Source: Polyangium mundeleinium
GTDB lineage: Bacteria; Myxococcota_A; Polyangia; Polyangiales; Polyangiaceae
NCBI RefSeq assembly: GCF_028369105.1
Contig: NZ_JAQNDO010000001.1
Location: 9,022,501 to 9,086,500 of the forward strand
Length of the DNA stretch: 64,000 bases
Direction: 5' to 3'
Below, piece by piece: positions 1 to 64,000 of the stretch. The notes under the pieces were generated by a model. That model did no database searches. It saw only the letters and a list, made by a program, of their open reading frames with translations, and was not told where the DNA came from. Within the stretch, counting starts at the first letter, position 1; each line of letters opens with the position of its first letter. The position numbers were made by a program, and so were the translations under genes.

Positions 1-203
1 CCCATGCGCCGAGACTACGAAAACGAGGCAGGGGCGTAAAGGGCAGGCGCGGCATGTACCATGGGAGCACCTTTTTCGAGCCGCCAGCCATGAGCGAGGT
101 CGCTCGGGCAGCGAAGCGTACCAAACGTCACACGTTGGGCAGCTCGCGCGCAGAACGTGCTCCCTTGCCTGCCCCTTTCACGCCCCCCTACCATGCTTCG
201 TCG

Positions 204-1409
204 ATGCACCCCTTGTTCACCCTGGAGGGCCGCAAGGACCCTCACCCCATCTACAAGCGCCTCCGGGCCGAAGAGCCCGCCGTGCAGATCCTCGAGCCTT
301 ATCGCAAGACGCCGTTCTGGCTGCTCACGCGGTACGCCGATTGCTCCGACATGCTGCGGGATCCGCGCTTCGGCAAGGATTTCACGAAATGGTCCGCCGA
401 AGAGCGGGCGCGCATGCACGTGTCGAGCGAATTCGATGCCCTCGGCAAGCACATGCTGGGCGCAGATCCGCCGGACCATACACGGCTGCGATCCATCGTG
501 GCCAAGGCCTTCACGCCGCAGATCGTCGAGGGCCTCCGGAGCCGCATCTCCGCGATCGCGGAGAACCTCGTCTCGGCCGCGGTCGCGCGGGATTCGAGCG
601 GGATGGACCTCGTCTCCCAGTTCTCGTATCCCCTGCCCGTCACGGTCATCGCCGAGCTGCTCGGCGTGCCGGCCTCGGATCAGGACGATTTTCGGCGCTG
701 GACGACGACGCTCTTCACGCCCGCGGACACCGACGAGCAGCTCGCGCACCTGCGCGCCACCGGCTTCGAATTCTTCCAGTACTTCATGGCGCTCATCGAG
801 CGCCGGCGGGCCGAGCCGAGGGACGATCTCGTGAGCGGGCTGGTGGCGGCCGAGGAAGGCGGCGATCGGCTGAGCACGCAGGAGCTCGTGGGCATGCTCT
901 TCCTCCTGCTCGTCGCAGGCCACGAGACCACGGTCAATCTCATCACGAACGGCATGCTCGCGCTGATGGATCACCCCGAGGAGCGCGAGCGCCTCGTCGC
1001 CGATCCCTCGCTCCTCGAATCGGCCGTGGAGGAGATGCTGCGGTATTGCGGGCCGGTGGAGACGACGACGTACCGCTTCGCGCTGGAGGACGTGGAGATC
1101 GGCGGGGTGACGATCCGGAAAAACGAGCTCGTCCTGGCATCGCTGCTCTCGGCCGATCACGACGAATCACGATTCCCGGACGCGGACCGCTTCGACGTGG
1201 GGCGAAAGCCGAACAAGCACATCGCCTTCGGCTACGGGATCCATTTCTGCCTGGGTGCGCCGCTCGCGCGCCTGGAGGCGGTGATCGCCGTGGAGACGCT
1301 GCTCCGGCGCCTGCCGCGGATGAAATTGGCCGTGCCGCGCGAGGACCTCGAGCCGAGCTCGATGCTGCTCCTCCTGCACGCGAAGAAGCGATTGCCCATC
1401 CAGTTTTAG
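204..1409 (+). CDS. Cytochrome P450 (CYP107-like)
   Basis: A haem monooxygenase of bacterial class I type, predicted soluble and dependent on ferredoxin partners, none of which are encoded nearby. In a 401-residue reading the I-helix oxygen-binding motif AGHETT is near residues 238-243, the ExxR motif is E277-R280, and the haem-binding loop FGYGIHFCLG places the axial cysteine at C349. The ATG at 204 is chosen because the P450 fold normally begins with a DPHPIYKRLR-like stretch soon after the start, and this gives the usual length near 400. In-frame ATGs at 90 and 54 would add a Ser/Arg-rich tail that does not look coding. However, 54 has an AAGGG-like ribosome site and cannot be excluded. 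The substrate is unknown. It ends 31 bases from the convergent kinase gene. Confidence 0.93.
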   Translation: MHPLFTLEGRKDPHPIYKRLRAEEPAVQILEPYRKTPFWLLTRYADCSDMLRDPRFGKDFTKWSAEERARMHVSSEFDALGKHMLGADPPDHTRLRSIVAKAFTPQIVEGLRSRISAIAENLVSAAVARDSSGMDLVSQFSYPLPVTVIAELLGVPASDQDDFRRWTTTLFTPADTDEQLAHLRATGFEFFQYFMALIERRRAEPRDDLVSGLVAAEEGGDRLSTQELVGMLFLLLVAGHETTVNLITNGMLALMDHPEERERLVADPSLLESAVEEMLRYCGPVETTTYRFALEDVEIGGVTIRKNELVLASLLSADHDESRFPDADRFDVGRKPNKHIAFGYGIHFCLGAPLARLEAVIAVETLLRRLPRMKLAVPREDLEPSSMLLLLHAKKRLPIQF

Positions 1410-1440
1410 CCCTTCGATCGCCGCCCGACCGCTCGACGCG

Positions 1441-3354
1441 TCATGCCTGCTCGGTCCCCGGTGGCAGCGGTAGCTGCACGCGGAAGGCCGCGCCTTGGCC
1501 CTTCTCGCTGGAGACGGAGATCGTGCCCTTGTGCGCTTCGACGATCGCGCGGCAAACGAAGAGCCCCGCGCCGAGCCCGGCGTGCGCGTCCTGCCTCCGC
1601 TGAAACGGCTCGAACATCCTCTCCTGGTCCTCCTTCGTGATGCCGACGCCGCGATCCCGCACCGTGACGACCGCGAAGCCCGACTCCCTGCCGATCGATA
1701 TCGTGATCGGCTGCCTGCTGCCGAATCGCGCCGCATTCGACAGCAGGTTCACGAAGACCTGCTCGAGGTGCGCCCGATCCCAGTGGCCAACCACGAGGCC
1801 ATCGCCCTGGATCTCCACGGTGCACCCTTCCGCCGCGACCTCCGCCTGCATCTTCCGAACGACGTTCCGCACGAGCTCCTCGAGATCCACGCGCTCGAGG
1901 TTCAGCACCGCGCTGCCCGCGGCGACACTCGACAGGACGAACATGTTGTTGATGACCTGCGTCATCCGGTAAAGCTCGCGCGTCGAGACCTTCAAGAATC
2001 GATTGACGTCCGCCGGGCTCATCGCGGGCGTCGCGTCCTCGGGGCGGGATCGAAGCATGTATTCGTAAAGGAGCCGCAGGCTCGTGAGCGGCGTGCGGAG
2101 CTCGTGCGACGCGAACCGCAGGAAGTCTTCTCGCGCGTGGAGCGCGCTCTTCAGCTCCTCCTCCACCCGCTGGAGACGGCCGACGCGCTCCTCGAGCTCG
2201 CTCCGGAGCTCCCGCTCCCGCGCCAGTCCGTGGACGAGGGCCGTCGCGCGCTGCTGCAAAAGGAGGGTCAACGCGAGCGTGATGCAGAGCCCGACGAGGA
2301 ACGTGCGAAGAACGACCCTGCGCGTCGCGGCGAGGGCGCTGTAGGCCTCGGCCTTGTCGACCTCGGTCGCGATGCCGAGCCGGAGCTCCGGATCCCATAC
2401 CCAGGCCCCGATCACCTCCACGCCGCGATAATCGCGGTAGCCGTCGATGTCGAGCCCGGATTTTCCGGCGACGGCGCTCATGGCCATTTTCGTCAAGGGC
2501 TGCTCCGACCGGGGTACGTGGGGGCGAAAGCCGCGGAGCATGTCGCCGCCCGGATCACGCAGCTCGATGACGTGGCTCGAGCGCTCGCCGACCGCGAGCA
2601 AGCCAATGTCGCGGAGCATCGGCTCGAACCGGCTCTCCGTCGCGAGGCGCGCGTGACGGTCGAATGCATAGGTCTCGCCCGTCTCGCCGACCTGGCCTGA
2701 CCTCGTAATGTGCGAGAACTCCCCGGTGGGATCGAGGCGGAAGGCGAGCGCCGCCACGATCGTCCCCTCCTCGTCGCGCACGGGCGTCACGACCAGCATC
2801 GTCGGGACGCCGACGCCGAAGTTTTTGTTGCGCATGACGAACGGCGCTCCGATGACGGTCGAGCCACGAAGCGCCGCGGTGACGCTGTCCGGGTCCAGGC
2901 GGCTCAGCGTGTTCGTCGCCACGGCGTCTGCGTGGTCGGAGGCGATTTCAATGCCGTCCGCGGCGATGACATCGAAGCCCATGAATTGCTTCTGCTGAAC
3001 GACGTCCCGCAGCAAGCGCCGCAGCTCCCCGAGGTGCGGGCTCTCGTGGAGCGCCCCGCCCTCGCTCCGGAACTTCAATTGCGCGAGGATGGCGCGCCGG
3101 ATGCCCACCTCGCTCGCCCAGGCCCTCGCGGTGGTCGCCGTGTGCCGCTCCCACGTCACCAGAGCCTCGCGGGTCGTTGCGAGCACCGTCTGGATGGTCG
3201 CCGCGGCCTGGCGGCGGTGAATCGTGTCGATCTGGGACAAGCCAAACCAGATGCTCAGGCCGATCGGTACGAGCATGACCAGGAAGAGCAGCCAGTCCGC
3301 ACGTTTCGTCGGGAGTTTCACGGGGCCTTGCCGCGGGCGCGGGGGGGGAGGCAA
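1441..3354 (-). CDS. Membrane-bound sensor histidine kinase
   Basis: A 637-residue sensor kinase. A transmembrane helix near residues 20-40 (WLLFLVMLVPIGLSIWFGL) precedes a roughly 300-residue extracytoplasmic sensor region. A second helix (FLVGLCITLALTLLL), a coiled linker, the HisKA motif FASHELRTPLTSLRL with phospho-acceptor H417, and a HATPase domain follow. N box NLLSNAARFG, G1 DRGVGI and G2 GLGAGLF are all visible. No response regulator is adjacent, so it is an orphan in this window. The start shown is a TTG at 3354. A GTG at 3321, just before KLPTKRADWLLF, is an equally plausible start. The extracytoplasmic part resembles a dCache-type sensor in size, but no ligand can be assigned. Confidence 0.9.
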   Translation of the reverse strand: MPPPPRPRQGPVKLPTKRADWLLFLVMLVPIGLSIWFGLSQIDTIHRRQAAATIQTVLATTREALVTWERHTATTARAWASEVGIRRAILAQLKFRSEGGALHESPHLGELRRLLRDVVQQKQFMGFDVIAADGIEIASDHADAVATNTLSRLDPDSVTAALRGSTVIGAPFVMRNKNFGVGVPTMLVVTPVRDEEGTIVAALAFRLDPTGEFSHITRSGQVGETGETYAFDRHARLATESRFEPMLRDIGLLAVGERSSHVIELRDPGGDMLRGFRPHVPRSEQPLTKMAMSAVAGKSGLDIDGYRDYRGVEVIGAWVWDPELRLGIATEVDKAEAYSALAATRRVVLRTFLVGLCITLALTLLLQQRATALVHGLARERELRSELEERVGRLQRVEEELKSALHAREDFLRFASHELRTPLTSLRLLYEYMLRSRPEDATPAMSPADVNRFLKVSTRELYRMTQVINNMFVLSSVAAGSAVLNLERVDLEELVRNVVRKMQAEVAAEGCTVEIQGDGLVVGHWDRAHLEQVFVNLLSNAARFGSRQPITISIGRESGFAVVTVRDRGVGITKEDQERMFEPFQRRQDAHAGLGAGLFVCRAIVEAHKGTISVSSEKGQGAAFRVQLPLPPGTEQA

Positions 3355-3463
3355 CCAAGAAGGGTGCCACTCCCGTCCTGTGTGGATTCTGCCCTGGCAA
3401 AGAAGCGAGCCGCCGGCCGCGGCGAGCGCGCATCGGGCGAGCCGCCGCGGCCGGACCTACGTG

Positions 3464-4435
3464 CTACCGGCGGAGCGCGAATGCAATGCCGCTCTGCAGA
3501 TTGCCCCGCATGATGATTCCTTCGAGATCGGTGCCGATCTCGATCAGGGTCCGCGCGACCTCGGCCCGCACGCCCGTGACGACCACGCGCGCGCCGAGGA
3601 GCCGCACCGCGCGGGCTGCCGAGACGATGGCGCTCGCGACGTTCGTGTCGACGGTGCGCACGCCCGTGATGTCGAGGATCACCGCGTGCGCGCCGTGATG
3701 GCCGATGCCGTCGAGGAGCGTGCTCATGATCCGCTCGGCGCGCGCCTGGTCGACGCTGCCGACGATCGGCATGGCCACGACGCCGTCGGCGATCGGGACG
3801 AGGGGCGTGGAGAGCTCACGCAGCGCCTCTTGCTGCGCGGCGATCACCTGCTCGCGCAGGAGCAGGCGCTCCTCCTCCTTGCGTTTTTGCTCCGTGATGT
3901 CCGTGGCAATGCCGCAGACGCCCATGAGCGCGCCGAAGCTGTTCAGGATGGGGAATTTGATCGTGTGGAAATGCCGGAGCTCGCCGTCGAACACGATCGC
4001 CTCCTCGAATTGAAGGGGCTCGCCCCGGCGAACGGCCTCCGTGTCCTTCTCGCGCATGGCCTGCGCGGCCTCCGGCGGGAAGAAATCGTCGTCGGTCCGG
4101 CCGAGCAGCTCCTTTCGTGTCACGCCGAAGCGATGCTCGGCTTGACGATTCACGAGGATGTATCGGCCTTCCGGGTCCTTCACGAAGATGATGCTGGGCG
4201 AATGGTCGAGGACCGCGTGGAGGAGGCGCCTTCGCTCGTTGTCGACGCGCTCGACCACGGCGGCGCGCATCGTCGCCATCCGGGGCGGCGCGTCGATCCG
4301 CACGTCCATGAGCGCGCCCTCGAGCGCGAGCACCTGCGCCTTCAGCGAGGCGTTTTCGCGCCGCAGGGTTGCGATCTCCGCTTCGAGCGCGGCGACGTCT
4401 CCCCCCGCCCCCACCGCCGTTCGTTCCTCTGCCAT
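3464..4435 (-). CDS. PAS-STAS protein, RsbR-like
   Basis: A 323-residue cytoplasmic protein. It has an N-terminal heptad-rich helix (residues about 15-45), a PAS domain (about 60-185) and a C-terminal STAS domain (about 205-315). The STAS part reads ILDITGVRTVDTNVASAIV, and the DT pair matches the phosphorylatable threonine of RsbR-type stressosome proteins. The second phospho-threonine position (ARTLIE) is also kept. In that family such proteins scaffold RsbS and are phosphorylated by RsbT; neither partner is encoded here. A diverged paralogue lies at 30781-31659. It is divergent from the BASS transporter gene across 113 bases. Its stop lies 109 bases upstream of the TTG used for the downstream histidine kinase. 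Confidence 0.87.
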   Translation of the reverse strand: MAEERTAVGAGGDVAALEAEIATLRRENASLKAQVLALEGALMDVRIDAPPRMATMRAAVVERVDNERRRLLHAVLDHSPSIIFVKDPEGRYILVNRQAEHRFGVTRKELLGRTDDDFFPPEAAQAMREKDTEAVRRGEPLQFEEAIVFDGELRHFHTIKFPILNSFGALMGVCGIATDITEQKRKEEERLLLREQVIAAQQEALRELSTPLVPIADGVVAMPIVGSVDQARAERIMSTLLDGIGHHGAHAVILDITGVRTVDTNVASAIVSAARAVRLLGARVVVTGVRAEVARTLIEIGTDLEGIIMRGNLQSGIAFALRR

Positions 4436-4548
4436 GGTTCCGCCTTCATGTACTCCTACAACCCCGACCGAAACGCAAGCCGACGCGTCATGGCGGCGTG
4501 CTCACGGTTGAGTCGATCACGGTGTTCGTGCGACCCTCATGAGCCGCC

Positions 4549-5454
4549 ATGCAATCGAATGTCTTCACGGCCGTGTTCATGCCGCTCGCGCTCGGCGTCA
4601 TCATGCTGGGCCTCGGGCTCGGGCTCACGCTCGAGGATTTCCGGCGCGTGCTGGTGTATCCGCGGGCCGTCTTCGTGGGGCTCCTCTGCCAGACAGTGCT
4701 CTTGCCGCTCGCCTGCTACGGCATCGCGAAGGGCTTCGGGCTCCCGCCCGAGCTCGCTGTCGGGCTCATGCTCCTCGCCGCTTCGCCGGGCGGCGCGACG
4801 GCGAACCTCTTCAGCCACCTCGCGAAAGGCGACGTCGCGCTGAACATCACGCTGACCGCGACGAACTCCATCCTCAGCCTGTTCACGTTGCCGTTCATCG
4901 TGAACCTGTCGCTCGCGGCGTTCCTCGGGACCGAAAAGAGCATTCCGCTTCAGTTCGACAAGGTGATCCAGGTCTTCGCCGTCGTGCTCGTGCCCGTGGG
5001 GATCGGGATGCTCATCCGCGCGAAACGCCCGGCGGTCTCGGATCGGCTGCAGACGCCGGTGAAGATCACCTCGGCCGTGTTCCTCCTGCTCATCATCGCC
5101 GCGGCCGTGCTGAAGGAGCGGGCGAACCTGGTGACGTATTTCAAGCAGGTGGGCCTCGCGGCGCTCGTGTTCAACCTGGCCAGCATGGGCCTCGGGTATC
5201 TCGTCCCCCTGCTCGTGCGGCTGCCGAAGCGCCAGGCGACCGCGATCGGCATGGAGATCGGAATCCACAACGGGACCTTGGCGATCGCGATCGCCTCGAC
5301 GCCCACGCTGCTCAACAATTCGACGATGGCCGTTCCGCCGGCCATCTACAGCCTGATCATGTTCTTCACGGCCGCCGCCTTCGGGAGCTTCGTCGCGCGT
5401 GGAAACGAGGAAGGCGCCCCGGCCGAGCAGCCCAAGGCGGCCGCAGGCACGTGA
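4549..5454 (+). CDS. Bile acid:sodium symporter (BASS) family transporter
   Basis: A 301-residue polytopic membrane protein with about nine to ten hydrophobic segments. The signature region ASPGGATANLFSHLAKGD, followed by ALNITLTATNSILSLFTLP, is typical of BASS carriers, where this broken helix forms the sodium and substrate site. Family members import organic anions, pyruvate or pantothenate-like compounds with sodium; the substrate here cannot be told from sequence. The start ATG gives a normal N-terminus (MQSNVFTAVFMPLALGV). It ends one base before the stop of the convergent ABC permease gene, so there is no room for a separate terminator. Confidence 0.9.
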   Translation: MQSNVFTAVFMPLALGVIMLGLGLGLTLEDFRRVLVYPRAVFVGLLCQTVLLPLACYGIAKGFGLPPELAVGLMLLAASPGGATANLFSHLAKGDVALNITLTATNSILSLFTLPFIVNLSLAAFLGTEKSIPLQFDKVIQVFAVVLVPVGIGMLIRAKRPAVSDRLQTPVKITSAVFLLLIIAAAVLKERANLVTYFKQVGLAALVFNLASMGLGYLVPLLVRLPKRQATAIGMEIGIHNGTLAIAIASTPTLLNNSTMAVPPAIYSLIMFFTAAAFGSFVARGNEEGAPAEQPKAAAGT

Positions 5455-5455
5455 A

Positions 5456-7606
5456 TCAGCCGCGCGCGTCGGCTTCGCGCGGCTCACGCATGAGAACCAC
5501 GCCGAGCGCGAGCACGAGCGCCGCGGCGACGCCGAGCCCGACGGGCACCTGATTGGTTTGCAAGAGCTTCTCCAGCCACGCCGGCCGCACGGCGAGGACC
5601 GTGATGGCGAGGGCATTGTTGATCCCGTGCACGAGGATGCCGGGCAGGAGCGACCGCGTCTCGTGGCGGGCGTAGCCGAGGAGCAGGCCGAGCGAGAACG
5701 TGGGGATCAGCCGATAAATCGAGCCGTGCGCGAGGCCGAAGAGGAGCGACGAGGCGACGAGCGCGAGACCGAACCCGGCGCGCGTGAGGCCCGAAAAGAG
5801 CAGCCCGCGGAAGAGCGTCTCCTCGCAAAGCGCGGGCAGGACGGCGATGACGATCAGCAGCACCCCGAGGGGCTGGCCGTCGAGCAGGAGGGCGTCGCCG
5901 AGTTTCTCCGCGAACTCGTGGGGGACGGGCACGAGGCGGGTCGCGATCGCGCTGACGGCGGCGCCCCCGGAGAGGCCCGCGAGGACGGCGCCGACGAGCG
6001 CGCGCGGGCGCGGCAAACGAAGGCCGAGCGTCTCGCGCATCGAGGCGCCCGACGCGGCGATGGCGGCGAGCGCGGGCAGGAAAAACAGGCCGAGCTGGGT
6101 GGCGACGAGCTGCGCGGTTTTGTTCGTCGTCTTCTCGACGAGGAAGCTCGCGTAAAACATCACGACGAGGATGACGGCGAAGGCGCCGAGGGAGAACCCG
6201 AGGCTCGGGATCCCGCCTTTTTGCCGCTCGAACGAGAAGACAGCGCGGAAGGAGCCGCGGCCGCCGAGCAGGACATCCTCGCGCTCGAAGACACGCGCGG
6301 CGAAGACGAGCGTGAGCGCGGCGAACAAGGTGGACGAGCCGAGCGTGAAGAGGACGAGATCGGGCGAGACGTCGCCGAGGTAAATCGCCTTGATGAGCAG
6401 CGCGACGTTGAGGACCGGAACGAACGAGGTGGCGAAGGAGAGCTCCATCCCGGGCAAGGACGTGATCATCGAGAGGAGCATGACGGGCAGATAGACGGGC
6501 GTGAGCAGGTTCTGCGCGTCCTTGAAATCACGGGCGAAGGCCGCGACGGCCAGAAAGAGCGCCGAAAAGAGGAGCGTGACCGGGACGAGGAGCGCGAACG
6601 TGAGCGCGTGGGCCGAGAACGGCATGTCCATCTCGCCCGGCAGGATGCGGCGCATCGTGAGGCCGAGGCTCGCGACGTTGACGAGGGCCGTGAAGAGCGA
6701 GACGACGAAGACGGCGAGGAACTTGCCGGTGATGATCTCGATGGGCAGGAGCGGCGCGCAGAGGAGCGTCTGCATGGTGCCGCGCTCCTTTTCGCCGGCC
6801 GTCATGTCGGCCGCGCGGAGAAAGCCGCCGAGGAGCGACATGAGGATCAGCATCATCGGCATGAGCGTGCCGAGGACCTTGCCGACCCGCCGTTCGTCGG
6901 GCGCGACGTTGCGCGAGACGACCTCGAGGCCGGAGGTAAAACCCTTGGGCAACCCTTTTTCGCCCTCGCGGGAGACGAGCAACCCGTCGCGGGCGCGGGC
7001 GAGCGCGTAATCGAGACGATCGGCCGCGAAATCGGAGTCGCCCCAGACCGAGTCGTAATAAAGGGTGACACGGGCGGCCTTGCCGGCGCGGACGTCCTCG
7101 GAAAACCCCCGCCAGGGGACGAGCACGGCGTGGGCCTCGCGGGCGCCGACGAGCGCGCGGGCCGCGAGGGCGACCGCCGCGTCGGGCCGGTCCGCGTCGC
7201 GTGGTTTCGTGTCGGCTTTCGCTTCCGCGCCCGCGGCCTCGGCGTTCGGCCCCTTGCGGGGCGGGCCGGGGGGGCGTGGGGGCGCGGGCGCAGGGGGCGC
7301 AATGGAGCCGGCTTCGAGGTCCCGGCGGAGCGGCGCGGAGACGCCGTGCCACGGCATGATTTCGAGTTTGTTCTCGTCGGCTGCGAGCGCGGCCGATACG
7401 TCGGGCGAGAGCTCGCCCCATACGGCGATCTTCGAGGGGCGCGCTTCGAGCGCATCCATTTCGGCGCCCGCCATCCGGCTCATGAGGAGCGCGAAGAGCG
7501 GGTAGAGCATCAGCGGCAAGAGGACGAGGCTCACGAAGGTGCGGCGATCCCGCAGCGTCTCGAGGAGCTCCTTGCGCAGAATGACGAGGACGATGGAGAG
7601 CCTCAC
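5456..7606 (-). CDS. ABC-2 permease fused to CPBP (CaaX-like) protease
   Basis: A 716-residue integral membrane protein. The N-terminal ~450 residues are an ABC-2/NatB-type permease: a first helix after RKELLETLRDRRTF, a large soluble extracytoplasmic insertion (residues about 50-250), then a bundle of helices with the usual GEKERGTMQTLL segment. The C-terminal ~200 residues are a CPBP intramembrane protease domain with EETLFRG (the glutamate pair near residue 595), FGLAHG and GILVHGINN, matching the E-E, H and H/N catalytic motifs. Its start overlaps the stop of the upstream ATPase gene by four bases (ATGA), so the two are translationally coupled. Families of this architecture are annotated as Na+ or drug/peptide exporters; the substrate is unknown. 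Between residues ~110 and ~150 lies a Pro/Ala-rich stretch, probably disordered. Confidence 0.92.
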   Translation of the reverse strand: MRLSIVLVILRKELLETLRDRRTFVSLVLLPLMLYPLFALLMSRMAGAEMDALEARPSKIAVWGELSPDVSAALAADENKLEIMPWHGVSAPLRRDLEAGSIAPPAPAPPRPPGPPRKGPNAEAAGAEAKADTKPRDADRPDAAVALAARALVGAREAHAVLVPWRGFSEDVRAGKAARVTLYYDSVWGDSDFAADRLDYALARARDGLLVSREGEKGLPKGFTSGLEVVSRNVAPDERRVGKVLGTLMPMMLILMSLLGGFLRAADMTAGEKERGTMQTLLCAPLLPIEIITGKFLAVFVVSLFTALVNVASLGLTMRRILPGEMDMPFSAHALTFALLVPVTLLFSALFLAVAAFARDFKDAQNLLTPVYLPVMLLSMITSLPGMELSFATSFVPVLNVALLIKAIYLGDVSPDLVLFTLGSSTLFAALTLVFAARVFEREDVLLGGRGSFRAVFSFERQKGGIPSLGFSLGAFAVILVVMFYASFLVEKTTNKTAQLVATQLGLFFLPALAAIAASGASMRETLGLRLPRPRALVGAVLAGLSGGAAVSAIATRLVPVPHEFAEKLGDALLLDGQPLGVLLIVIAVLPALCEETLFRGLLFSGLTRAGFGLALVASSLLFGLAHGSIYRLIPTFSLGLLLGYARHETRSLLPGILVHGINNALAITVLAVRPAWLEKLLQTNQVPVGLGVAAALVLALGVVLMREPREADARG

Positions 7607-8394
7607 GCCGCACCTCCGGGAGACGCGCCGTCCGCGCGGGGGGCACCACGCTCGACGTGGTAGAGGAATGCATCCGTGAGGTTTTTCGCGTCGCCGGCGC
7701 GCGCGCAGAGGGCCGGGACCTCGCCCTCGTCGACGATGCGGCCTTCGTGAATGAGGGCGATCCGATCGCAGAGATATTCGGCTTCGCTCATGATGTGGGT
7801 GGAGAAGAGAATCGCGCGGCCCTTCGCGCGCTCCTTGCGGATGGATTCGACGATGAAGCGGCCGGAGAGGACGTCGAGCGCATTCGTGGGCTCGTCGAGG
7901 ATGAGGACGGAGGGCCCGTGGAGGAAGGCGCGCGCGATGTTGGCGCGCTGCTTTTGCCCGGCCGAGAGCGTGGCCGAGGGGCGATCGGCGAACGAGGCCA
8001 TTTCGAGGTCCCGCACGAGGTCGTCGATGCGCGCGCCAAGGGCCGCCTCGGGGAGGCCGTGGAGGCGGCCGAAATACTGCAAGGTCTCGCGCGGCGAGAG
8101 GCGCTGGTAGAGCTGCGTGTCGCCGGAGAGGAAGCCAATGAGGGCTTTGGCTTCGAGCGGCCGCTCGGCCATGTCGATGCCGCCGATCCGGACGCGCCCC
8201 TGCGTGGGCCGGAGGATGCCGGCGAGCATGCGCAGCGCGGTCGTCTTGCCCGCCCCGTTCGGGCCGAGCAGGCCGACGACCTCGCCGGGACGAACGACGA
8301 GATCAAGGCCGGCGACGGCGATCGTGGGACCGTAATGTTTGACGAGGCCCTCGGCGGCGAGGGCGGCATCGGGGGCGGTGGCTTCCGGGGGCAT
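7603..8394 (-). CDS. ABC transporter ATP-binding protein (NatA-type)
   Basis: The nucleotide-binding subunit for the downstream permease-protease fusion. Walker A is GPNGAGKTT, the signature is LSAGQKQR, Walker B is SVLILDEPT, and the switch histidine lies in ILFSTHIMSEAE. At 263 residues from the ATG at 8394 it begins with a standard NATA-like N-terminus (EGLVKHYGPTIAVAGLDL). A TTG at 8475 would add 27 poorly conserved-looking residues. Its stop overlaps the permease start by four bases, so both subunits should be made together. It is the first gene of this two-gene unit. Confidence 0.93.
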   Translation of the reverse strand: MPPEATAPDAALAAEGLVKHYGPTIAVAGLDLVVRPGEVVGLLGPNGAGKTTALRMLAGILRPTQGRVRIGGIDMAERPLEAKALIGFLSGDTQLYQRLSPRETLQYFGRLHGLPEAALGARIDDLVRDLEMASFADRPSATLSAGQKQRANIARAFLHGPSVLILDEPTNALDVLSGRFIVESIRKERAKGRAILFSTHIMSEAEYLCDRIALIHEGRIVDEGEVPALCARAGDAKNLTDAFLYHVERGAPRADGASPGGAA

Positions 8395-8487
8395 CGGGAG
8401 GACTGTGGCAGCGGCGGCGGGGGGGTTCAACAGCGCGCGAGGCGTTTCCTTCCCGCTCTCGGCGTCCTCCTGCAACGGCCTGGCCGC

Positions 8488-9153
8488 TCAGTCGCGCTTG
8501 CAGTCCTGGAAGACGAGCTGGGCCTGCACGGGCGCGGTGGGATCTTCGGGCGCTTCGCCGAGCTTCGCGGTGCGCACGCAATTGACGCCGTAAAACGTCG
8601 TGACATAACGATCGATGCCCTGCTGCGCGGCGGCGTAGGAGGAGAACGAGAGCGTCGCCACGCAGGAGTTTGTCCGGCAATCGAGCCCCTCGAGCGCGGT
8701 CCCGTTCGCGTTTTCTTGGACGAGCGTGTCCAGCGCCGGGCGCAACGCAGCGTTCGTCGTTTTGGACCACGCAGGGTCGACGGGCGCTTGCTCGTGGCGA
8801 TCGATCATCGACGCGACGACGGCCTCGAAGCGGCGGCGGGAATCCTCGCGCTCCGCAGGATCGGGGGGCGCATTCGTGGGGGCGAGCGAATCGATGCGCT
8901 CCTCCAGCGCCGAGAGCCGCGCCGTCGCCAAGCCGAGGGGAGCTTGGGGTGCTGTGGGCGCAGGCCCCTCGGTGCGTTTCGTGGGGAGCTCGGCCTGGGG
9001 CGCGGGCGCATCCTTGCTCGCAGCCAGCACGGCCGGTCGCGCGAGCAGCAGGGAGGAACCGACGCCGGCAACAATACCCAGGAGGGCGGGGAGGAACGAG
9101 CGGACGAGGAGAGGCGCGCCGCGATGCGCGTTTTCGGAATTCTTCGAGTTCAT
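8488..9153 (-). CDS. Membrane-anchored periplasmic protein, unknown function
   Basis: I do not recognise this 221-residue protein. A single uncleaved-looking helix near residues 17-38 (SFLPALLGIVAGVGSSLLLA) follows a short cytoplasmic tail. A Pro/Ala-rich linker and a ~150-residue globular part then follow, with four cysteines (LDCRTNSCVA, GVNCVR, FQDCKRD) that could form two disulfides outside the cytoplasm. The start at 9153 is chosen because AGGTGG lies six bases upstream; an earlier in-frame ATG at 9243 adds residues that do not fit a signal anchor. It stands alone between the ABC unit and the secreted-protein gene. Confidence 0.72.
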   Translation of the reverse strand: MNSKNSENAHRGAPLLVRSFLPALLGIVAGVGSSLLLARPAVLAASKDAPAPQAELPTKRTEGPAPTAPQAPLGLATARLSALEERIDSLAPTNAPPDPAEREDSRRRFEAVVASMIDRHEQAPVDPAWSKTTNAALRPALDTLVQENANGTALEGLDCRTNSCVATLSFSSYAAAQQGIDRYVTTFYGVNCVRTAKLGEAPEDPTAPVQAQLVFQDCKRD

Positions 9154-9265
9154 TTCGCCACCTCGACGAGGACATGAGGGATTCGTCATGCGGGAGTGAG
9201 CGAGGAGGCCGGCCACGCCCGTGCAGGGAATGGCCGGCCCCACGAGGACGAGAGCGAGCCGAGGC

Positions 9266-9880
9266 TCAGAACGTACTGAATCCGGACAGGCTGCTCCAGC
9301 CGTAAATGCCGCTCTTGGGCAGGTTGACCACGAGGACGGGATAATAGTCGGGGTAGGCCTTCACGAAGGGCACGGGGTCGTTGGCGCCGGTCCAGGCGGC
9401 GATATTGGTGTCGAACGCCCCTGTGTACGTGCCGGACGTGAGCTCCACCCAGTACGAGCAGAGCGCGGGCGCGCCGCCGTACGAGCGAACGCATGTCTGG
9501 GCGATGGCCCGACCGTCTTGCTCGTAGTTGGTGTGGTTCGGCACGCTGTTGTTGCTGTCGACGCCGGACACGTACAGCACGTCGGTCCTCGACTCGGGCA
9601 CGGTTTGATTGATGGAGTTGTACGTCTCGTCGGGAAGGGGGCAAAACACCCTGCGGGCGCGGGCGCCGGGATCGACACCACTGCTGCCGCTCGCGTTGGC
9701 GATGCCGCTCGCCGAGATCTTGTAGTCGCCCATGTAATCGGTCTCGATCATGCACGCCGTGGCGTGGACGATCGCGCGTGACGCCTGCGCGGGCGTCGCG
9801 TGCGCGACGACGAAGCTCGCCGCGCACGCCGCGGTGAAGAGCGCAATCGGCTGGAGCACGCGTATCGTGTACGAAGTCAT
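9266..9880 (-). CDS. Secreted protein of unknown function, candidate sigma-54 target
   Basis: A 204-residue protein with a clear Sec signal peptide (IALFTAACAASFVVAHATPAQA). The mature domain contains conserved-looking cysteines (ACMIETDYMG, VFCPLPDE, TCVRSYGG, LCSYWVEL). The type of disulfide-bonded small secreted protein is common in myxobacteria, but I cannot name a family. The ATG at 9880 has AAGGAG about nine bases upstream. A sigma-54-type promoter lies at 9947-9963 and a triple GCAAC array at 10030-10054, both oriented towards this gene. The FHA-type activator gene is immediately upstream on the same strand. Expression under that activator is an inference from arrangement. Confidence 0.75.
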   Translation of the reverse strand: MTSYTIRVLQPIALFTAACAASFVVAHATPAQASRAIVHATACMIETDYMGDYKISASGIANASGSSGVDPGARARRVFCPLPDETYNSINQTVPESRTDVLYVSGVDSNNSVPNHTNYEQDGRAIAQTCVRSYGGAPALCSYWVELTSGTYTGAFDTNIAAWTGANDPVPFVKAYPDYYPVLVVNLPKSGIYGWSSLSGFSTF

Positions 9881-9946
9881 TCTGGCTGGCTCCTTGAAAA
9901 AGCGTTGGCTGTACCGGCGCTAGGGGATGCCGGCGCCAGTCCGGTC

Positions 9947-9963
9947 AGCAACCCCGGTGCCAA
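9947..9963 (-). promoter_or_regulatory. Candidate sigma-54 promoter
   Basis: On the minus strand the sequence reads TTGGCACCGGGGTTGCT. Against the sigma-54 consensus (YTGGCACGRNNNTTGCW) only one position differs. The GG (9961-9960) and GC (9949-9948) are spaced exactly. Predicted start of transcription is near 9936, giving a 56-base leader with the ribosome site for the gene starting at 9880. Confidence 0.7.
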
Positions 9964-10028
9964 GCGAGAGGAGCGCGAGATCCGCATCGTATACGACGAG
10001 GAGCAGGGCGCGCGGAGCGTCCGCCTGG

Positions 10029-10056
10029 TGTTGCGCTGTTGCGCTGTGGGTTGCGC
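10029..10056 (-). promoter_or_regulatory. Candidate enhancer array: GCAAC-N7-GCAAC-N3-GCAAC
   Basis: Reading on the minus strand, three GCAAC cores (10054-10050, 10042-10038, 10034-10030) are spaced by seven and three bases. They lie about 70-95 bases upstream of the GG of the promoter at 9947-9963. The same core spacing recurs at 11520-11544 in front of the other gene flanking the activator. This makes a binding site for the adjacent FHA-type activator likely, but binding is inferred. Confidence 0.55.
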
Positions 10057-10069
10057 CGCGGCGTCGCGG

Positions 10070-11482
10070 CTATCGCCGGAACCGCGTCGGGTCGATTCCG
10101 AACCGCTTCAGCCAGCGCTGGACTTGCATGCGTGCCTTGCCCATGGCCTTCGCGACCGCGGTGATATTGCCACCCTGTTCCTTGAGGAGCGCGATGAGCT
10201 CGTCCCGGAGCGCGGCCTCCTCGGCTGTGAGCCCTTCGAGCGCGCGCTGCACGGCCGGGGGGAGGTGTTCGAGCTCCACCACTCCTCCTTCCCCCGCGAG
10301 CACGACCGCCGTGCCGAGGCACTTCTCCAGCTCCCGCACGTTCCCCGGCCAGTCATGGCGGAGCATGGCCCTCGCCGCGCGCGGGTGGATCTGGATCCGC
10401 GCGGCCTGATCGGGTGGGAGGCGTGCGAGGATCGCGCCGGCGAGCAGGCCGAGGTCCTCCCGACGCGCACGCAGCGGGGGAAGCTCGACCTTGTGGCCGG
10501 CCAGGCGGTTCCAGAGATCGGCGCGAAATGCGCCGGCGGCGACCATTCGTTCGAGGGACCGATGGGTCGCGGCGATCACGCGGAGATCGACGGCGATGGA
10601 GCGCGTGCCGCCGATCGGACGGACCTCACGCTCCTGAAGGGTCCGCAGCAAGGCCGCCTGTGCGGGCGCGGGGAGATCGCCGATTTCGTCGAGGAACAAC
10701 GTGCCCCGGTCGGCGCTGCGGACGAGGCCGAGGCGATCCTCGGTCGCCCCCGAAAAAGCCCCCTTCTTGTGGCCGAAGAGCTCGGCCTCCACGAGGTCCT
10801 TCGGCAGGGCGCCACAATTGACCGCGACGAAATCGCCGGGACGCCCGGAGAGCGCGTGGAGGGCGCGCGCCATGACCTCCTTGCCGGTGCCGGTTTCGCC
10901 TTCGAGGATCACCGAGATCGTCGAACGCGCGATGGGAACAAGCCTTTCGAATACACGATGAAGCTGGGGGAGCACGGTCGCGAGGCCCGGGGCCGCTGGA
11001 CGCAACGCGGTCCGGTCGAGCACGGGGGGATCGTTCGGGTCGCAAGGAAGGGCTTCCCGGTAGAGGAAAAAAGTTTGGCCGAGCTCGATCAGGTCGCCAT
11101 CTTCGAGTTCATCCCGGGTCGTTCGAATGCCGTTGACGAATGTGCCGTTCTTGGATTTGGCGTCGTCGAGGACCCAGCGCTGGAGCAGCTTGCCGAGGCG
11201 CGCGTGGGTCGACGACATGCGGCGATCATCGGCGCGAATCGTGAGGCGGCGGGCGCTCGGGGCGTTCGTCGCTTCCATCTGTCGGGGGGATCCGCGGCCG
11301 ATTTCGAGCTCGTCGAGCTTCGCGAGCGATACGCGCGCGGGAGGCGCGAGGGGGCGGTGCGCCTCGAGGACGAGGAAGAGGTGGGGGCGGTGGTAGGTGT
11401 CGCCTACCTCCTTGGGCTCTTCGGTGGAGGAGAGCGTCCTGCTGTCCGGGCCGTCGATCATCGCGTTCGCTGCATACACCAT
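10070..11482 (-). CDS. FHA-domain sigma-54-dependent transcriptional activator
   Basis: A 470-residue enhancer-binding protein. An FHA phosphothreonine-binding domain (residues about 30-130; EIGRGS, RRMSSTHARLG, DDAKSKNGTFVNG) replaces a receiver. The AAA+ core follows with Walker A GETGTGKE, a sigma-54 contact loop GAFSGA, Walker B GTLFLDEIGD and the R-finger region. The C-terminal Fis-type helix-turn-helix is VAKAMGKARMQVQRWLKRFG. In myxobacteria this class is controlled by Ser/Thr kinases, and one is encoded 2 kb away (13386-16640). The frame is open to 11845, but that extension overlaps the divergent lipoprotein gene, so the ATG at 11482 is preferred; 11461 is a close alternative. GAFSGA instead of GAFTGA is a conservative change. 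Confidence 0.92.
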   Translation of the reverse strand: MVYAANAMIDGPDSRTLSSTEEPKEVGDTYHRPHLFLVLEAHRPLAPPARVSLAKLDELEIGRGSPRQMEATNAPSARRLTIRADDRRMSSTHARLGKLLQRWVLDDAKSKNGTFVNGIRTTRDELEDGDLIELGQTFFLYREALPCDPNDPPVLDRTALRPAAPGLATVLPQLHRVFERLVPIARSTISVILEGETGTGKEVMARALHALSGRPGDFVAVNCGALPKDLVEAELFGHKKGAFSGATEDRLGLVRSADRGTLFLDEIGDLPAPAQAALLRTLQEREVRPIGGTRSIAVDLRVIAATHRSLERMVAAGAFRADLWNRLAGHKVELPPLRARREDLGLLAGAILARLPPDQAARIQIHPRAARAMLRHDWPGNVRELEKCLGTAVVLAGEGGVVELEHLPPAVQRALEGLTAEEAALRDELIALLKEQGGNITAVAKAMGKARMQVQRWLKRFGIDPTRFRR

Positions 11483-11517
11483 CCGATCCCGAGCGTCGCC
11501 GCGGCGCGAAGACGTTG

Positions 11518-11545
11518 GTGCAACAAGGGGTGCAACACCGCAACG
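11518..11545 (+). promoter_or_regulatory. Candidate enhancer array: GCAAC-N7-GCAAC-N3-GCAAC
   Basis: Three GCAAC cores at 11520-11524, 11532-11536 and 11540-11544 have the same 7/3 spacing and the same orientation relative to their promoter as the array at 10029-10056. The last core ends 46 bases before the GG of the promoter at 11588-11604. It lies in the divergent region between the activator gene and the lipoprotein gene. Confidence 0.55.
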
Positions 11546-11587
11546 AGCTCTTGGAGGTCCCGGGCGTGGAGAAGAGCGCCAAACGGC

Positions 11588-11604
11588 TAGGCACGGGCCT
11601 TGCG
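11588..11604 (+). promoter_or_regulatory. Candidate sigma-54 promoter
   Basis: The sequence TAGGCACGGGCCTTGCG matches the sigma-54 consensus except for A in place of the T before GG and the final W. GG (11590-11591) and GC (11602-11603) have the correct 12-base register. The predicted start (11615) falls three bases before the ATG at 11618, so the transcript would be almost leaderless and would lack the GAGG upstream of that ATG. Confidence 0.55.
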
Positions 11605-11617
11605 TGAGGCGTGGGGC

Positions 11618-13363
11618 ATGAACGTTCGACGCTTTCTCGCCACGCTTGCCCTCGTGCCCGCGCTCTTCGTCATGGGGTGCGGAGCAGAAGATACGCTTGA
11701 AGAGGTCACGGACTCGACGCAGCAGGCCACGTACGGGCCCAACTTCGAGATGCCGCAGAATGGGCTCGACCCTGCCGCGGTCGAGTTGAATGACGCGCTC
11801 CTTTCGGAGGTCTGGCAGCATCCGCTCACGAGTGGTGGGTTCCAAGCCACCCTGTCGGCCAACCCGAACATTCAGAGTCTATTCAATCCGGGGCCTACGA
11901 GCGCCGCAAACCTCATGCAGTACATCGTTTCGTGCGCGCTTGACCCGGGACAGCATGTAACGGCCACTGTCAATGGCAAGAATGTCACTTGGAATGGCCA
12001 ATTTGGCCTTTGCGGTGTGGGGTCTACGTTTGGCAACTGGGGGGGCTTTCCGGCCAGTGAGAAGTGTAGCCAAATGGTATCGGCCTGTGTCCTTGCGCGG
12101 ATGAACGTTCTCGGCAGGCATGTCCCCATCTCGGTGCGTATCCCGGTCAATGGTTTTCCGCCTGCGCCCAAGGTCCGGGTTCAGACGAGGCTCCGTGACA
12201 GGACACTGGTCGGAAGCGGTTGGCAGCCGGAATTCGTGGGGATTTGCAGGCACGGCGAACCCGTGACGATGGCGCGTAGCGGAGCGCTCAAGGTGCGTGT
12301 ATGCAAAGGCATCCACGGATGTAACTACCGTGAACAGCCTCCGAGCCTCCCTGCATTTTCACCCCCCTATGCAGGATTCGTGGAAGAATTCGGCCTGGGC
12401 TCTGCCCACATTACGTTCACATGCCCCCATGACGCGGGAGCTGCGCCGCGCGACAAACCTGGTCATACTTACTTCAGCATCATGGTGGCACCGGAGAGCC
12501 CTGGGGGGGAGCTTCCACCGGATCCCATCGTGACGCCCATTTGTGGCGCTACCTATCCCGCGACAGAGGGCCAGGTGTTCACCTATCCGGAGGGCGCGTT
12601 CTATGGGAACATCTTCCCGACACCGGATGACGCAATCGATCGACGCGCGTGCTCCAGCGAGTTGTGGCAACACGACACCGCGTACCTTACCGGTCGGCTC
12701 TGTGCAGAACAAGATAGTCAGTGCTCCATTTCGACCGCCCCCTGTAGCGATACCTGCGTAGCATCAGGAAGCCTTTACGACCCCTGCGACGCGTGGCGCC
12801 CAGTCACCGTCTTCCTCAACGATCCCAACGCGCTTTCCAGCCAATCAAGTGACTCGGCAATCAACCCTCCCACCGACGATGATGGCACGCCCAACGCGTC
12901 ATGCGGCAATGGGAGTGGGGGTGGCCTTGACCATGAAACCCATGGCGGGGGCATCAATGGATCCACCTGCGAGAACGACGATGAGAGCGATATTGTTGCG
13001 TGCAATATCGGTCCCTGCGGCCACTCAGCCTGCCAGACCGGAAATGCGCTCACCGCCGGGTGCAGCCCTGTCGTGACGAGCATCTGCGCCGCGGATTCCT
13101 ACTGCTGCAACACGGCATGGGACGACATCTGCGTCAACGAGGTCCAGAGCGTGGCGAACAACCTGCAATGTGTCGCCGGCACCTGCGCTCACACGCTCTG
13201 CACCGAAGGCGCTCCTCTCACCTCGGGCTGCGACGTCCCTCCCCTCGCCTCCCCGGGCTGCGCAGCGAGCATCTGCGCCGTGGATCCCTATTGCTGCAAC
13301 ACGGCCTGGGACGACATCTGCGTGAGCGAAGTCCAGACCGTGTGCGGCAAGACCTGCAACTGA
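11618..13363 (+). CDS. Cys-rich lipoprotein with two C-terminal YCC-WDDIC modules
   Basis: A 581-residue exported protein. The signal sequence MNVRRFLATLALVPALFVMGC ends in a lipobox-like VMGC, so the mature protein is probably lipid-anchored at the outer membrane. The long central part is unrecognised. The C-terminus holds two ~55-residue Cys repeats, each with a CxxxxC start, ICAxDxYCCNTAWDDICVxEVQ and a closing cysteine; this module recurs in myxobacterial secreted proteins. Upstream lie a sigma-54-type promoter (11588-11604) and the GCAAC array shared with the gene at 9266-9880. The gene is divergent from the FHA activator and is a probable target of it. It converges on the kinase gene with 22 bases between stops. 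Confidence 0.82.
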   Translation: MNVRRFLATLALVPALFVMGCGAEDTLEEVTDSTQQATYGPNFEMPQNGLDPAAVELNDALLSEVWQHPLTSGGFQATLSANPNIQSLFNPGPTSAANLMQYIVSCALDPGQHVTATVNGKNVTWNGQFGLCGVGSTFGNWGGFPASEKCSQMVSACVLARMNVLGRHVPISVRIPVNGFPPAPKVRVQTRLRDRTLVGSGWQPEFVGICRHGEPVTMARSGALKVRVCKGIHGCNYREQPPSLPAFSPPYAGFVEEFGLGSAHITFTCPHDAGAAPRDKPGHTYFSIMVAPESPGGELPPDPIVTPICGATYPATEGQVFTYPEGAFYGNIFPTPDDAIDRRACSSELWQHDTAYLTGRLCAEQDSQCSISTAPCSDTCVASGSLYDPCDAWRPVTVFLNDPNALSSQSSDSAINPPTDDDGTPNASCGNGSGGGLDHETHGGGINGSTCENDDESDIVACNIGPCGHSACQTGNALTAGCSPVVTSICAADSYCCNTAWDDICVNEVQSVANNLQCVAGTCAHTLCTEGAPLTSGCDVPPLASPGCAASICAVDPYCCNTAWDDICVSEVQTVCGKTCN

Positions 13364-13385
13364 AACACAATCCTCCAAGCCCCGC

Positions 13386-16300
13386 TCACCGCGCCCCGCC
13401 GCGCCCCTCCTGAACCAGCCGGCGCATCTCCGCCACCGCGGGGACCGTCTCATCCGCCACCGACCACGCATCCAGCACGCGATGCGCGAGCGCCCGGGCC
13501 TGCTCCTTCTCCCCACGCTTCGCCGCTCGACGCGCGGCGCGCACCAGCGCCAGGCTCGCCCCATTGAGCTCGCCAGAGCGATCGGCCATCGCAGCCTCCA
13601 CGCGGGCGACGAGCTCGCTCTCCCCCGTATGCTCGAACGTCTCGATCATCGGCTCGGCGAGGACCTCGACAAACGGACCCGGCGTCCGGAGCAAAGGTCG
13701 AAACGCGCGCGCCGCGCCCGCGAAGTCCCCCTTCGCATAACGCTCGGCCCCCTCCGTGAAGGCATCTGCGTCCGGGAGGGCGCTGAACGAGAGGCGCTGC
13801 CGGAGCTCACGGAACCGGGTGAAACAACGCCGGGAGACGGCCGGCGAGGCGTACGCACAGACGGCGGGGAGCCGGAGCGGGACGTCGACGTACGCGCCGT
13901 CGAGCGGCGGAGGCTCGGGGTCGAGGAATCGCTCCACGACGAGGTCGGCGATCTCCTGCGCGCGACCGAGGACGTGCGCGATCTGCAGGGCGCGCCAGGC
14001 GATCTCGAAGCGTTGCACGCGCAGCCAGCCGGCATAGTCCGCGGCAGGGAGCATGGCCCGCTTCGCCCGCGCGAGGGCAGCGCCGAATCGAGCCTCGCTT
14101 GCCTCGATGCGCACGAGGAGCAGATTGCTTTCCACGAAGTGGACGGCATGGCCGCCGGTCGCGAGCGCGAGCGCAATGCCTCGTGCCTCCTCGCGCGCGC
14201 CGGAGGCGAGGAGCTTGTCGGCGAGGGTATGGGCCACGGACGTGTCGAGGGGCGAGAGCGTATAGGCGCGCCGCGCATACACGAGTGCACGGTCCTTGTC
14301 ACCCGGGAGCTTCGCCTGAAACAGCCACCCATAGCTGTTCCAGGGCACCCATGCCTGCATCGCGCGCAGCGTCGGCGCGGCGCTCGACGCGCCATACGTC
14401 ACCGCGAGGAGCTGGAGCCAGGGCGCGCATCCCTCGCCGATCGGGTTCTTCGGCTCCGCTTGCACCGCGAGCAGCGATAGCTCCGCGGCCCGCTTCGGGT
14501 CGGGCGACTGGAGGAGGCACGAGAGGGTCGTCGCGAGCGTCGAGCGCCCGAGCGGCGTCGCCTCGCGCGCGAAGAGCCGCTCGAGCTCGGCGATCGTGGC
14601 CGGATCGTCCACCCGTCGCGCCACATGCTCGACACGCGCGCGCGCGGCGAGCTCGCCCGGGGATGCGGGATTGTTTCGCTGGGACAACCTCACCTCGGGC
14701 ATCGGGAGGCCGAGCGTATAGGCGCAGTGGCGGCGCTCGGCGGGCCCCAGCTCCGCGAGGTCGGCGCTCCTCGCCGCGACGTGGGAGCATTCGTCCGGGA
14801 GCCCGCCCGCGTTGTTGCTCATCGCTGCAGCAAGATCGAAGAGCGCGAGGGCGCTGCTCACGTCTCGGGCGCGCGAAAAGTCCGCCATCGTGGGGTCGAG
14901 TGCGGTCGCGACCGGGAGCGAGCCCCGCTCGGCGAGAGGGTTCATCGCGTCTCGTGTGGCCTCGTAGAGGGAACGCCCGGTGCCGATGGCATGATCGATA
15001 TCCCCCCCGTCGGGACGGCGGAGGGTGACCGTGATCCGGAAGCCGGCGTTCTCCCGGACAACCTGCCCCTCGGCATACGCTGCCGCCCGGCGACGGGCGG
15101 CTTCGATCGATTTCGCGCGGGCCTCGGGCGCGGCATAGGGATCCTCGGGGAACCGATCCACAGGCTGCCCCGGGAGCGCGAGGAGCTCTGCAGGGAGGAG
15201 CGTCCGCGTGGCGGAGCCGCCCAAAAGGACGCGCGCTCGGTCGCAAAAGAGAGACGCCGCCGCAGCGCCCATCCAGCCAGAGGGCTCGTCGATGCCCGAT
15301 GCCTCGAAGACGGGGCACGCGAGCACCGAAGACGTCGATTGCAAAGGGGAGACGACCGAAGGAGAGGGCACGGGCGGAGAAGACGCATCACGTTGGACGA
15401 ACCATGCGCCCCCGATGGCCAGAAGCAGGCCGCCGGCAATGGCCAGGCCCCGGACGCCCCACGCGCGCGGGCGGCCGGGTGCGGGCGGCGTCGGCGTCGG
15501 GAGCGCCCGCTCGACGGGGATTGCACTCCCTCCCTCGCGGGTGGCCACGGACGAATCGCTCTCCGACGTCGAATCCCCCGCCGTCGCGTCCTCCTGGGAC
15601 GCCGGCTCCGTTTCTCCCCAAGCGCTCTCTTCCGCGCCTGCGCGTTCCGCGCCGTCCTCCCTCCCGCCAGCCTCTTCCGTGGCGGCCACCGTCTCCGCCT
15701 CCGCCGCCGAGGGCTCGACGCCGAGGGCCGGAGAGGGCAAGGCGAACGTCGTGATGTCGGCCATCCCGAGCGCATCGCCGAGCGCGCGCACCGCGGCGGT
15801 TGCCGTGGCGAAACGCCGGTCCGGTTCGACGGCGGTCGTCTTTGCAAACCATGCATCGAAGCCCATGGGCAGAAGGACACCCTTCCTCGACGCGCGCGCT
15901 CTCGCTGGCTCCACCGGGCCGTAAGCCGCGCAGAGCGCGAAGGCGACGAGGTTGTCCTCTTCGAGCCTCTCGTCGGCCCAGTACGCCTCGCCGACGAGAA
16001 AGGTATAAGCCATCATCCCGAGCGCGTAAATGTCCGTCGCTGCCGAGACGCGATGGCCACGGAACTGCTCGGGCGCCATGTACAGCGGCGTCCCCACGGT
16101 CTGGGTCGCGCCTCCGCCGGCGCTGCCCTCGGCGACGATCTTCGCGACGCCGAAATCGAGGATCTTGATACGCCGCTCGCCATCCTCGCGCACGCTCAGG
16201 AATAGGTTCGCCGGCTTGAGATCACGATGGACGATCCCCGCTCCATGCGTCTTGTCGAGCGCGAGCGCCGTTTGATGGAGGCACGCGAGCGTCTCCTCGG

Positions 16301-16640
16301 GCGAAAATCGCCCCACACGCCGGAGGCATCGCCCGAGCTCCTCCCCACGAAGCAGCTCCATGACGAGGAACGGCACCCCTGTCGCCTCGTCGACCCCCGC
16401 GTCGAAGACTTCGACGAGGAATGGGCTTTCGATATGCGCGGTCACCCGCGCTTCGAGCGCGAACCGCCGCCGGAGCTCGGGGCGCTCGATGATATGGGAG
16501 AGCATCACCTTGAGCGCCCACCGGCGGTCCGTCCCGAGGTGACGAGCTTCGTACACCGCGCCCATGGCGCCCGCAGCGAGGCGGCGAATCAGCCGGTAAC
16601 GCCCGGCAAAGATCGCCCCTTCTCCCCCCTCGACGGACAT
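13386..16640 (-). CDS. Eukaryotic-type Ser/Thr protein kinase with periplasmic TPR-like region
   Basis: A 1084-residue membrane kinase. The N-terminal catalytic domain (about residues 12-275) carries ALKVM (ATP-binding lysine), IVHRDLKPANLFL (catalytic aspartate near 140), ILDFGVAKI and GTPLYMAPEQ. A Glu/Ala/Ser-rich juxtamembrane segment leads to one transmembrane helix near residue 400 (LAIAGGLLLAIGGAWFV). The remaining ~670 residues are outside the cytoplasm and look helical and TPR-like, without a clear enzymatic motif. The ATG at 16640 is used because GGGAG lies just upstream; the frame extends to a TTG at 16685. Its substrates are unknown. The FHA-type activator nearby is a plausible phospho-partner by position only. 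Confidence 0.93.
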   Translation of the reverse strand: MSVEGGEGAIFAGRYRLIRRLAAGAMGAVYEARHLGTDRRWALKVMLSHIIERPELRRRFALEARVTAHIESPFLVEVFDAGVDEATGVPFLVMELLRGEELGRCLRRVGRFSPEETLACLHQTALALDKTHGAGIVHRDLKPANLFLSVREDGERRIKILDFGVAKIVAEGSAGGGATQTVGTPLYMAPEQFRGHRVSAATDIYALGMMAYTFLVGEAYWADERLEEDNLVAFALCAAYGPVEPARARASRKGVLLPMGFDAWFAKTTAVEPDRRFATATAAVRALGDALGMADITTFALPSPALGVEPSAAEAETVAATEEAGGREDGAERAGAEESAWGETEPASQEDATAGDSTSESDSSVATREGGSAIPVERALPTPTPPAPGRPRAWGVRGLAIAGGLLLAIGGAWFVQRDASSPPVPSPSVVSPLQSTSSVLACPVFEASGIDEPSGWMGAAAASLFCDRARVLLGGSATRTLLPAELLALPGQPVDRFPEDPYAAPEARAKSIEAARRRAAAYAEGQVVRENAGFRITVTLRRPDGGDIDHAIGTGRSLYEATRDAMNPLAERGSLPVATALDPTMADFSRARDVSSALALFDLAAAMSNNAGGLPDECSHVAARSADLAELGPAERRHCAYTLGLPMPEVRLSQRNNPASPGELAARARVEHVARRVDDPATIAELERLFAREATPLGRSTLATTLSCLLQSPDPKRAAELSLLAVQAEPKNPIGEGCAPWLQLLAVTYGASSAAPTLRAMQAWVPWNSYGWLFQAKLPGDKDRALVYARRAYTLSPLDTSVAHTLADKLLASGAREEARGIALALATGGHAVHFVESNLLLVRIEASEARFGAALARAKRAMLPAADYAGWLRVQRFEIAWRALQIAHVLGRAQEIADLVVERFLDPEPPPLDGAYVDVPLRLPAVCAYASPAVSRRCFTRFRELRQRLSFSALPDADAFTEGAERYAKGDFAGAARAFRPLLRTPGPFVEVLAEPMIETFEHTGESELVARVEAAMADRSGELNGASLALVRAARRAAKRGEKEQARALAHRVLDAWSVADETVPAVAEMRRLVQEGRGGAR

Positions 16641-16799
16641 CGCTCCCGAAGACCTCGAGGGGAGGATACCCTGGCGCTCCTGCAAGGGTCTACGTTTTCA
16701 CAGCACGACGTCCCCGCGTCCGACGTCCCCATCGATAGCGGGGTTCCGTTACGCGACCTGTCACGGCCGTGCGACGGTCGTCGTGGCGGGACTGTCACG

Positions 16800-16841
16800 G
16801 TGTTGTGTCAGTGTCACGCGCGTGTGACACTGACACAACAC
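16800..16841. promoter_or_regulatory. Perfect 18-bp inverted repeat, candidate enhancer or operator
   Basis: Arms GTGTTGTGTCAGTGTCAC (16800-16817) and its exact complement (16824-16841) are separated by six bases. Further TGTCAC copies occur at 16759-16764 and 16793-16798. It lies between divergent genes, with its centre about 100 bases upstream of the predicted start of the promoter at 16895-16909. There is no T-run, and it is not at a gene end, so a binding site is more likely than a terminator. Confidence 0.6.
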
Positions 16842-16894
16842 CACAAGCACACCTCATCGCCTCGCTCCACGGCATTTCAAGGAGAATCGAGGCA

Positions 16895-16909
16895 TGGTAC
16901 GAGGGTTGC
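16895..16909 (+). promoter_or_regulatory. Candidate sigma-54 promoter
   Basis: TGGTACGAGGGTTGC matches the sigma-54 consensus core with one change (T for C after GG). GG (16896-16897) and GC (16908-16909) are in register. The predicted start near 16921 gives a 42-base leader before the ATG at 16963. Confidence 0.55.
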
Positions 16910-16962
16910 CTTGCGCCTGGAGGATCGTCTTGGAAACCCCAAGCACCGGACATCGAATCATC

Positions 16963-19900
16963 ATGCGCTTCCCCTTTAGAACCCGATGGTTTTCCCTGGC
17001 GGCAGCCTGTTCCTTTGGCCTGCTCGCCTCCTCCGCCTTCGCCGCCGGAAACTCGGTTCTGACCGGCACGGTGATCGATGCAGCGACGCGGAAGCCACTC
17101 GCCGACGTCGTCGTCACCGTGACGTCCCCCGCGCTGCAAGGCGAGCAGACCGTCGTGACCGACGCAGCCGGCAACTATCGCGTCCCGCAGCTCCCGCCGG
17201 GCGAATACACGATCCGGCTCGACGGGGACAAGCACAAGCCCCTCGCGCGCGGCGGAATCACGCTCCGCACGAGCAGCACGCTCCGCGCCAACCTGGAGCT
17301 CTTGCCGGACGAGCTGCGCGAGGAGATCGTGGTCGTCGCGAGGCCCCCGACGATCGACATCGGGTCGACGACGACGGGCGTGATCGTCGATTCGGATCTT
17401 TCGCATCGCCTCGCGGTGGCCCCGCCGGGAGGTCGCGCCTCGGCCATACGATCCTTCGAAAGCCTCGGCGCGCTCGCGCCCGGCGCACAGCCGACCCCCC
17501 TCGGCTTTGCCATCAACGGCTCCTCGGCCCCCGAAAACCGATTCCAGATCGACGGCGTCTCCGTGGGCAGCGCCTCGGACGGCATCAACGACACGCCGCT
17601 TTCGCTCGAATTCGTCCGGGAAGTCAACGTCGCCACGGGCGGATACATGCCGGAGTACGGCCGAACCACCGGTGGTGTGTTCGACGTCGTCACGAAATCG
17701 GGCGGCAATGAATTTCACGGGTCGATCTTCGGCAGCTTCACGCCGGGCGCGTTCGAGGGGCGCCGAAAGCCCGTGCGCGCGCAGGGCACGGTCGTCGGCG
17801 TCGATCAAAAGCTCGGCGCGATGCGTGACTTCGGGTTCGAGCTGGGTGGCCCTCTCATGAAGGATCGCCTCTGGTTTTACGCGGGCTTGAACGTGGCCCT
17901 CCAGGACCTCGACATCGTGCGTTCGCTGAACCGCTTGCGGTACGAGACGAACGCCGACGGGTCCTTGAAGCTCGACGCGAACGGCAACCCCATCAGCCTT
18001 CGAGACGAATACGGCTTTCAGGTCACCGAACCCATCGAGGGCGGGACGCGCAACTACGTCGCGTCGAAAGAGACGTTGCAGTACATCGGCAAGCTGACGT
18101 GGCTCATCAACCCGTCGCACACGTTGACGTTGTCCGTGTTCGGCTCGCCCACGTGGTCGGGCGGGAACGGGCGGATCTCGCTCAATGGGGTCTCGGGCCA
18201 GATGACGACGATCAACACGAACTTGCTGGAAGGCGAATACGCGGCCTTCGGGAGGCGGGAAGAGCAGGTGATCAACACGGTCTCGCTCAAGCTCTCGTCG
18301 GCCTTCCTGAACAAGAGGCTCCTGGTCGACACGACGGTCGGATACCATCACGCCTACTCCAACCGCCTCCCGGTCGACGGAGCGGGGATCGGGAGCGGCC
18401 AGGGGCTCGACAAGGTCCCCGGTGTCTCGTGGACGCGGGGCGCACCGCATTCCATCGCGGATTTCGAGAATCTGCCGGCGGGGAGTGGTTGTGAGCCCAA
18501 GGGGTCGACGAACGTCATCTACTGCCCGGTGCGCGCCTACCTGACGGGGGGGCCCGGGAACGTCAACGAGTCCATCACGAACCGTTTCCAGGGGCGCTCT
18601 GTCGTCACGTACCTGCTCAACGCATTCGGGCAACACGTCATCAAGGCAGGACTCGACATCGAGGTGTCGAACAGCCTGTTCGCTCGGGCGAACACCGGGA
18701 ACGTGTGGTTCTCCGAGACGTACGATGGTTCCGCGTGGCAGGTCTGGCGCATCGGAAACCTGACGAGCCCGGACGACGTGTACGTACCCAAGCTGCAATC
18801 CCCCACGACGCATTCCACCATCGTCGGCGGTTTCGTTCAGGATAGCTTCACGTTCCTGGACCGGGTCACGGTGAATGCAGGCTTGCGGTACGACGCGCAG
18901 ATGATGTCGAGCAGCGAGGGGGTGGGCATGGTGCTCCCCAACCAATGGTCTCCGCGCGTGGGAGCCATCTACGACTTCACCGGCCAGGGACGGTCGAAGC
19001 TCTTCGCCAGCTACGCACGGTATTACGAGAACGTGCCCCTCGGCATGGCCGAGGGCTTGTTCGTCCAGCGGCCCTTCACCGTATCCGCCGTGTCGAGCTC
19101 CGTGTGTGACCCGACCGATCCCGCGAAGGTCGAGGCCTGCCTGGACCCGAAGAACCGACTCACGTACGGGGCGCCCTCCTCGCCCAACCGGCAATGGGGC
19201 TTTTATTACGGGGACCGTGCGCCGGTGGATCCGGAGCTCGAGGCGCAATCGATGGACGAGATCACCGCAGGCGGCGAGTATCAAGTCTTCAGCGATGCGC
19301 GTGTGGGCGCGAGCTACACGCACCGGTCGATCCACCGCGTCATCGAGAACATGAGCCGCGACGAAGGGACCTCGTTCTTCGTGGGCAATCCCGGGCACGG
19401 CGCGGCGTCCGACTTCCCCGAAGCGCGGCGCGATTACGACGCCGTGACGTTGTTCTTCCAGAAGTCGTTCTCCGAGGGGTGGCTCGCGCTGGCGAGCTAC
19501 ACGGCGTCCTATCTCCGTGGCAACTACCCCGGGCTCGCCTCGGGGTCGGGGTCCTGGCCGTCCCCTCATACCCTCTCCGACTTCGACCTCCTGTCGCTCC
19601 TGCCGAACCGGGATGGCCCGCTTCCTGGAGATCGGCGCCATTCCGTCAAGCTCTACGGCGCCAAAGAGTTCGCGCTCCCGAAAAACATCCGCATCAACAT
19701 CGGAATGAGCTACACCGGCACGTCGGGGGCGCCGCTCGATGTTCTCGGCGCTCATCCCTACTATGGAAGAGGCGCCGCGTTCATTCTGCCTCGGGGCGCG
19801 GGCGGCAACTTGCCCTGGATCCATAGCGTCGATTCGAACCTCGCGGTCGGCTACAAGATCAGCAAGGACAGCACGCTCTCCGTGAACGTGGACGTGTTCA

Positions 19901-20163
19901 ACCTGTTCAACTTCCAGGCCGAGACCAGCCGTGACCAGTCCTTCACGTACGCGAACGTCCGGCCCATCGACGGCGGGACGACGACGGATCTGCCCGAGAA
20001 GGGCGAATCGGCATGCGCGACCGGCGCGGGGTGCCGGTACAAACTCGTGAATTTCGAGGACGGCTCGCCGTTCGATCCTGCCAACCGAAACCCCAACTAC
20101 GGCAGCCCCACCTCGTACCAGGCGCCGAGGACGATCCGCATGGGCGTCCGGTTGACCTTCTGA
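16963..20163 (+). CDS. TonB-dependent outer-membrane receptor, Oar-like
   Basis: A 1066-residue outer-membrane protein. A signal peptide (WFSLAAACSFGLLASSAFAA) is followed by a carboxypeptidase-regulatory-like beta-sandwich (TGTVIDAATRKPLADVVVTV, residues about 30-110). A plug domain (QIDGVSVGSASDGINDTPLS, GGYMPEYGRTTGGVFDVVTKSGGN) and a large beta-barrel ending in a C-terminal aromatic (RMGVRLTF) come next. This layout is that of Oar and related TonB-dependent transporters of myxobacteria, which move large substrates or secrete proteins. The ATG at 16963 is preferred; an upstream in-frame ATG at 16894 lies inside the promoter candidate. It heads an operon with a lipoprotein (22 bases downstream) and a small protein. 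Confidence 0.93.
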   Translation: MRFPFRTRWFSLAAACSFGLLASSAFAAGNSVLTGTVIDAATRKPLADVVVTVTSPALQGEQTVVTDAAGNYRVPQLPPGEYTIRLDGDKHKPLARGGITLRTSSTLRANLELLPDELREEIVVVARPPTIDIGSTTTGVIVDSDLSHRLAVAPPGGRASAIRSFESLGALAPGAQPTPLGFAINGSSAPENRFQIDGVSVGSASDGINDTPLSLEFVREVNVATGGYMPEYGRTTGGVFDVVTKSGGNEFHGSIFGSFTPGAFEGRRKPVRAQGTVVGVDQKLGAMRDFGFELGGPLMKDRLWFYAGLNVALQDLDIVRSLNRLRYETNADGSLKLDANGNPISLRDEYGFQVTEPIEGGTRNYVASKETLQYIGKLTWLINPSHTLTLSVFGSPTWSGGNGRISLNGVSGQMTTINTNLLEGEYAAFGRREEQVINTVSLKLSSAFLNKRLLVDTTVGYHHAYSNRLPVDGAGIGSGQGLDKVPGVSWTRGAPHSIADFENLPAGSGCEPKGSTNVIYCPVRAYLTGGPGNVNESITNRFQGRSVVTYLLNAFGQHVIKAGLDIEVSNSLFARANTGNVWFSETYDGSAWQVWRIGNLTSPDDVYVPKLQSPTTHSTIVGGFVQDSFTFLDRVTVNAGLRYDAQMMSSSEGVGMVLPNQWSPRVGAIYDFTGQGRSKLFASYARYYENVPLGMAEGLFVQRPFTVSAVSSSVCDPTDPAKVEACLDPKNRLTYGAPSSPNRQWGFYYGDRAPVDPELEAQSMDEITAGGEYQVFSDARVGASYTHRSIHRVIENMSRDEGTSFFVGNPGHGAASDFPEARRDYDAVTLFFQKSFSEGWLALASYTASYLRGNYPGLASGSGSWPSPHTLSDFDLLSLLPNRDGPLPGDRRHSVKLYGAKEFALPKNIRINIGMSYTGTSGAPLDVLGAHPYYGRGAAFILPRGAGGNLPWIHSVDSNLAVGYKISKDSTLSVNVDVFNLFNFQAETSRDQSFTYANVRPIDGGTTTDLPEKGESACATGAGCRYKLVNFEDGSPFDPANRNPNYGSPTSYQAPRTIRMGVRLTF

Positions 20164-20185
20164 TCGCGGAACGAGGAGACGAAGC

Positions 20186-21049
20186 ATGATTCGCCCGAAC
20201 CCCCCCAAGTCGATCGCCCTCGGGGCCTGTGCCCTCCTGTTCACGGCCGCGTTCGGCGCGTCCTGCGAGCAGCCACCGCTGCTCTGCGAGGTCGCGAGCA
20301 GCGCCTATCTCGTGAAGTACTACCCCAAGGAGGGCGGCAACGATTGTATCCAGGTGCCCGGGGAGCGGGTCGGCATGTCCGTGTACAATCCGCCGAAGGG
20401 AGACGACAGGGAGATCGATGCCACCCAGGCGACGGTCGCGATCCAGGCGCATTCGATGGGCGTGCTGGCGGACAGTGCCAGCGCAACGGCGAGCGCAACG
20501 GACCCGGACGCGAATCACAAGCAGTATTCCCTGGGTGCGTACGCCGTGCGACCGGACGCCGATGATTTCTGCGCGGCATCGAGCCTCTCGGTCGCCGAGC
20601 AGCACATCCCGGAGACGGCCTATACGGACGCGGACGGCAATCCGGCCATCTACCCCGAGACGCGCCTCGCCTACGAATGGCGGGATGTACGCGTGTACAT
20701 GACGTTCGCGACGCCGGGGAACGCCGCGACGGGCGAGGTGACCATCACCCGGGAGGACGAGGATCCGGTGACGGGCGACCGCGCGACGTGCACGACGACG
20801 TACGTCGCGAGCGCCCTGTTTCCCATCGTCGGCTGCGAAGCGGTGGACGACACGGGCCAGGCGACAGGGATGCCCGACGACACGCGCTGCTGCGCCACCG
20901 CCGATCCTTCGCAGGGGCGCCCCTTTGGTTCCGGCATTCACCCGGATTTCAAGGTGAAGTGTGACCCCGAGCTTTTGTCGTGCGTGCTCGACTGGAAGCC
21001 CGGGGAGTCCTTCCCACCGCTCGGGAAGAATTCATTCTGCGGAGGCTGA
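20186..21049 (+). CDS. Lipoprotein linked to the TonB receptor, unknown function
   Basis: A 287-residue protein with a lipoprotein-type signal (ALLFTAAFGASC). The mature part is rich in cysteines (CEQPPLLCEV, NDCIQV, FCAASS, ATCTTTY, GCEAVDD, RCCATAD, VKCDPELLSCVL), suggesting several disulfides. No family is recognised. It starts 22 bases after the receptor stop with a GAGGAG ribosome site. It is therefore probably co-transcribed and may act as a surface-exposed or periplasmic accessory to the receptor; that role is inferred from position. Confidence 0.8.
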   Translation: MIRPNPPKSIALGACALLFTAAFGASCEQPPLLCEVASSAYLVKYYPKEGGNDCIQVPGERVGMSVYNPPKGDDREIDATQATVAIQAHSMGVLADSASATASATDPDANHKQYSLGAYAVRPDADDFCAASSLSVAEQHIPETAYTDADGNPAIYPETRLAYEWRDVRVYMTFATPGNAATGEVTITREDEDPVTGDRATCTTTYVASALFPIVGCEAVDDTGQATGMPDDTRCCATADPSQGRPFGSGIHPDFKVKCDPELLSCVLDWKPGESFPPLGKNSFCGG

Positions 21050-21054
21050 TCTGC

Positions 21055-21342
21055 ATGGAAGTGGTAAGGACCATCGAGCTGTCGGGGTTCGACGCGAATG
21101 GCGAGCCCCAAATCGAGGTGATGGCGGACGGTACCCTCCGCGTCGCCTTCGAATTCATGCCCCCGTCCGACTTCGAGGACCGCGGAGACATGGGGCCGTA
21201 TCACGACTTCGACGTCCAGATGTCGGCCGCGATTGGTGTCCCGGTCGCGTGGGAGGATCGCGAGTTCTTCCGCATCGATTCGCCGAAAGCAGACACGATC
21301 GACCGGCTTTCGGCGTTCCTTTCGACGTATCGTTCGCGATAG
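21055..21342 (+). CDS. Small conserved-looking protein, third gene of the receptor operon
   Basis: A 95-residue soluble protein of unknown function with no signal peptide. It has a beta-rich start (MEVVRTIELSGFDANGEPQIEV) and an acidic middle (PPSDFEDRGDMGPYHDF). The start is fixed by a GGAGG nine bases upstream of the ATG at 21055, only five bases after the lipoprotein stop. The close packing suggests co-expression with the receptor and lipoprotein. I cannot assign a family. Confidence 0.65.
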   Translation: MEVVRTIELSGFDANGEPQIEVMADGTLRVAFEFMPPSDFEDRGDMGPYHDFDVQMSAAIGVPVAWEDREFFRIDSPKADTIDRLSAFLSTYRSR

Positions 21343-21401
21343 AGGCGCGCCGACCGGCACGCGTTCGGCTCGCTGGAGCGCTCGCGGTCGCGAACGGTCT
21401 C

Positions 21402-21702
21402 CCGAGGGGGTCGCCTCGTGTCGACACCCGCCGGCCCTCGTGATCCGAGGCGGTCGCCTCGCGTCAACACCCGCCGGTCCTCGTGGTCCGAGGCGGTCGC
21501 CTCGTGTCGACACCCGCGGGTCCTCGTGATCCGAGGGGGTCGCCTCGTGTCGACACCCGCCGGTCATCATGCACCGAGGGGGTCGCCTCGCGTCGACCCC
21601 CGCCGGTCATCGTGAGCCGAGGCGGTCGCCTCGTGTCGACCCCCGCGGGTCCTCGTGATCCGAGGCGGTCGCCTCGTGTCGACCCCCGCGGGTCCTCCTG
21701 AG
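21402..21702. repeat. Seven tandem 43-bp repeats with internal palindromes
   Basis: Seven contiguous copies, each exactly 43 bases, begin CCGAGG(C/G)GGTCGCCTCG and continue with a GTGTCGACAC-type core and CCCGC(C/G)GGTC. In most copies CGAGGCG-GT-CGCCTCG forms a 7-bp hairpin, and three to four copies carry the 10-bp palindrome GTGTCGACAC. There are no unique spacers, so this is not a CRISPR. A 43-base period shifts the reading frame each copy, so it is not coding. It fills most of the 510 bases between the small protein and the first reductase gene. Confidence 0.92.
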
Positions 21703-21852
21703 CGTTGGGAGCAGCGCGCGCTCACGGACGAGGCGTTTCTCTCCGATGCGCGTTTCTCGAACCCGTATCCGGAAGACCCGCATTTCGGGGAGGGAAGGAC
21801 GCTGCGCGATCTTCCGAGCATCGAGCCGGTCGATGCTCTAGAGAGAATCCCC
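21703..21852 (+). other. Gap after the 43-bp repeats, open in frame with the reductase gene
   Basis: About 150 bases follow the repeats. The frame of the downstream reductase is open here (ALTDEAFLSDARFSN... FGEGRTLRDLP), but I see no upstream start outside the repeats. It may be the stump of a gene truncated by the repeats, or only noise. Confidence 0.3.
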
Positions 21853-22593
21853 ATGACACGGGTCTTGATCCTTGGTGCCACGTCCGCGGTCGCCGCGGAG
21901 GTCGCGCAGATTCACGCGAGCCGCGGCGATCGCCTTCATCTGGTGGGTCGCAACCCCGAAAAACTCGCCGCGGTGGCAGCGCGATGCGCGGAGGCGACCG
22001 TCTCCGTGGCGACCGCCGACTTCGGTGAGCTCGGCGCGAACGAACGCGTCATCACGGACGCGATCGCGACGCTCGGCCACGTGGATGTCGCGCTCATCGC
22101 GCACGGCGACCTCGGCGATCAGCTCGCCAGCGAGCGCTCCTTCGACGAAGCAGAGGCGATCCTCCGCACGAACTTCACGAGCGTCGTCTCGCTCCTCATC
22201 CCGCTGGCGAATCACATGGAGGCCACCCGGAAGGGGCGGATCGGCGTCATCACCTCGGTCGCCGGCGACCGCGGGCGCCCCCGCAACTACACCTATGGCG
22301 CGGCGAAAGGAGCGCTCAACGTGTACCTGCAAGGGCTCCGCACGCGCCTTTATGCTTCGGGCGTGACCGTGACGACGCTGAAGCTCGGCCCGGTCGACAC
22401 GCCGATGACACGGGACCACGAAAAGACCCTTCTCTTCAGCAAACCCGCCGCCGTGGCGAAGGACATCGTGCGCGCCATGGATGGCGGTACGCCCGAGGCT
22501 TACGTACCCGCGCGGTGGGGCCTCATCATGCCTCTCGTGCGGCGCACGCCCGAGGCCCTTTTCCAGAAGCTCCCGTTCCTCTCCGGGCGCTGA
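21853..22593 (+). CDS. Short-chain reductase, DprE2-like
   Basis: A 246-residue SDR. The Rossmann motif is LGATSAVAAEVA, followed by VDVALIAHG in place of the classical NNAG, and the active site is SVAGDRGRPRNYTYGAAK (Ser-Tyr-Lys). The AxxxA-type glycine motif and the C-terminal RWGLIMPLVRRTP...FQKLPF resemble decaprenylphosphoryl-2-keto-ribose reductase (DprE2). A GAGAG sits upstream of the ATG at 21853. It converges on a second SDR of identical length (22603-23343) with nine bases between stops. That one overlaps a DprE1-like oxidase, so both are candidates for the reductase half of the same epimerase. Confidence 0.83.
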   Translation: MTRVLILGATSAVAAEVAQIHASRGDRLHLVGRNPEKLAAVAARCAEATVSVATADFGELGANERVITDAIATLGHVDVALIAHGDLGDQLASERSFDEAEAILRTNFTSVVSLLIPLANHMEATRKGRIGVITSVAGDRGRPRNYTYGAAKGALNVYLQGLRTRLYASGVTVTTLKLGPVDTPMTRDHEKTLLFSKPAAVAKDIVRAMDGGTPEAYVPARWGLIMPLVRRTPEALFQKLPFLSGR

Positions 22594-22602
22594 AAACGCG
22601 GC

Positions 22603-23343
22603 TCAGAAGCCGATCCTGCGCATCACGAAGCGCGGCAACCATCGAATCACGAGCATCACGAGCGCCCATATCGCGGGCGTGTACAGGAGCGGCTTGCGCG
22701 CGACCATCGCGCGGACGACGTGCTTCGCGACCGCGTCCGGCTCCCCGGCGAACGGCGGCGGCTTGAGCCCCGCCGTCATGCCGGTCTTGACGAATCCGGG
22801 CTTGACGCAAAGGACGGAGAGCCCTTTCGCGTGAAACTTGTGGTCGAGCGACTCGAGATAATGCGAGAGGCCGGCCTTGCTCGATCCATAAAGCGCGACC
22901 GGCTTGCGTCCCCGATCGCCCGCCACCGACGAGAAGACGGTGAGCTGGCCGCCGCCCCGCTCGAGGAGCCTTTTGCGCGCGTGCTCGCAGAAGACGACGG
23001 TATTCGTGTAGTTCACCGTGAGGACGCGGCGCGTGAGCTCGATGTCCGCCTCCAGCGCCTCCTGGGTCGCGAACATGCCTGCCGTGACCACGACCGTATC
23101 GAATCCGCCGAGCGCCCGGTCGGCCTCGTCGAGCGCCGCGGCGAAGCCTTCCGGTTTTTCCAGGTCGCACACGGCATAACCCACGCGGGCGTCCTTCGCT
23201 TTCCGCGCCTCGAGATCGGCCGCGCTCCGGGCGAGGTCGCCCGCGTCGCGCCCCATCAGGAAGACCTCGTCTCCCCGCTCCGCGAGCCTCCGCGCGACCG
23301 CGCGCCCCATGCCTGCCGTGCCACCGAGAACGACCGCCTTCAT
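22603..23343 (-). CDS. Short-chain reductase, DprE2-like, coupled to DprE1-like oxidase
   Basis: A 246-residue SDR with the nucleotide-binding motif LGGTAGMGRAVA, the active site SVAGDRGRKPVALYGSSKAG and a hydrophobic C-terminus (IWALVMLVIRWLPRFVMRRI), all as in DprE2. Its ATG overlaps the stop of the DprE1-like gene by four bases (ATGA), so the two are translationally coupled. In the known pathway DprE1 oxidises and DprE2 reduces polyprenylphosphoryl-ribose to the arabinose form. The frame runs on to 24126 upstream, but that part is antisense-frame shadow inside the oxidase gene. Confidence 0.87.
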   Translation of the reverse strand: MKAVVLGGTAGMGRAVARRLAERGDEVFLMGRDAGDLARSAADLEARKAKDARVGYAVCDLEKPEGFAAALDEADRALGGFDTVVVTAGMFATQEALEADIELTRRVLTVNYTNTVVFCEHARKRLLERGGGQLTVFSSVAGDRGRKPVALYGSSKAGLSHYLESLDHKFHAKGLSVLCVKPGFVKTGMTAGLKPPPFAGEPDAVAKHVVRAMVARKPLLYTPAIWALVMLVIRWLPRFVMRRIGF

Positions 23344-24662
23344 GCCCGATCTCCAAAAAGCCGCACGGACTGCGCGCTCCGCAGCCGCCTCTGCGGATCC
23401 CATTTTTCGCGCGCCGCGAGGAAACGGTCGAGCCGCGGCTCCATCGCGCGAAAATGCTCTGGCCGTGTGAAAAGATCCTTCGTCAGGTAGATCCGCCCGC
23501 CCGCCGCGATGACGAACTCGTTCAGTTGATCGACGATCCGCTGGATGTCCGGCGAGATCGCCATGTCCACGGCGATCGACGTCCCTTCGAGCGGGAACGA
23601 GAGTAGCCCCTCGCCTTCGGGCCCGCAGTCCTTGATCACGCAAAGCGGCGACGCCCCGCCGAGCCGCGTCAAGAGCTCCATGAATTCGCGCACGGCCGCT
23701 GACCCAGCCGCGCGCGGCAGGACGCACTGGTACTGGGTAAACCCCCGCGGGCCATACGCGCGGTTCCAGTGCAGGATCGCGTCGAGCGGGTAGAAGAATG
23801 GCTCGGGCGCGACGATCGTCTCCACGCGTTGCTGCGTGTGTCGCCAGTAATAAGCCATGTTGAAGAGGCTCGCCGTCGTCGGGTTGAGGGCCCAGTTGGG
23901 GAGCTCGACCGGGAACGTCAACTCGGGGGCCGCGCGCGGCGGCTCCTTGGGGGCCTCGTGCGGCTCGGCCCACCTTCCGGCCATGAGGATCCCACGGCCC
24001 ATCGATCGCCCGCGCTGCAGGCAATCGATCCAGCCCATGGTCATGGGCCACCGGGGGGCGGCGCGGCCGAGGGCGGCGAGGAATTCGTCGATGTCGCGCA
24101 CGCGCTCGCTTTCCATGAAGATCCACGGACTCGGAATGCGGTGCAGCGTGAACTCGACCTCGAGGATATGCCCGAGCAAGCCCATTCCGCCGATGGTCGC
24201 GTAGAAGAGATCAGGGAGCTCCGTGGGCGAACACGTGACGATGCTGTCGTCGGCGAGGCGCATGAGCAAGGAGCGTACATGCGCGCCGAAACAGCCTTCG
24301 CGATGGTGATTCTTGCCATGCACGTCGCTCGCGACCATCCCGCCGAGCGTGACGAACTTGGTCCCGGGCGTGACGGGCGTGAAAAAGCCACGCGGAACGA
24401 ACAATCGATTGAGCTCGACGAGGCTGAGGCCCGCCTCGGCGCGCACGACGCCCGTCTGCGCGTCGAAGGCGAGGAGCCGGTTCGCAAGGCGCGTGGACAC
24501 GACCCTGTCGGTGCCACGGGCGGGCAGCGACGAGTCGCCGTACGAGCGACCCATGCCCCTCGACAGCGTGGTGCCACGCGAGAGGGATTCGAGGTCTTCC
24601 CCGAGGAGCTCGACGCCCGGCAGGGCAAGGCGCCCCCACCCCGAGAGGATCGCTTCGGCCAT
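23340..24662 (-). CDS. DprE1-like FAD-dependent polyprenylphosphoryl-ribose oxidase
   Basis: A 440-residue VAO/GlcD-type flavoprotein. The FAD domain shows GRSYGDSSL and GGMVASDVHGKNHH, and the substrate domain shows FFYPLDAILHWNRAYGPRGF, both close to mycobacterial DprE1. The reaction would be 2'-oxidation of polyprenylphosphoryl-ribose, giving the arabinofuranose donor together with the coupled reductase. At the position I align with the benzothiazinone-reactive cysteine of the mycobacterial enzyme (Cys387) this protein has Ala364 (in GTSIAVDM). The product may feed arabinose into surface glycans. No polyprenyl-phosphoribose synthase or transferase is adjacent, so the full pathway is not shown here. 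Confidence 0.88.
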   Translation of the reverse strand: MAEAILSGWGRLALPGVELLGEDLESLSRGTTLSRGMGRSYGDSSLPARGTDRVVSTRLANRLLAFDAQTGVVRAEAGLSLVELNRLFVPRGFFTPVTPGTKFVTLGGMVASDVHGKNHHREGCFGAHVRSLLMRLADDSIVTCSPTELPDLFYATIGGMGLLGHILEVEFTLHRIPSPWIFMESERVRDIDEFLAALGRAAPRWPMTMGWIDCLQRGRSMGRGILMAGRWAEPHEAPKEPPRAAPELTFPVELPNWALNPTTASLFNMAYYWRHTQQRVETIVAPEPFFYPLDAILHWNRAYGPRGFTQYQCVLPRAAGSAAVREFMELLTRLGGASPLCVIKDCGPEGEGLLSFPLEGTSIAVDMAISPDIQRIVDQLNEFVIAAGGRIYLTKDLFTRPEHFRAMEPRLDRFLAAREKWDPQRRLRSAQSVRLFGDRA

Positions 24663-24671
24663 GGCTCCCTC

Positions 24672-25691
24672 CTACGAGAGCTTCGACAGCAGCGCGTTCG
24701 CCGCCTCCGGGTGCTGCTTGTATTCGAGGAGCGCGCTGAGGAGGAGGGGCGCCACGATCGTCGCGTCCGACTCGATCACGAACATGGGCGTCTCCTTCGT
24801 GAGCTTGTCCCAGGTGATCTTCTCGTTCGGCGTCGCCCCCGAGTACGAGCCGTACGACGTCGTCGAGTCCGAGATCTGGCAGAAGTACGCCCAGGGTTTC
24901 ACGGGTTGCTCGAGGTCGTACTTGATCGACGGCACGACGCAGATGGGGAAGTCGCCGGCGATGCCTCCGCCGATCTGGAAGAAGCCCACGCCCGCGCCGG
25001 CCGAGAGCTCACGATACTGGTCGTAGAACGCGGCCATGTACTCGATGCCGGATTTGACGATGCTCGCGCTGCACTCGCCGAGCTTGACGTGGGACGCGAA
25101 GATGTTGCCGAACGTCGAATCCTCGTAGCCGGGGACCACGATCGGGAGATTGTGGCGCGCGGCGGCGAGCAGCCAGCACGCGTCCGGGTCGCCTTCGTGA
25201 AGCGCCGGGTCGATGCGCTGGATGAGGTCGTAGAAGTATTCGTGCCAGAAGCGCCGCTGGCCGGCCGCGCCCGCGTTCCTCCACATGGGCACGAGGTCCT
25301 TCTCGACGGCGCGGAACGCCTCGTCCTCGGGGATGCTCGTGTCGGTGACCCGCCGCATGCGGTCCGCGAGGATCTTCGTGTCGTCCTCTTTCGTGAAGTA
25401 GCGGTAGTCCGGGAAATCCTTGTAGCTCGCATGCGCGACGAGCCGGAAGAGCGACTCTTCCAGGTTCGCCCCCGTCACGGAGAAGCCGTGGATGAGCCCC
25501 GCGCGGATGGCGGGCGCGAGCGTGATGCCGAGCTGCGCCGACGACATGGCTCCCGCGAGGGCCCAGAACATCTTCCCGCCGCTCTCGATGTGTCGGATGT
25601 AGGCGACCAACGCGTCACGCGTCGCGCGCGCATTGAAGTTCTTGTAGTTCTTCAGGATGAACTCGAGAATCGGAAGCGTGGGGGGCGTCAT
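24672..25691 (-). CDS. Deoxyhypusine synthase-like protein
   Basis: A 339-residue enzyme of the deoxyhypusine/homospermidine synthase family. The hallmarks are SGGKMFWALAGAMSSAQLG, GFSVTGANLEES, VVPGYEDSTFGN and SDSTTSYGSYSGATPNEKITWDKL. Lys296 in WDKL aligns with the catalytic enzyme-imine lysine of the eukaryotic synthase. True deoxyhypusine modifies eIF5A, which bacteria lack, so the product is probably a polyamine such as homospermidine, or an unknown protein modification. The ATG at 25691 gives the family N-terminus. The upstream frame to 25799 reads as low-quality sequence. It lies nine bases after the DprE1-like gene start on the same strand, so it is probably expressed ahead of that unit. 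Confidence 0.88.
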   Translation of the reverse strand: MTPPTLPILEFILKNYKNFNARATRDALVAYIRHIESGGKMFWALAGAMSSAQLGITLAPAIRAGLIHGFSVTGANLEESLFRLVAHASYKDFPDYRYFTKEDDTKILADRMRRVTDTSIPEDEAFRAVEKDLVPMWRNAGAAGQRRFWHEYFYDLIQRIDPALHEGDPDACWLLAAARHNLPIVVPGYEDSTFGNIFASHVKLGECSASIVKSGIEYMAAFYDQYRELSAGAGVGFFQIGGGIAGDFPICVVPSIKYDLEQPVKPWAYFCQISDSTTSYGSYSGATPNEKITWDKLTKETPMFVIESDATIVAPLLLSALLEYKQHPEAANALLSKLS

Positions 25692-25947
25692 GAGAGGTCT
25701 TTCCGTTCCGTCGGGCGATCGCGTGAGGGAGAGCCGGGCCTTCGAGGTCGGCCGCGTGGCGCCCGAGACGTAGCACGCGCTGGCCATGACCTGCCACATC
25801 CCGCTGACAGTCCGTCACCCGTTCGGAGGCAGAAAAGCGTGACCCATCCCACCGCACAAGCGCGCTGCTCGCGGCGGGTCGGACGGTCACGCCGTCGACA
25901 GGCGGTCGTGGGGGACGAGCATGACGTTCTCGCCCCCGCAACGGGAG
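25692..25947. other. Intergenic region with no recognised feature
   Basis: About 256 bases between the CobW-type gene stop and the deoxyhypusine-synthase-like start. I see no gene, clear terminator or convincing promoter motif. The open frame through it is a shadow. Confidence 0.4.
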
Positions 25948-27294
25948 TCAGGTCAAGGGGTCAGGCGACGGGCCGCGAGGAGGAGCCGGCTCGCTGCTTC
26001 GATCGTGCGCGGGGCCGCGCGTCCACATCGACGCGACGCGCGGATCGCCGGGCGGCGAGCCCTCGTCCTCGTCGCCCTCGGCCAGATCCCAGGGCGGGAA
26101 CGGATCCTCGAATTGCAAAGCGCCCTCGGGGCCGAGCGCCATTTCCTCGTCCGAGAGCAGGCAAGCTTCGAGCCGCGCCCGCATTTCCTCGCGCTCCACG
26201 GTCCCGATGATCACGATCTCCTGCCGGCGATCGCCGAACGCCGGATCCCACTCCGCCGCGATCCTTTGCCGCGCGTCCTCGTCCTCCGGCCATTCCTCCT
26301 TTGCTTGCGCGGCCCACCATTTCCCCACGACGCCAAACCGGCACGCGCCTCCCGCTTGTGACCACTCCGCCACCCATTCGGGCCGCGTCGCGAGCCAGAA
26401 AAACCCCTTCGATCGGATCACGCCCGGCCATTCCTCGTGGAGGAGCGCGTAAAACCGCGCCGGATGCAAGGGCCGCCGCGCGCGGAACACGAAGCTCCCG
26501 AGCCCGTACGCCTCCGTCTCCGGGATGTGCTCGCCGCGCAGCTCCGCCATCCAGCCCGGGGCCTCCCTCGCCTTCTCGAGATCGAACAGCCCCGTGCCCA
26601 TGATCGTATCGATCGGCACCTCCCCGAACCTCGCCCGCACGATTCTCGCCCGCGGGTTCAGCCGGTGGAGCGTGGCCTCGAGCTTCCCGAGCTCCGGCTC
26701 GGTGACGAGATCCGCCTTGTTCAGCACGATCACATCGCAGAACTCCACCTGATCCACGAGCAGATCGACGACGCTGCGATCGTCCTCTTCGGACGCCGCG
26801 ACGCCCCGGTCCACGAGCTCCTCGGCCGCGTCGAAATCCTTCGAGAAATTGTAGGCATCGACCACCGTCACCATCGTGTCGAGCCGCGCCACGTCCGCGA
26901 GGCGCGCGCCCGTGTCGTCCTCGAAGCCAAACGTCTCGGCCACGGGCAGGGGCTCGCTGATCCCCGTCGACTCGATGAGCAGGTATTCGAAGCGCCCCTC
27001 GCGCGCGAGCTTCTGCACTTCGATCAGGAGGTCCTCGCGCAGCGTGCAGCAGATGCAACCGTTTGTCATCTCGACGAGCCGCTCTTCGGTGCGGCTGAGC
27101 GCGGCGCTGCCGCCCCGCACGAGCTCGGCGTCGATGTTGACCTCGCTCATGTCGTTCACGATCACCGCGACCCGCTTGCCTTCGCGGTTTTCGAGCACGT
27201 GATTGAGGAGCGTCGTCTTTCCGGCCCCGAGGAAGCCGGAGAGCACCGTGACGGGGAGCCGGCGATCGGATGCCACAGGGACCGCGCTCCTCAT
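25948..27294 (-). CDS. CobW/ZigA-type GTP-dependent zinc metallochaperone
   Basis: A 448-residue G3E GTPase. Walker A is [11 protein letters not shown] (about residues 19-29), the metal-binding motif GCICCTL is near residues 78-84, followed by [11 protein letters not shown] and the guanine motif VLNKADL. The C-terminal CobW domain (about 300-400) is complete and followed by a Glu/Asp-Pro-rich tail. The ATG overlaps the stop of rpmG by four bases. In other bacteria genes of this type, together with a cysteine-poor L33, belong to the zinc-starvation (Zur) response. The operon context and the palindrome at 27492-27510 support that reading here. The metal itself is inferred. Confidence 0.92.
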
Positions 27295-27461
27295 TTTGCG
27301 CCGCCCTTGGAGATCTTCCCCTCGACGAACACGACGTGCTTGCGGGCGATCGGATCGTACTTCTTGATCTGGAGCTTCTCGGTCGTCGTCCGCTTGTTTT
27401 TCGTCGTGTAGTAGCAGTACCCGGTGCCCGCCGACGAGACGAGCTTGATCGTGTCGCGCAT
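27291..27461 (-). CDS. rpmG: 50S ribosomal protein L33, zinc-free form
   Basis: A 56-residue ribosomal protein L33: [23 protein letters not shown] and [18 protein letters not shown]. It has one cysteine (C16) instead of the four of the zinc-ribbon form, so it is the C-minus, zinc-independent version. Under zinc limitation such paralogues can replace the zinc-containing one. It overlaps the metallochaperone gene by four bases and is the first gene of that operon. The predicted promoter places its ATG almost at the transcript start. Confidence 0.95.
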
Positions 27462-27469
27462 GGGCGAAC

Positions 27470-27498
27470 TTACTACATCACCAACTTATCAGATGCAA
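27470..27498 (-). promoter_or_regulatory. Sigma-70-like promoter of rpmG-cobW
   Basis: On the minus strand, -35 TTGCAT (27498-27493) and -10 TAGTAA (27475-27470) are separated by 17 bases. The -35 hexamer lies inside the palindrome at 27492-27510, as expected for a repressor-controlled promoter. Transcription would start at or just before the ATG at 27461. Confidence 0.5.
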
Positions 27499-27510
27499 CC
27501 ACGTTGCATC
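27492..27510. promoter_or_regulatory. Palindromic operator candidate (Zur-like)
   Basis: GATGCAAC (27492-27499), three bases, then GTTGCATC (27503-27510) make a perfect 8-bp inverted repeat. It overlaps the -35 of the rpmG-cobW promoter. Gene content suggests Zur as the binding protein; the motif itself is not one I can match to a published Zur box. Confidence 0.55.
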
Positions 27511-27713
27511 TCAAGCAACTCCGACGGTCTCGACCGTGGCCTGGACGACAGCTCCAGGTCGCACAATTTCGACGCGGGGGACCGATGAGTTTGTCCTCCG
27601 CCGCGGGTCCAACGACGTGAAGCACGTCCGCGAGGGGCAGCCGTACGTTCTGGACGACCCCGCTCCCGCGGTTGTACCGCCACATCAGCGAGAGAGCAGC
27701 GAGAACAACGACC

Positions 27714-28214
27714 ATGCAAAACAGGTTTCAGCGCATCACGCCGTTTCTCTGGTTCGACACGCAGACCGAGGAGGCCGTCGCGTTTTACACCTCGATCTTC
27801 CCGAACTCGCGGGTCGTGACGACCACCCGCTACAACAAGGAAAGCGCGCAGGCGTCCGGCCGGGCGGAGGGGTCGGTCATGACCATGGCCTTCCAGCTCG
27901 ACGGGCAGGATTTCACGGCCATCAACGGCGGCCCTCAGTTCACGTTCAACGGGGCGATTTCGTTCGTCATCCATTGCCAGACGCAGGAGGAGGTGGACCA
28001 TTACTGGAATCGCCTCGGCGAGGGCGGTGATCCGAAGGCCCAGCAATGCGGCTGGCTCCGGGACCGCTTCGGCGTGTCCTGGCAGGTGGTGCCCACGCAG
28101 CTCGTCGAGCTGCTCTCCGATCCCGACCCGAATCGAGCGCGCCGCGCCATGATGGCCATGCTCGGCATGAAGAAGCTCGACATCACCGCCCTGCAGAAGG
28201 CCGCGGCGGGCTGA
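27714..28214 (+). CDS. VOC-family protein (PhnB/3-demethylubiquinone-like)
   Basis: A 166-residue protein of the vicinal oxygen chelate superfamily, PhnB/YjdN-type. The features are ITPFLWFDTQTEEAVAFYTSIFPNS, AFQLDGQDFTAINGGPQFTFNGAISFVI and a C-terminal DRFGVSWQVVP. Members bind a metal and act on varied small molecules; many have no known substrate. The ATG at 27714 gives the family N-terminus; a 14-residue in-frame extension upstream is unlikely. It is the first gene after the divergent zinc operon. The next gene is 104 bases downstream. Confidence 0.88.
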   Translation: MQNRFQRITPFLWFDTQTEEAVAFYTSIFPNSRVVTTTRYNKESAQASGRAEGSVMTMAFQLDGQDFTAINGGPQFTFNGAISFVIHCQTQEEVDHYWNRLGEGGDPKAQQCGWLRDRFGVSWQVVPTQLVELLSDPDPNRARRAMMAMLGMKKLDITALQKAAAG

Positions 28215-28317
28215 GGAACAAAGGAATCCACCCCGTCCGGACCGACGGCTCCTCCCCTATCCTGCGTGACGACGCCGCCGCTTGACGGCTTCCGACCGAG
28301 GCGCCAAGGAACCACGC

Positions 28318-28872
28318 ATGTCCGAGCGCGATCGAATGCTGGCCGGGGAGCTCTACCGACCCGACGACCCCGAACTCACGACCGCCCGCACCCGCGCGCG
28401 CCGCCTCTGCCGCGCCTACGACGAGGTGCCCGAGGACGAGCCCACGCGCAGGCGCGAGATCCTGGAGGCGCTCTTCGGCACGCTCGGCGGCGGCGCGTTC
28501 ATCGAGCCGCCTTTCCGCTGCGATTACGGCGTCCACATCCACGCCGGCGACGGGCTCTACATGAACTTCGGCTGCGTGGTGCTCGATTGTGCCCGCATTG
28601 ACATCGGCCACCGCGTCCTCTTCGGGCCGGGCGTGCACATCTATGCCGCGACGCACCCGCTCGACGCGGCGCTGCGCTCGTCGGGGCGCGAACTCGCGCG
28701 GCCCGTGCGGATCGGCGACGACGTCTGGCTCGGGGGCGGCGCGATTGTCGTGCCGGGCGTGACCATCGGCGATCGCGTCGTGGTCGGCGCAGGCAGCGTC
28801 GTCACGAAGGACGTGCCGCCGGGCTGGGTCGTGGCAGGAAACCCGGCCCGGCTCGTCAAGCGCACGGATTAA
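28318..28872 (+). CDS. Sugar O-acetyltransferase (maltose/NodL-type)
   Basis: A 184-residue left-handed beta-helix acetyltransferase. An N-terminal helical region (MLAGELYRPDDPEL) is followed by hexapeptide repeats with IHAGDGLYMNFGCVVLD, the catalytic histidine in AATHPLD, and IGDDVWLGGGAIVVPGV and VVGAGSVVTKDVPPG. It transfers acetyl from acetyl-CoA to a sugar hydroxyl. AAGGA eight bases upstream fixes the ATG at 28318. Its stop overlaps the convergent membrane-protein stop in a shared TTAA. The acceptor is unknown. Confidence 0.93.
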   Translation: MSERDRMLAGELYRPDDPELTTARTRARRLCRAYDEVPEDEPTRRREILEALFGTLGGGAFIEPPFRCDYGVHIHAGDGLYMNFGCVVLDCARIDIGHRVLFGPGVHIYAATHPLDAALRSSGRELARPVRIGDDVWLGGGAIVVPGVTIGDRVVVGAGSVVTKDVPPGWVVAGNPARLVKRTD

Positions 28873-30554
28873 CGACTTCGCACGCGAAGCAAGGCGAACA
28901 TCCCATCCGGAGAGACGTACTCCCGCTCCAGGAGGAAGCGCTCCGGGGGTTGATCGGCCGCGCGGCCGAGCCAGGCGGAGAGCTCGGAAGGCCGGTAATC
29001 GTGCGGCCGGTACTGGAACGAGGCGAAATGTTGAAAGCCTCGTTCGAACGAGAGCTCCAGAAAGCGGTGCTCGCGTCGCGCCGTAAACCCCTCTCGATCG
29101 AGCGCGAGGAGAAACGATTGGGAGGGCGCGTCGAACCAGTAGCTGAGCACGCCGTCGTCGACCTCGATGAACTTCGGCAGCCCGTTCGGGTACCGCTTCC
29201 GCACCTCGGGCACGGTCCTTTGGTGGAACCGCAAAAAATCCCCGTTGTATGCGACGTGCCGGTGGTATTTGAAGAAAAACGCGAGGCCGAGCGCCACGGC
29301 GACGGCGCAGGCAACCACCTTCCCGGGCGAAGGTCGCGGCGCGGCGAGGGCCGGGAAGCGGAGCCGCGGGAGGCGGAACGAAAGGACGAACAGGGTGGGG
29401 AGGAGCGTGGAGACGGGGAAGTACCAGTATCCCTGGTGCAGATAAAGCCCGAAGCAGAAATTGTAGGCGCCGAGCGCGATGACACCCAGCGCGGCGAAGA
29501 CGAGCTGCACTTCGAGCCGCGTCGCCCTGCGCCGGCGAAAGGCGCAGGCCAGGATGTAGAGCAGCGAGAGGAGCGGCGGCAGGACGATCTGCGCCTCACG
29601 GCACGCATTGGGGAGCCACCACGGCGAGTTTTTCAGCGCGCCCTGGAAGAGGACCTTGATGAGGTGCGCGTGCTCCGGGTTCCATTTCGGAAAGGTCGTC
29701 TTTGCGGCCCCGCTGATGGGCATCAGCGATCCGAAATGGATCCGGTTGATCAAGAGGTAGGGCAAAAGCAGCGCGACGAACGCGAGGACCGCCGCGCCGG
29801 CCGCCTCCCGCCGGCCGCCTCGACGCAGGCACGAAAAGCAATACCCGGCCAGCATCGGCGCGGCGATGAGCCCGTGATCGAGGCGCGCGAGCGTGAAGGC
29901 CGCGAGCGCCGCCCCGACGTACGCCCCCGCCCGCGTGGAATGAAGGGCCGAGCGGGAGGTCGCGAGGAAGAGGGAGAGCGCAAAGAGCAAAAGGCAAAGC
30001 CCGCTCTCCATGCCATTCATGTAGCTCCACGGGGTCCCGAACACGGGGAGCCTCCAGTGGGGCAAACCCGCCTTCTCGATCAGCCCGAGGCCGAAATTCC
30101 AAAGGGGAAGGACGAGGAGCGGATACACGCCGACGGGCAGCAAAACGAAGGTCGGGGTCAGCCGGCGTGCGCGCAGAAGCGTCATGCCGAGGAGCCACGT
30201 CGCGCCCCCCACCGCGATCACGCTGCTCATGACGGCGAGAAAGAGGCCGATGTCGCCGAGCCCGGCCTTTTCCCGCACGAGCTCGGTGACCCCGATGAAG
30301 GCCTGCCAGAGCGGATGAAACCCGTTCGTGGGATGCTCTCCGTCGTAGGAAAACCTGCCGGTCCGCGCAAGGTTCCTGCCGATCGTGAGGTAATAATAGG
30401 TATCGATGGCCATCCAGTGAAAGGGGGCCGTCCGGATCGACGAGAGCAGGTCGACGAGCGCCGGAACCACGACGAGGAGCGTCGTCGTCACGGCAATCCA
30501 TCGTCGCCGGAGAAACGAGCGGAGGCGCTCCCCAAACCTGCGCGGAGGTCGCAT
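28869..30554 (-). CDS. Polytopic membrane protein, GT-C glycosyltransferase-like
   Basis: A 561-residue membrane protein with about ten to eleven predicted helices. The first extracytoplasmic loop carries an acidic motif, AIDTYYYLTIGRNLARTG, then EHPTNGFHPLW. A conserved Asp at this place is typical of GT-C glycosyltransferases that use polyprenyl-linked sugars. The C-terminal ~120 residues are soluble (KYHRHVAYNGDF onward). The ATG at 30554 is used; the frame extends to a TTG at 30593. No sugar donor or acceptor can be named. It might use an arabinose donor from the DprE1-type pathway 5 kb away, but nothing in the sequence proves this. Confidence 0.75.
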   Translation of the reverse strand: MRPPRRFGERLRSFLRRRWIAVTTTLLVVVPALVDLLSSIRTAPFHWMAIDTYYYLTIGRNLARTGRFSYDGEHPTNGFHPLWQAFIGVTELVREKAGLGDIGLFLAVMSSVIAVGGATWLLGMTLLRARRLTPTFVLLPVGVYPLLVLPLWNFGLGLIEKAGLPHWRLPVFGTPWSYMNGMESGLCLLLFALSLFLATSRSALHSTRAGAYVGAALAAFTLARLDHGLIAAPMLAGYCFSCLRRGGRREAAGAAVLAFVALLLPYLLINRIHFGSLMPISGAAKTTFPKWNPEHAHLIKVLFQGALKNSPWWLPNACREAQIVLPPLLSLLYILACAFRRRRATRLEVQLVFAALGVIALGAYNFCFGLYLHQGYWYFPVSTLLPTLFVLSFRLPRLRFPALAAPRPSPGKVVACAVAVALGLAFFFKYHRHVAYNGDFLRFHQRTVPEVRKRYPNGLPKFIEVDDGVLSYWFDAPSQSFLLALDREGFTARREHRFLELSFERGFQHFASFQYRPHDYRPSELSAWLGRAADQPPERFLLEREYVSPDGMFALLRVRSR

Positions 30555-30780
30555 GGCGGGCGCGATAGCACCACCGTCGCGGGCCTTCGTCAACGCCTGC
30601 GGGCCCGGTCACCGCCCCGGCGAGGTCGGGGCGAGAGCGTTGTGCGTGCCGAGAAATCTCCATCCTCGCTCGAACCCGGGAAAACCCCGCACGACGCGCG
30701 CACCTGGACCACGCACGCCTCGTCGTTTCCTCTTCCAATCCGGACGGATGCGTGCGACATGGGCTACAGGTGGCAGTTCT

Positions 30781-31659
30781 ATGAGTGGTTCCGAAGAGAT
30801 GATTGACGTAGCTGGAGGACATGAAGGGGGGTTGGCAGAGGACCGCGCGCTGGTGCAGGCGCTCGAAGAGAAGGTACGGGCGCTCGAGGAGGAGCTGCGA
30901 TTTTTCCGCACGCTCGCCGACGAGCTGCCACTCAGCCTTTACCACAAGGACCGCGAAGGACGTTGCGTATGGGCCAACGCGGCCCTGCTCGCGAGCGTCG
31001 GATCCGGGCTCGAAGAGGCGCTCGGCAAGACGGTGTTCGATTATTACCCGCGCGCGCTCGCGGAAAAATACGATGCCGACGACCGGCGCGTGATCGAGAC
31101 GGGCGTGACCCTTCAGGACGTCGAGGAGCACAAAGCGCCCACCTCCGAGGGCTCGCGTTACGTGGAGGTCAAAAAGGTTCCCGTGCGGAATGCAGAGGGC
31201 GCGATCACCGGCTCGATGGGCATCTACTGGGACGTCACCGGCGTGCGCCGCGCCGAACGCCTGGAGGAGGAACGACAAGCGCAAGCCGCGACGTTGCGCG
31301 AGCTCGGCGCGCCGCTCCTCCCGCTCGCCGAGCGGGTCCTCGCGATGCCCCTCATCGGCCGCATCGACGCCGCCCGCGCCGCGCAAGCGCTCGATTCGTT
31401 GCTCCATGGCGTCTCCGAGCGCCAGGCCGCCGTGGTGCTGCTCGACGTGACGGGTGTCACCACGATCGACGACGACGTGGTGCGCCTGCTCGTCGACGCC
31501 GCCGGGGCCGTGCGGCTGCTCGGCGCGCGTGTGGTGCTCACCGGCGTGAAAGCGGCGATGGCTCAGGCCATGATCGAAATGGATGCCCGCCTGGAAGGGA
31601 TTGTGACGTTGTCGACGATGCAGGCAGGCGTCGCGTGGGCGCTCGCGCGGCGAGGATGA
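30781..31659 (+). CDS. PAS-STAS protein, RsbR-like, with altered phosphosites
   Basis: A 292-residue paralogue of the protein at 3464-4435. It has an N-terminal coiled coil (ALVQALEEKVRALEEELRFF), a PAS domain (about residues 45-165) and a STAS domain (about 180-285). In the STAS domain, where the first paralogue has VDTNVAS and ARTLIE, this one has IDDDVVR and AQAMIE. The two threonines usually phosphorylated in RsbR-type proteins are thus Asp and Ala. It may be locked in one signalling state. The ATG at 30781 is preferred; the longer open frame upstream lacks coding character. No RsbS or RsbT lies nearby. Confidence 0.85.
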   Translation: MSGSEEMIDVAGGHEGGLAEDRALVQALEEKVRALEEELRFFRTLADELPLSLYHKDREGRCVWANAALLASVGSGLEEALGKTVFDYYPRALAEKYDADDRRVIETGVTLQDVEEHKAPTSEGSRYVEVKKVPVRNAEGAITGSMGIYWDVTGVRRAERLEEERQAQAATLRELGAPLLPLAERVLAMPLIGRIDAARAAQALDSLLHGVSERQAAVVLLDVTGVTTIDDDVVRLLVDAAGAVRLLGARVVLTGVKAAMAQAMIEMDARLEGIVTLSTMQAGVAWALARRG

Positions 31660-31695
31660 TGACGTTTGCCGGCGAGCTCCGCCGGCCGAGCCGCG

Positions 31696-34044
31696 TCACG
31701 GCACGACGGTCAGCGCGGGAAGTTGGGTGATCTCGAAGGAGAGCCCCGCGCCCGAGCCTGCGCCGTTCAGATCACAATAGGTCCACCGCGTCCCGTCGAG
31801 GCTCATGCGGTAGGCATACCGGTAGGCGCCTGGAACGGCGGGCGCGAGGAACGAGCCCTTGTATTCGTCGTCATTGCCGATCTGCGCGTTGTAGGTGGCC
31901 GAGAAGAACTGCCAGCCGCTCTGCGTGGTGGGGTTGATGTTGGCCGGGCCAAAGCCCACCTCGACCTTCAACGTCGCGCTCGCGTCGGCGGCCTCGGTCA
32001 CGCCCGCCTCGTACGCCCGGCCGTAGATCACGGGCGTCATCGCCGATGCGGAGACCGTCAGCGAGACCGGGAGCTCGACGTTGCAGAAATCGAGCTCGTA
32101 CGCCTGGTCCGATTCGTTGGCCGTGACGTCGCCCGCGCAGGCGCAGGCGCTCGCCATGCTCGCCGAGCTCCGCGGCGCGACCTGGGCCGTCGCGAAGTCG
32201 GCCTTGTTGTCGCCGGTGTCGGTGCACGCAGCGGCGAGGCGCTGGATCGATTGCGCGGCGGTCGACGCCCCCGGGGCCACGCCGCTCCCCTTGAAGCAGT
32301 TCGCGGTGGTCCCGTACCCCACGAAATCCAGGATCTTCGCGCCGCTGGGGCAGCTCCCGCTGAGCGCGGCGGTGGCGTTGACCAGGGCGATCTTGCCCGC
32401 CGAGGCGCTCATGTTCGTGGTGCCCGTCGCGTCGGACGCCGGCAAGGCCACGCCACTCGACCCGCCGGCCTGCGCCACCAGGTAATAACCGCCCGGCGCG
32501 AGGGTGCCGCTCAGGTTCGTCACGAGCCAGGACGTCCCTGCCGCGCTCGCGTATTGCACCGACCAACCGGCGAGGTTCACCGAGGAGCTGCCGCGGTTGT
32601 GCAGCTCGATGAAATCACTCTTGTACGTGGCGCCGGAATTCCCGCCTCCGCCGTAGATCTGGCTTATCACCACCGAGCTCGCGCAGGGAGCGGAGGTCGG
32701 CGGCGTGGCGGTGCCGAAGCCGACGCTCGAAGTGTACGCCGCCGCGAGCGCCGTTCCATCGGTCCCCTTGGCCGTCGCGGCGACACGGACGCGGTACGTC
32801 GTGCCATAGGAGAGCGCCGGAGACGGGGTCCACGTGGCCACGGTGCCATTCCCGGACATCACGGGCAGCGCCGCGGCGAAGCCGAGGCAGGTGGCGAATC
32901 CATCCGTCGAGACCTGGACCACGCCGGTGCAGGGTCCGACCGTGGTCTGCGCGGCGAGCGTGGCCGGATCCATGGCCCCGCTGAACGTGACCGCCACCGT
33001 GGAGGTCACCGGCGCGCCGGTCGCCGCGTCGGCGGGCGACGTTCCCACCACGGCTGGCGGCTGGCAAAGGCCGGTGGCGCAGAGACCGCTGTGGCAATCG
33101 GCCGGCGCGAGACAACTCTCGCCCACCCCGCAGGGCGGGCACCCCGCGCCGCCGCAATCGACGTCCGTCTCGGACCCGTTCTCGACCCCGTCGGCGCAGC
33201 TCGCGGCCTTGCAGACCCCGGCCGCGCAGACACCACTCGGGCATTGCGCGCCGGCATTGCACTGGACGCACAGGCCAGCGCCGTTGCAGACCTTTCCGCC
33301 GTTCTGGTTGCACGCCGTGTCGAGGGAGATCGGCGGGTTGGAAGGCGCGCCGGCGGCGCAGACGTCGGCCGTGCATGCATTCCCGTCGACAGGCACGTCG
33401 CTGTCGTCGACCTCGGGCGAGGTGCCGCCGGAGCCGTCGCAGGCCATCTGCATGCAATCGCCGGGCATCTGCGAGGGAAGAGGCGTCCCCGCAGCCGCAT
33501 TCTCGACGCCGCACACCCCCATCACGCAGGTGCGGGCCTGGCACGTGGTGTCCGACCCCGGGCAATCCGCCGCGGTGAGGCATTCGACGCAAGCGCCGTC
33601 GCTATTGCAAATCGATCCGGCGTCGCCGCAGGCCGTGCCCGTCGGGACGGGCGGGTTCGAGCCGATGCCGCTGGTGCAGACGTCGCTCGTACACGGATTG
33701 CCGTCGACCGGCACGTCGCTGTCCTCGGGGACCGGGATCACCTCCCCCGCCCCGTCGCATTGCAGGATCACGCAATCGCCCGCCTTCTGCTCGGGCGTGG
33801 ACGTGCCGGCCGGCACGGGCGCGGCGACGCACGCGCCGTCCTTGCAGATCGCCGTCTCGCACGGGTTCGCCGAGGGCTGGCAATCGTCGGCCTTCCGGCA
33901 GGACCCGCTGCCGCCCTGGCCGCCTTGGCCTGCTCCCCCGTCCCCGTCGGGGGGCGAACCCTCCGCGCACGCGCTGCCGAAGGCGGCGAGCGCTCCCAAG
34001 AACATCGCCCTGACAATCCTCTTCTTCATACCCTCGTCTTTCAT
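31696..34044 (-). CDS. Cys-rich lipoprotein with Ig-like and lamin-tail domains
   Basis: A 782-residue surface lipoprotein. The signal FLGALAAFGSAC leads into a Gly-rich linker and ~270 residues of Cys repeats, including two near-identical modules with DSDVPVDGN(P/A)CT(S/A)DVC. A GSETDVDCGGAGCPPC stretch follows, then a Big_5/SbsA-like Ig domain (VVGTSPADAATGAPVTSTVAVTFSGAMDP). A lamin-tail domain (VVISQIYGGGGNSGATYKSD, IELHNRG) and a C-terminal beta-rich domain complete it. The ATG at 34044 overlaps the stop of the TolB-like gene (ATGA) and has GAAGG upstream; a later ATG at 34029 has poorer spacing. It is the last gene of the Tol/Pal train. It is a probable cell-surface or matrix protein, with no enzymatic motif seen. 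Confidence 0.86.
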   Translation of the reverse strand: MKDEGMKKRIVRAMFLGALAAFGSACAEGSPPDGDGGAGQGGQGGSGSCRKADDCQPSANPCETAICKDGACVAAPVPAGTSTPEQKAGDCVILQCDGAGEVIPVPEDSDVPVDGNPCTSDVCTSGIGSNPPVPTGTACGDAGSICNSDGACVECLTAADCPGSDTTCQARTCVMGVCGVENAAAGTPLPSQMPGDCMQMACDGSGGTSPEVDDSDVPVDGNACTADVCAAGAPSNPPISLDTACNQNGGKVCNGAGLCVQCNAGAQCPSGVCAAGVCKAASCADGVENGSETDVDCGGAGCPPCGVGESCLAPADCHSGLCATGLCQPPAVVGTSPADAATGAPVTSTVAVTFSGAMDPATLAAQTTVGPCTGVVQVSTDGFATCLGFAAALPVMSGNGTVATWTPSPALSYGTTYRVRVAATAKGTDGTALAAAYTSSVGFGTATPPTSAPCASSVVISQIYGGGGNSGATYKSDFIELHNRGSSSVNLAGWSVQYASAAGTSWLVTNLSGTLAPGGYYLVAQAGGSSGVALPASDATGTTNMSASAGKIALVNATAALSGSCPSGAKILDFVGYGTTANCFKGSGVAPGASTAAQSIQRLAAACTDTGDNKADFATAQVAPRSSASMASACACAGDVTANESDQAYELDFCNVELPVSLTVSASAMTPVIYGRAYEAGVTEAADASATLKVEVGFGPANINPTTQSGWQFFSATYNAQIGNDDEYKGSFLAPAVPGAYRYAYRMSLDGTRWTYCDLNGAGSGAGLSFEITQLPALTVVP

Positions 34045-35378
34045 GGAACCTTCGCGTCGACCTCGATCGCTCGCCCGGGTGGTAACGACTCCCATCGCAA
34101 CGAATCGCCGACGAGCGTCGAGATTCGCTTCGGCCGCCCGCCGTCGAGGCGCATGAGATAAAGCCCAGGCCCCTCGCCCGAGGTGCGCGTCGAAAAGAAA
34201 GCCAGAATGCGGCCGTCGGGGCTACAGGCGGGATATCCGTTTCGACCCTGCCCCTGCGTCAGCCGCACCATGTCGCCGCCACGCTCACCCGCCGCCAACA
34301 GATCGCTGTCCTTGCCGCTGCCCACGGCGAACACCACCCGCACGCCGTCCGGGTGATTGCAGAACGTCGGCGCCGAGGCGAAGAGGCCCTCGGGCGTGAT
34401 GGGCTTGCCGTCCACGTAGATCCGCTGTCCATAACGACCCTCGCCCGCGAAGGCCAGTTTGCCGCTCGGCGTGAAGGTCGGCCGCAAGGCCATGCCGACC
34501 CCGGAGGCGGGCGTGAGGTGCTCGAAGTCGGGCCCCGCGAACAGCTTGATCGTGCCCTCCACCCCGATCGAGACCGCGACCTGCGATCGATCCCGGGAGA
34601 ACGCGAGCCCGTACACCGAACCTCGTACGGGCAGCGGGATCGTCCGGCCGCTCGCGGCGCGGAGCTGATATTCGCCGTGGTCCACGCTGGACGACCAGAA
34701 GAGCTCCTCGGTTTTCCCGAACGCAGGCGCGAGCGCGATCGCATCCGTGGGCGACACGGCCGCGGCGCCGTGGCCATCCGCGTCCATGGTGTAGACCTGG
34801 CGGAGCTTGCCCGTGCCGGCGACGAACGTCAGGTGGCTCCCGAACCCCCCATTTTTGCCCGTCAATGCGCCGATCAAGAGGTCCACGAGCCGATGGGATT
34901 CGGCCCGGAGATCCCCCGCCGGCACGAGGAAACGCCGCGCGAAGACCGGCGCGGCGCCGCGCGCCACGAGGTACACCCGCCCGGTGATCTCCACGCGATC
35001 CTGCCCCTCCCCCCGGCGCGCGCCCACCTGGATCAGCGCTTCGACGCGCTTCTTCGCCCAGGGCCGCACGTCCACCGCCGTCGCGAGCAGCGCCTCCTCC
35101 GGCGCCTCGCTCGGGGGCAAAAGCTCGAACTCGCCGCAGAGATCGAGGTCGCGGTGCGTGACGGCGTGCAAGGTCACGTCCTCGATGTCCGACGCGAGGG
35201 AAGGGACGACCGCGACGCGCGGGAGCGGGCGCGTCGCGCCGGCCACAACCACGATCGTGCCGAGCACGTCCGCGGTGCTTGGCGGGGCGTCGACCGCGGG
35301 CGTGTCCGCGGCGCGGGCGATCGAAGCGCCGGCCAAGAGCAGCGCGGTGCCCATGAAGAGCCGATGGAGGGCGCGCAT
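34041..35378 (-). CDS. tolB: TolB-like periplasmic beta-propeller protein
   Basis: A 445-residue exported protein. A signal peptide (FMGTALLLAGASIARA) is followed by an N-terminal TolB-type alpha/beta domain (~130 residues) and PD40-like propeller repeats: YTMDADGHGAAAVSP, VSIGVEGTIKLFAG, NGYPACSPDGRILAFFSTR and LYLMRLDGGRPKRIS. It lies in the order Pal, TolA-like, TolB-like, all close or overlapping. In Tol-Pal systems TolB binds Pal and helps maintain the outer membrane during division. The ATG shares one base with the previous stop (TGATG). An ATG nine bases upstream is possible. TolQ and TolR are not in this cluster. Confidence 0.85.
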   Translation of the reverse strand: MRALHRLFMGTALLLAGASIARAADTPAVDAPPSTADVLGTIVVVAGATRPLPRVAVVPSLASDIEDVTLHAVTHRDLDLCGEFELLPPSEAPEEALLATAVDVRPWAKKRVEALIQVGARRGEGQDRVEITGRVYLVARGAAPVFARRFLVPAGDLRAESHRLVDLLIGALTGKNGGFGSHLTFVAGTGKLRQVYTMDADGHGAAAVSPTDAIALAPAFGKTEELFWSSSVDHGEYQLRAASGRTIPLPVRGSVYGLAFSRDRSQVAVSIGVEGTIKLFAGPDFEHLTPASGVGMALRPTFTPSGKLAFAGEGRYGQRIYVDGKPITPEGLFASAPTFCNHPDGVRVVFAVGSGKDSDLLAAGERGGDMVRLTQGQGRNGYPACSPDGRILAFFSTRTSGEGPGLYLMRLDGGRPKRISTLVGDSLRWESLPPGRAIEVDAKVP

Positions 35379-36205
35379 CAATCGCATCGCTCCGGCGTGC
35401 AGGTGAAGGTGAGCGAGATCCGGTGCTGGACGATGTTCGGGTAGTTCTCCGGCGGAGGGGGGATCTCCTTTCCCCTCGCGCCCTCGAGCGCGGCGCGCGC
35501 GGCGGCGTCGAACGCCGCGTGGCCGCTCGGCGTGATCACGTAACTCGTGACCGTGCGGCCGCTCGAGACCTCGATCGTGGCGGCGACGCGGTATCGCGTG
35601 ATCTCCTCGGGGCCGAGCCCCGACCCGGAGACCCGAAAGCGCTGGCTGAACCACACACGGATCCGGTCCCGATAGATGTCCACGGCGCGGGCCTCGAGCG
35701 GGTCCGTCTCGGTGCCGTCCGCAATGCCGTCCGCGTGTCCTTTCACGGGGACATTGGCGGGCGGCGTCTCGGCGGAGACGGGAATCGTCGTCTCGATTTG
35801 TTTTGCGACCTCGACGTCGGGGGGCGGAATCCTCGCCCCGGCGTCGGTCTCCGATACGACCGGCTGCGGCCCGTCCTCGCCCCGGGTCGCGTCCGCGGGA
35901 GAGGCGGCGGCCGCCGCGGCGCGCGCTTGCGGAGCTTGCCTCACCCAGCGGTCCGGGAGCTTCGTTCGGTCCCACGTCCCCCCGAGCTTGAGCGCGGGCG
36001 CGAGGTCGGGCGCGGGATCCACATCGACCGTCGGGCTCGGCTCGACCTCCTCGACATCGAGGACCGGCGCGGCGCCGGGCGGCGCTGGACGCTCCGCGCA
36101 CACGAGGAGCAGGGCGCCTCCATGGACGGCCACGGAGGCGCAGAGCGTGATCGCGAGGGAGCGAGCACGCAAACCCGGAACGGCCGCGGGAGGGAGCGCG
36201 CGCAT
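35378..36205 (-). CDS. TolA/TonB-like energy-transducer protein
   Basis: A 275-residue envelope-spanning protein. One N-terminal transmembrane anchor (SLAITLCASVAVHGGALLLVC) is followed by a Pro/Glu-rich periplasmic linker (VLDVEEVEPSPTVDVDPAPDL). A C-terminal TonB/TolA-like domain (residues ~170-275) has RDRIRVWFSQRF, YRVAATIEVSSGRTVTSYVITPSGHAAFDAAARAAL and PENYPNIVQHRISLTF. The start is the ATG at 36205, five bases after the Pal stop; the open frame to 36253 would overlap Pal. By position it is the TolA of this Tol-Pal set, but TonB function for the window's receptor is also possible. Confidence 0.82.
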   Translation of the reverse strand: MRALPPAAVPGLRARSLAITLCASVAVHGGALLLVCAERPAPPGAAPVLDVEEVEPSPTVDVDPAPDLAPALKLGGTWDRTKLPDRWVRQAPQARAAAAAASPADATRGEDGPQPVVSETDAGARIPPPDVEVAKQIETTIPVSAETPPANVPVKGHADGIADGTETDPLEARAVDIYRDRIRVWFSQRFRVSGSGLGPEEITRYRVAATIEVSSGRTVTSYVITPSGHAAFDAAARAALEGARGKEIPPPPENYPNIVQHRISLTFTCTPERCD

Positions 36206-36210
36206 ACCCC

Positions 36211-36771
36211 TCAATCCGCGAGGAAAATGTCGACGCGGCGATCGCGCGCCCACCCCTCCTCGTCGCCGCCCGACGCCTCGAGCTCGCCTCGGGACGAGGT
36301 TTGCAGGCGCGACGCCTCGAGCCCTTTCTTGCCGAGGAAGCTCGCCACGCTGCTCGCGCGCTTATGCCCGAGCCCGAAGTTGTATTCGGTCTCCCCGCGC
36401 GCATCGGCGTGACCAACGACTCGCATTCCTTTGCCGGCGAGGTTCCCGCTGGAGAAGCAGCGCGCGAGGGCGTCCAGCGACGACGCGGCGTCGGACTGAA
36501 TGTACGAGGAGTCGAAGGCGAAATGCGCCTTCGGGATGTTGCCGCAAGCCTTGACGATGCGGTCGTCGATATGGACCGAGCTCGCGTCCGCGGGGGCGCT
36601 GCCCTTCGACGCGGACGCTCCCGCCGCCTGCCCGCTCGCGCCGGCTTCGCTGCCGTCACGCCCGGACGCCGCTTTCGGCCGGCTCGCCGGATCCGAACCG
36701 CAGCCCGCGACGAGCATGGCAAGCGCCGCCGCGATCGAAACGACAAGAATGCAACGGGATCGATCTCGCAT
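36211..36771 (-). CDS. pal: Peptidoglycan-associated lipoprotein, OmpA-like
   Basis: A 186-residue outer-membrane lipoprotein. The signal ILVVSIAAALAMLVAGC has a canonical lipobox. A Ser/Ala/Gly-rich linker and an OmpA-type peptidoglycan-binding domain (about residues 75-185) follow, with AHFAFDSSYIQ, GHADARGETEYNFGLGHKRASSV and RDRRVDIFL. Two ATGs are in frame. AGGAGG touches the first (36777) but is correctly spaced for the second (36771), so the second is used. The gene starts 24 bases after the receiver protein stop and five bases before the TolA-like gene. Confidence 0.93.
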   Translation of the reverse strand: MRDRSRCILVVSIAAALAMLVAGCGSDPASRPKAASGRDGSEAGASGQAAGASASKGSAPADASSVHIDDRIVKACGNIPKAHFAFDSSYIQSDAASSLDALARCFSSGNLAGKGMRVVGHADARGETEYNFGLGHKRASSVASFLGKKGLEASRLQTSSRGELEASGGDEEGWARDRRVDIFLAD

Positions 36772-36795
36772 GAGCATACCTCCTGGGGCAGGAAT

Positions 36796-37275
36796 TCATC
36801 CGGATGTCGAGCCCACCGCGCCCGGACGCCGGCCGGCGTTGAGCACGACCGTGCGCAGGTCGTCGACATCAAAAGGTTTGTCGAACACCGCGAAAGCGCC
36901 CGCGGCCCGCGCACGCGCGTGCGTCGCCGCGTCGCCGAACGCCGTGGTCAGCACGAAGGGCGTGCGCCACCCGACCTCGCGCATGGACGCGAGCACGTCG
37001 AGCCCGCTCTTGCCGGGCATGCGGATATCCGAGACGATCACGTCGGGCGGGCTCTCTTCGAGCGCGCCCTGCGATACCGCGCGCAAGAACTCGAGGAGCT
37101 GCGTCCCGTTCTCGATCTCGATCACCGTATGCCCGTCCTTGCGCAGGGCCTGCGCGAGGAAGAGGCGCACCTCCAGGTCGTCCTCGGCGAGGACCACGCG
37201 CAAGGGCTCTCGACGCCGCGGATCGTCTCCGTCGACCACGAGGTCCCACGCCGCGCTCGATGTACGTCGCGCCAT
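36796..37275 (-). CDS. Single-domain response regulator (CheY-like)
   Basis: A 159-residue receiver without an output domain. Acidic pocket AEDD, phospho-acceptor aspartate in VIVSDIRMPGKSG, TTAFGD and the lysine in FDKPFD are all present. The ~30-residue N-terminal extension from the ATG at 37275 may be partly non-coding; a TTG just before RVVLAEDD is an alternative. A sigma-54-type promoter lies directly upstream (37289-37304), while the preceding gene encodes a sigma-54 activator. It is placed ahead of Pal, TolA- and TolB-like genes with 24 bases to Pal, so it may set or sense envelope status. Confidence 0.87.
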   Translation of the reverse strand: MARRTSSAAWDLVVDGDDPRRREPLRVVLAEDDLEVRLFLAQALRKDGHTVIEIENGTQLLEFLRAVSQGALEESPPDVIVSDIRMPGKSGLDVLASMREVGWRTPFVLTTAFGDAATHARARAAGAFAVFDKPFDVDDLRTVVLNAGRRPGAVGSTSG

Positions 37276-37288
37276 TGCGCCCGGGAAT

Positions 37289-37304
37289 TGCAAGGAGCGC
37301 GCCA
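37289..37304 (-). promoter_or_regulatory. Candidate sigma-54 promoter of the receiver-Pal operon
   Basis: The minus strand reads TGGCGCGCTCCTTGCA. It departs from the consensus core at the A of TGGCAC (here G) and has C at the following purine position. GG (37303-37302) and GC (37291-37290) are in register. The predicted start, 37278, is three bases before the ATG at 37275. The gene upstream encodes an NtrC-type activator. Confidence 0.55.
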
Positions 37305-37355
37305 CGCGGATCCGGGCCGAACACCGGCGGGATCGGGGGCCCGACGCGCGCCGCG

Positions 37356-37376
37356 AGCGCCGTGTTTCGCGGCGCT
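37356..37376. other. Hairpin between the NtrC-type gene and the receiver gene
   Basis: AGCGCCG (37356-37362), seven-base loop, CGGCGCT (37370-37376): a perfect 7-bp stem just after the activator stop and upstream of the promoter at 37289-37304. It has no T-run. It could be a weak terminator or a binding site for the activator. Confidence 0.4.
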
Positions 37377-37400
37377 GTTGCATTCTGCGACGGAGACGCC

Positions 37401-38774
37401 TCAGTCGCTCGTGCCGTACCGCGCGAGCTTGCGGTACAGCGTGGCGCGATCGAGCTTCAGGAGCTCCGCCGCGCGCGTCTTGTTGCCGCGCACCGCCTCG
37501 AGGACCCGCAGAATGTACCGACGCTCCACTTCTTCGAGCGGCAAGAGCTCCGCGGGATCGTCCGTGGCCACCACCACGTGCTTGGCCTCGTGGGTGCGGA
37601 TCTTCTCGGGCAGATCCTCCGCGCCGATCTGCTCGTACGTGGCGAGGGCGACGGCGCGCTCGATGCAATTGGAGAGCTCGCGGACGTTGCCCGGCCACGC
37701 ATAACTCATGAGCTTGTCGGCCGCCTCGGGGGACAAGCCCGTGACGGGGCGCCCGGTCGTCGCGGCGAACTTCTCCACGAACCGCTGCGCGAGAAGCAAG
37801 ATGTCCGTGCCCCGCGAGCGCAGCGGCGGCATCTCCACCTGGACGACGTGGATACGATAATAGAGGTCCTCCCGGAATCGGCGCTCCTCCACGGCGGCTT
37901 CGAGATCACGATTCGTCGCGGACACGATGCGCACGTCCACGGCCACCTCGTCGTCGCCGCCGATGGGACGCACGGTCCTCTCCTGCAAGGCCCGCAGGAG
38001 CTTCGGCTGCAGGCCGAGCGGCATGTCGCCGATCTCGTCGAGGAAGAGGGTCCCCCCGTGCGCCTTTTGAAAAAGGCCCGTGCGCGCCGCGCGCGCGTCG
38101 GTGAAGGCGCCACGGACGTGGCCGAAGAGCTCGCTTTCGAGCAACGCCTCGGGCATCGCCGCGCAGTTGATCGCGACGAACGGCCCGCTGCGCCGCGCGC
38201 TGCGCCGATGCAGGGCGCGCGCCGCGAGCTCCTTGCCCGTGCCACTCTCGCCCGTGATCAGCACCGAGGTATCGAGATCGGCCACCCGCTCCAGCAGGTC
38301 GGTCGCCCGCTTCATCGCCGCGCTCGCCCCGACCATCTCCTCGAACTCGCGCGCCTCCGCCGCCGCGCGCCGCAGCCGCCTCACCTCGTCGCGCAGCGCC
38401 CGGTGCCGCACCGCCCGCTCCACCGCGATGCGCAGCACTTCGAGCTCGAAGGGCTTGGGGAGGAAATCGTACGCGCCCGCGCGGATCGCCGCGATCGCCG
38501 TGTCGAGGCTGCCGAACGCCGTGATGACGATGACGGGCACGTCGGGCCGCGTCCCGACGATCCGCTCGCAGAGCGTGAGGCCGGTCATTCCCTTCATTTG
38601 CAGGTCGGCCACGACCACATCGAAATCCTCGGTCGCGAGCAGGTCGAGCCCCTGCTCGCCGCTCGTCCGGTACGACGTGACGAACCCGCGCTTCTTGAGC
38701 CCTGCGTCCAGCAGATCGCAGACGTCGGGCTCGTCGTCGATGATCAGGACACGCCCGGGGATGCTCGGCGGCAC
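37401..38774 (-). CDS. NtrC-family sigma-54-dependent response regulator
   Basis: A 457-residue response regulator. The receiver (residues 5-120) has LIIDDEPDV and the phospho-acceptor in VVVADLQMKG, with the conserved lysine in PKPFE. The AAA+ core has Walker A GESGTGKE, loop GAFTDA (usual GAFTGA), Walker B GTLFLDEIGD and NRDLEAAVEERRFREDLYYR. The Fis-type helix-turn-helix is NKTRAAELLKLDRATLYRKL. It starts at a GTG (38774) overlapping the partner kinase gene by 31 bases. The pair probably forms a cognate two-component system. Candidate targets include the receiver/Pal unit immediately downstream. Confidence 0.93.
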   Translation of the reverse strand: MPPSIPGRVLIIDDEPDVCDLLDAGLKKRGFVTSYRTSGEQGLDLLATEDFDVVVADLQMKGMTGLTLCERIVGTRPDVPVIVITAFGSLDTAIAAIRAGAYDFLPKPFELEVLRIAVERAVRHRALRDEVRRLRRAAAEAREFEEMVGASAAMKRATDLLERVADLDTSVLITGESGTGKELAARALHRRSARRSGPFVAINCAAMPEALLESELFGHVRGAFTDARAARTGLFQKAHGGTLFLDEIGDMPLGLQPKLLRALQERTVRPIGGDDEVAVDVRIVSATNRDLEAAVEERRFREDLYYRIHVVQVEMPPLRSRGTDILLLAQRFVEKFAATTGRPVTGLSPEAADKLMSYAWPGNVRELSNCIERAVALATYEQIGAEDLPEKIRTHEAKHVVVATDDPAELLPLEEVERRYILRVLEAVRGNKTRAAELLKLDRATLYRKLARYGTSD

Positions 38775-40234
38775 AAGGGCAGGTATACGCGAAACCGGCT
38801 GCCTTTGCCCGCCTCGCTGTCGACGCGGATGAACCCCTCGTGTTCCTGGACGATGCCATAGGAGACCGAGAGCCCGAGCCCGGTCCCTTCGCCCACGTCC
38901 TTGGTCGTGAAGAAGGGTTCGAAAATATGGGCCACGACGTCGGGAGGCATCCCCTCGCCCTCGTCGAGGACCTCGATGCAAGCGTACGTGGCCTCGTCCC
39001 CGCCGATGTCGCCGGGAGGCGCCGCGCGTTCTTCGTGAACCTTCACGCAGAGCCGCCCGCCTGCTTTCATGGCCTGGATGCCATTGACCACCAGGTTCGT
39101 GAGCGCCTGCTGGATCTGCTCGGCGTCGGCGTCCGCCTCGACGGGCGCTTCGCCGGTCTCGATCTCGATCGACACCGTCCGCTTGTCGGCGAGCGGCTTG
39201 AGGAGCGACACGGTGCGCCGCGTGATGGCGCGGAGGTCGAGGCGTGACTTCTCGGCGCCTCGCCGGCGCGCGAAATCGAGGAGCTGGCGCACGATGCGGA
39301 TGATGCGATCGGTTTGCTCGGCGATGGTGCGCGCGTTCCTCTCGACCTCCTCGGGGCTCGTCCCGTCCTCGCAGAGCATCCGCGCGCGGCCCGAAATGAC
39401 CTGGAGCGGCGCCCCGAGCTCGTGCGCGATGCCCGCGCCCAGCTTGCCCACGGTCGCGAGGCGATCGGCGTGGCGGAGCTGCTCGAGCGCGCTGATCCGC
39501 GCGTCCGTCTCCCGCGCCGCGCGCGCGTTGGCCTCCGCGAGGCGGTCGCACATGAGGTTCATCTCGTGGGCGAGCTGGCCGATCTCGTCGCGCTGGGAGA
39601 GCGCGAGGCGCGCCGAGAGGTCCCCCGCACCGACGCGGCGCGCCTGCGCGATGAGGCTCTGCATCGGCCGGCCGACGAACCATACGCCGAGGCCCGTGGC
39701 GATGAGCCCGCACACGAGCGCGACCGCGAGGTTCGCGAGGAACGTGTTGAACAGCGCCGTCCGCACGTATTGCTTCTCGCCCGCCAGCGATTCCGCGAGC
39801 TCGATGGCGCCGAGCGATCCTCCGCCTTCCGCGACCACGGGCACGAACGTGACGAGGTGCTCTTCGTTCACGTCGTCGAGGCGCGGGAGCCTGAGCACGA
39901 CCTCCTCGCCCCTCGCGACGGGCTCGAGCGCGACGCGGGGCGCGGCGGGGGCGTCGACGCTCTCCGCGGGCACGTCGAGCGAGACCCAGCGAATGCGGAC
40001 ATGGCTCTCGCGCTGGTTGGCGAGCTGCACGACGGCGCGGGCGCGATCACGCCCGTCGGCTTGATACACCTCGGCGACGGCTGCGGCGAGGACGCGGCCA
40101 TAGACGTGCGAGTCGTGGCGAATGTCCGTCTCGAAGAGCGTGATCAGACGCCGCACGCGGGTGTAGGCGTGCACGGCGACGACCGCGAATACGCCCAGGA
40201 TGAGGGCGATGGCGAGCTTGCGGGCGAGAATCAC
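38744..40234 (-). CDS. HAMP-containing sensor histidine kinase
   Basis: A 496-residue membrane kinase. An N-terminal helix (LAIALILGVFAVVAVHAY) and a ~140-residue periplasmic sensor lead to a second helix (FLANLAVALVCGLIATGLGVWF) and a HAMP domain (GRPMQSLIAQARRVGAGDLSARL). The HisKA motif is TVGKLGAGIAHELGAPLQVI, and the HATPase shows NLVVNGIQAM, DEGEGMPPD, FFTTKDVGEGTGLGLSVSYG. This is the NtrB/AtoS-like subfamily that pairs with NtrC-type regulators, which is exactly the overlapping downstream gene. The start is a GTG at 40234; no ATG is in frame near the first helix. It is 41 bases after the methyltransferase stop. Confidence 0.92.
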   Translation of the reverse strand: MILARKLAIALILGVFAVVAVHAYTRVRRLITLFETDIRHDSHVYGRVLAAAVAEVYQADGRDRARAVVQLANQRESHVRIRWVSLDVPAESVDAPAAPRVALEPVARGEEVVLRLPRLDDVNEEHLVTFVPVVAEGGGSLGAIELAESLAGEKQYVRTALFNTFLANLAVALVCGLIATGLGVWFVGRPMQSLIAQARRVGAGDLSARLALSQRDEIGQLAHEMNLMCDRLAEANARAARETDARISALEQLRHADRLATVGKLGAGIAHELGAPLQVISGRARMLCEDGTSPEEVERNARTIAEQTDRIIRIVRQLLDFARRRGAEKSRLDLRAITRRTVSLLKPLADKRTVSIEIETGEAPVEADADAEQIQQALTNLVVNGIQAMKAGGRLCVKVHEERAAPPGDIGGDEATYACIEVLDEGEGMPPDVVAHIFEPFFTTKDVGEGTGLGLSVSYGIVQEHEGFIRVDSEAGKGSRFRVYLPLCRRASPGVS

Positions 40235-40275
40235 CGCGGGATCGTACCATGGCGCGGTCCTTCGCCCGCATCCTC

Positions 40276-40965
40276 TCAGCGCCCCGCGATCCAGCCGTCG
40301 AACGTCCCCTCCCCGCGTGCGCTCCCTGCGTCGACCTTGATCCACAGATTGAGGAACGCCGTCCCCGCCGTCCTTTCGGGGTATTTCCGGTACGTCGCCG
40401 GCACCCGCGCCCCGAGCCCGTGGAACGTCACGATCCGCGTGCCCACCGGCAAAACGTCGAGCGCCGCTTCCACCCGCGCCGTGTCCTCGCGAAAACGCGC
40501 CTCGGTCAGCGGAATGGCGTCGTCGAGCCGCCTCGCCTCGGGGAAGATGTTTTCCTCGAATGGGTTGCAAAAATAGTACGCCCGGTACGTATCCCAATCG
40601 ATAGCGTCGAGCGTGCCCGGCCGCACCTCGGCTCGACCTGCGAGCCCGAGCACGTCGATCACCTCTGTCGCGGTCTCGACGAGGGCCGCGCGGTGCTCGA
40701 TTCCATGGAACACCGCGTCGGTCGTGAGCGCGCCCGCGATGCAGAGCTTGCCCACGCCCGCGCCGACGTCGAGCACGGGCCCGCCTGCCTCGGCGAGGAG
40801 GCGGCTCACCTTCCGTGCGACGACGAGGGGGGTCCAGAAGCGCGACGAGACGCGCCGGATGGGCTCGGGGAAGAGCTGATCGAAGGCGCGATCGGAGACG
40901 GGGCGCCCCGCGCGGACATCGTCGATCATCTTGTGGAGATCGACGTCGAGGTGGGGGCGCGTCAT
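40276..40965 (-). CDS. Class I SAM-dependent methyltransferase-like protein
   Basis: A 229-residue protein. Motif I is VLDVGAGVGKLCIAGAL, followed by FHGIEHRAALVETA (motif II acidic residue) and YYFCNPFEENIF at the usual motif IV position. The C-terminal part has LPVGTRIVTFHGLGARVP. The substrate is unknown; the NPF motif hints at an N- or small-molecule methylase, but this is weak. The ATG at 40965 is eight bases from the NlpC-like gene stop, so both are in one unit. The open frame to 41148 overlaps that gene and is a shadow. Confidence 0.83.
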   Translation of the reverse strand: MTRPHLDVDLHKMIDDVRAGRPVSDRAFDQLFPEPIRRVSSRFWTPLVVARKVSRLLAEAGGPVLDVGAGVGKLCIAGALTTDAVFHGIEHRAALVETATEVIDVLGLAGRAEVRPGTLDAIDWDTYRAYYFCNPFEENIFPEARRLDDAIPLTEARFREDTARVEAALDVLPVGTRIVTFHGLGARVPATYRKYPERTAGTAFLNLWIKVDAGSARGEGTFDGWIAGR

Positions 40966-40972
40966 GCGAGGG

Positions 40973-41344
40973 TCAGAAGCCGGTGTACCGCAGGAACGCG
41001 TCCGGCTTCTTGCCGCCGTACGAGCCGTTCCAGTAGCCCTTCTTGTAGTTCGCCTCGGCCACCCCCGTCGAGGTCTGCGAGCCGATGAACGTGCCCTGAT
41101 CCGGGTCGAGCACGATACCGATGTGTCCCGGCCAGTGGACGAGATCACCGGCCTGGGGCTCGGTCACCTTCTGGAAGTAGGGCGAACTGCCGAAGTCGTT
41201 CGCCAGCATGTAAGGGAACTTCGGGTTCACCGAAGCCCGCAGCACCGCGACGACGAACTGGTTGCATTTCATCTCGGCGTAAGAGATCTCCCGGCCTTGC
41301 ATCTGCTCGTAGTTCCGGGCCACCTGCGCAATGTCGTATCCCAT
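40973..41344 (-). CDS. Small NlpC/P60-like cysteine peptidase, no signal peptide
   Basis: A 123-residue protein with the NlpC/P60 catalytic pattern: Cys27 in AEMKCNQFVVAV and His74 in GDLVHWPGHIGIVLD, plus FIGSQTSTGVAEANY. Family members cut gamma-D-Glu-mDAP or related peptide bonds in peptidoglycan. There is no signal peptide or transmembrane segment, and no linker or SH3 domain, so export would need another route. GGAGGAG seven bases upstream fixes the ATG at 41344. The neighbour downstream is a methyltransferase. No adaptor, Hcp/VgrG or immunity-like lipoprotein is adjacent, so an effector role is only a possibility. Confidence 0.8.
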   Translation of the reverse strand: MGYDIAQVARNYEQMQGREISYAEMKCNQFVVAVLRASVNPKFPYMLANDFGSSPYFQKVTEPQAGDLVHWPGHIGIVLDPDQGTFIGSQTSTGVAEANYKKGYWNGSYGGKKPDAFLRYTGF

Positions 41345-41426
41345 GGAAGACTCCTCCCGCTTCGCGAAGAATGGTCGGGAGTTTACACGCGCATCGGCGA
41401 GATGAAAACCCCCTTTTGGTGAATCC

Positions 41427-42530
41427 TCAGGGGAAACGTGCACGGAGCGCCGCGGCAAGGGCCGGGGCCGCATCGGGCAAGGGCCCGCGGCAGGCACGAC
41501 GCGCAGCGTCGAAGAGGGCCTCGGGGCGCGACAACGCAGCGCGCGCTTCCGCCTCGTCCGCGAGCCGAACGCCGAGGCCGAGCGCCTCGACGTCCAGGGC
41601 GAGGCGCACCGACTCGGGGCTCCCGTGCAGCGGGAAAACGGCGAGCGGCACGCCGGCGATCGCGGCCTCGGCGAGCGTCGAATACCCGGCCTTCGCGAGG
41701 ACGAGATCACAGGCGCCGAAATAACTTTGCGGGTCGGGCGTGATGGCAGGGAAATGGACGAGCGGGCCGCGCGGCGGCGGATCGGCGGCGTGGGAGGGCA
41801 CGAGGAGCCGGACGCCCGAGGCGGGCGCGGAGGCGGAGAGGACGTCGTAAAGAACAGCGTCGAGGCTGCCGCCGAGGCCAAGGCCGAGGAGAAGGTCCCC
41901 TTCCGGGACGCCGAGCTCACGGCGAACGGTCGCGCGATCCCGGCGCGGGCGGCGCGCGAGGACGCCGTCGATGTCGTGGAGGGTCGAGAGTCCGGCGAGC
42001 GGCATTGCGCCGAGGCGAAGGCGATAACCAACGCGCGCGCGGGCATACGCGTCCGCGAGGATCGCGTCGAGCTCCCCGCCGAATCGGCCGGCATACATGT
42101 CGAGCCAGGTGAAGTTCGAGCAAAGGACGGCGGGCACGTCCGCGCGCGCGGCGGCGAGGAGCGCGGCGGCGGGGACGTCGGCGACGACGAGCGCAGCGCC
42201 GAGGGACACGAGGCGCTGGGCCTCGATCGCGACGAGGCGGGGCAAATCCGCGCGCCACGCGGCGAGGGCCTCACGGGAGCGGTCGAGGTCGAAGTCGAGG
42301 GCGCCGGCGCGCGGGGCGAGGCCGGGATCGAGCGAGGCAAAGACGACGTCGACGGGCGCCGGGAGCAAGGGCAACGCGGCGCGGATCATGGGCGCAGCGG
42401 CGCCGGCGCAGAGCGTGACGGAGGCGCCGTCCTCGGCGAGGCGCGACGCGAGCGCGAGCATGCGGGCGGCATGACCGAAGCCATGATCGGAGGCGTAGAC
42501 GACCATACGAGCGGGGGGTGCCGCGGGCAT
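41427..42530 (-). CDS. GT-B glycosyltransferase-like protein
   Basis: A 367-residue protein with a GT-B fold signature. The N-terminal YASDHGFGHAARMLALASRLAE is followed by PAVLCSNFTWLDMYAG, a hinge region LLLGLGLGGSLDA, and a C-terminal donor-site segment CDLVLAKAGYSTLAEAAIAGVPLAVFP. The GHxxR-like start resembles the glycosyltransferase domain found with arabinokinase and MurG-like enzymes. Donor and acceptor are unknown. The ATG at 42530 is used, though ATG 42506 (MVVYASDHG) is also possible. It is divergent from the Nif3-type gene across 60 bases. Confidence 0.82.
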   Translation of the reverse strand: MPAAPPARMVVYASDHGFGHAARMLALASRLAEDGASVTLCAGAAAPMIRAALPLLPAPVDVVFASLDPGLAPRAGALDFDLDRSREALAAWRADLPRLVAIEAQRLVSLGAALVVADVPAAALLAAARADVPAVLCSNFTWLDMYAGRFGGELDAILADAYARARVGYRLRLGAMPLAGLSTLHDIDGVLARRPRRDRATVRRELGVPEGDLLLGLGLGGSLDAVLYDVLSASAPASGVRLLVPSHAADPPPRGPLVHFPAITPDPQSYFGACDLVLAKAGYSTLAEAAIAGVPLAVFPLHGSPESVRLALDVEALGLGVRLADEAEARAALSRPEALFDAARRACRGPLPDAAPALAAALRARFP

Positions 42531-42590
42531 GGCCCTCTGGTAGCGCAAATCGGCGCGGCGGGGGCGGGCTTTGTGATAAGAGCAGACCTC

Positions 42591-43397
42591 ATGCGCCTCT
42601 CCGACGTGCTCCCCGTGCTGGAATCGATCGCCCCTCTCCGGTTCGCCGAGGGCTGGGACAACGTGGGCTTGCTCGTCGGGGATCCGGCCGCGGAGGTCCG
42701 CGCGGCGCTGCTCTGCATCGATTACACGCCCGGCGTGGCGGCCGAGGCGCGCGAGAAGGGCGTCACGCTCGTGTATTCGTATCACCCGCCGATCTTCGAG
42801 GCGATGAAGCGGGTGGTCTCGCCGGGGCCGATCTTCGAAGCCATCCGGGACGGGATCGCCATTTATTCACCGCACACGGCGCTCGACGTGGCCGAGGGCG
42901 GGACGAACGATTTCCTGGCCGACCTGCTCGGCCTCGGCCGCGGCCTGCCCGCGCGCCGGCCGATGCGCGCGCCGGGAGCGAAATGCGGTCCTGCGCCAGC
43001 GGGAGAATCGCTCGGGCTCGGGCGCATCGGCGAGCTCGAAGCGGAGGTGGCGCGCGACGAGCTTTTGGAGCGCATCAAGCGAGGCCTCGGAATCGAGGCG
43101 TTGCTCGTGGCAGGGCCGACGACGGGGAGGGTGCGCACGGTGGCGGCGAGCGCAGGCGCCGCGGGCGCGATGGTCGAGGACGCGCTCGGCCAGGGGGCGG
43201 AGCTTTACCTGACGGGCGAGATGAGGCACCACGACGCGCTGCGGGCGGCGAAGCTCGGCATGACGGTCGTGTGCGCGCTGCATTCGAACAGCGAACGGGC
43301 CGTCCTGCCGCGGATCCGGGAGCGGATCGCCGGCGCGCTGCCGGGGCTCTCGGTGTTCGTGAGCGGGGCGGATCGGGATCCGTTCGTCGTGCGGTGA
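42591..43397 (+). CDS. Nif3-like dinuclear metal centre protein
   Basis: A 268-residue member of the Nif3/GTP cyclohydrolase I type 2 family. Motifs seen are FAEGWDNVGLLVGDP, TLVYSYHPPIFEAMKRV (metal histidine), IAIYSPHTALDVAEGGTND, YLTGEMRHHDAL and ALHSNSER, matching the metal-binding histidines and glutamate. The precise role in the cell is not settled in any organism. The ATG at 42591 gives the family's standard N-terminus. It is divergent from the glycosyltransferase gene. Confidence 0.92.
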   Translation: MRLSDVLPVLESIAPLRFAEGWDNVGLLVGDPAAEVRAALLCIDYTPGVAAEAREKGVTLVYSYHPPIFEAMKRVVSPGPIFEAIRDGIAIYSPHTALDVAEGGTNDFLADLLGLGRGLPARRPMRAPGAKCGPAPAGESLGLGRIGELEAEVARDELLERIKRGLGIEALLVAGPTTGRVRTVAASAGAAGAMVEDALGQGAELYLTGEMRHHDALRAAKLGMTVVCALHSNSERAVLPRIRERIAGALPGLSVFVSGADRDPFVVR

Positions 43398-43498
43398 GAT
43401 CGAAGCTCGTGCGCCTCGTGGGTCTCATCCTGGTGGTGCGAGTCCTAGGATGAATTCACGCTCTTTTGGGGCGGCGTCGCAGGCGTTATGCCTGGGCC

Positions 43499-44452
43499 AT
43501 GACGACGAACCAAAGGCCTTTGCATTCGGGTTTTGGCGCGCAGACGACGGCGCGTGAGGTGATCGGCGACAGGAGGCTCGACGGAGCCATCGCCGTGGTC
43601 ACGGGCGGGTACGCGGGCATCGGACTCGAAACCACGCGCGTGCTCGCGGCCGCCGGCGCGACGGTGATCGTTCCGGCGAGAACCCCCGACAAAGCGCGCG
43701 CCGCGCTCGCGGGCTTGGAGCGCGTGGAGATCGAACGCCTCGACCTGGGTGATCCGGCATCGGTGGACGTGTTTGCCGCGCGATTCTCGGCGTCCGGCCG
43801 CCCCATCCACATGCTCGTGAACAATGCAGGCATCATGGCGACGCCGCTCGTGAGGGACGCTCGCGGGTTCGAATCCCAGCTCGCCACGAACCACCTCGGC
43901 CACTTCCAGCTCACGCTCCGGCTCTGGCCCGCGCTGCGAAAGGCCCAGGGCGCGCGCGTCATCTCGTTGTCCTCGGGAGGGCACGCGTATTCCGGCGTCG
44001 ACTTCGAGGATCCGTTTTTCGAGCGGCGACCTTATGACAAATGGATCGCCTACGGCCAGTCGAAGACGGCCAACGCGCTCTTCGCGCTCGCGCTCGACGC
44101 GCGCGGCGAGGCCCATCGTGTCCGCGCGTTTTCGGTCCACCCGGGCGGCATCGTCACCGAGCTCATGCGATACATGTCCGACGAGGAGGTCCGCACGGCC
44201 GTCGACACCTTCAGCGCCGTATCGACCTTGAAGAGCGCGGAGCAGGGGGCCGCGACGAGCGTCTGGTGCGCGACGAGCCCACGGCTCGAAGGCATGGGCG
44301 GCGTCTATTGCGAGGACGTCGACATCGCCGCGCCGGTGCCCGCCGATTCCTCCGAGCGACGTGGCGTGCGGCCGTGGGCGATGGATCGGGACCTGGCCGA
44401 GCGGCTGTGGACGCAAAGCGAAGCGTGGACCGGCGTGACGTTCACCGCGTGA
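43499..44452 (+). CDS. Short-chain dehydrogenase/reductase
   Basis: A 317-residue SDR. Coenzyme motif GGYAGIGLETT, NNAG in MLVNNAGIMA, active-site serine in VISLSSGGHAYSG and YGQSKTANAL (Tyr/Lys) are intact. The layout matches WWOX/retinol-dehydrogenase-like oxidoreductases, NADP-dependent in many cases. Its 3' end overlaps the stop of the convergent XRE-type regulator gene by 11 bases. In other bacteria such a regulator is often next to an SDR it controls. The substrate is unknown. Confidence 0.9.
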   Translation: MTTNQRPLHSGFGAQTTAREVIGDRRLDGAIAVVTGGYAGIGLETTRVLAAAGATVIVPARTPDKARAALAGLERVEIERLDLGDPASVDVFAARFSASGRPIHMLVNNAGIMATPLVRDARGFESQLATNHLGHFQLTLRLWPALRKAQGARVISLSSGGHAYSGVDFEDPFFERRPYDKWIAYGQSKTANALFALALDARGEAHRVRAFSVHPGGIVTELMRYMSDEEVRTAVDTFSAVSTLKSAEQGAATSVWCATSPRLEGMGGVYCEDVDIAAPVPADSSERRGVRPWAMDRDLAERLWTQSEAWTGVTFTA

Positions 44453-45290
44453 CGCGCCGGCACAACGTTTCCGCGCGCGTGGTGCTTTCTCCGGGTCGCG
44501 GCGAATAAAACGAGACGCGGAGCACGTGACCGTCGGGGTCCGCGTGCAGGAGCGTGACGTGCTCGAATTCGATCACGCCCACGTCCGGGAGGACGAACAC
44601 CTTCAACCCTTCGGGGACCTCGGCCACGTCGTGCTCGCCCCAAAAGCGCGCAAACTCCGGGCTGACGCGAGAGAGCTCCGCCACGAGCGCGTCGAATTCC
44701 GTCCGATCGGCGGCGCGCGCGGCGTCGAGGCGAAAGCCGGCCACGGCGCGCCGCGCGTCCTTTTCCCAGCCCGGCATGCGCGCGCGCCGCTCGGGGTTCA
44801 TGAACATCGACCAGAGCCCATTGCGCTGCTCGACGGGGAGCGCTCCGAGGTCTCCGAAGAGGATCACCGCCGGCTCGTTCCAGGCGAGGATGTCCCACCG
44901 GCTCGTGAAGACCAGCGCCGGAAAGGGATAGGCATCGAGCACCCGCTGCAGGATGACGCTCACGGCGTCGGGTGAAATCGTCGGACGCGCGGCCGGCCTT
45001 CCGTGCGCGAGGTCGAAGAGATGCGCGCGCTCCGTCGGCGACAGGCGAAGGGCAAGCGCGAGCCGCTCCAGCAACGGCTCCGACACGTGGATGTCCCGCC
45101 CCTGCTCGAGCCAGGTGTACCAACTCACGCCGACGTCCGCGAGACGAGCGACCTCTTCACGACGGAGCCCCGGCGTACGCCGCCGAGCGCCCTCCGGCAA
45201 ACCCACGTCCGCCGGACGAAGGCGCGCCCGCCGCGTGCGGAGGAATTGCGCGAGCTCGACGCGCCGTGGCAAACGAGGCGTATCCGTCAC
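44442..45290 (-). CDS. XRE-family regulator with MmyB-like ligand-binding domain
   Basis: A 282-residue transcription factor. The helix-turn-helix (residues ~10-90) has RRRTPGLRREEVARLADVGVSWYTWLEQGRDI and LERLALALRLSPTERAHLFDLA. The C-terminal MmyB-like domain has FPALVFTSRWDILAWNEPAVILFGD, RNGLWSMFMNPERR, VAELSRVSPEFARFWGEHDV and FEHVTLLHADPDGHVLRVSFY. It is convergent with the SDR gene and is probably an autoregulator and regulator of the SDR. That role rests on the known habit of this family. The ATG at 45290 is near the family's normal start. Confidence 0.92.
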   Translation of the reverse strand: MTDTPRLPRRVELAQFLRTRRARLRPADVGLPEGARRRTPGLRREEVARLADVGVSWYTWLEQGRDIHVSEPLLERLALALRLSPTERAHLFDLAHGRPAARPTISPDAVSVILQRVLDAYPFPALVFTSRWDILAWNEPAVILFGDLGALPVEQRNGLWSMFMNPERRARMPGWEKDARRAVAGFRLDAARAADRTEFDALVAELSRVSPEFARFWGEHDVAEVPEGLKVFVLPDVGVIEFEHVTLLHADPDGHVLRVSFYSPRPGESTTRAETLCRRVTR

Positions 45291-45371
45291 GAAGGGGCAC
45301 GTTACGCGATCGGCGCGGCGAACGGGAAGTGTTGTCGCGGCGGCTCGGCGCGTGGATTCGCCTTCCCAATG

Positions 45372-48300
45372 TTAAGCGGCGGCCTGCTCCCAGGCGGCCG
45401 AAAGGGCGAGGAGGCACGCGTTCTCGGGTACATTCTCCAAAAAGCTCCGGCGTAGCTCGGGGTCCTCGATCTTCGCTGCGCGCGAGAGCAAGACGCCGCG
45501 GGCCTCGAACAGCACAGTCCGCGCGCGGGCGTGATCGCCCGTCGCATGCAGCGCCTCGGCGTGGATGAGGCGTAGGAACATGTCATGAGGTCCGCCCCCA
45601 CCGCCCGCATCGAGCTGCGCGACCGCGTCCTCGGCGATGCGCAGCGCCTCATCCGCGCGCTGCTGCTGGAGGAGGACGGCCGCGAGCCCCGCCGCCGCCG
45701 CCGCGCGCCAGGGCGTGGTGCCCGTGAGGATCTCGGCGGCCGCGCGCGCCTCGCGCTCTGCCTCGCCGAGATCCCCGAAGCGCAGAAGGACGGAGGCCAG
45801 CGTCGCGTGGACGATACCCATCAAATACTGGTAGCTGGGCGTATACGCGGAGCGCAGGATGCTCCGGAGCAGCGCGCGCGCGTCGTCCAAGGCCCCCCGA
45901 CCCGCGAGCACACAGGCATAAAGCCACTTCCCCCATATCGCATAGGTGGCAGCCTCCGCGCCCTCCTCGAGCACGTCGCGCGCTTCCTGGTCCGCGCGCC
46001 CGTACGCGCCGAGGGACAAGTAACACGCCGCGACAATCAGGCGAGCCCATGGCATGTGCTGCCGCTCGCCGGCCTCCTCGTAGCTCGCCACAGCGACTCT
46101 TGCAGCCAAAAGGGAGCCCCATGGATCCCCCTCGACGTAAAGCGTCTCGCTTCGAGCCACGTGCAGCCCGCCCCGCACCGCGGGATCGTCCGCCGAGATG
46201 GGGCTGCCGAGCTGCTCCATCCGCGCCGCGCAAAGCTGGGCCAGATCACGCCTGCCTTGCTGCAGCAAGGCTTCCCAGGCGAGCCCGAGGGCATGGACGA
46301 GCTGCCGCACGCCCTCGGGGCCCGGATCCAAGTCGACGAGCGAAAGCACGTCTTCCCTGCGCACGGTGCGCGTGCCGAGCGCAGTCGTGCTCGCGAGCTT
46401 CCACGCCATGGCCGTGATCCAGAGCGTCGTGCGCGGCGTGGCCAGGCCCAGGATCTCCGCCATGGCTGTCGCGACCGAGGCCCAATCCCCTCTCCACCCG
46501 TATGCCTCGCCGAGGACGAACAAGAGGGATGCACGCAGCTTGCCCGAGGCTCCGCAGCCGAGGCCGCGCTCTGCGCAGGCAATGGCTGCACGTAGATCCG
46601 CCCCCTGGAGCATCTGCCTCGCCGCCGCGAGATACCACGTCGCCGCGCGCTCCGGACTCTTTCCCCGCTCGAAATGCTCGGCCAGGCGGAGCGCGTCCTC
46701 CTCGCCCCCTTGCACGAGCCACTCCCCCGCAAGCCGATGCCCGAGGGTGCGGTCGGGCTCCGTCAGCATCGCATAGGCTCCCTCCCGCAAAAGCGAATGC
46801 CGGAACGAATACTGCTCCTCGCCCGGAAACCTGCTCGCCTCGCTGCGCTGCAGCACCTCACGCGCGGCCAGCATTTCGAGCCGATCGTGCGCACGTAGCG
46901 CCTCGTCGCCCCCGCCGAGGAGGTGCGCCACCCCGCCGCACCAAAAAACCTCCCCGAACACGCTCGCCGCGCGCAGCACGCGCCGCGCGTCGGACGGCAG
47001 GGCGGCGAGGCGCGCCTCGACCATGGCCAGCACGGTCTCCGGCAATTGCTCGGCGCGCCCCTCGGCGACCGCCCGGATCAGCTCTTCGAGGAAAAATGGA
47101 TGCCCCGCGGCGCGCGTCACGATCTGCGCGATCGTCCGAGGATCGGCCGCGTCCCCGAGCGCGCTCCGGACGAGCTTCTCGGCGGCCCGCGGGGTCAGCT
47201 CGCCCAGGCGAATCTCGGACAGCACACGCTTGAACCATACCTTCGGAAAAATGTCGTGCACCTCGGGACGGCCGAAGGCGGCCACGAGCAGCGGCTTGCC
47301 TGCGAGGTCCCGGAGCGCCGCGTCGACGAGCTTCACCGAGGGAAGATCACCCCAGTGCAGGTCTTCGAGGACGAGCAAGACCGGGTGCGCACCACATTCG
47401 GCAGCCATGAATCGTCTCCAGGCAGCGTCGATCTGATTGGCCATGAGCCGCGCGTCGAGGCGCGCGGCGCGGAGCTTCGCGCTTTCGGCGTCCGGGAAGG
47501 GCGTGCCCGTCATCTCGCCGAAAAATCCGGCCACGTCGCGGACCTCGGGCTCGGCCACGTGGCGCGCGACCCGCTCGGTGAGCTTGCGCCTGCGCTCCTC
47601 GATCGGCTCGTGCCCCGCGATCGCCGCCGCATACCGCAGCGCCGAGCCAGCCAGGGAAAACGCCGAGCCTTTGCTCATTGCGTCACCGCGCCCGATCCAC
47701 ACGTCGACCCTTTCCTGGCGCTGTCCGACGGCGCGGACGAGCTCCTTGCGGAGGCGGGATTTTCCGATTCCGGGCGGTCCTGTCACGAGCGCCACGCGCG
47801 CGACACGCTCGCCTACGGCTTCGTCGAGCAGGTCGAGAAACGCGCGCAGTTCTCGTCCGCGCCCCACAAAGGGGCTCGGTTTGCCGAGCAGTGTGCGCGC
47901 GGCCTCGCCAATGGCTTCCTCGCTCCGGAGCTCGAGCCCGTCCGGCACGCGCACCACAACAAACCGCATATCGAGCAGGCTCTGTGTCACCTCGTCGACG
48001 AGCACCCGGCGCCCCGCCGTGCGCAAGAACATGGCGGCCCGATCGAGGACCTGTCCGACCGGCAGCTTTTCCTCGAGCTCGCCGAGGCCGGTGGCGACCG
48101 CAATCGGCGTATCCGGCGTGCGCAGGCGAAGCTCCAAGGCACACCGCGCGGCCCGCGCCGCCGCATCCGCGGCGCTCGCGGCGTTCGTGAAGACCAAAAG
48201 CATCGAGCCGTCTACCAGCCATTCGATCCGCGCCCCGAACGGCGCTGCGGCCGATTCCAGCGCCTTTCGGCGCGCGCTCGTGTAGCTCGCGGCGAGCGTC

Positions 48301-49238
48301 TCGTCCATGGCCGCGGTATCCTCGCTCGGCGGGCCCACGGCGACGATGCCGAGCAAGCGCTGCTCGCTCCTCGTCAGGGCTTCGGCGGGCGGCGCGTCCG
48401 AAAGCCACGAATACGCCTTGCCCGTGTCGAGGTGGGCGAGCGCGTCCGCGACCTCGCCGGCATCGACGGGCCGATCTGCCGGCTCCTTCGCGAGCATACA
48501 CGCGACCAACGCTTCGAGGCTCGCCGGCACCTCGGGCCGAAGATCGCGCAACAAGGGCGGTTCCTCGAGCAACACCTTCGCCAGGATGGACATCACGTGA
48601 TTCCCGGCGAAGGCAGGCCGCCCGGTCAGGCATTCGAAGAGCACGGCGCCGAGCGCGAACACATCGACGCGCGCGTCGAGCGACGGGGCTCCGTACGCCT
48701 GCTCGGGCGCCATGTAGCTTGGGGTCCCGAGGACGACGCCCGTCCGGGTGAACCGGGGGGAGAGGCGCATGCGTGCAAGGCCGAAATCGAGCAATTTGAC
48801 GCGATCGAGCGCGCCCTCCACGAGGAAGACGTTGCTCGGCTTGATATCGCGGTGCACGATGCCGCGCGCATGCGCCGTCGCGAGCGCCTCGGCCGCCGCG
48901 CCGATCGCCGCGACGCTCTCCGCGACCGTCAGTCTGCCGCGCAAAAGCCTCGCGCCGAGATCCTCTCCGGCGAGCCATTCCATGGCGAGGAAGGGCTCGC
49001 CCGCGCTGGTGACCCCGTGCGTGACATACCGGACGATGCCCGGATGATCGAGCCCGGCGAGGACACGTGCTTCCCTATCGAAGCGCGCGACGTCGCTCGG
49101 CTCGTGGTCATGCAGCACCTTGATGGCCACCGGCCCGCTCACGAGGCGGTCGTGCGCCTGGAAGACCGAGCCCATGCCGCCCGAGCCGGCCATCCGCTCG
49201 ATGACGAACCGACCGTCGATGACGTCCCCCGGCCGCAT
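45372..49238 (-). CDS. Ser/Thr kinase with degenerate cyclase-like, AAA and TPR regions
   Basis: A 1288-residue soluble signalling protein. The kinase domain (about 10-270) carries GSGGMGSVF, AIKVLHDHE, GIVHRDIKPSNVFL (catalytic aspartate near 130) and GTPSYMAPEQ. A ~150-residue stretch (about 300-450; LLGIVAVGPPSED to RRVLVDEVTQ) looks like a degenerate adenylate-cyclase fold without the metal aspartates. A STAND/AAA ATPase follows with Walker A VTGPPGIGKSRLR near residue 490 and Walker B VLLVLEDLHW. The last ~400 residues are helical TPR-like repeats. The start at 49238 has GGAGGTG five bases upstream; the open frame to 49421 is not coding. There is no transmembrane segment. Confidence 0.92.
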   Translation of the reverse strand: MRPGDVIDGRFVIERMAGSGGMGSVFQAHDRLVSGPVAIKVLHDHEPSDVARFDREARVLAGLDHPGIVRYVTHGVTSAGEPFLAMEWLAGEDLGARLLRGRLTVAESVAAIGAAAEALATAHARGIVHRDIKPSNVFLVEGALDRVKLLDFGLARMRLSPRFTRTGVVLGTPSYMAPEQAYGAPSLDARVDVFALGAVLFECLTGRPAFAGNHVMSILAKVLLEEPPLLRDLRPEVPASLEALVACMLAKEPADRPVDAGEVADALAHLDTGKAYSWLSDAPPAEALTRSEQRLLGIVAVGPPSEDTAAMDETLAASYTSARRKALESAAAPFGARIEWLVDGSMLLVFTNAASAADAAARAARCALELRLRTPDTPIAVATGLGELEEKLPVGQVLDRAAMFLRTAGRRVLVDEVTQSLLDMRFVVVRVPDGLELRSEEAIGEAARTLLGKPSPFVGRGRELRAFLDLLDEAVGERVARVALVTGPPGIGKSRLRKELVRAVGQRQERVDVWIGRGDAMSKGSAFSLAGSALRYAAAIAGHEPIEERRRKLTERVARHVAEPEVRDVAGFFGEMTGTPFPDAESAKLRAARLDARLMANQIDAAWRRFMAAECGAHPVLLVLEDLHWGDLPSVKLVDAALRDLAGKPLLVAAFGRPEVHDIFPKVWFKRVLSEIRLGELTPRAAEKLVRSALGDAADPRTIAQIVTRAAGHPFFLEELIRAVAEGRAEQLPETVLAMVEARLAALPSDARRVLRAASVFGEVFWCGGVAHLLGGGDEALRAHDRLEMLAAREVLQRSEASRFPGEEQYSFRHSLLREGAYAMLTEPDRTLGHRLAGEWLVQGGEEDALRLAEHFERGKSPERAATWYLAAARQMLQGADLRAAIACAERGLGCGASGKLRASLLFVLGEAYGWRGDWASVATAMAEILGLATPRTTLWITAMAWKLASTTALGTRTVRREDVLSLVDLDPGPEGVRQLVHALGLAWEALLQQGRRDLAQLCAARMEQLGSPISADDPAVRGGLHVARSETLYVEGDPWGSLLAARVAVASYEEAGERQHMPWARLIVAACYLSLGAYGRADQEARDVLEEGAEAATYAIWGKWLYACVLAGRGALDDARALLRSILRSAYTPSYQYLMGIVHATLASVLLRFGDLGEAEREARAAAEILTGTTPWRAAAAAGLAAVLLQQQRADEALRIAEDAVAQLDAGGGGGPHDMFLRLIHAEALHATGDHARARTVLFEARGVLLSRAAKIEDPELRRSFLENVPENACLLALSAAWEQAAA

Positions 49239-49907
49239 GCGCACCTCCGGCGCGGAAGAACCTAAGCCCGCGCGCGAGGCGTGGTCACGGATTCGTCGTC
49301 GCGAACGGCAGGCCGGAGGAGGCGTCCCGAAACCCGTCCGCCCGGCGCCCGCTTCCATCTCGCCGCCCCCGCCTCCACCGTTGCCCTCGCGTCTCCAAAC
49401 GTCCCGACACCCGCGCGTCACCGTGACGCGCCCCTCTTCGAGTCTTCGAACACCCTCGCGTCACGTTCTCCTCCGGCTCTCCGAAGCTTCGAACACCCTC
49501 GCGTCACGTTGACCAGCGCCCGTTGGAACGACCGATCCCCCGCGCGTCACCGTCTCCACCGGCTCTCCAAACGTTCGATCACCCCCGCGTCACCGTGACG
49601 CGTGCCCGTTCGAACGTTCGAACACCCTCGCGTCACCGTCTCCCGCGCCCCCTCGAACGTTCGAACACCCTCGCGCGCCCGAAACCTGCTCGTCCTACGT
49701 GGGCTTTTCCGTCAATTGTTCACGGATCCCACGACGTTGCATCGCCCGCGTCGCGGCCCTGACGTGATCCATCCCATCGAGCCCATCGGGAGGAGAAGGC
49801 ATGGCCTCTCGACCTCGGCCCAGGGTAGAGGCCGGCCGGCCCGTGTGTCGCATCTCGGGGGCCAAAACGCGCGCTCGTCCGCAGCCGGCCGCGAAGGTAA
49901 AGTTGCA
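49239..49907. other. Intergenic region upstream of the large kinase gene, mostly repeats
   Basis: About 670 bases between the divergent kinase gene and the degenerate protein at 49908. Besides the ~43-bp repeats (49400-49686) I see no gene. Bases 49690-49900 show no recognisable motif. Confidence 0.5.
49400..49686. repeat. Six and a half degenerate ~43-bp tandem repeats
   Basis: Units begin at 49400, 49444, 49487, 49531, 49572, 49615 and 49658 (last partial). They share a core like TTCGAACACCCTCGCGTCAC, with lengths 44, 43, 44, 41, 43, 43. The last two full units are nearly identical. The overlap of unit ends creates TTCGAACGTTCGAA palindromes. The period equals that of the array at 21402-21702, but the sequences differ apart from a TCGA(A)CACCC-like stretch. 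Confidence 0.82.
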
Positions 49908-50618
49908 ATGAGCGAGCTACGGCTTCCCGGGCTAAACTATAATGCCTGGCTTCATCCCGGGTCGCAGAACCTGCTCCTTGTATCGCCGGATCCCGCCACG
50001 CCGGTGCTCCATCTGGGTACCGTGGACGCAGCGGGCAACGTCGCGATGTTCGCCGATATCCCCTCGGCGGCGCGGCTCGGGAGCCTCGGCGACGTCGTCT
50101 ACTTCGCCGCCGCCGACAACACGCCCGACGCGCACCTCTGGAAGACCGACCGCACCGCGGCCGGGACGGTCGAGGTGATGACGATCCCCGAGAGCCCCTG
50201 GCTGGACGGCTTTTTGGGGTATCCCATGCTGAAAGGCGCGATCCTGGCCCGCAGCAACGGGAAGCTCGTCCTGATCGGCCCCGACGAGCTCCCCGACGCC
50301 GGCCCGGACGCGGCGACGAGCGGCAGCGGCGGCAGCGGCGGAATGGCGAGCGGCAGCGGCGGCAGCGGCGGCGCCGGCGGAATGGCGAGCGGCAGCGGCG
50401 GCGCCGGCGGCAGCGGCGGAATGGCGAGCGGCAGCGGCGGCGACGAAAGCACCCCCGCGCGGGCTGATCCGAGAGGTTTCCCCCCGCGCGCGCTTGCGCT
50501 CCCGCTTGCGCTCCCGCTCCCGCCTCCGCCTCCGCTTCCAAACCCGCTCCCGCCCACGCTTGCTCTGCTACCGCATGAAGAGCAGGCGGCTCAACGGCTC
50601 TTCCACGTGTCCGGATGA
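49908..50618 (+). pseudogene. Degenerate secreted/surface protein fragment with Gly-Ser repeat
   Basis: The first ~130 codons look coding: MSELRLPGLNYNAWLHPGSQNL and an ELWxTDGTxxGT-like motif (HLWKTDRTAAGTVEVM) as found repeated in myxobacterial surface proteins. A GSGGSGGMAS-type low-complexity run (three to four copies) follows. After about 50450 the frame passes into Pro/Leu/Ala sequence generated by a GCTCCC-type tract (50491-50570), and ends at 50618. No signal peptide is visible at the start, and the protein seems cut at both ends. I regard it as a remnant, though expression cannot be excluded. Confidence 0.5.
50491..50570. repeat. GCTCCC/GCTTCC-type low-complexity tract
   Basis: A run of GCTTGCGCTCCC and CTCCGC units, of the same kind as at 52521-52590, 55128-55150 and 56452-56520. 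Confidence 0.7.
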
Positions 50619-50792
50619 CGCCGCAGGTGCATGACCGCGACAATCTCTATTCTGCCAGACGACGGCCGCGACGGTCAGCGCCAGGAATGCACGGAGCACC
50701 GGGTCATCGTATCACCGCGAGGCCCGTGGCTGCCCGCGCGGATTCGCCAGTCGCACCGACGAGCCCGTACTGCGCGGCACGCCCGCGCGAGA

Positions 50793-52010
50793 TCACAGGG
50801 GGACCCGCATCAGCGTGCTGCCCTCTTCCGTGTAGTGGTCGAGGTACACGTGTTCGCCGTCGAAGGTGCCGATCGTGAGGCTCGCTCCGGGGAAGCGGGC
50901 GAGTTCCTCGATCGGACCGCCCTGCAGCGCCACGCGGCGCAGCGCCTGGGACTCGATCTGGCCCTCCGGCGTCTTTTGATACGACACGAAGTAGATCCAT
51001 TCGCCGTGCAGCGTCGCCTGCGCGAAGCCGTCGGCGAGCGCCGCGATCACGCGGTGGCTGCCGTCGAAGCCGATGTCGACGAGCGCGCCGTCGTCGACGA
51101 CGAACCCGCTCGCGTGCACGCCGAGCCCGCGGAACGGCCGCGTCGAGTACCGCTCCGGTGTGTAGCCCGGGTTGGCCGTGATGCAGATCGCGGGCTGGAT
51201 CGTGCTCGTGGTCCCGCTCGCCGGGTCGTGGCGGCGCAGCGCCAGCGAGAGCAGCGGCGGGAAGCAGTCCGCCCCGTGGTCGCACGGCGGCGATCCGAGG
51301 TTGCCCGAGAGCCCGATGAACTCGCCGTCGACGAGCGCGTAGTGCCGCGTGGCGAAGTCGAACACCTCGAGCTCGCCGCCGGCCGCCGCGATCCGGGTCG
51401 GTCGGGTCTCCCAGCCGAGTGGGGTGTCGCGCATCAGCCCGTGGATCCGGCCGTCCGCGAACACGAACGGGTGCTCGGGGTCGTAATTGAGGCCCGAGTA
51501 CGGCGTGACGAACAGCTGCTCGTGCGAGCCGTCGGGGAGCAGCCGCAGCAGCCCGCCGGTGACCGCCGACGAATACGATTTGGCGACCACGAACAGCCCC
51601 TCGTGCGTCGGCAGCAGCGCGCTCGGGAAGTTCTCGACCGGCAGCTCCCACAGCGTCGTCACCTCCGCCGTCGCGCCCTTCGTCGCGGCGACGCCCCACT
51701 GCCGGTCGACGCCGTCATCCTGCTGGAGTACGACGCCGATCGCCAGTCCGTCGCCCGTCCACGCCATCGTGTTCATGTAGCGGAGCTCGTCCGAGGTGAA
51801 CAGCGCCTCCGGCGTGCGCGGCGCGCAGACCACCTCCGAGAACGTGTATGGACACAGCACGAAGTGCGACCCGAGCGGCTTCCAGTCGGCGGGCGGCGCC
51901 TCCGCCTCCGCGGCAGGCTCGAACACGCATTGCGTCTCCTCGACGACGTTCTCCGACGCGCACCCGGACAGCGCCGCCGCTACTACGCATGAAAGTCGTG
52001 CGTGTCTCAT
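50793..52010 (-). CDS. Lipoprotein with probable beta-propeller, unknown function
   Basis: A 405-residue protein with a short lipoprotein signal (MRHARLSCVVAAALSGC). The mature part alternates short beta-strands with Gly/Asp turns in a way that suggests a propeller (DELRYMNTMAWTGDGLAIGV, THEGLFVVAKSYSS, ADGFAQATLHGEWIYFVSY, FDGEHVYLDHYTEEG). Cysteine pairs (VLCPYTFSEVVC, SPPCDHGADC) may be disulfides. No family is recognised. GGAGGGG just upstream supports the ATG at 52010. It is the only apparently intact larger gene in this decayed segment until 53138. Confidence 0.78.
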   Translation of the reverse strand: MRHARLSCVVAAALSGCASENVVEETQCVFEPAAEAEAPPADWKPLGSHFVLCPYTFSEVVCAPRTPEALFTSDELRYMNTMAWTGDGLAIGVVLQQDDGVDRQWGVAATKGATAEVTTLWELPVENFPSALLPTHEGLFVVAKSYSSAVTGGLLRLLPDGSHEQLFVTPYSGLNYDPEHPFVFADGRIHGLMRDTPLGWETRPTRIAAAGGELEVFDFATRHYALVDGEFIGLSGNLGSPPCDHGADCFPPLLSLALRRHDPASGTTSTIQPAICITANPGYTPERYSTRPFRGLGVHASGFVVDDGALVDIGFDGSHRVIAALADGFAQATLHGEWIYFVSYQKTPEGQIESQALRRVALQGGPIEELARFPGASLTIGTFDGEHVYLDHYTEEGSTLMRVPL

Positions 52011-52073
52011 CGCCCCTCCGACCGAATATCCTATGATGGCCCGGAGGCCTCCGCCCGCGCAAGAAGCGGCTGG

Positions 52074-52460
52074 ATGACAATGTTACTGGAGCCCGGCGGC
52101 GCCGCGATCGTGCCGGCGAACACGATCGGGCGAGGGATCGACGAGGCCGCCCGCGAACTCGATCTCGCCCTCGATCGCGGCGCGGCCGTCCGCCGTTGGG
52201 TCGCCGGATTGATCGCAACTTCGCACGCCCTCGCGCGTGTGGAGCATAGAGGATTCCTCGTGCTCGAGGGCAATTTTCTCGCATTGGTTCTTCCTGTGTA
52301 CCTAGCGGAAGCACATGCGTGCGCCAAGCTGCTCGAGCCCATGGTGCGGCGTCATGTGCGCTGCACCGTCAAGCACGACCGCACCGAGCGGCGCGAGGGC
52401 CCCGCGGAGCGCCTTGACGCCTCGTACACGCTCGGAGAGGAGCATGCAAATCTCGTATAA
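52074..52460 (+). CDS. Hypothetical protein, weakly supported
   Basis: A 128-codon frame (MTMLLEPGGAAIVPANTIGRG onward) with no recognised motif. The amino-acid composition is plausible for a helical protein in the first 90 residues, but it ends in Arg-rich sequence and has no convincing ribosome site. It is divergent from the lipoprotein gene at 50793-52010. It may be a remnant of a longer gene. Confidence is low. Confidence 0.25.
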   Translation: MTMLLEPGGAAIVPANTIGRGIDEAARELDLALDRGAAVRRWVAGLIATSHALARVEHRGFLVLEGNFLALVLPVYLAEAHACAKLLEPMVRRHVRCTVKHDRTERREGPAERLDASYTLGEEHANLV

Positions 52461-52492
52461 GTTCGAGCTATTAGTCCTCATCCTAGCCGCAA

Positions 52493-52590
52493 GCAACGGT
52501 ACACAATCAGATCCCTCTTGCCGCTCCCGCTACCGCATCCGCTTCCGCCCACGCATCCGCTTCCGCCCACGCATTCGCCCCCCTCCGCCC
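52493..52590. repeat. Partial copy of the 187-bp element tail with low-complexity tract
   Basis: GCAACGGTACACAATCAGAT and the following CTCTTGCCGCTCCCGC match the last ~38 bases of the two longer copies at 54951-55137 and 56274-56460. A CCGCTTCCGCCCACGCA tract continues to about 52590. It suggests the same mobile end or repeat inserted here. Confidence 0.55.
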
Positions 52591-52623
52591 CCCTTCCCTG
52601 ATGCGGGTCACACGGGAGGCTCC

Positions 52624-53154
52624 ATGCGCATCTGGATCGCCATCGCTGCTCTTCTCGTCCTGGCGGTCGAGTTGACGATGTTCGCCGAGCGGCTGCCGAC
52701 GCCTCGACCTGCGAGCGCGCCGCCGACCGAGTTCTCCGCGGAGCGGGCGATGGTGACCCTGCGCGGGCTCACGGACCTCGGGACCCGCGTCTCGGGCACG
52801 CCGAGCGCGCGGGCCGCGGCGGAGCGGCTCGCCGCCGAGCTACGAACGCTGCCCGGCGTCGAGGTCGAGGTCCAAGAGGCCGCGGGGACGCGCCAGTTCA
52901 CGGACACGCCATTCCCCTACTCGATGTTCGCCTACCGCACGATCAACGTCATCGGGCGCCTGCCGGGTCGCTCGCGCGACGCTGTGCTCCTCAACGCTCA
53001 CGACGATACGACCGGGTCGAGCTTCGGCGCGGGCGACGACGCGTTCGGCGTGGCGGCCATCATGGAGACGATGCGGCGCATCGACACCCTGTTCACCCGC
53101 ACCTCGGCCCCTGCGCGCCACGACCTCACGATGCCCCCTACGCGCCCAGCGTGA
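52624..53154 (+). pseudogene. Truncated M28-family metallopeptidase
   Basis: An N-terminal fragment, 176 codons. A signal anchor (IWIAIAALLVLAVELTMFAE) is followed by LTDLGTRVSGTPSARAAAERLA and the first zinc motif region VLLNAHDDTTGSSFGAGDDAFGVAAIMETMRRID, typical of M28 aminopeptidases of the FXNA-like group. Full-length members continue for several hundred residues with the remaining zinc ligands. Here the reading ends after THRTSAPARHDL-type sequence and runs into the 3' end of the convergent SRPBCC gene. GGGAGG upstream of the ATG at 52624 remains. It is probably inactive. Confidence 0.72.
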
Positions 53155-53647
53155 CGAGCACCTCGTCCAGTTGCCCGAACGTCTCGCCCATCCCGTCGTA
53201 CGCCCCGGAGGCCAGGGCAGCATCGCGAACTTCCTTCGAGCGATAGAGCTCGTGCAGTACCAGCAGCGTCTTGTCGCCTTTTTCCTCGAGGGTCACCGTG
53301 GTGACGGCCCCATCCTCGCCGCTCTCGTCATTCGTCCACACGATTCGCGAGTGCGGTGTCACTTCGATGTACTTGCCGAAGAACGCCATCGTCTTGGTGC
53401 CGTCGACGTCGAACACGAGTCGGTAGCCGCCTCCAGTACGGATATCCGCTTCGTAGGAGAGCAGGGCCAGCGGCATTGACTTCGGCACCCACCACCGCCT
53501 GAACAGCTCGGGCGTGGTCCACGCCTGAAAGACGATGCGCGCCGGGGCGTCGAAGGTTCGCGTGACGACGATCTCGCGCTCGGACTTCGGTTCCACCGTC
53601 GTGCGATTCTTCGTGGTGTCGGGCTCACTATCTTTTTTTGCGTTCAT
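53138..53647 (-). CDS. SRPBCC/AHSA1-domain protein
   Basis: A 169-residue protein of the activator-of-Hsp90-like START-fold family. The markers are REIVVTRTFDAPARIVFQAWTTPELFRRWW, a central GGGYRLVFDVDGTKTMAFFGKY and the C-terminal GMGETFGQLDEVLVTL. Many such genes are translated with an ArsR-type regulator, as here: the regulator stop overlaps this start by 20 bases. AAGGAG lies upstream of the ATG. The ligand is unknown. It partly overlaps the truncated M28 fragment (17 bases), showing where the deletion joined. Confidence 0.92.
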   Translation of the reverse strand: MNAKKDSEPDTTKNRTTVEPKSEREIVVTRTFDAPARIVFQAWTTPELFRRWWVPKSMPLALLSYEADIRTGGGYRLVFDVDGTKTMAFFGKYIEVTPHSRIVWTNDESGEDGAVTTVTLEEKGDKTLLVLHELYRSKEVRDAALASGAYDGMGETFGQLDEVLVTLGA

Positions 53648-53990
53648 CGACCTTCTCCTTGCGTTTCAATTCCTCGATAACCTTGTCCAGCTCGTCGAAG
53701 CGTGAGCCCCAGAGCTGGCGGTACCCTTCGATCCATGCCGTTTCTGACTCCAGTCGGCTCGGGCCGAGCTTGCAGGTCCGCACGCGCCCGACCTTCTCCG
53801 TGGCCACGAGGCCGGCTCGCTCCAAGACGCCGACGTGCTTCTTCATGCCCGTGAGGGTCATGTGGAACTTCTCGGCAAGCTCCGTGATCGAAGCGTCTGC
53901 GCGTCCGAGCTGCTCCAGAACGCCGCGCCGGGTTGCGTCCGAGAGAGCGGCGAAAGAGGCGTCGAGGCGGGCATCCGAATGCTGAACCAT
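53628..53990 (-). CDS. ArsR-family winged-helix regulator
   Basis: A 120-residue DNA-binding protein. The winged helix reads FAALSDATRRGVLEQLGRADASITELAEKFHMTLTGMKKHVGVLERAGLVATEKVGRVRTCKL. It lacks the metal-binding ELCVC motif, so it belongs to the subgroup found upstream of SRPBCC genes. The ATG at 53990 is preferred; a GTG at 54011 is in frame. Regulation of the pair by this repressor is the usual pattern. Confidence 0.92.
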   Translation of the reverse strand: MVQHSDARLDASFAALSDATRRGVLEQLGRADASITELAEKFHMTLTGMKKHVGVLERAGLVATEKVGRVRTCKLGPSRLESETAWIEGYRQLWGSRFDELDKVIEELKRKEKVDERKKR

Positions 53991-54077
53991 GTGGTTCAGT
54001 TTGTAACGCACCGATTCGCCGCGTGCAAGGTGAGATCGAGCGCGCGTGGCTGATCGCCACCACCACCAGCGGATGCC

Positions 54078-54250
54078 ACGACCGACATCGCGAACGCGCT
54101 GCGCCCGCTCACGCCCAGAATCGTCGCCAACGACTTCCTGGTCTTGCGCGGCGTCGCCGTGTCGGGCGGCGGGATCGCGACGTTGCCTTCGTTCATGGCG
54201 CAGCCGTACGTCGCGATCGGTGACCTCGTACGCGTCCTTCCGCCGCGCGG
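54078..54250 (+). pseudogene. LysR-type regulator remnant
   Basis: A frame about 58 codons long encodes DIANALRPLTPRIVANDFLVLRGVAVSGGGIATLPSFMAQ and GDLVRVLPP. This is the substrate-binding domain segment of LysR-type regulators (usual form ND...LR.A...G.GIA.LP.F...L..G.LVRVLP). The N-terminal helix-turn-helix is absent and the reading is shifted on both sides. It is a decayed fragment. Confidence 0.6.
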
Positions 54251-54617
54251 AGCTTCAGGCCGGCCGGGTAGGGCTGATCGCCAGATTGCGTGGACATGCT
54301 TCCTACGCTCGAGCCCGCGCTCAACTCCGTTGGCGAAGCCGGCACGCTTCTGCCGAGCTGGTCCAGCCGCGACGTCCTGCAGCTCGCTCCGAAATTCTGG
54401 GCGCTTAGGGTGAGCAACCCGCCCAATTGCCCTCGCGCACGGACACCGTCACCGCGACGCCACCGCCGCGGCTGTATCCCCAGCTACAGCATGACACCAT
54501 CCCCCGTGGGTCTCGCGCTGAACGTCGAGTTCTTTATCGAGTTTTCTTGCACGGCGAGCACACCTATGCATCGGCGCCTGCAAACAGCAAGCGCGAGACG
54601 TTCACCGAAGCCGCCCT
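54251..54617. other. No recognised gene
   Basis: About 370 bases between the LysR remnant and the transposase remnant. I see no coding frame that makes sense and no repeat. Confidence 0.4.
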
Positions 54618-55004
54618 TCATCGTTGTCCCAGCCGGCGCGCCTTGAGGAACGGCAAGCAGAATTGCCCAATAGGCACCCTCTTGCGCATTGGCGGTCCAC
54701 GCGCCGAGAGCCCTGCACGGGCCAATCCTTCGCGAATTGCATCCGGTATGAGCGCGACATTTCGCCATCGCATCGTGCCCGCGCACTTCGGGCACACCGT
54801 CACGTCGATGGCAAATACATGCCGTAGAAGCCACGCCCACGGCTTGCGGCGACCGTTCGCGTCAGAATCGTCACCTACATTGAAAAGCTCACCGAACAGC
54901 GGCAACTGCCATGCAATGCGGAAAGCGCGTTGGAAGGACCCAGGCGCGGCGCCATCGCGCACGTCGTGCCAAACGAAAGGCGTGCCGATGGCCGACCGCT
55001 TCAT
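54618..55004 (-). pseudogene. IS91-type transposase C-terminal remnant joined to repeat element
   Basis: The frame encodes RRKPWAWLLRHVFAIDVTVCPKC and AGTMRWRNVALIPDAIREGL, the zinc-finger-like C-terminus of IS91/ISCR-type (Y2) transposases. Its first ~18 codons (MKRSAIGTPFVWHDVRDG) lie in the duplicated 187-bp element and are not transposase. The N-terminal catalytic part is missing. It marks an old insertion followed by deletion. Confidence 0.62.
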
Positions 55005-55137
55005 CGCTCATCCCTGACGGCCGCCCCCCTCCGCCATGGCGGCCGCCACACCTGGCAAGGCCCATCGCCTATCCGGCACTCGACCTGCCCCCCTTCCTCA
55101 ACAGCGGTACACAAACAAATCCCGCTTGCCGCTCCCG
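54951..55137. repeat. 187-bp dispersed repeat, copy A
   Basis: From GCCATCGCGCACGTCGTGCC to TTGCCGCTCCCG. It aligns over its whole length without gaps to copy B (56274-56460), at roughly 85% identity by eye, in the same orientation. Both copies run into a GCTCCC-type low-complexity tract. Copy A adjoins the IS91-type remnant, so it may be part of that element's end. Confidence 0.8.
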
Positions 55138-55373
55138 TTCCCGCTACCGCTACCGGGTAGTGGCCGGTTGTGGCAGAAGCGGGAGCGGCAGCGGGGGTGC
55201 TGCCCGACTTCGGGCTGAGTGCCGAGAATATTGCGGCCTTCCGGGACGGCCTGGTGCCGCCCCGGAAGGCCGGGGCGGCGACTGCAACATGGAATGCAAG
55301 ATGCCGCCGCGTGAGCGCGGGAGGGGCTGCTCGCGGCTGCGACGGGTAGCTCGGGCCGGGCGCCAGGCGCCGG
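55138..55373. other. Gap between repeat copy A and the SMI1/KNR4 gene, with hairpin
   Basis: No complete gene. A hairpin CGGCCTTCCGGG (55234-55245) / CCCGGAAGGCCG (55261-55272), with a 15-base loop, lies 100 bases downstream of the SMI1/KNR4 stop. A short frame nearby reads LPDFGLSAENIAAFRDG, which I cannot assign. Confidence 0.45.
55234..55272. terminator. Possible terminator hairpin after the SMI1/KNR4 gene
   Basis: A perfect 12-bp stem with a 15-base loop. It is GC-rich and has no clear U-run on the minus strand, so intrinsic termination is uncertain. It could also belong to a mobile element end. Confidence 0.3.
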
Positions 55374-56090
55374 CTACTCGTTCGGTGCCCAATGCCCGAC
55401 GTCTTCGTGCGTGATGACCTTGCCCACGCGATCGCTGTCCAGGAGGAATCCGAAGGCTCTCTTGGCGTCACCCCGGCTCACGAGGAGCAGCTCGAGATAC
55501 TCGCGAAAATGAATGAGCGCCGAGTCGTCGTACTCGTACCTGTCGTACGCCGCCGCCAGGACCGGATCGGGCTGGCCATTGAGCGCGAAGGCCACGTTCA
55601 CGGTGGGGTAGAACATCTCGAACCCGCGATAGATGACCGCTTCCCGGTCTGCGAGAGCCGCCTTGTAGGCCTCGAGCATCCCGACGACGCCAGACCCGGA
55701 GTTGTTGTTGTTGAAGCTCTCGTCCAGGAAGGCCCGCTTGATCGACGGGATGAGGATGACCCCATCGGGATGCATGGCGTCGCCGTTGTTGCCACCGTAG
55801 AACCAGCCTTCGTCGAAGCTGCCTCCTGACCGCTCGACCTCCTCGCGAACGAGCCGGGCTCGCTCCTCGTACTCCTCGTGGGTTTTACGGATCCACAGGA
55901 GCTGAATGCCCCCGCAGGCCTCGTAGAACTCCGTGATCGCCGCCCCCAGCGGGTACCCGAGGGCCCGCTCGACCTCCTCGATCTCCGAGGGGTCCGGCGG
56001 ACGCACGAGGTAGTGAAGCACATCGATCTCCGGGTCCCGGCGAAGCTCATCCACCATGCCGTCGAATCTTGCGATCAGGTCTGATGCCAT
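55374..56090 (-). CDS. SMI1/KNR4 (SUKH) family protein
   Basis: A 238-residue soluble protein. PPDPSEIEEVERALGYPLGAAITEFYEACGG is the classic SUKH N-terminal segment, and a hydrophobic core follows (GVILIPSIKRAFLDES, FEMFYPTVNVAFALNGQ). Many SUKH proteins are immunity proteins for polymorphic toxins, but many are housekeeping, and no toxin gene is adjacent. It lies between the two copies of the 187-bp repeat, in the decayed region, so it may be a captured cargo gene. The ATG at 56090 has AGAAG upstream. Confidence 0.83.
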   Translation of the reverse strand: MASDLIARFDGMVDELRRDPEIDVLHYLVRPPDPSEIEEVERALGYPLGAAITEFYEACGGIQLLWIRKTHEEYEERARLVREEVERSGGSFDEGWFYGGNNGDAMHPDGVILIPSIKRAFLDESFNNNNSGSGVVGMLEAYKAALADREAVIYRGFEMFYPTVNVAFALNGQPDPVLAAAYDRYEYDDSALIHFREYLELLLVSRGDAKRAFGFLLDSDRVGKVITHEDVGHWAPNE

Positions 56091-56273
56091 ACCATATCTT
56101 CTTTATCGTCCAGAGTTTCGTTGAGGTCTGGTGAAAAAGCAATCGTCCCTAGCGCCGACCCGCGTCGACGTACGGTGTCCGGTCCGCCGCGATCGACCCG
56201 CAGCTCGAGGACCGAGCCTGCCCCCCTGCGCCTGCGCCCGCGCCCGTTGCGACGCCTGCACCGTCGACCCGGT

Positions 56274-56460
56274 GCCATCGCGCACGTCGTGCCAAACGAA
56301 AGGCACGCCGATTGGCGAGCGCTTCATGGATCATGCCCGACGGCCGCCACCCTCCGCCATGGCGGCCGCTACACTTGGCATGGCCCATGGCCCATCCGGC
56401 ACTCGACCTGCCCCCCTTCCTCAAAAGCGGTACACAAACAGATTCCACTTGCCGCTCCCG
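56274..56460. repeat. 187-bp dispersed repeat, copy B
   Basis: Same length and orientation as copy A (54951-55137). The two copies enclose the SMI1/KNR4 gene. Copy B runs into GCTCCC hexamers and then the Suv3-like gene. Confidence 0.8.
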
Positions 56461-56474
56461 CTTCCGCTGCCAAG

Positions 56475-56516
56475 CCCGCTCCCGCTCCCGCTCCCGCTCC
56501 CGCTCCCGCTCCCGCT
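56475..56516. repeat. Seven-copy CCCGCT hexamer tract
   Basis: Seven perfect tandem CCCGCT copies, 48 bases before the ATG of the helicase gene. Such a tract is prone to slippage and could vary in length between strains. Confidence 0.88.
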
Positions 56517-56563
56517 CCCCCCTCGCGTGCGCCTCCCGCCGTCCGCGCTACGCTCGCCCCGCG

Positions 56564-58912
56564 ATGATAGGCTCCGCGGTCACGGCCGTGCTCGGCCCGA
56601 CGAACACCGGCAAAACGCACCGGGCCGTCGAGCGCATGCTGGAGCACGCGTCCGGGATGATCGGCTTGCCGCTCCGGCTCCTCGCGCGCGAGGTCTACGA
56701 TCGCATCACCGCGCGCCTCGGGGAGCAGCGCGTCGCGCTCGTGACGGGCGAGGAGAAGCGCATCCCGCGCCGCGCGCACTACTGGGTCTGCACGGTCGAG
56801 GCGATGCCGCGGAACCTCGAGGTCGAGTTCGTCGCGGTCGACGAGATCCAGCTCGCCGCGCATCCGCAACGCGGGCACGTGTTCACCGAGCGCCTCCTCG
56901 ATGCCCGCGGCACGAAGGAGACCTGGTTCATGGGGGCCGCGTCGATGCAGCCCCTGATCGCCGAGCTCCTGCCCGCCGCGCGCATCCAGACGTTCCCGCG
57001 GCTCAGCCGACTCGCGTTCGCGGGCGCCGAGAAGCTCGCGCGGCTGCCGCAGAGGAGCGCGATCGTCGCGTTTTCCATGCAGGAGGTGTACGAGGTGGCC
57101 GAGCGGCTGCGGGCCACGCGCGGCGGCGCGGCCGTGGTGCTCGGGGCGCTCTCGCCGCGCACGCGCAATGCGCAGGTGGCCATGTTTCAGTCGGGCGAGG
57201 TCGAGTACATCGTCGCGACCGACGCGATCGGGATGGGGCTGAACCTCGACGTGAAGCACGTGGCATTCGCCGCGCTGCGCAAGTTCGACGGCCGCGACGT
57301 GCGGGACCTCGAAGCGGCCGAGATCGGGCAAATCGCCGGACGCGCCGGGCGCTACACGAGTGATGGTTCGTTCGGGACCCTCGCGCCCCTCACGCTGCCG
57401 CAAGGCCTCGCGAACGCCGTGGAGGGGCACCGGTTCCCCGCGGTGCGGCGGCTCGTCTGGCGGAACGCCGATCTCGATACGAGCTCGATCGACGGCCTGC
57501 TCGCCTCGCTGCGGCGCTCGCCGGGGCGGCGCTCGCTCTTGATGCAGGAGAGCGCCGAGGACGCGGCGGCGCTCGCGCGGATGGCCCAGGATCCGACGAT
57601 CCGGGCACGGGCGCAGGGGCGGGAGGCGGTGGAGCTGCTCTGGGAGGTGTGTCGAATCCCCGATTATCGCAAGCTGCTCTTCGAATCCCACGTCGCGCTG
57701 CTCGCGGAGATTTTTGCCCACCTCGCGGGGCCGCGGGCGTGGCTCGACGAGGCGTGGATGGATGAGCGCGTGCGGGAGATCGACGATCCCGCGGGGGACA
57801 TCGATACGCTCATCGCGCGAATCTCGGCCATCCGGACGTGGACGTATGTGTCGCATCAAGGCCGCTGGGTGAAGGACCCGACGGTGTGGCAGGAGCGGAC
57901 CGCGGCGATCGAGGATCGGCTGAGCGACGCGCTGCACGAGCGGCTGGTGCAGCGGTTCGTCGAGAAGAGCGGCGGCGGGACCAAGGCGCGGTCGACAGGA
58001 AATGCGCGCAAAGCGGCGCCCACGCGGGCGGAGCTTCGCGCGATGGACAAGGCGAATCCGTTTGGAAAGCTCGCGGCGCTCAAGGCGCCGCAGGCGCGCG
58101 AGGCGGGCGGGGCGTCGACGGACGAGGCGCGCTGGGTGGAGGCGGTCGTCTCGGCGCGGCACGTGTCGATCGAAGTGGATGCGTCGGGGCGCATCACGTT
58201 CGAGGACGGGCGCGAGCTCGGGCGGCTCGTGCGGGGATCGAGCCTGCTCTTGCCGGACGTAAAACTCGCGCCCCTGCTGGAGCTCGGCGCGGGGGCGCAG
58301 ACGCGTATCACGCGGCGGCTCGTGGCGTTCGCGCGAGATCTCGTGGAGGAGCTCTGCGCGCCGCTCCGGGCGCAGGCGCCGCGCGGGCTCGGGGCCGCGG
58401 CGCGCGGGATCCTTTATCAGCTCGAACAGGGGCTCGGGACGGCGCGGGCCGAGGACGCGGCGGCGCAGATCGCCGAGCTCGCGCTGGAGGACCGAGACAA
58501 ACTCGCGGCGGCGGGCATCGTGGTGGGCGCGCGGGTGCTCTATGTGCCGGCGATGCTCAAGGGCCCGGCACTTTTGCGGCGGAGCGCGCTCGTTTCGGCA
58601 TTCGCGGGAGCGAAGGCGCCGCAGGCGCCGGGACCGAGCGTGGTGTCGGTGCCGGTCACGCGTCCCGCGGACGCGCCGCTCCATACGGCGCTGGGATATC
58701 CGGTCTTCGGGCCTCGTGCGGTGCGCGCGGACGTGGTCGAAAAGGTGCTCGCAGCGATCGAGGCGGAGGGGGGCCTGCCGCCGGCGGGAAAGCTCGCGGG
58801 ATGGCTCGGGTGCCCGGCGAAAGAAGCGGCGAAGGTCGGCGCGGCGATCCTGGGCGAGGCGCGCGGCGAGCCGCGGATGGCCCCGGCCCCCGCGGATGCA
58901 GCGAAAGTGTAA
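56564..58912 (+). CDS. Suv3-like ATP-dependent RNA helicase
   Basis: A 782-residue superfamily 2 helicase. Motif I is GPTNTGKTHRAVERM, motif II is the Suv3-type DEIQ, then GAASMQPLI, VATDAIGMGLNLDV and motif VI QIAGRAGRY. A helical middle region and a C-terminal ~250-residue part follow, the latter containing EARWVEAVVSARHVSIEVDASGRITF and an alpha-helical end. In mitochondria and alpha-proteobacteria Suv3 proteins unwind RNA with exonuclease partners. The ATG at 56564 is preferred because the frame further upstream is made by the hexamer tract and repeat copy B. The C-terminal extension is longer than in the minimal family. Confidence 0.92.
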   Translation: MIGSAVTAVLGPTNTGKTHRAVERMLEHASGMIGLPLRLLAREVYDRITARLGEQRVALVTGEEKRIPRRAHYWVCTVEAMPRNLEVEFVAVDEIQLAAHPQRGHVFTERLLDARGTKETWFMGAASMQPLIAELLPAARIQTFPRLSRLAFAGAEKLARLPQRSAIVAFSMQEVYEVAERLRATRGGAAVVLGALSPRTRNAQVAMFQSGEVEYIVATDAIGMGLNLDVKHVAFAALRKFDGRDVRDLEAAEIGQIAGRAGRYTSDGSFGTLAPLTLPQGLANAVEGHRFPAVRRLVWRNADLDTSSIDGLLASLRRSPGRRSLLMQESAEDAAALARMAQDPTIRARAQGREAVELLWEVCRIPDYRKLLFESHVALLAEIFAHLAGPRAWLDEAWMDERVREIDDPAGDIDTLIARISAIRTWTYVSHQGRWVKDPTVWQERTAAIEDRLSDALHERLVQRFVEKSGGGTKARSTGNARKAAPTRAELRAMDKANPFGKLAALKAPQAREAGGASTDEARWVEAVVSARHVSIEVDASGRITFEDGRELGRLVRGSSLLLPDVKLAPLLELGAGAQTRITRRLVAFARDLVEELCAPLRAQAPRGLGAAARGILYQLEQGLGTARAEDAAAQIAELALEDRDKLAAAGIVVGARVLYVPAMLKGPALLRRSALVSAFAGAKAPQAPGPSVVSVPVTRPADAPLHTALGYPVFGPRAVRADVVEKVLAAIEAEGGLPPAGKLAGWLGCPAKEAAKVGAAILGEARGEPRMAPAPADAAKV

Positions 58913-59015
58913 ATTCGAGCGAAAACGTGCCGAGGATCGGGGAGCCGCCTTGTGGCGCGGGGCGTCCGCATTTATAGTCCGGAGCCTGCTTATTTCCTTC
59001 GTCGAGGTCCGACGC

Positions 59016-59159
59016 ATGCGTGACGCATGGATGCGTACGGGTTTGCTTTTGTGCGGCGTCGTAGGGATGGCCGCAGGCAGCTCCCAGGCCCCGGAGGACA
59101 TCGTCCCGGCCCGCCAGGCCGGTCCCCCCGTGCCCCACGAGACCTTCGATACGCCGTGA
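59016..59159 (+). CDS. Small exported peptide, weakly supported
   Basis: A 47-residue frame with a signal-like start (MRTGLLLCGVVGMAAGSSQA) and a Pro/Glu-rich tail (PEDIVPARQAGPPVPHETFD). GAGG lies eight bases upstream of the ATG at 59016. It ends 14 bases before the beta-helix lipoprotein gene, so the two may be co-expressed. No family is recognised. Confidence 0.45.
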   Translation: MRDAWMRTGLLLCGVVGMAAGSSQAPEDIVPARQAGPPVPHETFDTP

Positions 59160-59173
59160 AAGGAAGAACGACC

Positions 59174-60640
59174 ATGACGAATCGATTGCATTTCGCATCT
59201 CTGGCTGCCTTGCTCGCCGCGCTGCCGATCGCGGGCTGCGGGGGCTCGGACTCGCTGGCCACGCCGGACTGCGGCACGTACGCCGAGGCGCCCGAGAAGG
59301 CATCCGGCGTGGTGTACGTGTCCGCGTCCTGCGGCGCGCGGGACGGGGACGGCTCGGTCGAGCGGCCCTTCGCGTCGATCCAGCAAGGCATCGACGCCTC
59401 GGTCGAGGGCGGCGCGGTGCTCGTCGACGCCGGGACGTATGCCGAGAACCTGAGCATCACGAAGCCGGTGCAGGTCCTCGGCGCGGACAAGGCCGGCGAC
59501 CCGAACAACGCGAGCATCATCGTGCAGGCGCCGTCGGCGTACGCGATCACGGTGGAGGGCGCGACGGACGTGCTCCTGCGCGGGATCATCGTGCAAAGGC
59601 CCCAGGGCGCGGGGATCCGGGTGCAGAAGAATGGCAGCGCCGTGATCGAGGGATCTCGCGTCGAGGGCGCGACCGCGGTGAAGGAGGACGGCCACGGCGT
59701 GATGGCCTCGGACAAGGGCAGCATCATCGTCCAGCGGACGATCATCGTGCAATCCGAGGGCGCGGGCGTGCACGTGAATGCCGCGGGGGCGAAGGTCGAG
59801 CGCAGCATCATCGTGCAGAGCGGCCGCCTCGCGGGGATCTGGGTGCAGAGCGGGGTCGGCGAGGTGTCGCTCCTGGAGAACGAGATTTCCGAGAATACCG
59901 AGGCCGGCATCGCGGTCCTCGGCTCGCGCGCGATCATCGTGCAGAACCAGGTGAAGAACACGAAGAGCCGGGGCCCCGACGGGATGGCGGACGGCATCCG
60001 GGTGCTCGGCAACGGCGCGATCGGCGAATCCTACGTGGAAATCGGCGGCGAGAAGGCCGAGAGCAAGAACGTGATCGAGGGCAACGACCGGGCCGGGATC
60101 CTGTTCTCGGGCGAGCGCGCGCGCGGGATCATCGTGCAAAACGAGGTGATCGGCAATGCCGACGATACGACGCGCGGCGCGGGGATCTGGGTGCAATCGA
60201 AGGCCGGCACCTCGCCGAACGCCGACCAGAGCGTGGGCATCCGGATCGAGCAGAACCGGATCGAGAAAAACCATTTCATCGGGATCGGCGTGACCAACAA
60301 CGCCCGCGCGATCATCGTGCAGAACCAGAGCATCAGCGGGACGATCGCGGGGGAGATCATGGCGAACGGGATCCCCACCAAGATCGGCGACGGGCTCGGC
60401 GTGTACGCCGGCGCGAGCGCGCACGTCGACAAGAACATGATCTCCTCGAACGCGCGCGTGGGCGCGGTGTTCTTCGGGGCCTCGAACATGTGCGTCGTGA
60501 CGAACAACACGTTCGAGAAGAACAACGAGGGGTCGATCATCGTGCAAAACGTGGACGGTCTCGTGCTCGATTCCAACGAAGCCGACGTCCCGCCCGTCGC
60601 GCCGGCCATTCCGATCGGCGTCGATTCGTCCGATCTGTGA
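59174..60640 (+). CDS. Right-handed beta-helix lipoprotein with IIVQ repeats
   Basis: A 488-residue exported protein. The lipobox is LLAALPIAGC, followed by a short linker and GVVYVSASCGARDGDGSVERPFASIQQGIDA, the usual lead-in of parallel beta-helix (DUF1565/NosD-like) proteins. At least nine coils contain the tetrapeptide IIVQ (for example RAIIVQNQ, RGIIVQNE, RSIIVQSG), and others GIWVQS or GIRVQ. The codons of IIVQ are nearly invariant (ATCATCGTGCA). The fold suggests carbohydrate or surface binding; no catalytic residues are evident. The ATG has AGGA upstream. It converges on the ATPase gene. Confidence 0.86.
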   Translation: MTNRLHFASLAALLAALPIAGCGGSDSLATPDCGTYAEAPEKASGVVYVSASCGARDGDGSVERPFASIQQGIDASVEGGAVLVDAGTYAENLSITKPVQVLGADKAGDPNNASIIVQAPSAYAITVEGATDVLLRGIIVQRPQGAGIRVQKNGSAVIEGSRVEGATAVKEDGHGVMASDKGSIIVQRTIIVQSEGAGVHVNAAGAKVERSIIVQSGRLAGIWVQSGVGEVSLLENEISENTEAGIAVLGSRAIIVQNQVKNTKSRGPDGMADGIRVLGNGAIGESYVEIGGEKAESKNVIEGNDRAGILFSGERARGIIVQNEVIGNADDTTRGAGIWVQSKAGTSPNADQSVGIRIEQNRIEKNHFIGIGVTNNARAIIVQNQSISGTIAGEIMANGIPTKIGDGLGVYAGASAHVDKNMISSNARVGAVFFGASNMCVVTNNTFEKNNEGSIIVQNVDGLVLDSNEADVPPVAPAIPIGVDSSDL

Positions 60641-60649
60641 TCCCACCCC

Positions 60650-60677
60650 GGCGGGCGTCTGACGACGCGCGCCCGCC
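60650..60677. terminator. Candidate bidirectional terminator hairpin
   Basis: GGCGGGCG (60650-60657) pairs with CGCCCGCC (60670-60677) across a 12-base loop, between two convergent genes. There is no U-run, so efficiency is uncertain. Confidence 0.35.
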
Positions 60678-60689
60678 TCCCCCTCTCGA

Positions 60690-63600
60690 TCAAACCGATA
60701 ACGACGCGGCGAGCGCTCTCGTCTCCTCGGCGAGCTTGTTCATGTTCGCCGATTCGAAAATGGAGATGCTCTCGTCGAGGAAGCGGGTCGCCTCGGCGCG
60801 CAGGGCATCGTCGCCCTTCGCGCTCGCGTGGAGCACACGCGCCATCGTGCGGCGCGCCGTGCCCCGCATATAAGGCGAGCTCACGCGGTCGGCGAGCTCG
60901 ATGCAGCGCTCGGCGTGCCCCTTCGCCGCGTCGAGCTCGCCCGTGACGAGGTGGCATTCGGCGAGCGCGCGGTGCGCCTCGGCGAGGCCGCGCAAGGAGC
61001 CGAGCCGCTCGTGCAGGACCTCGGCCCGCGAGAGCGTACGAATGGCCGCGCGGGCGTCGCCGCGGGCGAGCTCGAGCTCGCCGACGTTGCTCAGGATGAT
61101 CGAGCGGTGCTGGACGAGGTCCCAGCGCTCGGTTTGTTCGAGCGCCTCGCGCCAGGTGGACTCGGCCAGATCGAGGCGGCCGCGGAAGTAATGGAGGGCC
61201 GCGAGCCCATTGTAGGCGTCGACGGCCTCGACGGGCGCATTCGCCGCGATGGCGCGCTCGATGGCCCGCTGGTAGGTCGGTTCGCCCTCGTCGTACCGAC
61301 CCGTGTGCAGATACCCATTTCCGAGGACGCGGTACGCCGAGGAGAGGGCGCGCTCCCATTCCTGCGTGCGCGCGGCGGCGTCGCCTTTTTCGTGGGATTC
61401 GAGGACGCGGCGGAGGTGATCGGCCGAGGCGCGATGATCGCCGAGGTGGACGCTCGCCCCCATCGCGCCCGTGAGCGCCCGGAGCGCGAGCAGGCTCTCG
61501 TCCTCGCCGAGCCATTGTCCGGCGAGGACAAACGATTCCCGCGCGTCCGCATAGCGGCTGAGGTGCTGGAGCGCCCAGCCCTTTTCGATGGCGACGCGGG
61601 CCTTTTCGTCGGCGCGGTCGCCGAGGTCGGCGGCGCGGGCGAGCGCGTCGTCGGCGACCTCGATGGCGCGCGCGAGGCTGCCCGCGAGCACGAGCTCGTG
61701 CGCGAGGCTGCCCGCGAGGGAGAGGAGCTCGCCAAGCCGCGCGGGCGCGTCCATGGCCGAGGAGGGCATTTCGAGGAGGATCTCGCGGGACGCTTCGAGC
61801 ATCCGCACGGCCTCCTCGATCGCATGGGTGCGCATGGCGCGCTCCGCGGCGCGGCGCTTGTACGGCAGGGCGAGGGCGAGCTCGCCGGCCTCGCGAAAAT
61901 GGTGGCCGATGAGGTCGTCGTGCGGGCCGGGGGAGCCGCCCGTGGCGCGTTCGAGCCAGAGCGCCGCGGCCCGGTGGAGCGCGCGCCGCCGCGCCTTGGG
62001 CACGCGCCGCTGCGCGACCTCCTGCAAGGCCGCCTGCGTGAACGCATAATCGAGCTCGCCGGCCAGCATCGCGTCGCGGCGCGGGGCAAAGATGCCGCGG
62101 CGCACGAGATCGGCGAGCGAGCGCGGCTCGAAGCGCCCTTCGAGCAGCTCGCCGAGGAGCGAGGGCCAGAACCTCCGGCCCGCGACGGCCGCGGCCTCGA
62201 CGGCCTCGCTGAGCCGCGGTTCGAGCCGATCGAGGCGACCGAGGAGGAGCTGTTCGAGCGTCTCGGGCAGGCGCACGCTCGCCGCCCGCGACGAGGAGAG
62301 CCGCCACGTGCCCTCGCCGACGACGAGCACGCCCTCGTCGACGAGCTGGTGCACGGTCTCCTCGACGATCAGCGGCACGCCGCCCGCGAGCGCCGCGATC
62401 TGCCGCACGAGCCCCGCGGGGACGTCGATGAGCGCGCGGAGGACGTGCCGGATGAGCGCCTCGCACGCCTCGTGTTCGAGCGGCTCGACGGGGATCGTGA
62501 CGACGCCCGAGGCATCCCGCAAAAACGAGAGTTCCGGCGCGGCGGCGCCCTCGGCGCGGCTGACGAGGACGAAGAGCGCGGGCGCGCCCGCGAGGCGCTC
62601 GATCACGTGGCCGAGGAGCGCCTTCGTGGTGGCCGTGGCCCACTCGAAGTCTTCGAGCAAGAAGAGCAGCGGCGTGCGCGTCGCGAGCCTGCGGTAGGCC
62701 TCGGCGACGGCATCGAAGAGGACTTTTTTCTGGGCCTCGTCGCCGGCCACGGCGTCCCGCTCGGCGGCCGCGTCGCCGCCGCCGCCCACGCCGAGGAGCT
62801 CGCCGAGCCTGCGGCCGAGCTCGATCTCGGCCTCGCCGAGCGTCGTGGGATCGACGGCGCAGTAGCGGCGGATGTAGTGGTCGAGCTTGGCGCGGACCTG
62901 CTCGGGGCCGTCGTCGTCGACGACACGCGCGCGGTGGCGGATGGCCTGGAGAAACGGCTCGTACGGGACGCCTTGCCCCGACGGGGTCGAGCGGCCCATC
63001 TCGAAGTAGTACGTCTCGCCCTCGCGCTCTTCGAGCTCCTCGACGAGGGCCATGCAGAGCCGGCTCTTGCCGACGCCCGCGGGCCCCGTGACGACGAGGA
63101 CCTCGGGCTGCCGCTCCATGCGGGCCCGCGCGAGGACGGCGCGCAGGACGGAGAGCTCCTCGTCACGCCCGACGAGCGAGATGCGGACGCCGTGAATCTC
63201 GTTCGTGCCGAGGTACGCGGTGGACTTCTTCGACGCGACGCGACGGCCGGGGACCTCGGCGCCCGCGCTCGTGGTCTCGTAGAGGCCACGGACGCGGCGC
63301 AAGACGGCGTGCGTCGCGACAATCTCGCCGGAGGACGCGGCGCGCGCGAGGCCACGCGCCTCGAAGACGGGCGCGCCCGAGACGAAGGGCACGCCGCTGC
63401 CGCGGGGTTGCGTGGAGACGACGCGGCCGGCGTCGATGCCGAGGCGCACGCCGAGCCGGAACGAGGGCGGGAACGTGGGGTCGGAGGAGAGCGCGCCGAG
63501 GGCCGCGCGGAGCGAGAGGGCGGCGTCGAGGGCGCGCTCGGCGTCGTTCTCGGCGGCGCCCTCGGGCCCGAAGAGGCAAAGCGCGCGATCGGTGAAAGGC

Positions 63601-64000
63601 CCGATGGGCTCGCCGCCGTGGCGCGCGAGGACCTGTTCGAGGCGCGCGCCGACGACGGCGAGGCAGTCGAGGTGCTCTTCCAGATCGACCGAGGCGTCGA
63701 GCGCGCCGAGCGAGAGGTCGACGTAGAGGACCGTGGCGCTTCGGACCGAGCGCGCGTCCTTGGCCTCGCGGGGCGCCCACGCGCCCGAGCCGACTGCCGT
63801 GGGAAACGGACGCGACGCGCCTTCGAGGAGCGAGGTCACGCCCGGCAGGGGCCCGAGGGTCCCGTCGGCGCCAACGACGATCGTCTCGGAGAGCTCGATC
63901 GGCGCGGGCAACGACGCGCTCGCGGGTCGCTCGGCGAGGGTCGCCGCGCCCGCGCCGAAGGCTCGGAGTTCGCGGAGGAGCTCGTGCGTGAAGTGCTCGA
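60690..64000 (-). CDS. Large ATPase/TPR signalling protein, cut by window end
   Basis: A protein of at least 1100 residues that runs out of the window on its N-terminal side. The reading frame stays open from 63911 to the edge and encodes FTHELLRELRAFGAGAATL, so the first in-window start is not the real one. A cyclase-like region (VLYVDLSLGALDASVDLEEHL to TGRVVSTQPRG area) is followed by LVGRDEEL, a STAND/AAA ATPase (Walker A VTGPAGVGKSRLC, Walker B LLFLLEDFEW) and a long TPR-like C-terminus. The order matches the kinase/ATPase/TPR protein at 45372-49238. A Ser/Thr kinase domain may therefore lie just outside the window. Confidence 0.86.
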   Translation of the reverse strand, partial: EHFTHELLRELRAFGAGAATLAERPASASLPAPIELSETIVVGADGTLGPLPGVTSLLEGASRPFPTAVGSGAWAPREAKDARSVRSATVLYVDLSLGALDASVDLEEHLDCLAVVGARLEQVLARHGGEPIGPFTDRALCLFGPEGAAENDAERALDAALSLRAALGALSSDPTFPPSFRLGVRLGIDAGRVVSTQPRGSGVPFVSGAPVFEARGLARAASSGEIVATHAVLRRVRGLYETTSAGAEVPGRRVASKKSTAYLGTNEIHGVRISLVGRDEELSVLRAVLARARMERQPEVLVVTGPAGVGKSRLCMALVEELEEREGETYYFEMGRSTPSGQGVPYEPFLQAIRHRARVVDDDGPEQVRAKLDHYIRRYCAVDPTTLGEAEIELGRRLGELLGVGGGGDAAAERDAVAGDEAQKKVLFDAVAEAYRRLATRTPLLFLLEDFEWATATTKALLGHVIERLAGAPALFVLVSRAEGAAAPELSFLRDASGVVTIPVEPLEHEACEALIRHVLRALIDVPAGLVRQIAALAGGVPLIVEETVHQLVDEGVLVVGEGTWRLSSSRAASVRLPETLEQLLLGRLDRLEPRLSEAVEAAAVAGRRFWPSLLGELLEGRFEPRSLADLVRRGIFAPRRDAMLAGELDYAFTQAALQEVAQRRVPKARRRALHRAAALWLERATGGSPGPHDDLIGHHFREAGELALALPYKRRAAERAMRTHAIEEAVRMLEASREILLEMPSSAMDAPARLGELLSLAGSLAHELVLAGSLARAIEVADDALARAADLGDRADEKARVAIEKGWALQHLSRYADARESFVLAGQWLGEDESLLALRALTGAMGASVHLGDHRASADHLRRVLESHEKGDAAARTQEWERALSSAYRVLGNGYLHTGRYDEGEPTYQRAIERAIAANAPVEAVDAYNGLAALHYFRGRLDLAESTWREALEQTERWDLVQHRSIILSNVGELELARGDARAAIRTLSRAEVLHERLGSLRGLAEAHRALAECHLVTGELDAAKGHAERCIELADRVSSPYMRGTARRTMARVLHASAKGDDALRAEATRFLDESISIFESANMNKLAEETRALAASLSV

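Follow-up and report, generated by a model that had tools for sequence, protein, structure and literature searches.

The -24/-12 consensus of sigma-54 promoters is GG-N10-GC, in TGGCACG-N4-TTGC-like sequences. Myxobacteria encode dozens of sigma-54 activators and many Ser/Thr kinases; to our knowledge, few of these activators or kinases have a known site or regulon. Myxobacterial FHA-type enhancer-binding proteins combine an FHA domain, an AAA+ domain and a Fis-like helix-turn-helix (HTH), and their control is ascribed to Ser/Thr kinases; Jelsbak et al. reportedly described such proteins in Myxococcus xanthus in 2005. Among titles and the starts of abstracts, our literature search turned up neither a comparable binding motif nor a comparable regulon for FHA-type enhancer-binding proteins, and a literature string search for the dyad sequence considered here returned no paper.

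The closest arrangements lie elsewhere. The GcsR boxes of Pseudomonas aeruginosa gcs2 are described as three dyads of 18 bp in tandem, TGTAACG-N4-CGTTCCG, which the enhancer-binding protein GcsR binds 5′ of an RpoN site (PMC4894688), and TyrR boxes as TGTAAA-N6-TTTACA with G-N14-C, in strong/weak pairs that are bound cooperatively (PMC4374768). The window, by which we mean the whole 64-kb stretch of DNA analysed, likewise holds three 18-bp dyads, of TGTCACG-N4-CGTGACA type, upstream of a sigma-54 promoter (compare PMC4894688), and the dyads of Polyangium share the 18-bp geometry with G-N14-C (PMC4374768). By analogy, then, the dyad-promoter architecture resembles that of GcsR/TyrR boxes. GcsR, however, is presented as glycine-responsive, TyrR-like and known for one operon (PMC4894688), whereas the candidate regulator proposed below combines an FHA domain with a Ser/Thr kinase encoded next to it and with targets that are dispersed. 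The TyrR promoters described in the cited text are of sigma-70 type with aromatic amino acid cofactors (PMC4374768), whereas the dyads here are accompanied by sigma-54-like promoters. Against the TyrR family model the candidate scored 207.5 bits where the cut-off is 576, and its N-terminus is an FHA domain. It is like the myxobacterial FHA-type proteins in its FHA, AAA+ and Fis-like HTH layout, but its Polyangium copies read GAATGA.

Taken as a whole, our analysis makes it probable that positions 16759-16829 are a UAS belonging to a regulon for exported proteins in Polyangium, read by a candidate FHA activator that its neighbouring kinase would control. Three 18-bp dyads would make up this UAS; their centres lie about 75-130 bp 5′ of a sigma-54 promoter that would drive a TonB-receptor/lipoprotein operon. 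The Fis-type helix of the candidate, SRQLLHRL, would bind tandem dyads as dimers and so lead to ring assembly, and its FHA domain would probably be switched by phosphothreonine from the adjoining Ser/Thr kinase. The receptor UAS would be one site of the wider regulon for exported proteins. The dyads, the promoters, their conservation and the joint occurrence of activator, kinase and dyads are observed; dyad binding, the phospho-switch and activation by the candidate are steps that we infer from sequence.

Dyads and promoter at the receptor operon

The features of the window on which the argument draws are as follows.

10070..11845, minus strand: FHA-AAA+-HTH sigma-54 activator (GAFSGA), dismissed as the master regulator behind the dyads
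13386..16685, minus strand: membrane Ser/Thr kinase, divergent from the receptor and not beside the receptor ortholog L111
16759..16776, unstranded: distal dyad TGTCACGGCCGTGCGACG, weak (PWM score 15.1)
16793..16810, unstranded: dyad 1, TGTCACGGTGTTGTGTCA (PWM score 18.6), with 1-3 mismatches in six other receptor copies
16799..16842, unstranded: perfect inverted repeat, perfect solely in the window genome among the eight copies compared
16812..16829, unstranded: dyad 2, exact TGTCAC-N6-GTGACA (PWM score 27.3), 19 bp from dyad 1
16895..16909, plus strand: sigma-54 -24/-12 element TGGTACGAGGGTTGC, identical in the paralog (L022/L089) and the ortholog (L083)
16963..20163, plus strand: target gene, a TonB-receptor-like outer-membrane protein with a carboxypeptidase-regulatory-like N-domain (domain matches)
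20186..21049, plus strand: putative lipoprotein, the gene after the receptor, with similar genes 3′ of the receptor in L111 and L172

The original prediction took a long palindrome, with 18-bp arms and a 6-base spacer at 16800-16841, as the enhancer of a sigma-54 promoter. The repeat is real: the inner 18-bp arms GTGTTGTGTCAGTGTCAC and GTGACACTGACACAACAC enclose the spacer GCGCGT, and the exactly complementary arms in fact run to 19 bp (16799-16842). Scanning the 64 kb for arms of at least 14 bp and spacers of at most 20 recovered this perfect inverted repeat alone, and three Markov-shuffled windows held none at arm 14. The promoter also lies where it was claimed to lie, with TGGTACGAGGGTTGC, a -24/-12 element of sigma-54 type, 53 bp 5′ of the receptor ATG (16963) and the palindrome centre (16820.5) about 100 bp 5′ of the start predicted by the -12 element. 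The divergent gene was confirmed as a Ser/Thr kinase by domain match.

Comparison of receptor copies shifts the functional unit from the palindrome to the dyads. Five of the six Polyangium genomes hold eight copies of at least 79% identity. In seven of these copies dyads and a TGGTAC-type -24/-12 element stand immediately 5′ of the gene, with 0-1 mismatches in dyad 2 and 1-3 in dyad 1; the dyads fall within the span of roughly 60-150 bp upstream that marks an enhancer of a sigma-54 promoter, and they are conserved together with the promoter. A genome search found the paralogous receptor (L003/L022) 2.2 Mb away with TGTCACGACGGCGTGTCA-G-TGTCACGCGCGCGTGACA and an identical TGGTACGAGGGTTGC. At the window receptor and at its paralog alike, the promoter has two dyads of 18 bp, TGTCAC-N6-GTGACA, set 19 bp apart, and the weak third at 16759 belongs to the window; in L083, L085 and L086 dyads with 2-3 mismatches also stand 34 bp from dyad 1, as the distal dyad of the window does. 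Identity between the palindrome arms, by contrast, is complete over 18 bp in the window (18/18) but falls to 15/18 in the 94% ortholog and to 9-13/18 in the six other copies. Since the outer arms are not conserved, the palindrome is dyad 2 plus flanking half-sites, and by this comparison the conserved unit is the 18-bp dyad, for which 65 sites give the consensus TGTCACG-N4-CGTGACA. The long palindrome as a functional unit is thus not supported. Its absence upstream of orthologous receptors had been set as a refuting test; the perfect arms are indeed not kept there, but the dyads and the -24/-12 element are.

At the eighth copy, L084, no dyads lie directly upstream of the receptor; they are found at L172:8527/8546, with TGGTACGGGTGTTGCT at 8626, before a kinase gene, and the gene run 3′ of them is kinase, receptor, lipoprotein. 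The kinase encoded there is paralogous to that of the regulator cluster (score 809 over nearly the full length) and not to the window kinase. Its position between dyads and receptor in Polyangium sp. 15x6 (G005; L172:8527-16073) suggests that kinase and receptor form an operon under the same control.

More distant receptors (46-50% identity) had no such dyads within 350 bp in the 11 plus-strand copies, a count that leaves out the minus-strand matches L096, L099, L103 and L105 as well as L104, L106, L107 and L108. Five of the distant receptors (L093, L094, L097, L098 and L102) have in common a sigma-54-like element of TGGCACGGTCGCTGC type (TGGCACG-type) without dyads and are probably under another activator.

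Dyads, sigma-54 promoters and target genes across Polyangium

We compared the window genome (G000) with five other Polyangium genomes, the six including P. fumosum DSM 14668, Polyangium sp. 15x6, y55x31 and 6x1. Each holds 12-27 dyads with at most one mismatch (20 in G003 and 27 in G005), against 0-2 matches to the reversed pattern. Single dyads at this threshold lack specificity: 12, 8 and 6 occur in G043, G024 and G008 respectively, genomes in which the closest match to the candidate regulator reaches 44-57%. The tandem form is specific. It gave 23 strand-wise matches (19 places) in 6/6 Polyangium genomes and 6 matches in 5/73 other genomes, while a tandem control pattern matched once in 79 genomes; recurrent spacings are 19-20, 23 and about 43 bp. 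A scan of 755 kb from Polyangium loci away from the sites gave a single dyad scoring at least 11. The PWM was derived from the same Polyangium loci that were scanned, so that the Sorangium, G036 and G023 loci described below are the only independent test.

The dyads adjoin sigma-54-like promoters genus-wide. A sigma-54-like score of at least 10 was found 25-160 bp downstream of 36 of the 51 dyad clusters, compared with 2.1% of 3510 random windows and 8/400 windows upstream of genes. Counted by homology group the figure is 16/25, and in the window genome alone 8/18. The scoring weights were home-made from the consensus given above. The 51 clusters comprise all 18 of the window genome, every exact site from the five other Polyangium genomes and, from G003 and G004, six sites with one mismatch, which were partly chosen as tandem with their promoters unseen at the time; other one-mismatch sites were left out. 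Because dyads and -24/-12 elements occur together at 8/8 close receptor copies, and because the promoter link holds for 36/51 clusters against about 2% of controls, the enhancer role of the dyads is strongly supported by comparison. In this form the enhancer claim of the original prediction stands.

The remaining 15 clusters score below 10, among them L024, L025, L028, L029, L033 and L035 of the window genome, which are probably chance dyads or sites of other regulators. One dyad, TGTCACCGTCCTGTAACA, recurs at L033:8001 and L121:10537, and again in G002 and G003; no sigma-54-like promoter accompanies it, and it is perhaps the site of another regulator. At L132:8001-8037 two exact dyads lie 19 bp apart with no sigma-54-like promoter of at least 10 on either side.

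Target genes mostly encode proteins with what look like export-type N-termini. An N-terminal hydrophobic segment above threshold was found in 37/42 promoter-gene pairs against 176/458 other genes of the same loci, and a lipobox near the segment in 17/42 against 69/458, with more lipoproteins visible by eye; the screen was home-made, the 42 pairs include orthologs and a few repeats, and the targets were trimmed at the promoter while the controls were not, which makes this a rough comparison. Among the tested targets are TonB-receptor, trypsin, subtilase, beta-lactamase-like, RCC1, RHS/SpvB-like and PDZ domains, and the other tested targets matched no Pfam family. Such targets fit the proposal, as put forward in the cited text, that sigma-54 controls mainly the bacterial exterior (PMC3162934). 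At L026:8101-15192 a dyad/sigma-54 site precedes the gene of a 2363-aa SpvB/FG-GAP/RHS-repeat protein, as it does in P. fumosum (L116).

The candidate FHA activator and its GAATGA loop

The most likely reader of the dyads is encoded outside the window; it is the following gene and not the activator of the window.

L021:2238-3659 (G000:C1:1028022-1029437), about 8 Mb from the window: candidate FHA-AAA+-Fis activator (domain matches)

The AAA+ family of sigma-54 activators has 75 matches in the window genome. The candidate has both the Sigma54_activat AAA+ domain (PF00158, 206.6 bits) and a Fis-type HTH (HTH_8, 22.6 bits, cut-off 22), besides an FHA domain (55.5 bits). A Ser/Thr kinase gene starts 8 bp 3′ of it, and the two genes are conserved together as neighbours. 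Orthologs of 86-97% are present in the five other Polyangium genomes, and in 6/6 the dyads lie 4.3-5.4 kb from the activator. In one of these genomes (G001) a second copy of a kinase/lipoprotein pair adjoins the regulator cluster (L136:70-4194).

The same association extends beyond the genus. At the loci of the nearest non-Polyangium relatives (L169, L171, L184, L185, L186 and L187), all picked by activator match and not by dyads, dyads were found within about 5 kb in 6/6. Five of the six have the helix SRQLVHRL, and L186, a Sorangium MAG contig, ends after SRQ with dyads present; a full-length kinase homolog occurs at all five loci that are long enough. Sorangium cellulosum So ceGT47, So0157-2 and So ce26, together with G023 and G036, thus combine SRQLVHRL, the same kinase adjoining the activator, and dyads. 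Relatives with other helices (L170, L173, L188 and L189) had no dyads in the locus DNA scanned; among the copies without dyads are those of G008 (SRSLVYRL) and the paralog of the window genome (SRQFLHKL). The loci of 30 other activators with similar HTHs, scanned for 1.5 kb on each side, yielded one stray dyad (L221). It is this co-occurrence of activator, kinase and dyads in Polyangium, Sorangium and other genera that recommends the candidate as reader. Points against it are the GAATGA loop, the lack of specificity of single dyads, the promoterless clusters and the helix of L209 in G004. If the candidate is the reader, one FHA activator-kinase pair gains a candidate operator, a list of exported-protein targets and a testable signalling loop.

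The loop deserves separate consideration. In place of GAFTGA, the sigma-54 contact loop of the Polyangium candidate reads GAATGA in 6/6 copies (L021, L110, L117, L127, L134 and L136), with one residue deleted just after it in all six, while GAFTGA is kept in Sorangium, G023, G036, G008 and the paralog copies. Among activators in the loci collected, 44 read GAFTGA, 14 GAFSGA and 6 GAATGA, the last being the Polyangium candidates; 25 entries, not deduplicated, were unmatched by the pattern used. According to the cited texts, the GAFTGA phenylalanine is consistently essential for activation, with tyrosine in a few cases (PMC7057263), and most GAFTGA mutants fail to activate (PMC7175178). The HTH region is nevertheless 98-100% identical within Polyangium, so that the candidate seems to bind DNA under strong constraint.

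These observations lend themselves to a rival explanation, possible though doubtful to us, in which the FHA protein binds the dyads in Polyangium and is not itself a sigma-54 activator, acting as a silencer or competitor, or needing a GAFTGA partner in mixed rings in order to work. The altered loop and the deletion beside a constant HTH speak for it. So do precedents, TyrR, DhaR and HupR being described as relatives with a non-functional GAFTGA loop (PMC3162934), and the near-identical helix of a GAFTGA paralog in G004. Against it, the dyads lie at enhancer distance and not over the promoter, the Walker A/B and arginine-finger regions of the candidate look intact by eye, and GAFTGA paralogs (52-56%) occur in G000, G002, G004 and G005 but were not found at 52% or above in G001 and G003, both of which have sites.

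That absence led us to reject a GAFTGA paralog as the true activator in general; one may still serve in the other four genomes, most plausibly in G004. There the paralog L209 (G004:C53:552791-554200) reads GAFTGA and has the helix SRQLAHRL; among Polyangium genomes it is found in G004 only, has no dyads within 1.5 kb and is a possible mixed-ring partner. A compensating change in RpoN region I was also rejected: the first 30-odd residues equal those of G023, whose activator reads GAFTGA, and the LQF/LVQ variants are common to G023 and G008. Each of the six Polyangium genomes gave one rpoN match and no second one.

Returning to the candidate as reader, we entertain, tentatively and as a real possibility, that the dyad-reading FHA activator of Polyangium lost its aromatic sigma-54 contact, kept its helix, and would drive or gate a sigma-54 regulon non-canonically, through mixed rings, anti-activation or a new sigma-54 contact. 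The helix is frozen, and tandem sites at sigma-54 promoters are commoner in Polyangium than among the 73 relatives searched. A loop fixed as GAATGA raises the question of whether the phenylalanine of GAFTGA is truly indispensable.

Other readers and other roles for the dyads

The original prediction saw no matching regulator in the window and suggested that the divergent kinase might act on the same controller. The window does encode one, the FHA, AAA+ and HTH activator at 10070-11845, about 5 kb from the dyads and with a GAFSGA loop, and in G004 its ortholog lies about 9 kb, and the kinase ortholog about 3.5 kb, from tandem dyads. That this activator and the divergent kinase read the dyads is nonetheless improbable. 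Its orthologs (86-90%) occur in G001, G002 and G004 only; in G003 and G005, for all their sites, the best match is 59-60%, to a different family that is also present in the window genome. Moreover, no dyads were found in 16 kb around the orthologs of G001 and G002, and we therefore rejected it as the reader. Its recognition helix differs from that of the candidate, and in P. fumosum, within about 8 kb on either side of the 94% ortholog of the receptor (L111), neither an activator nor the divergent kinase was found. The suggested part for this kinase is thus not supported as put; the evidence points instead to the kinase of the regulator cluster, which has a paralog 5′ of the receptor, under dyads, in one strain.

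Symmetric 18-bp dyads by themselves name no regulator family, and a regulator of another family (CRP-like, for example) could bind them, with an indirect sigma-54 association. We think this unlikely, as the dyads are linked to -24/-12 elements and co-occur with one activator type across genera. That the palindrome, although the strongest perfect inverted repeat of the window, is a terminator, recombination or cruciform element with no regulatory role is very improbable, given that dyads and promoter are conserved where the perfect arms are not and that the layout recurs at the paralog 2.2 Mb distant.

In G001, G002 and G004 the orthologs of the window kinase and of its FHA activator are likewise neighbours, and the pair may represent a second FHA activator-kinase module.
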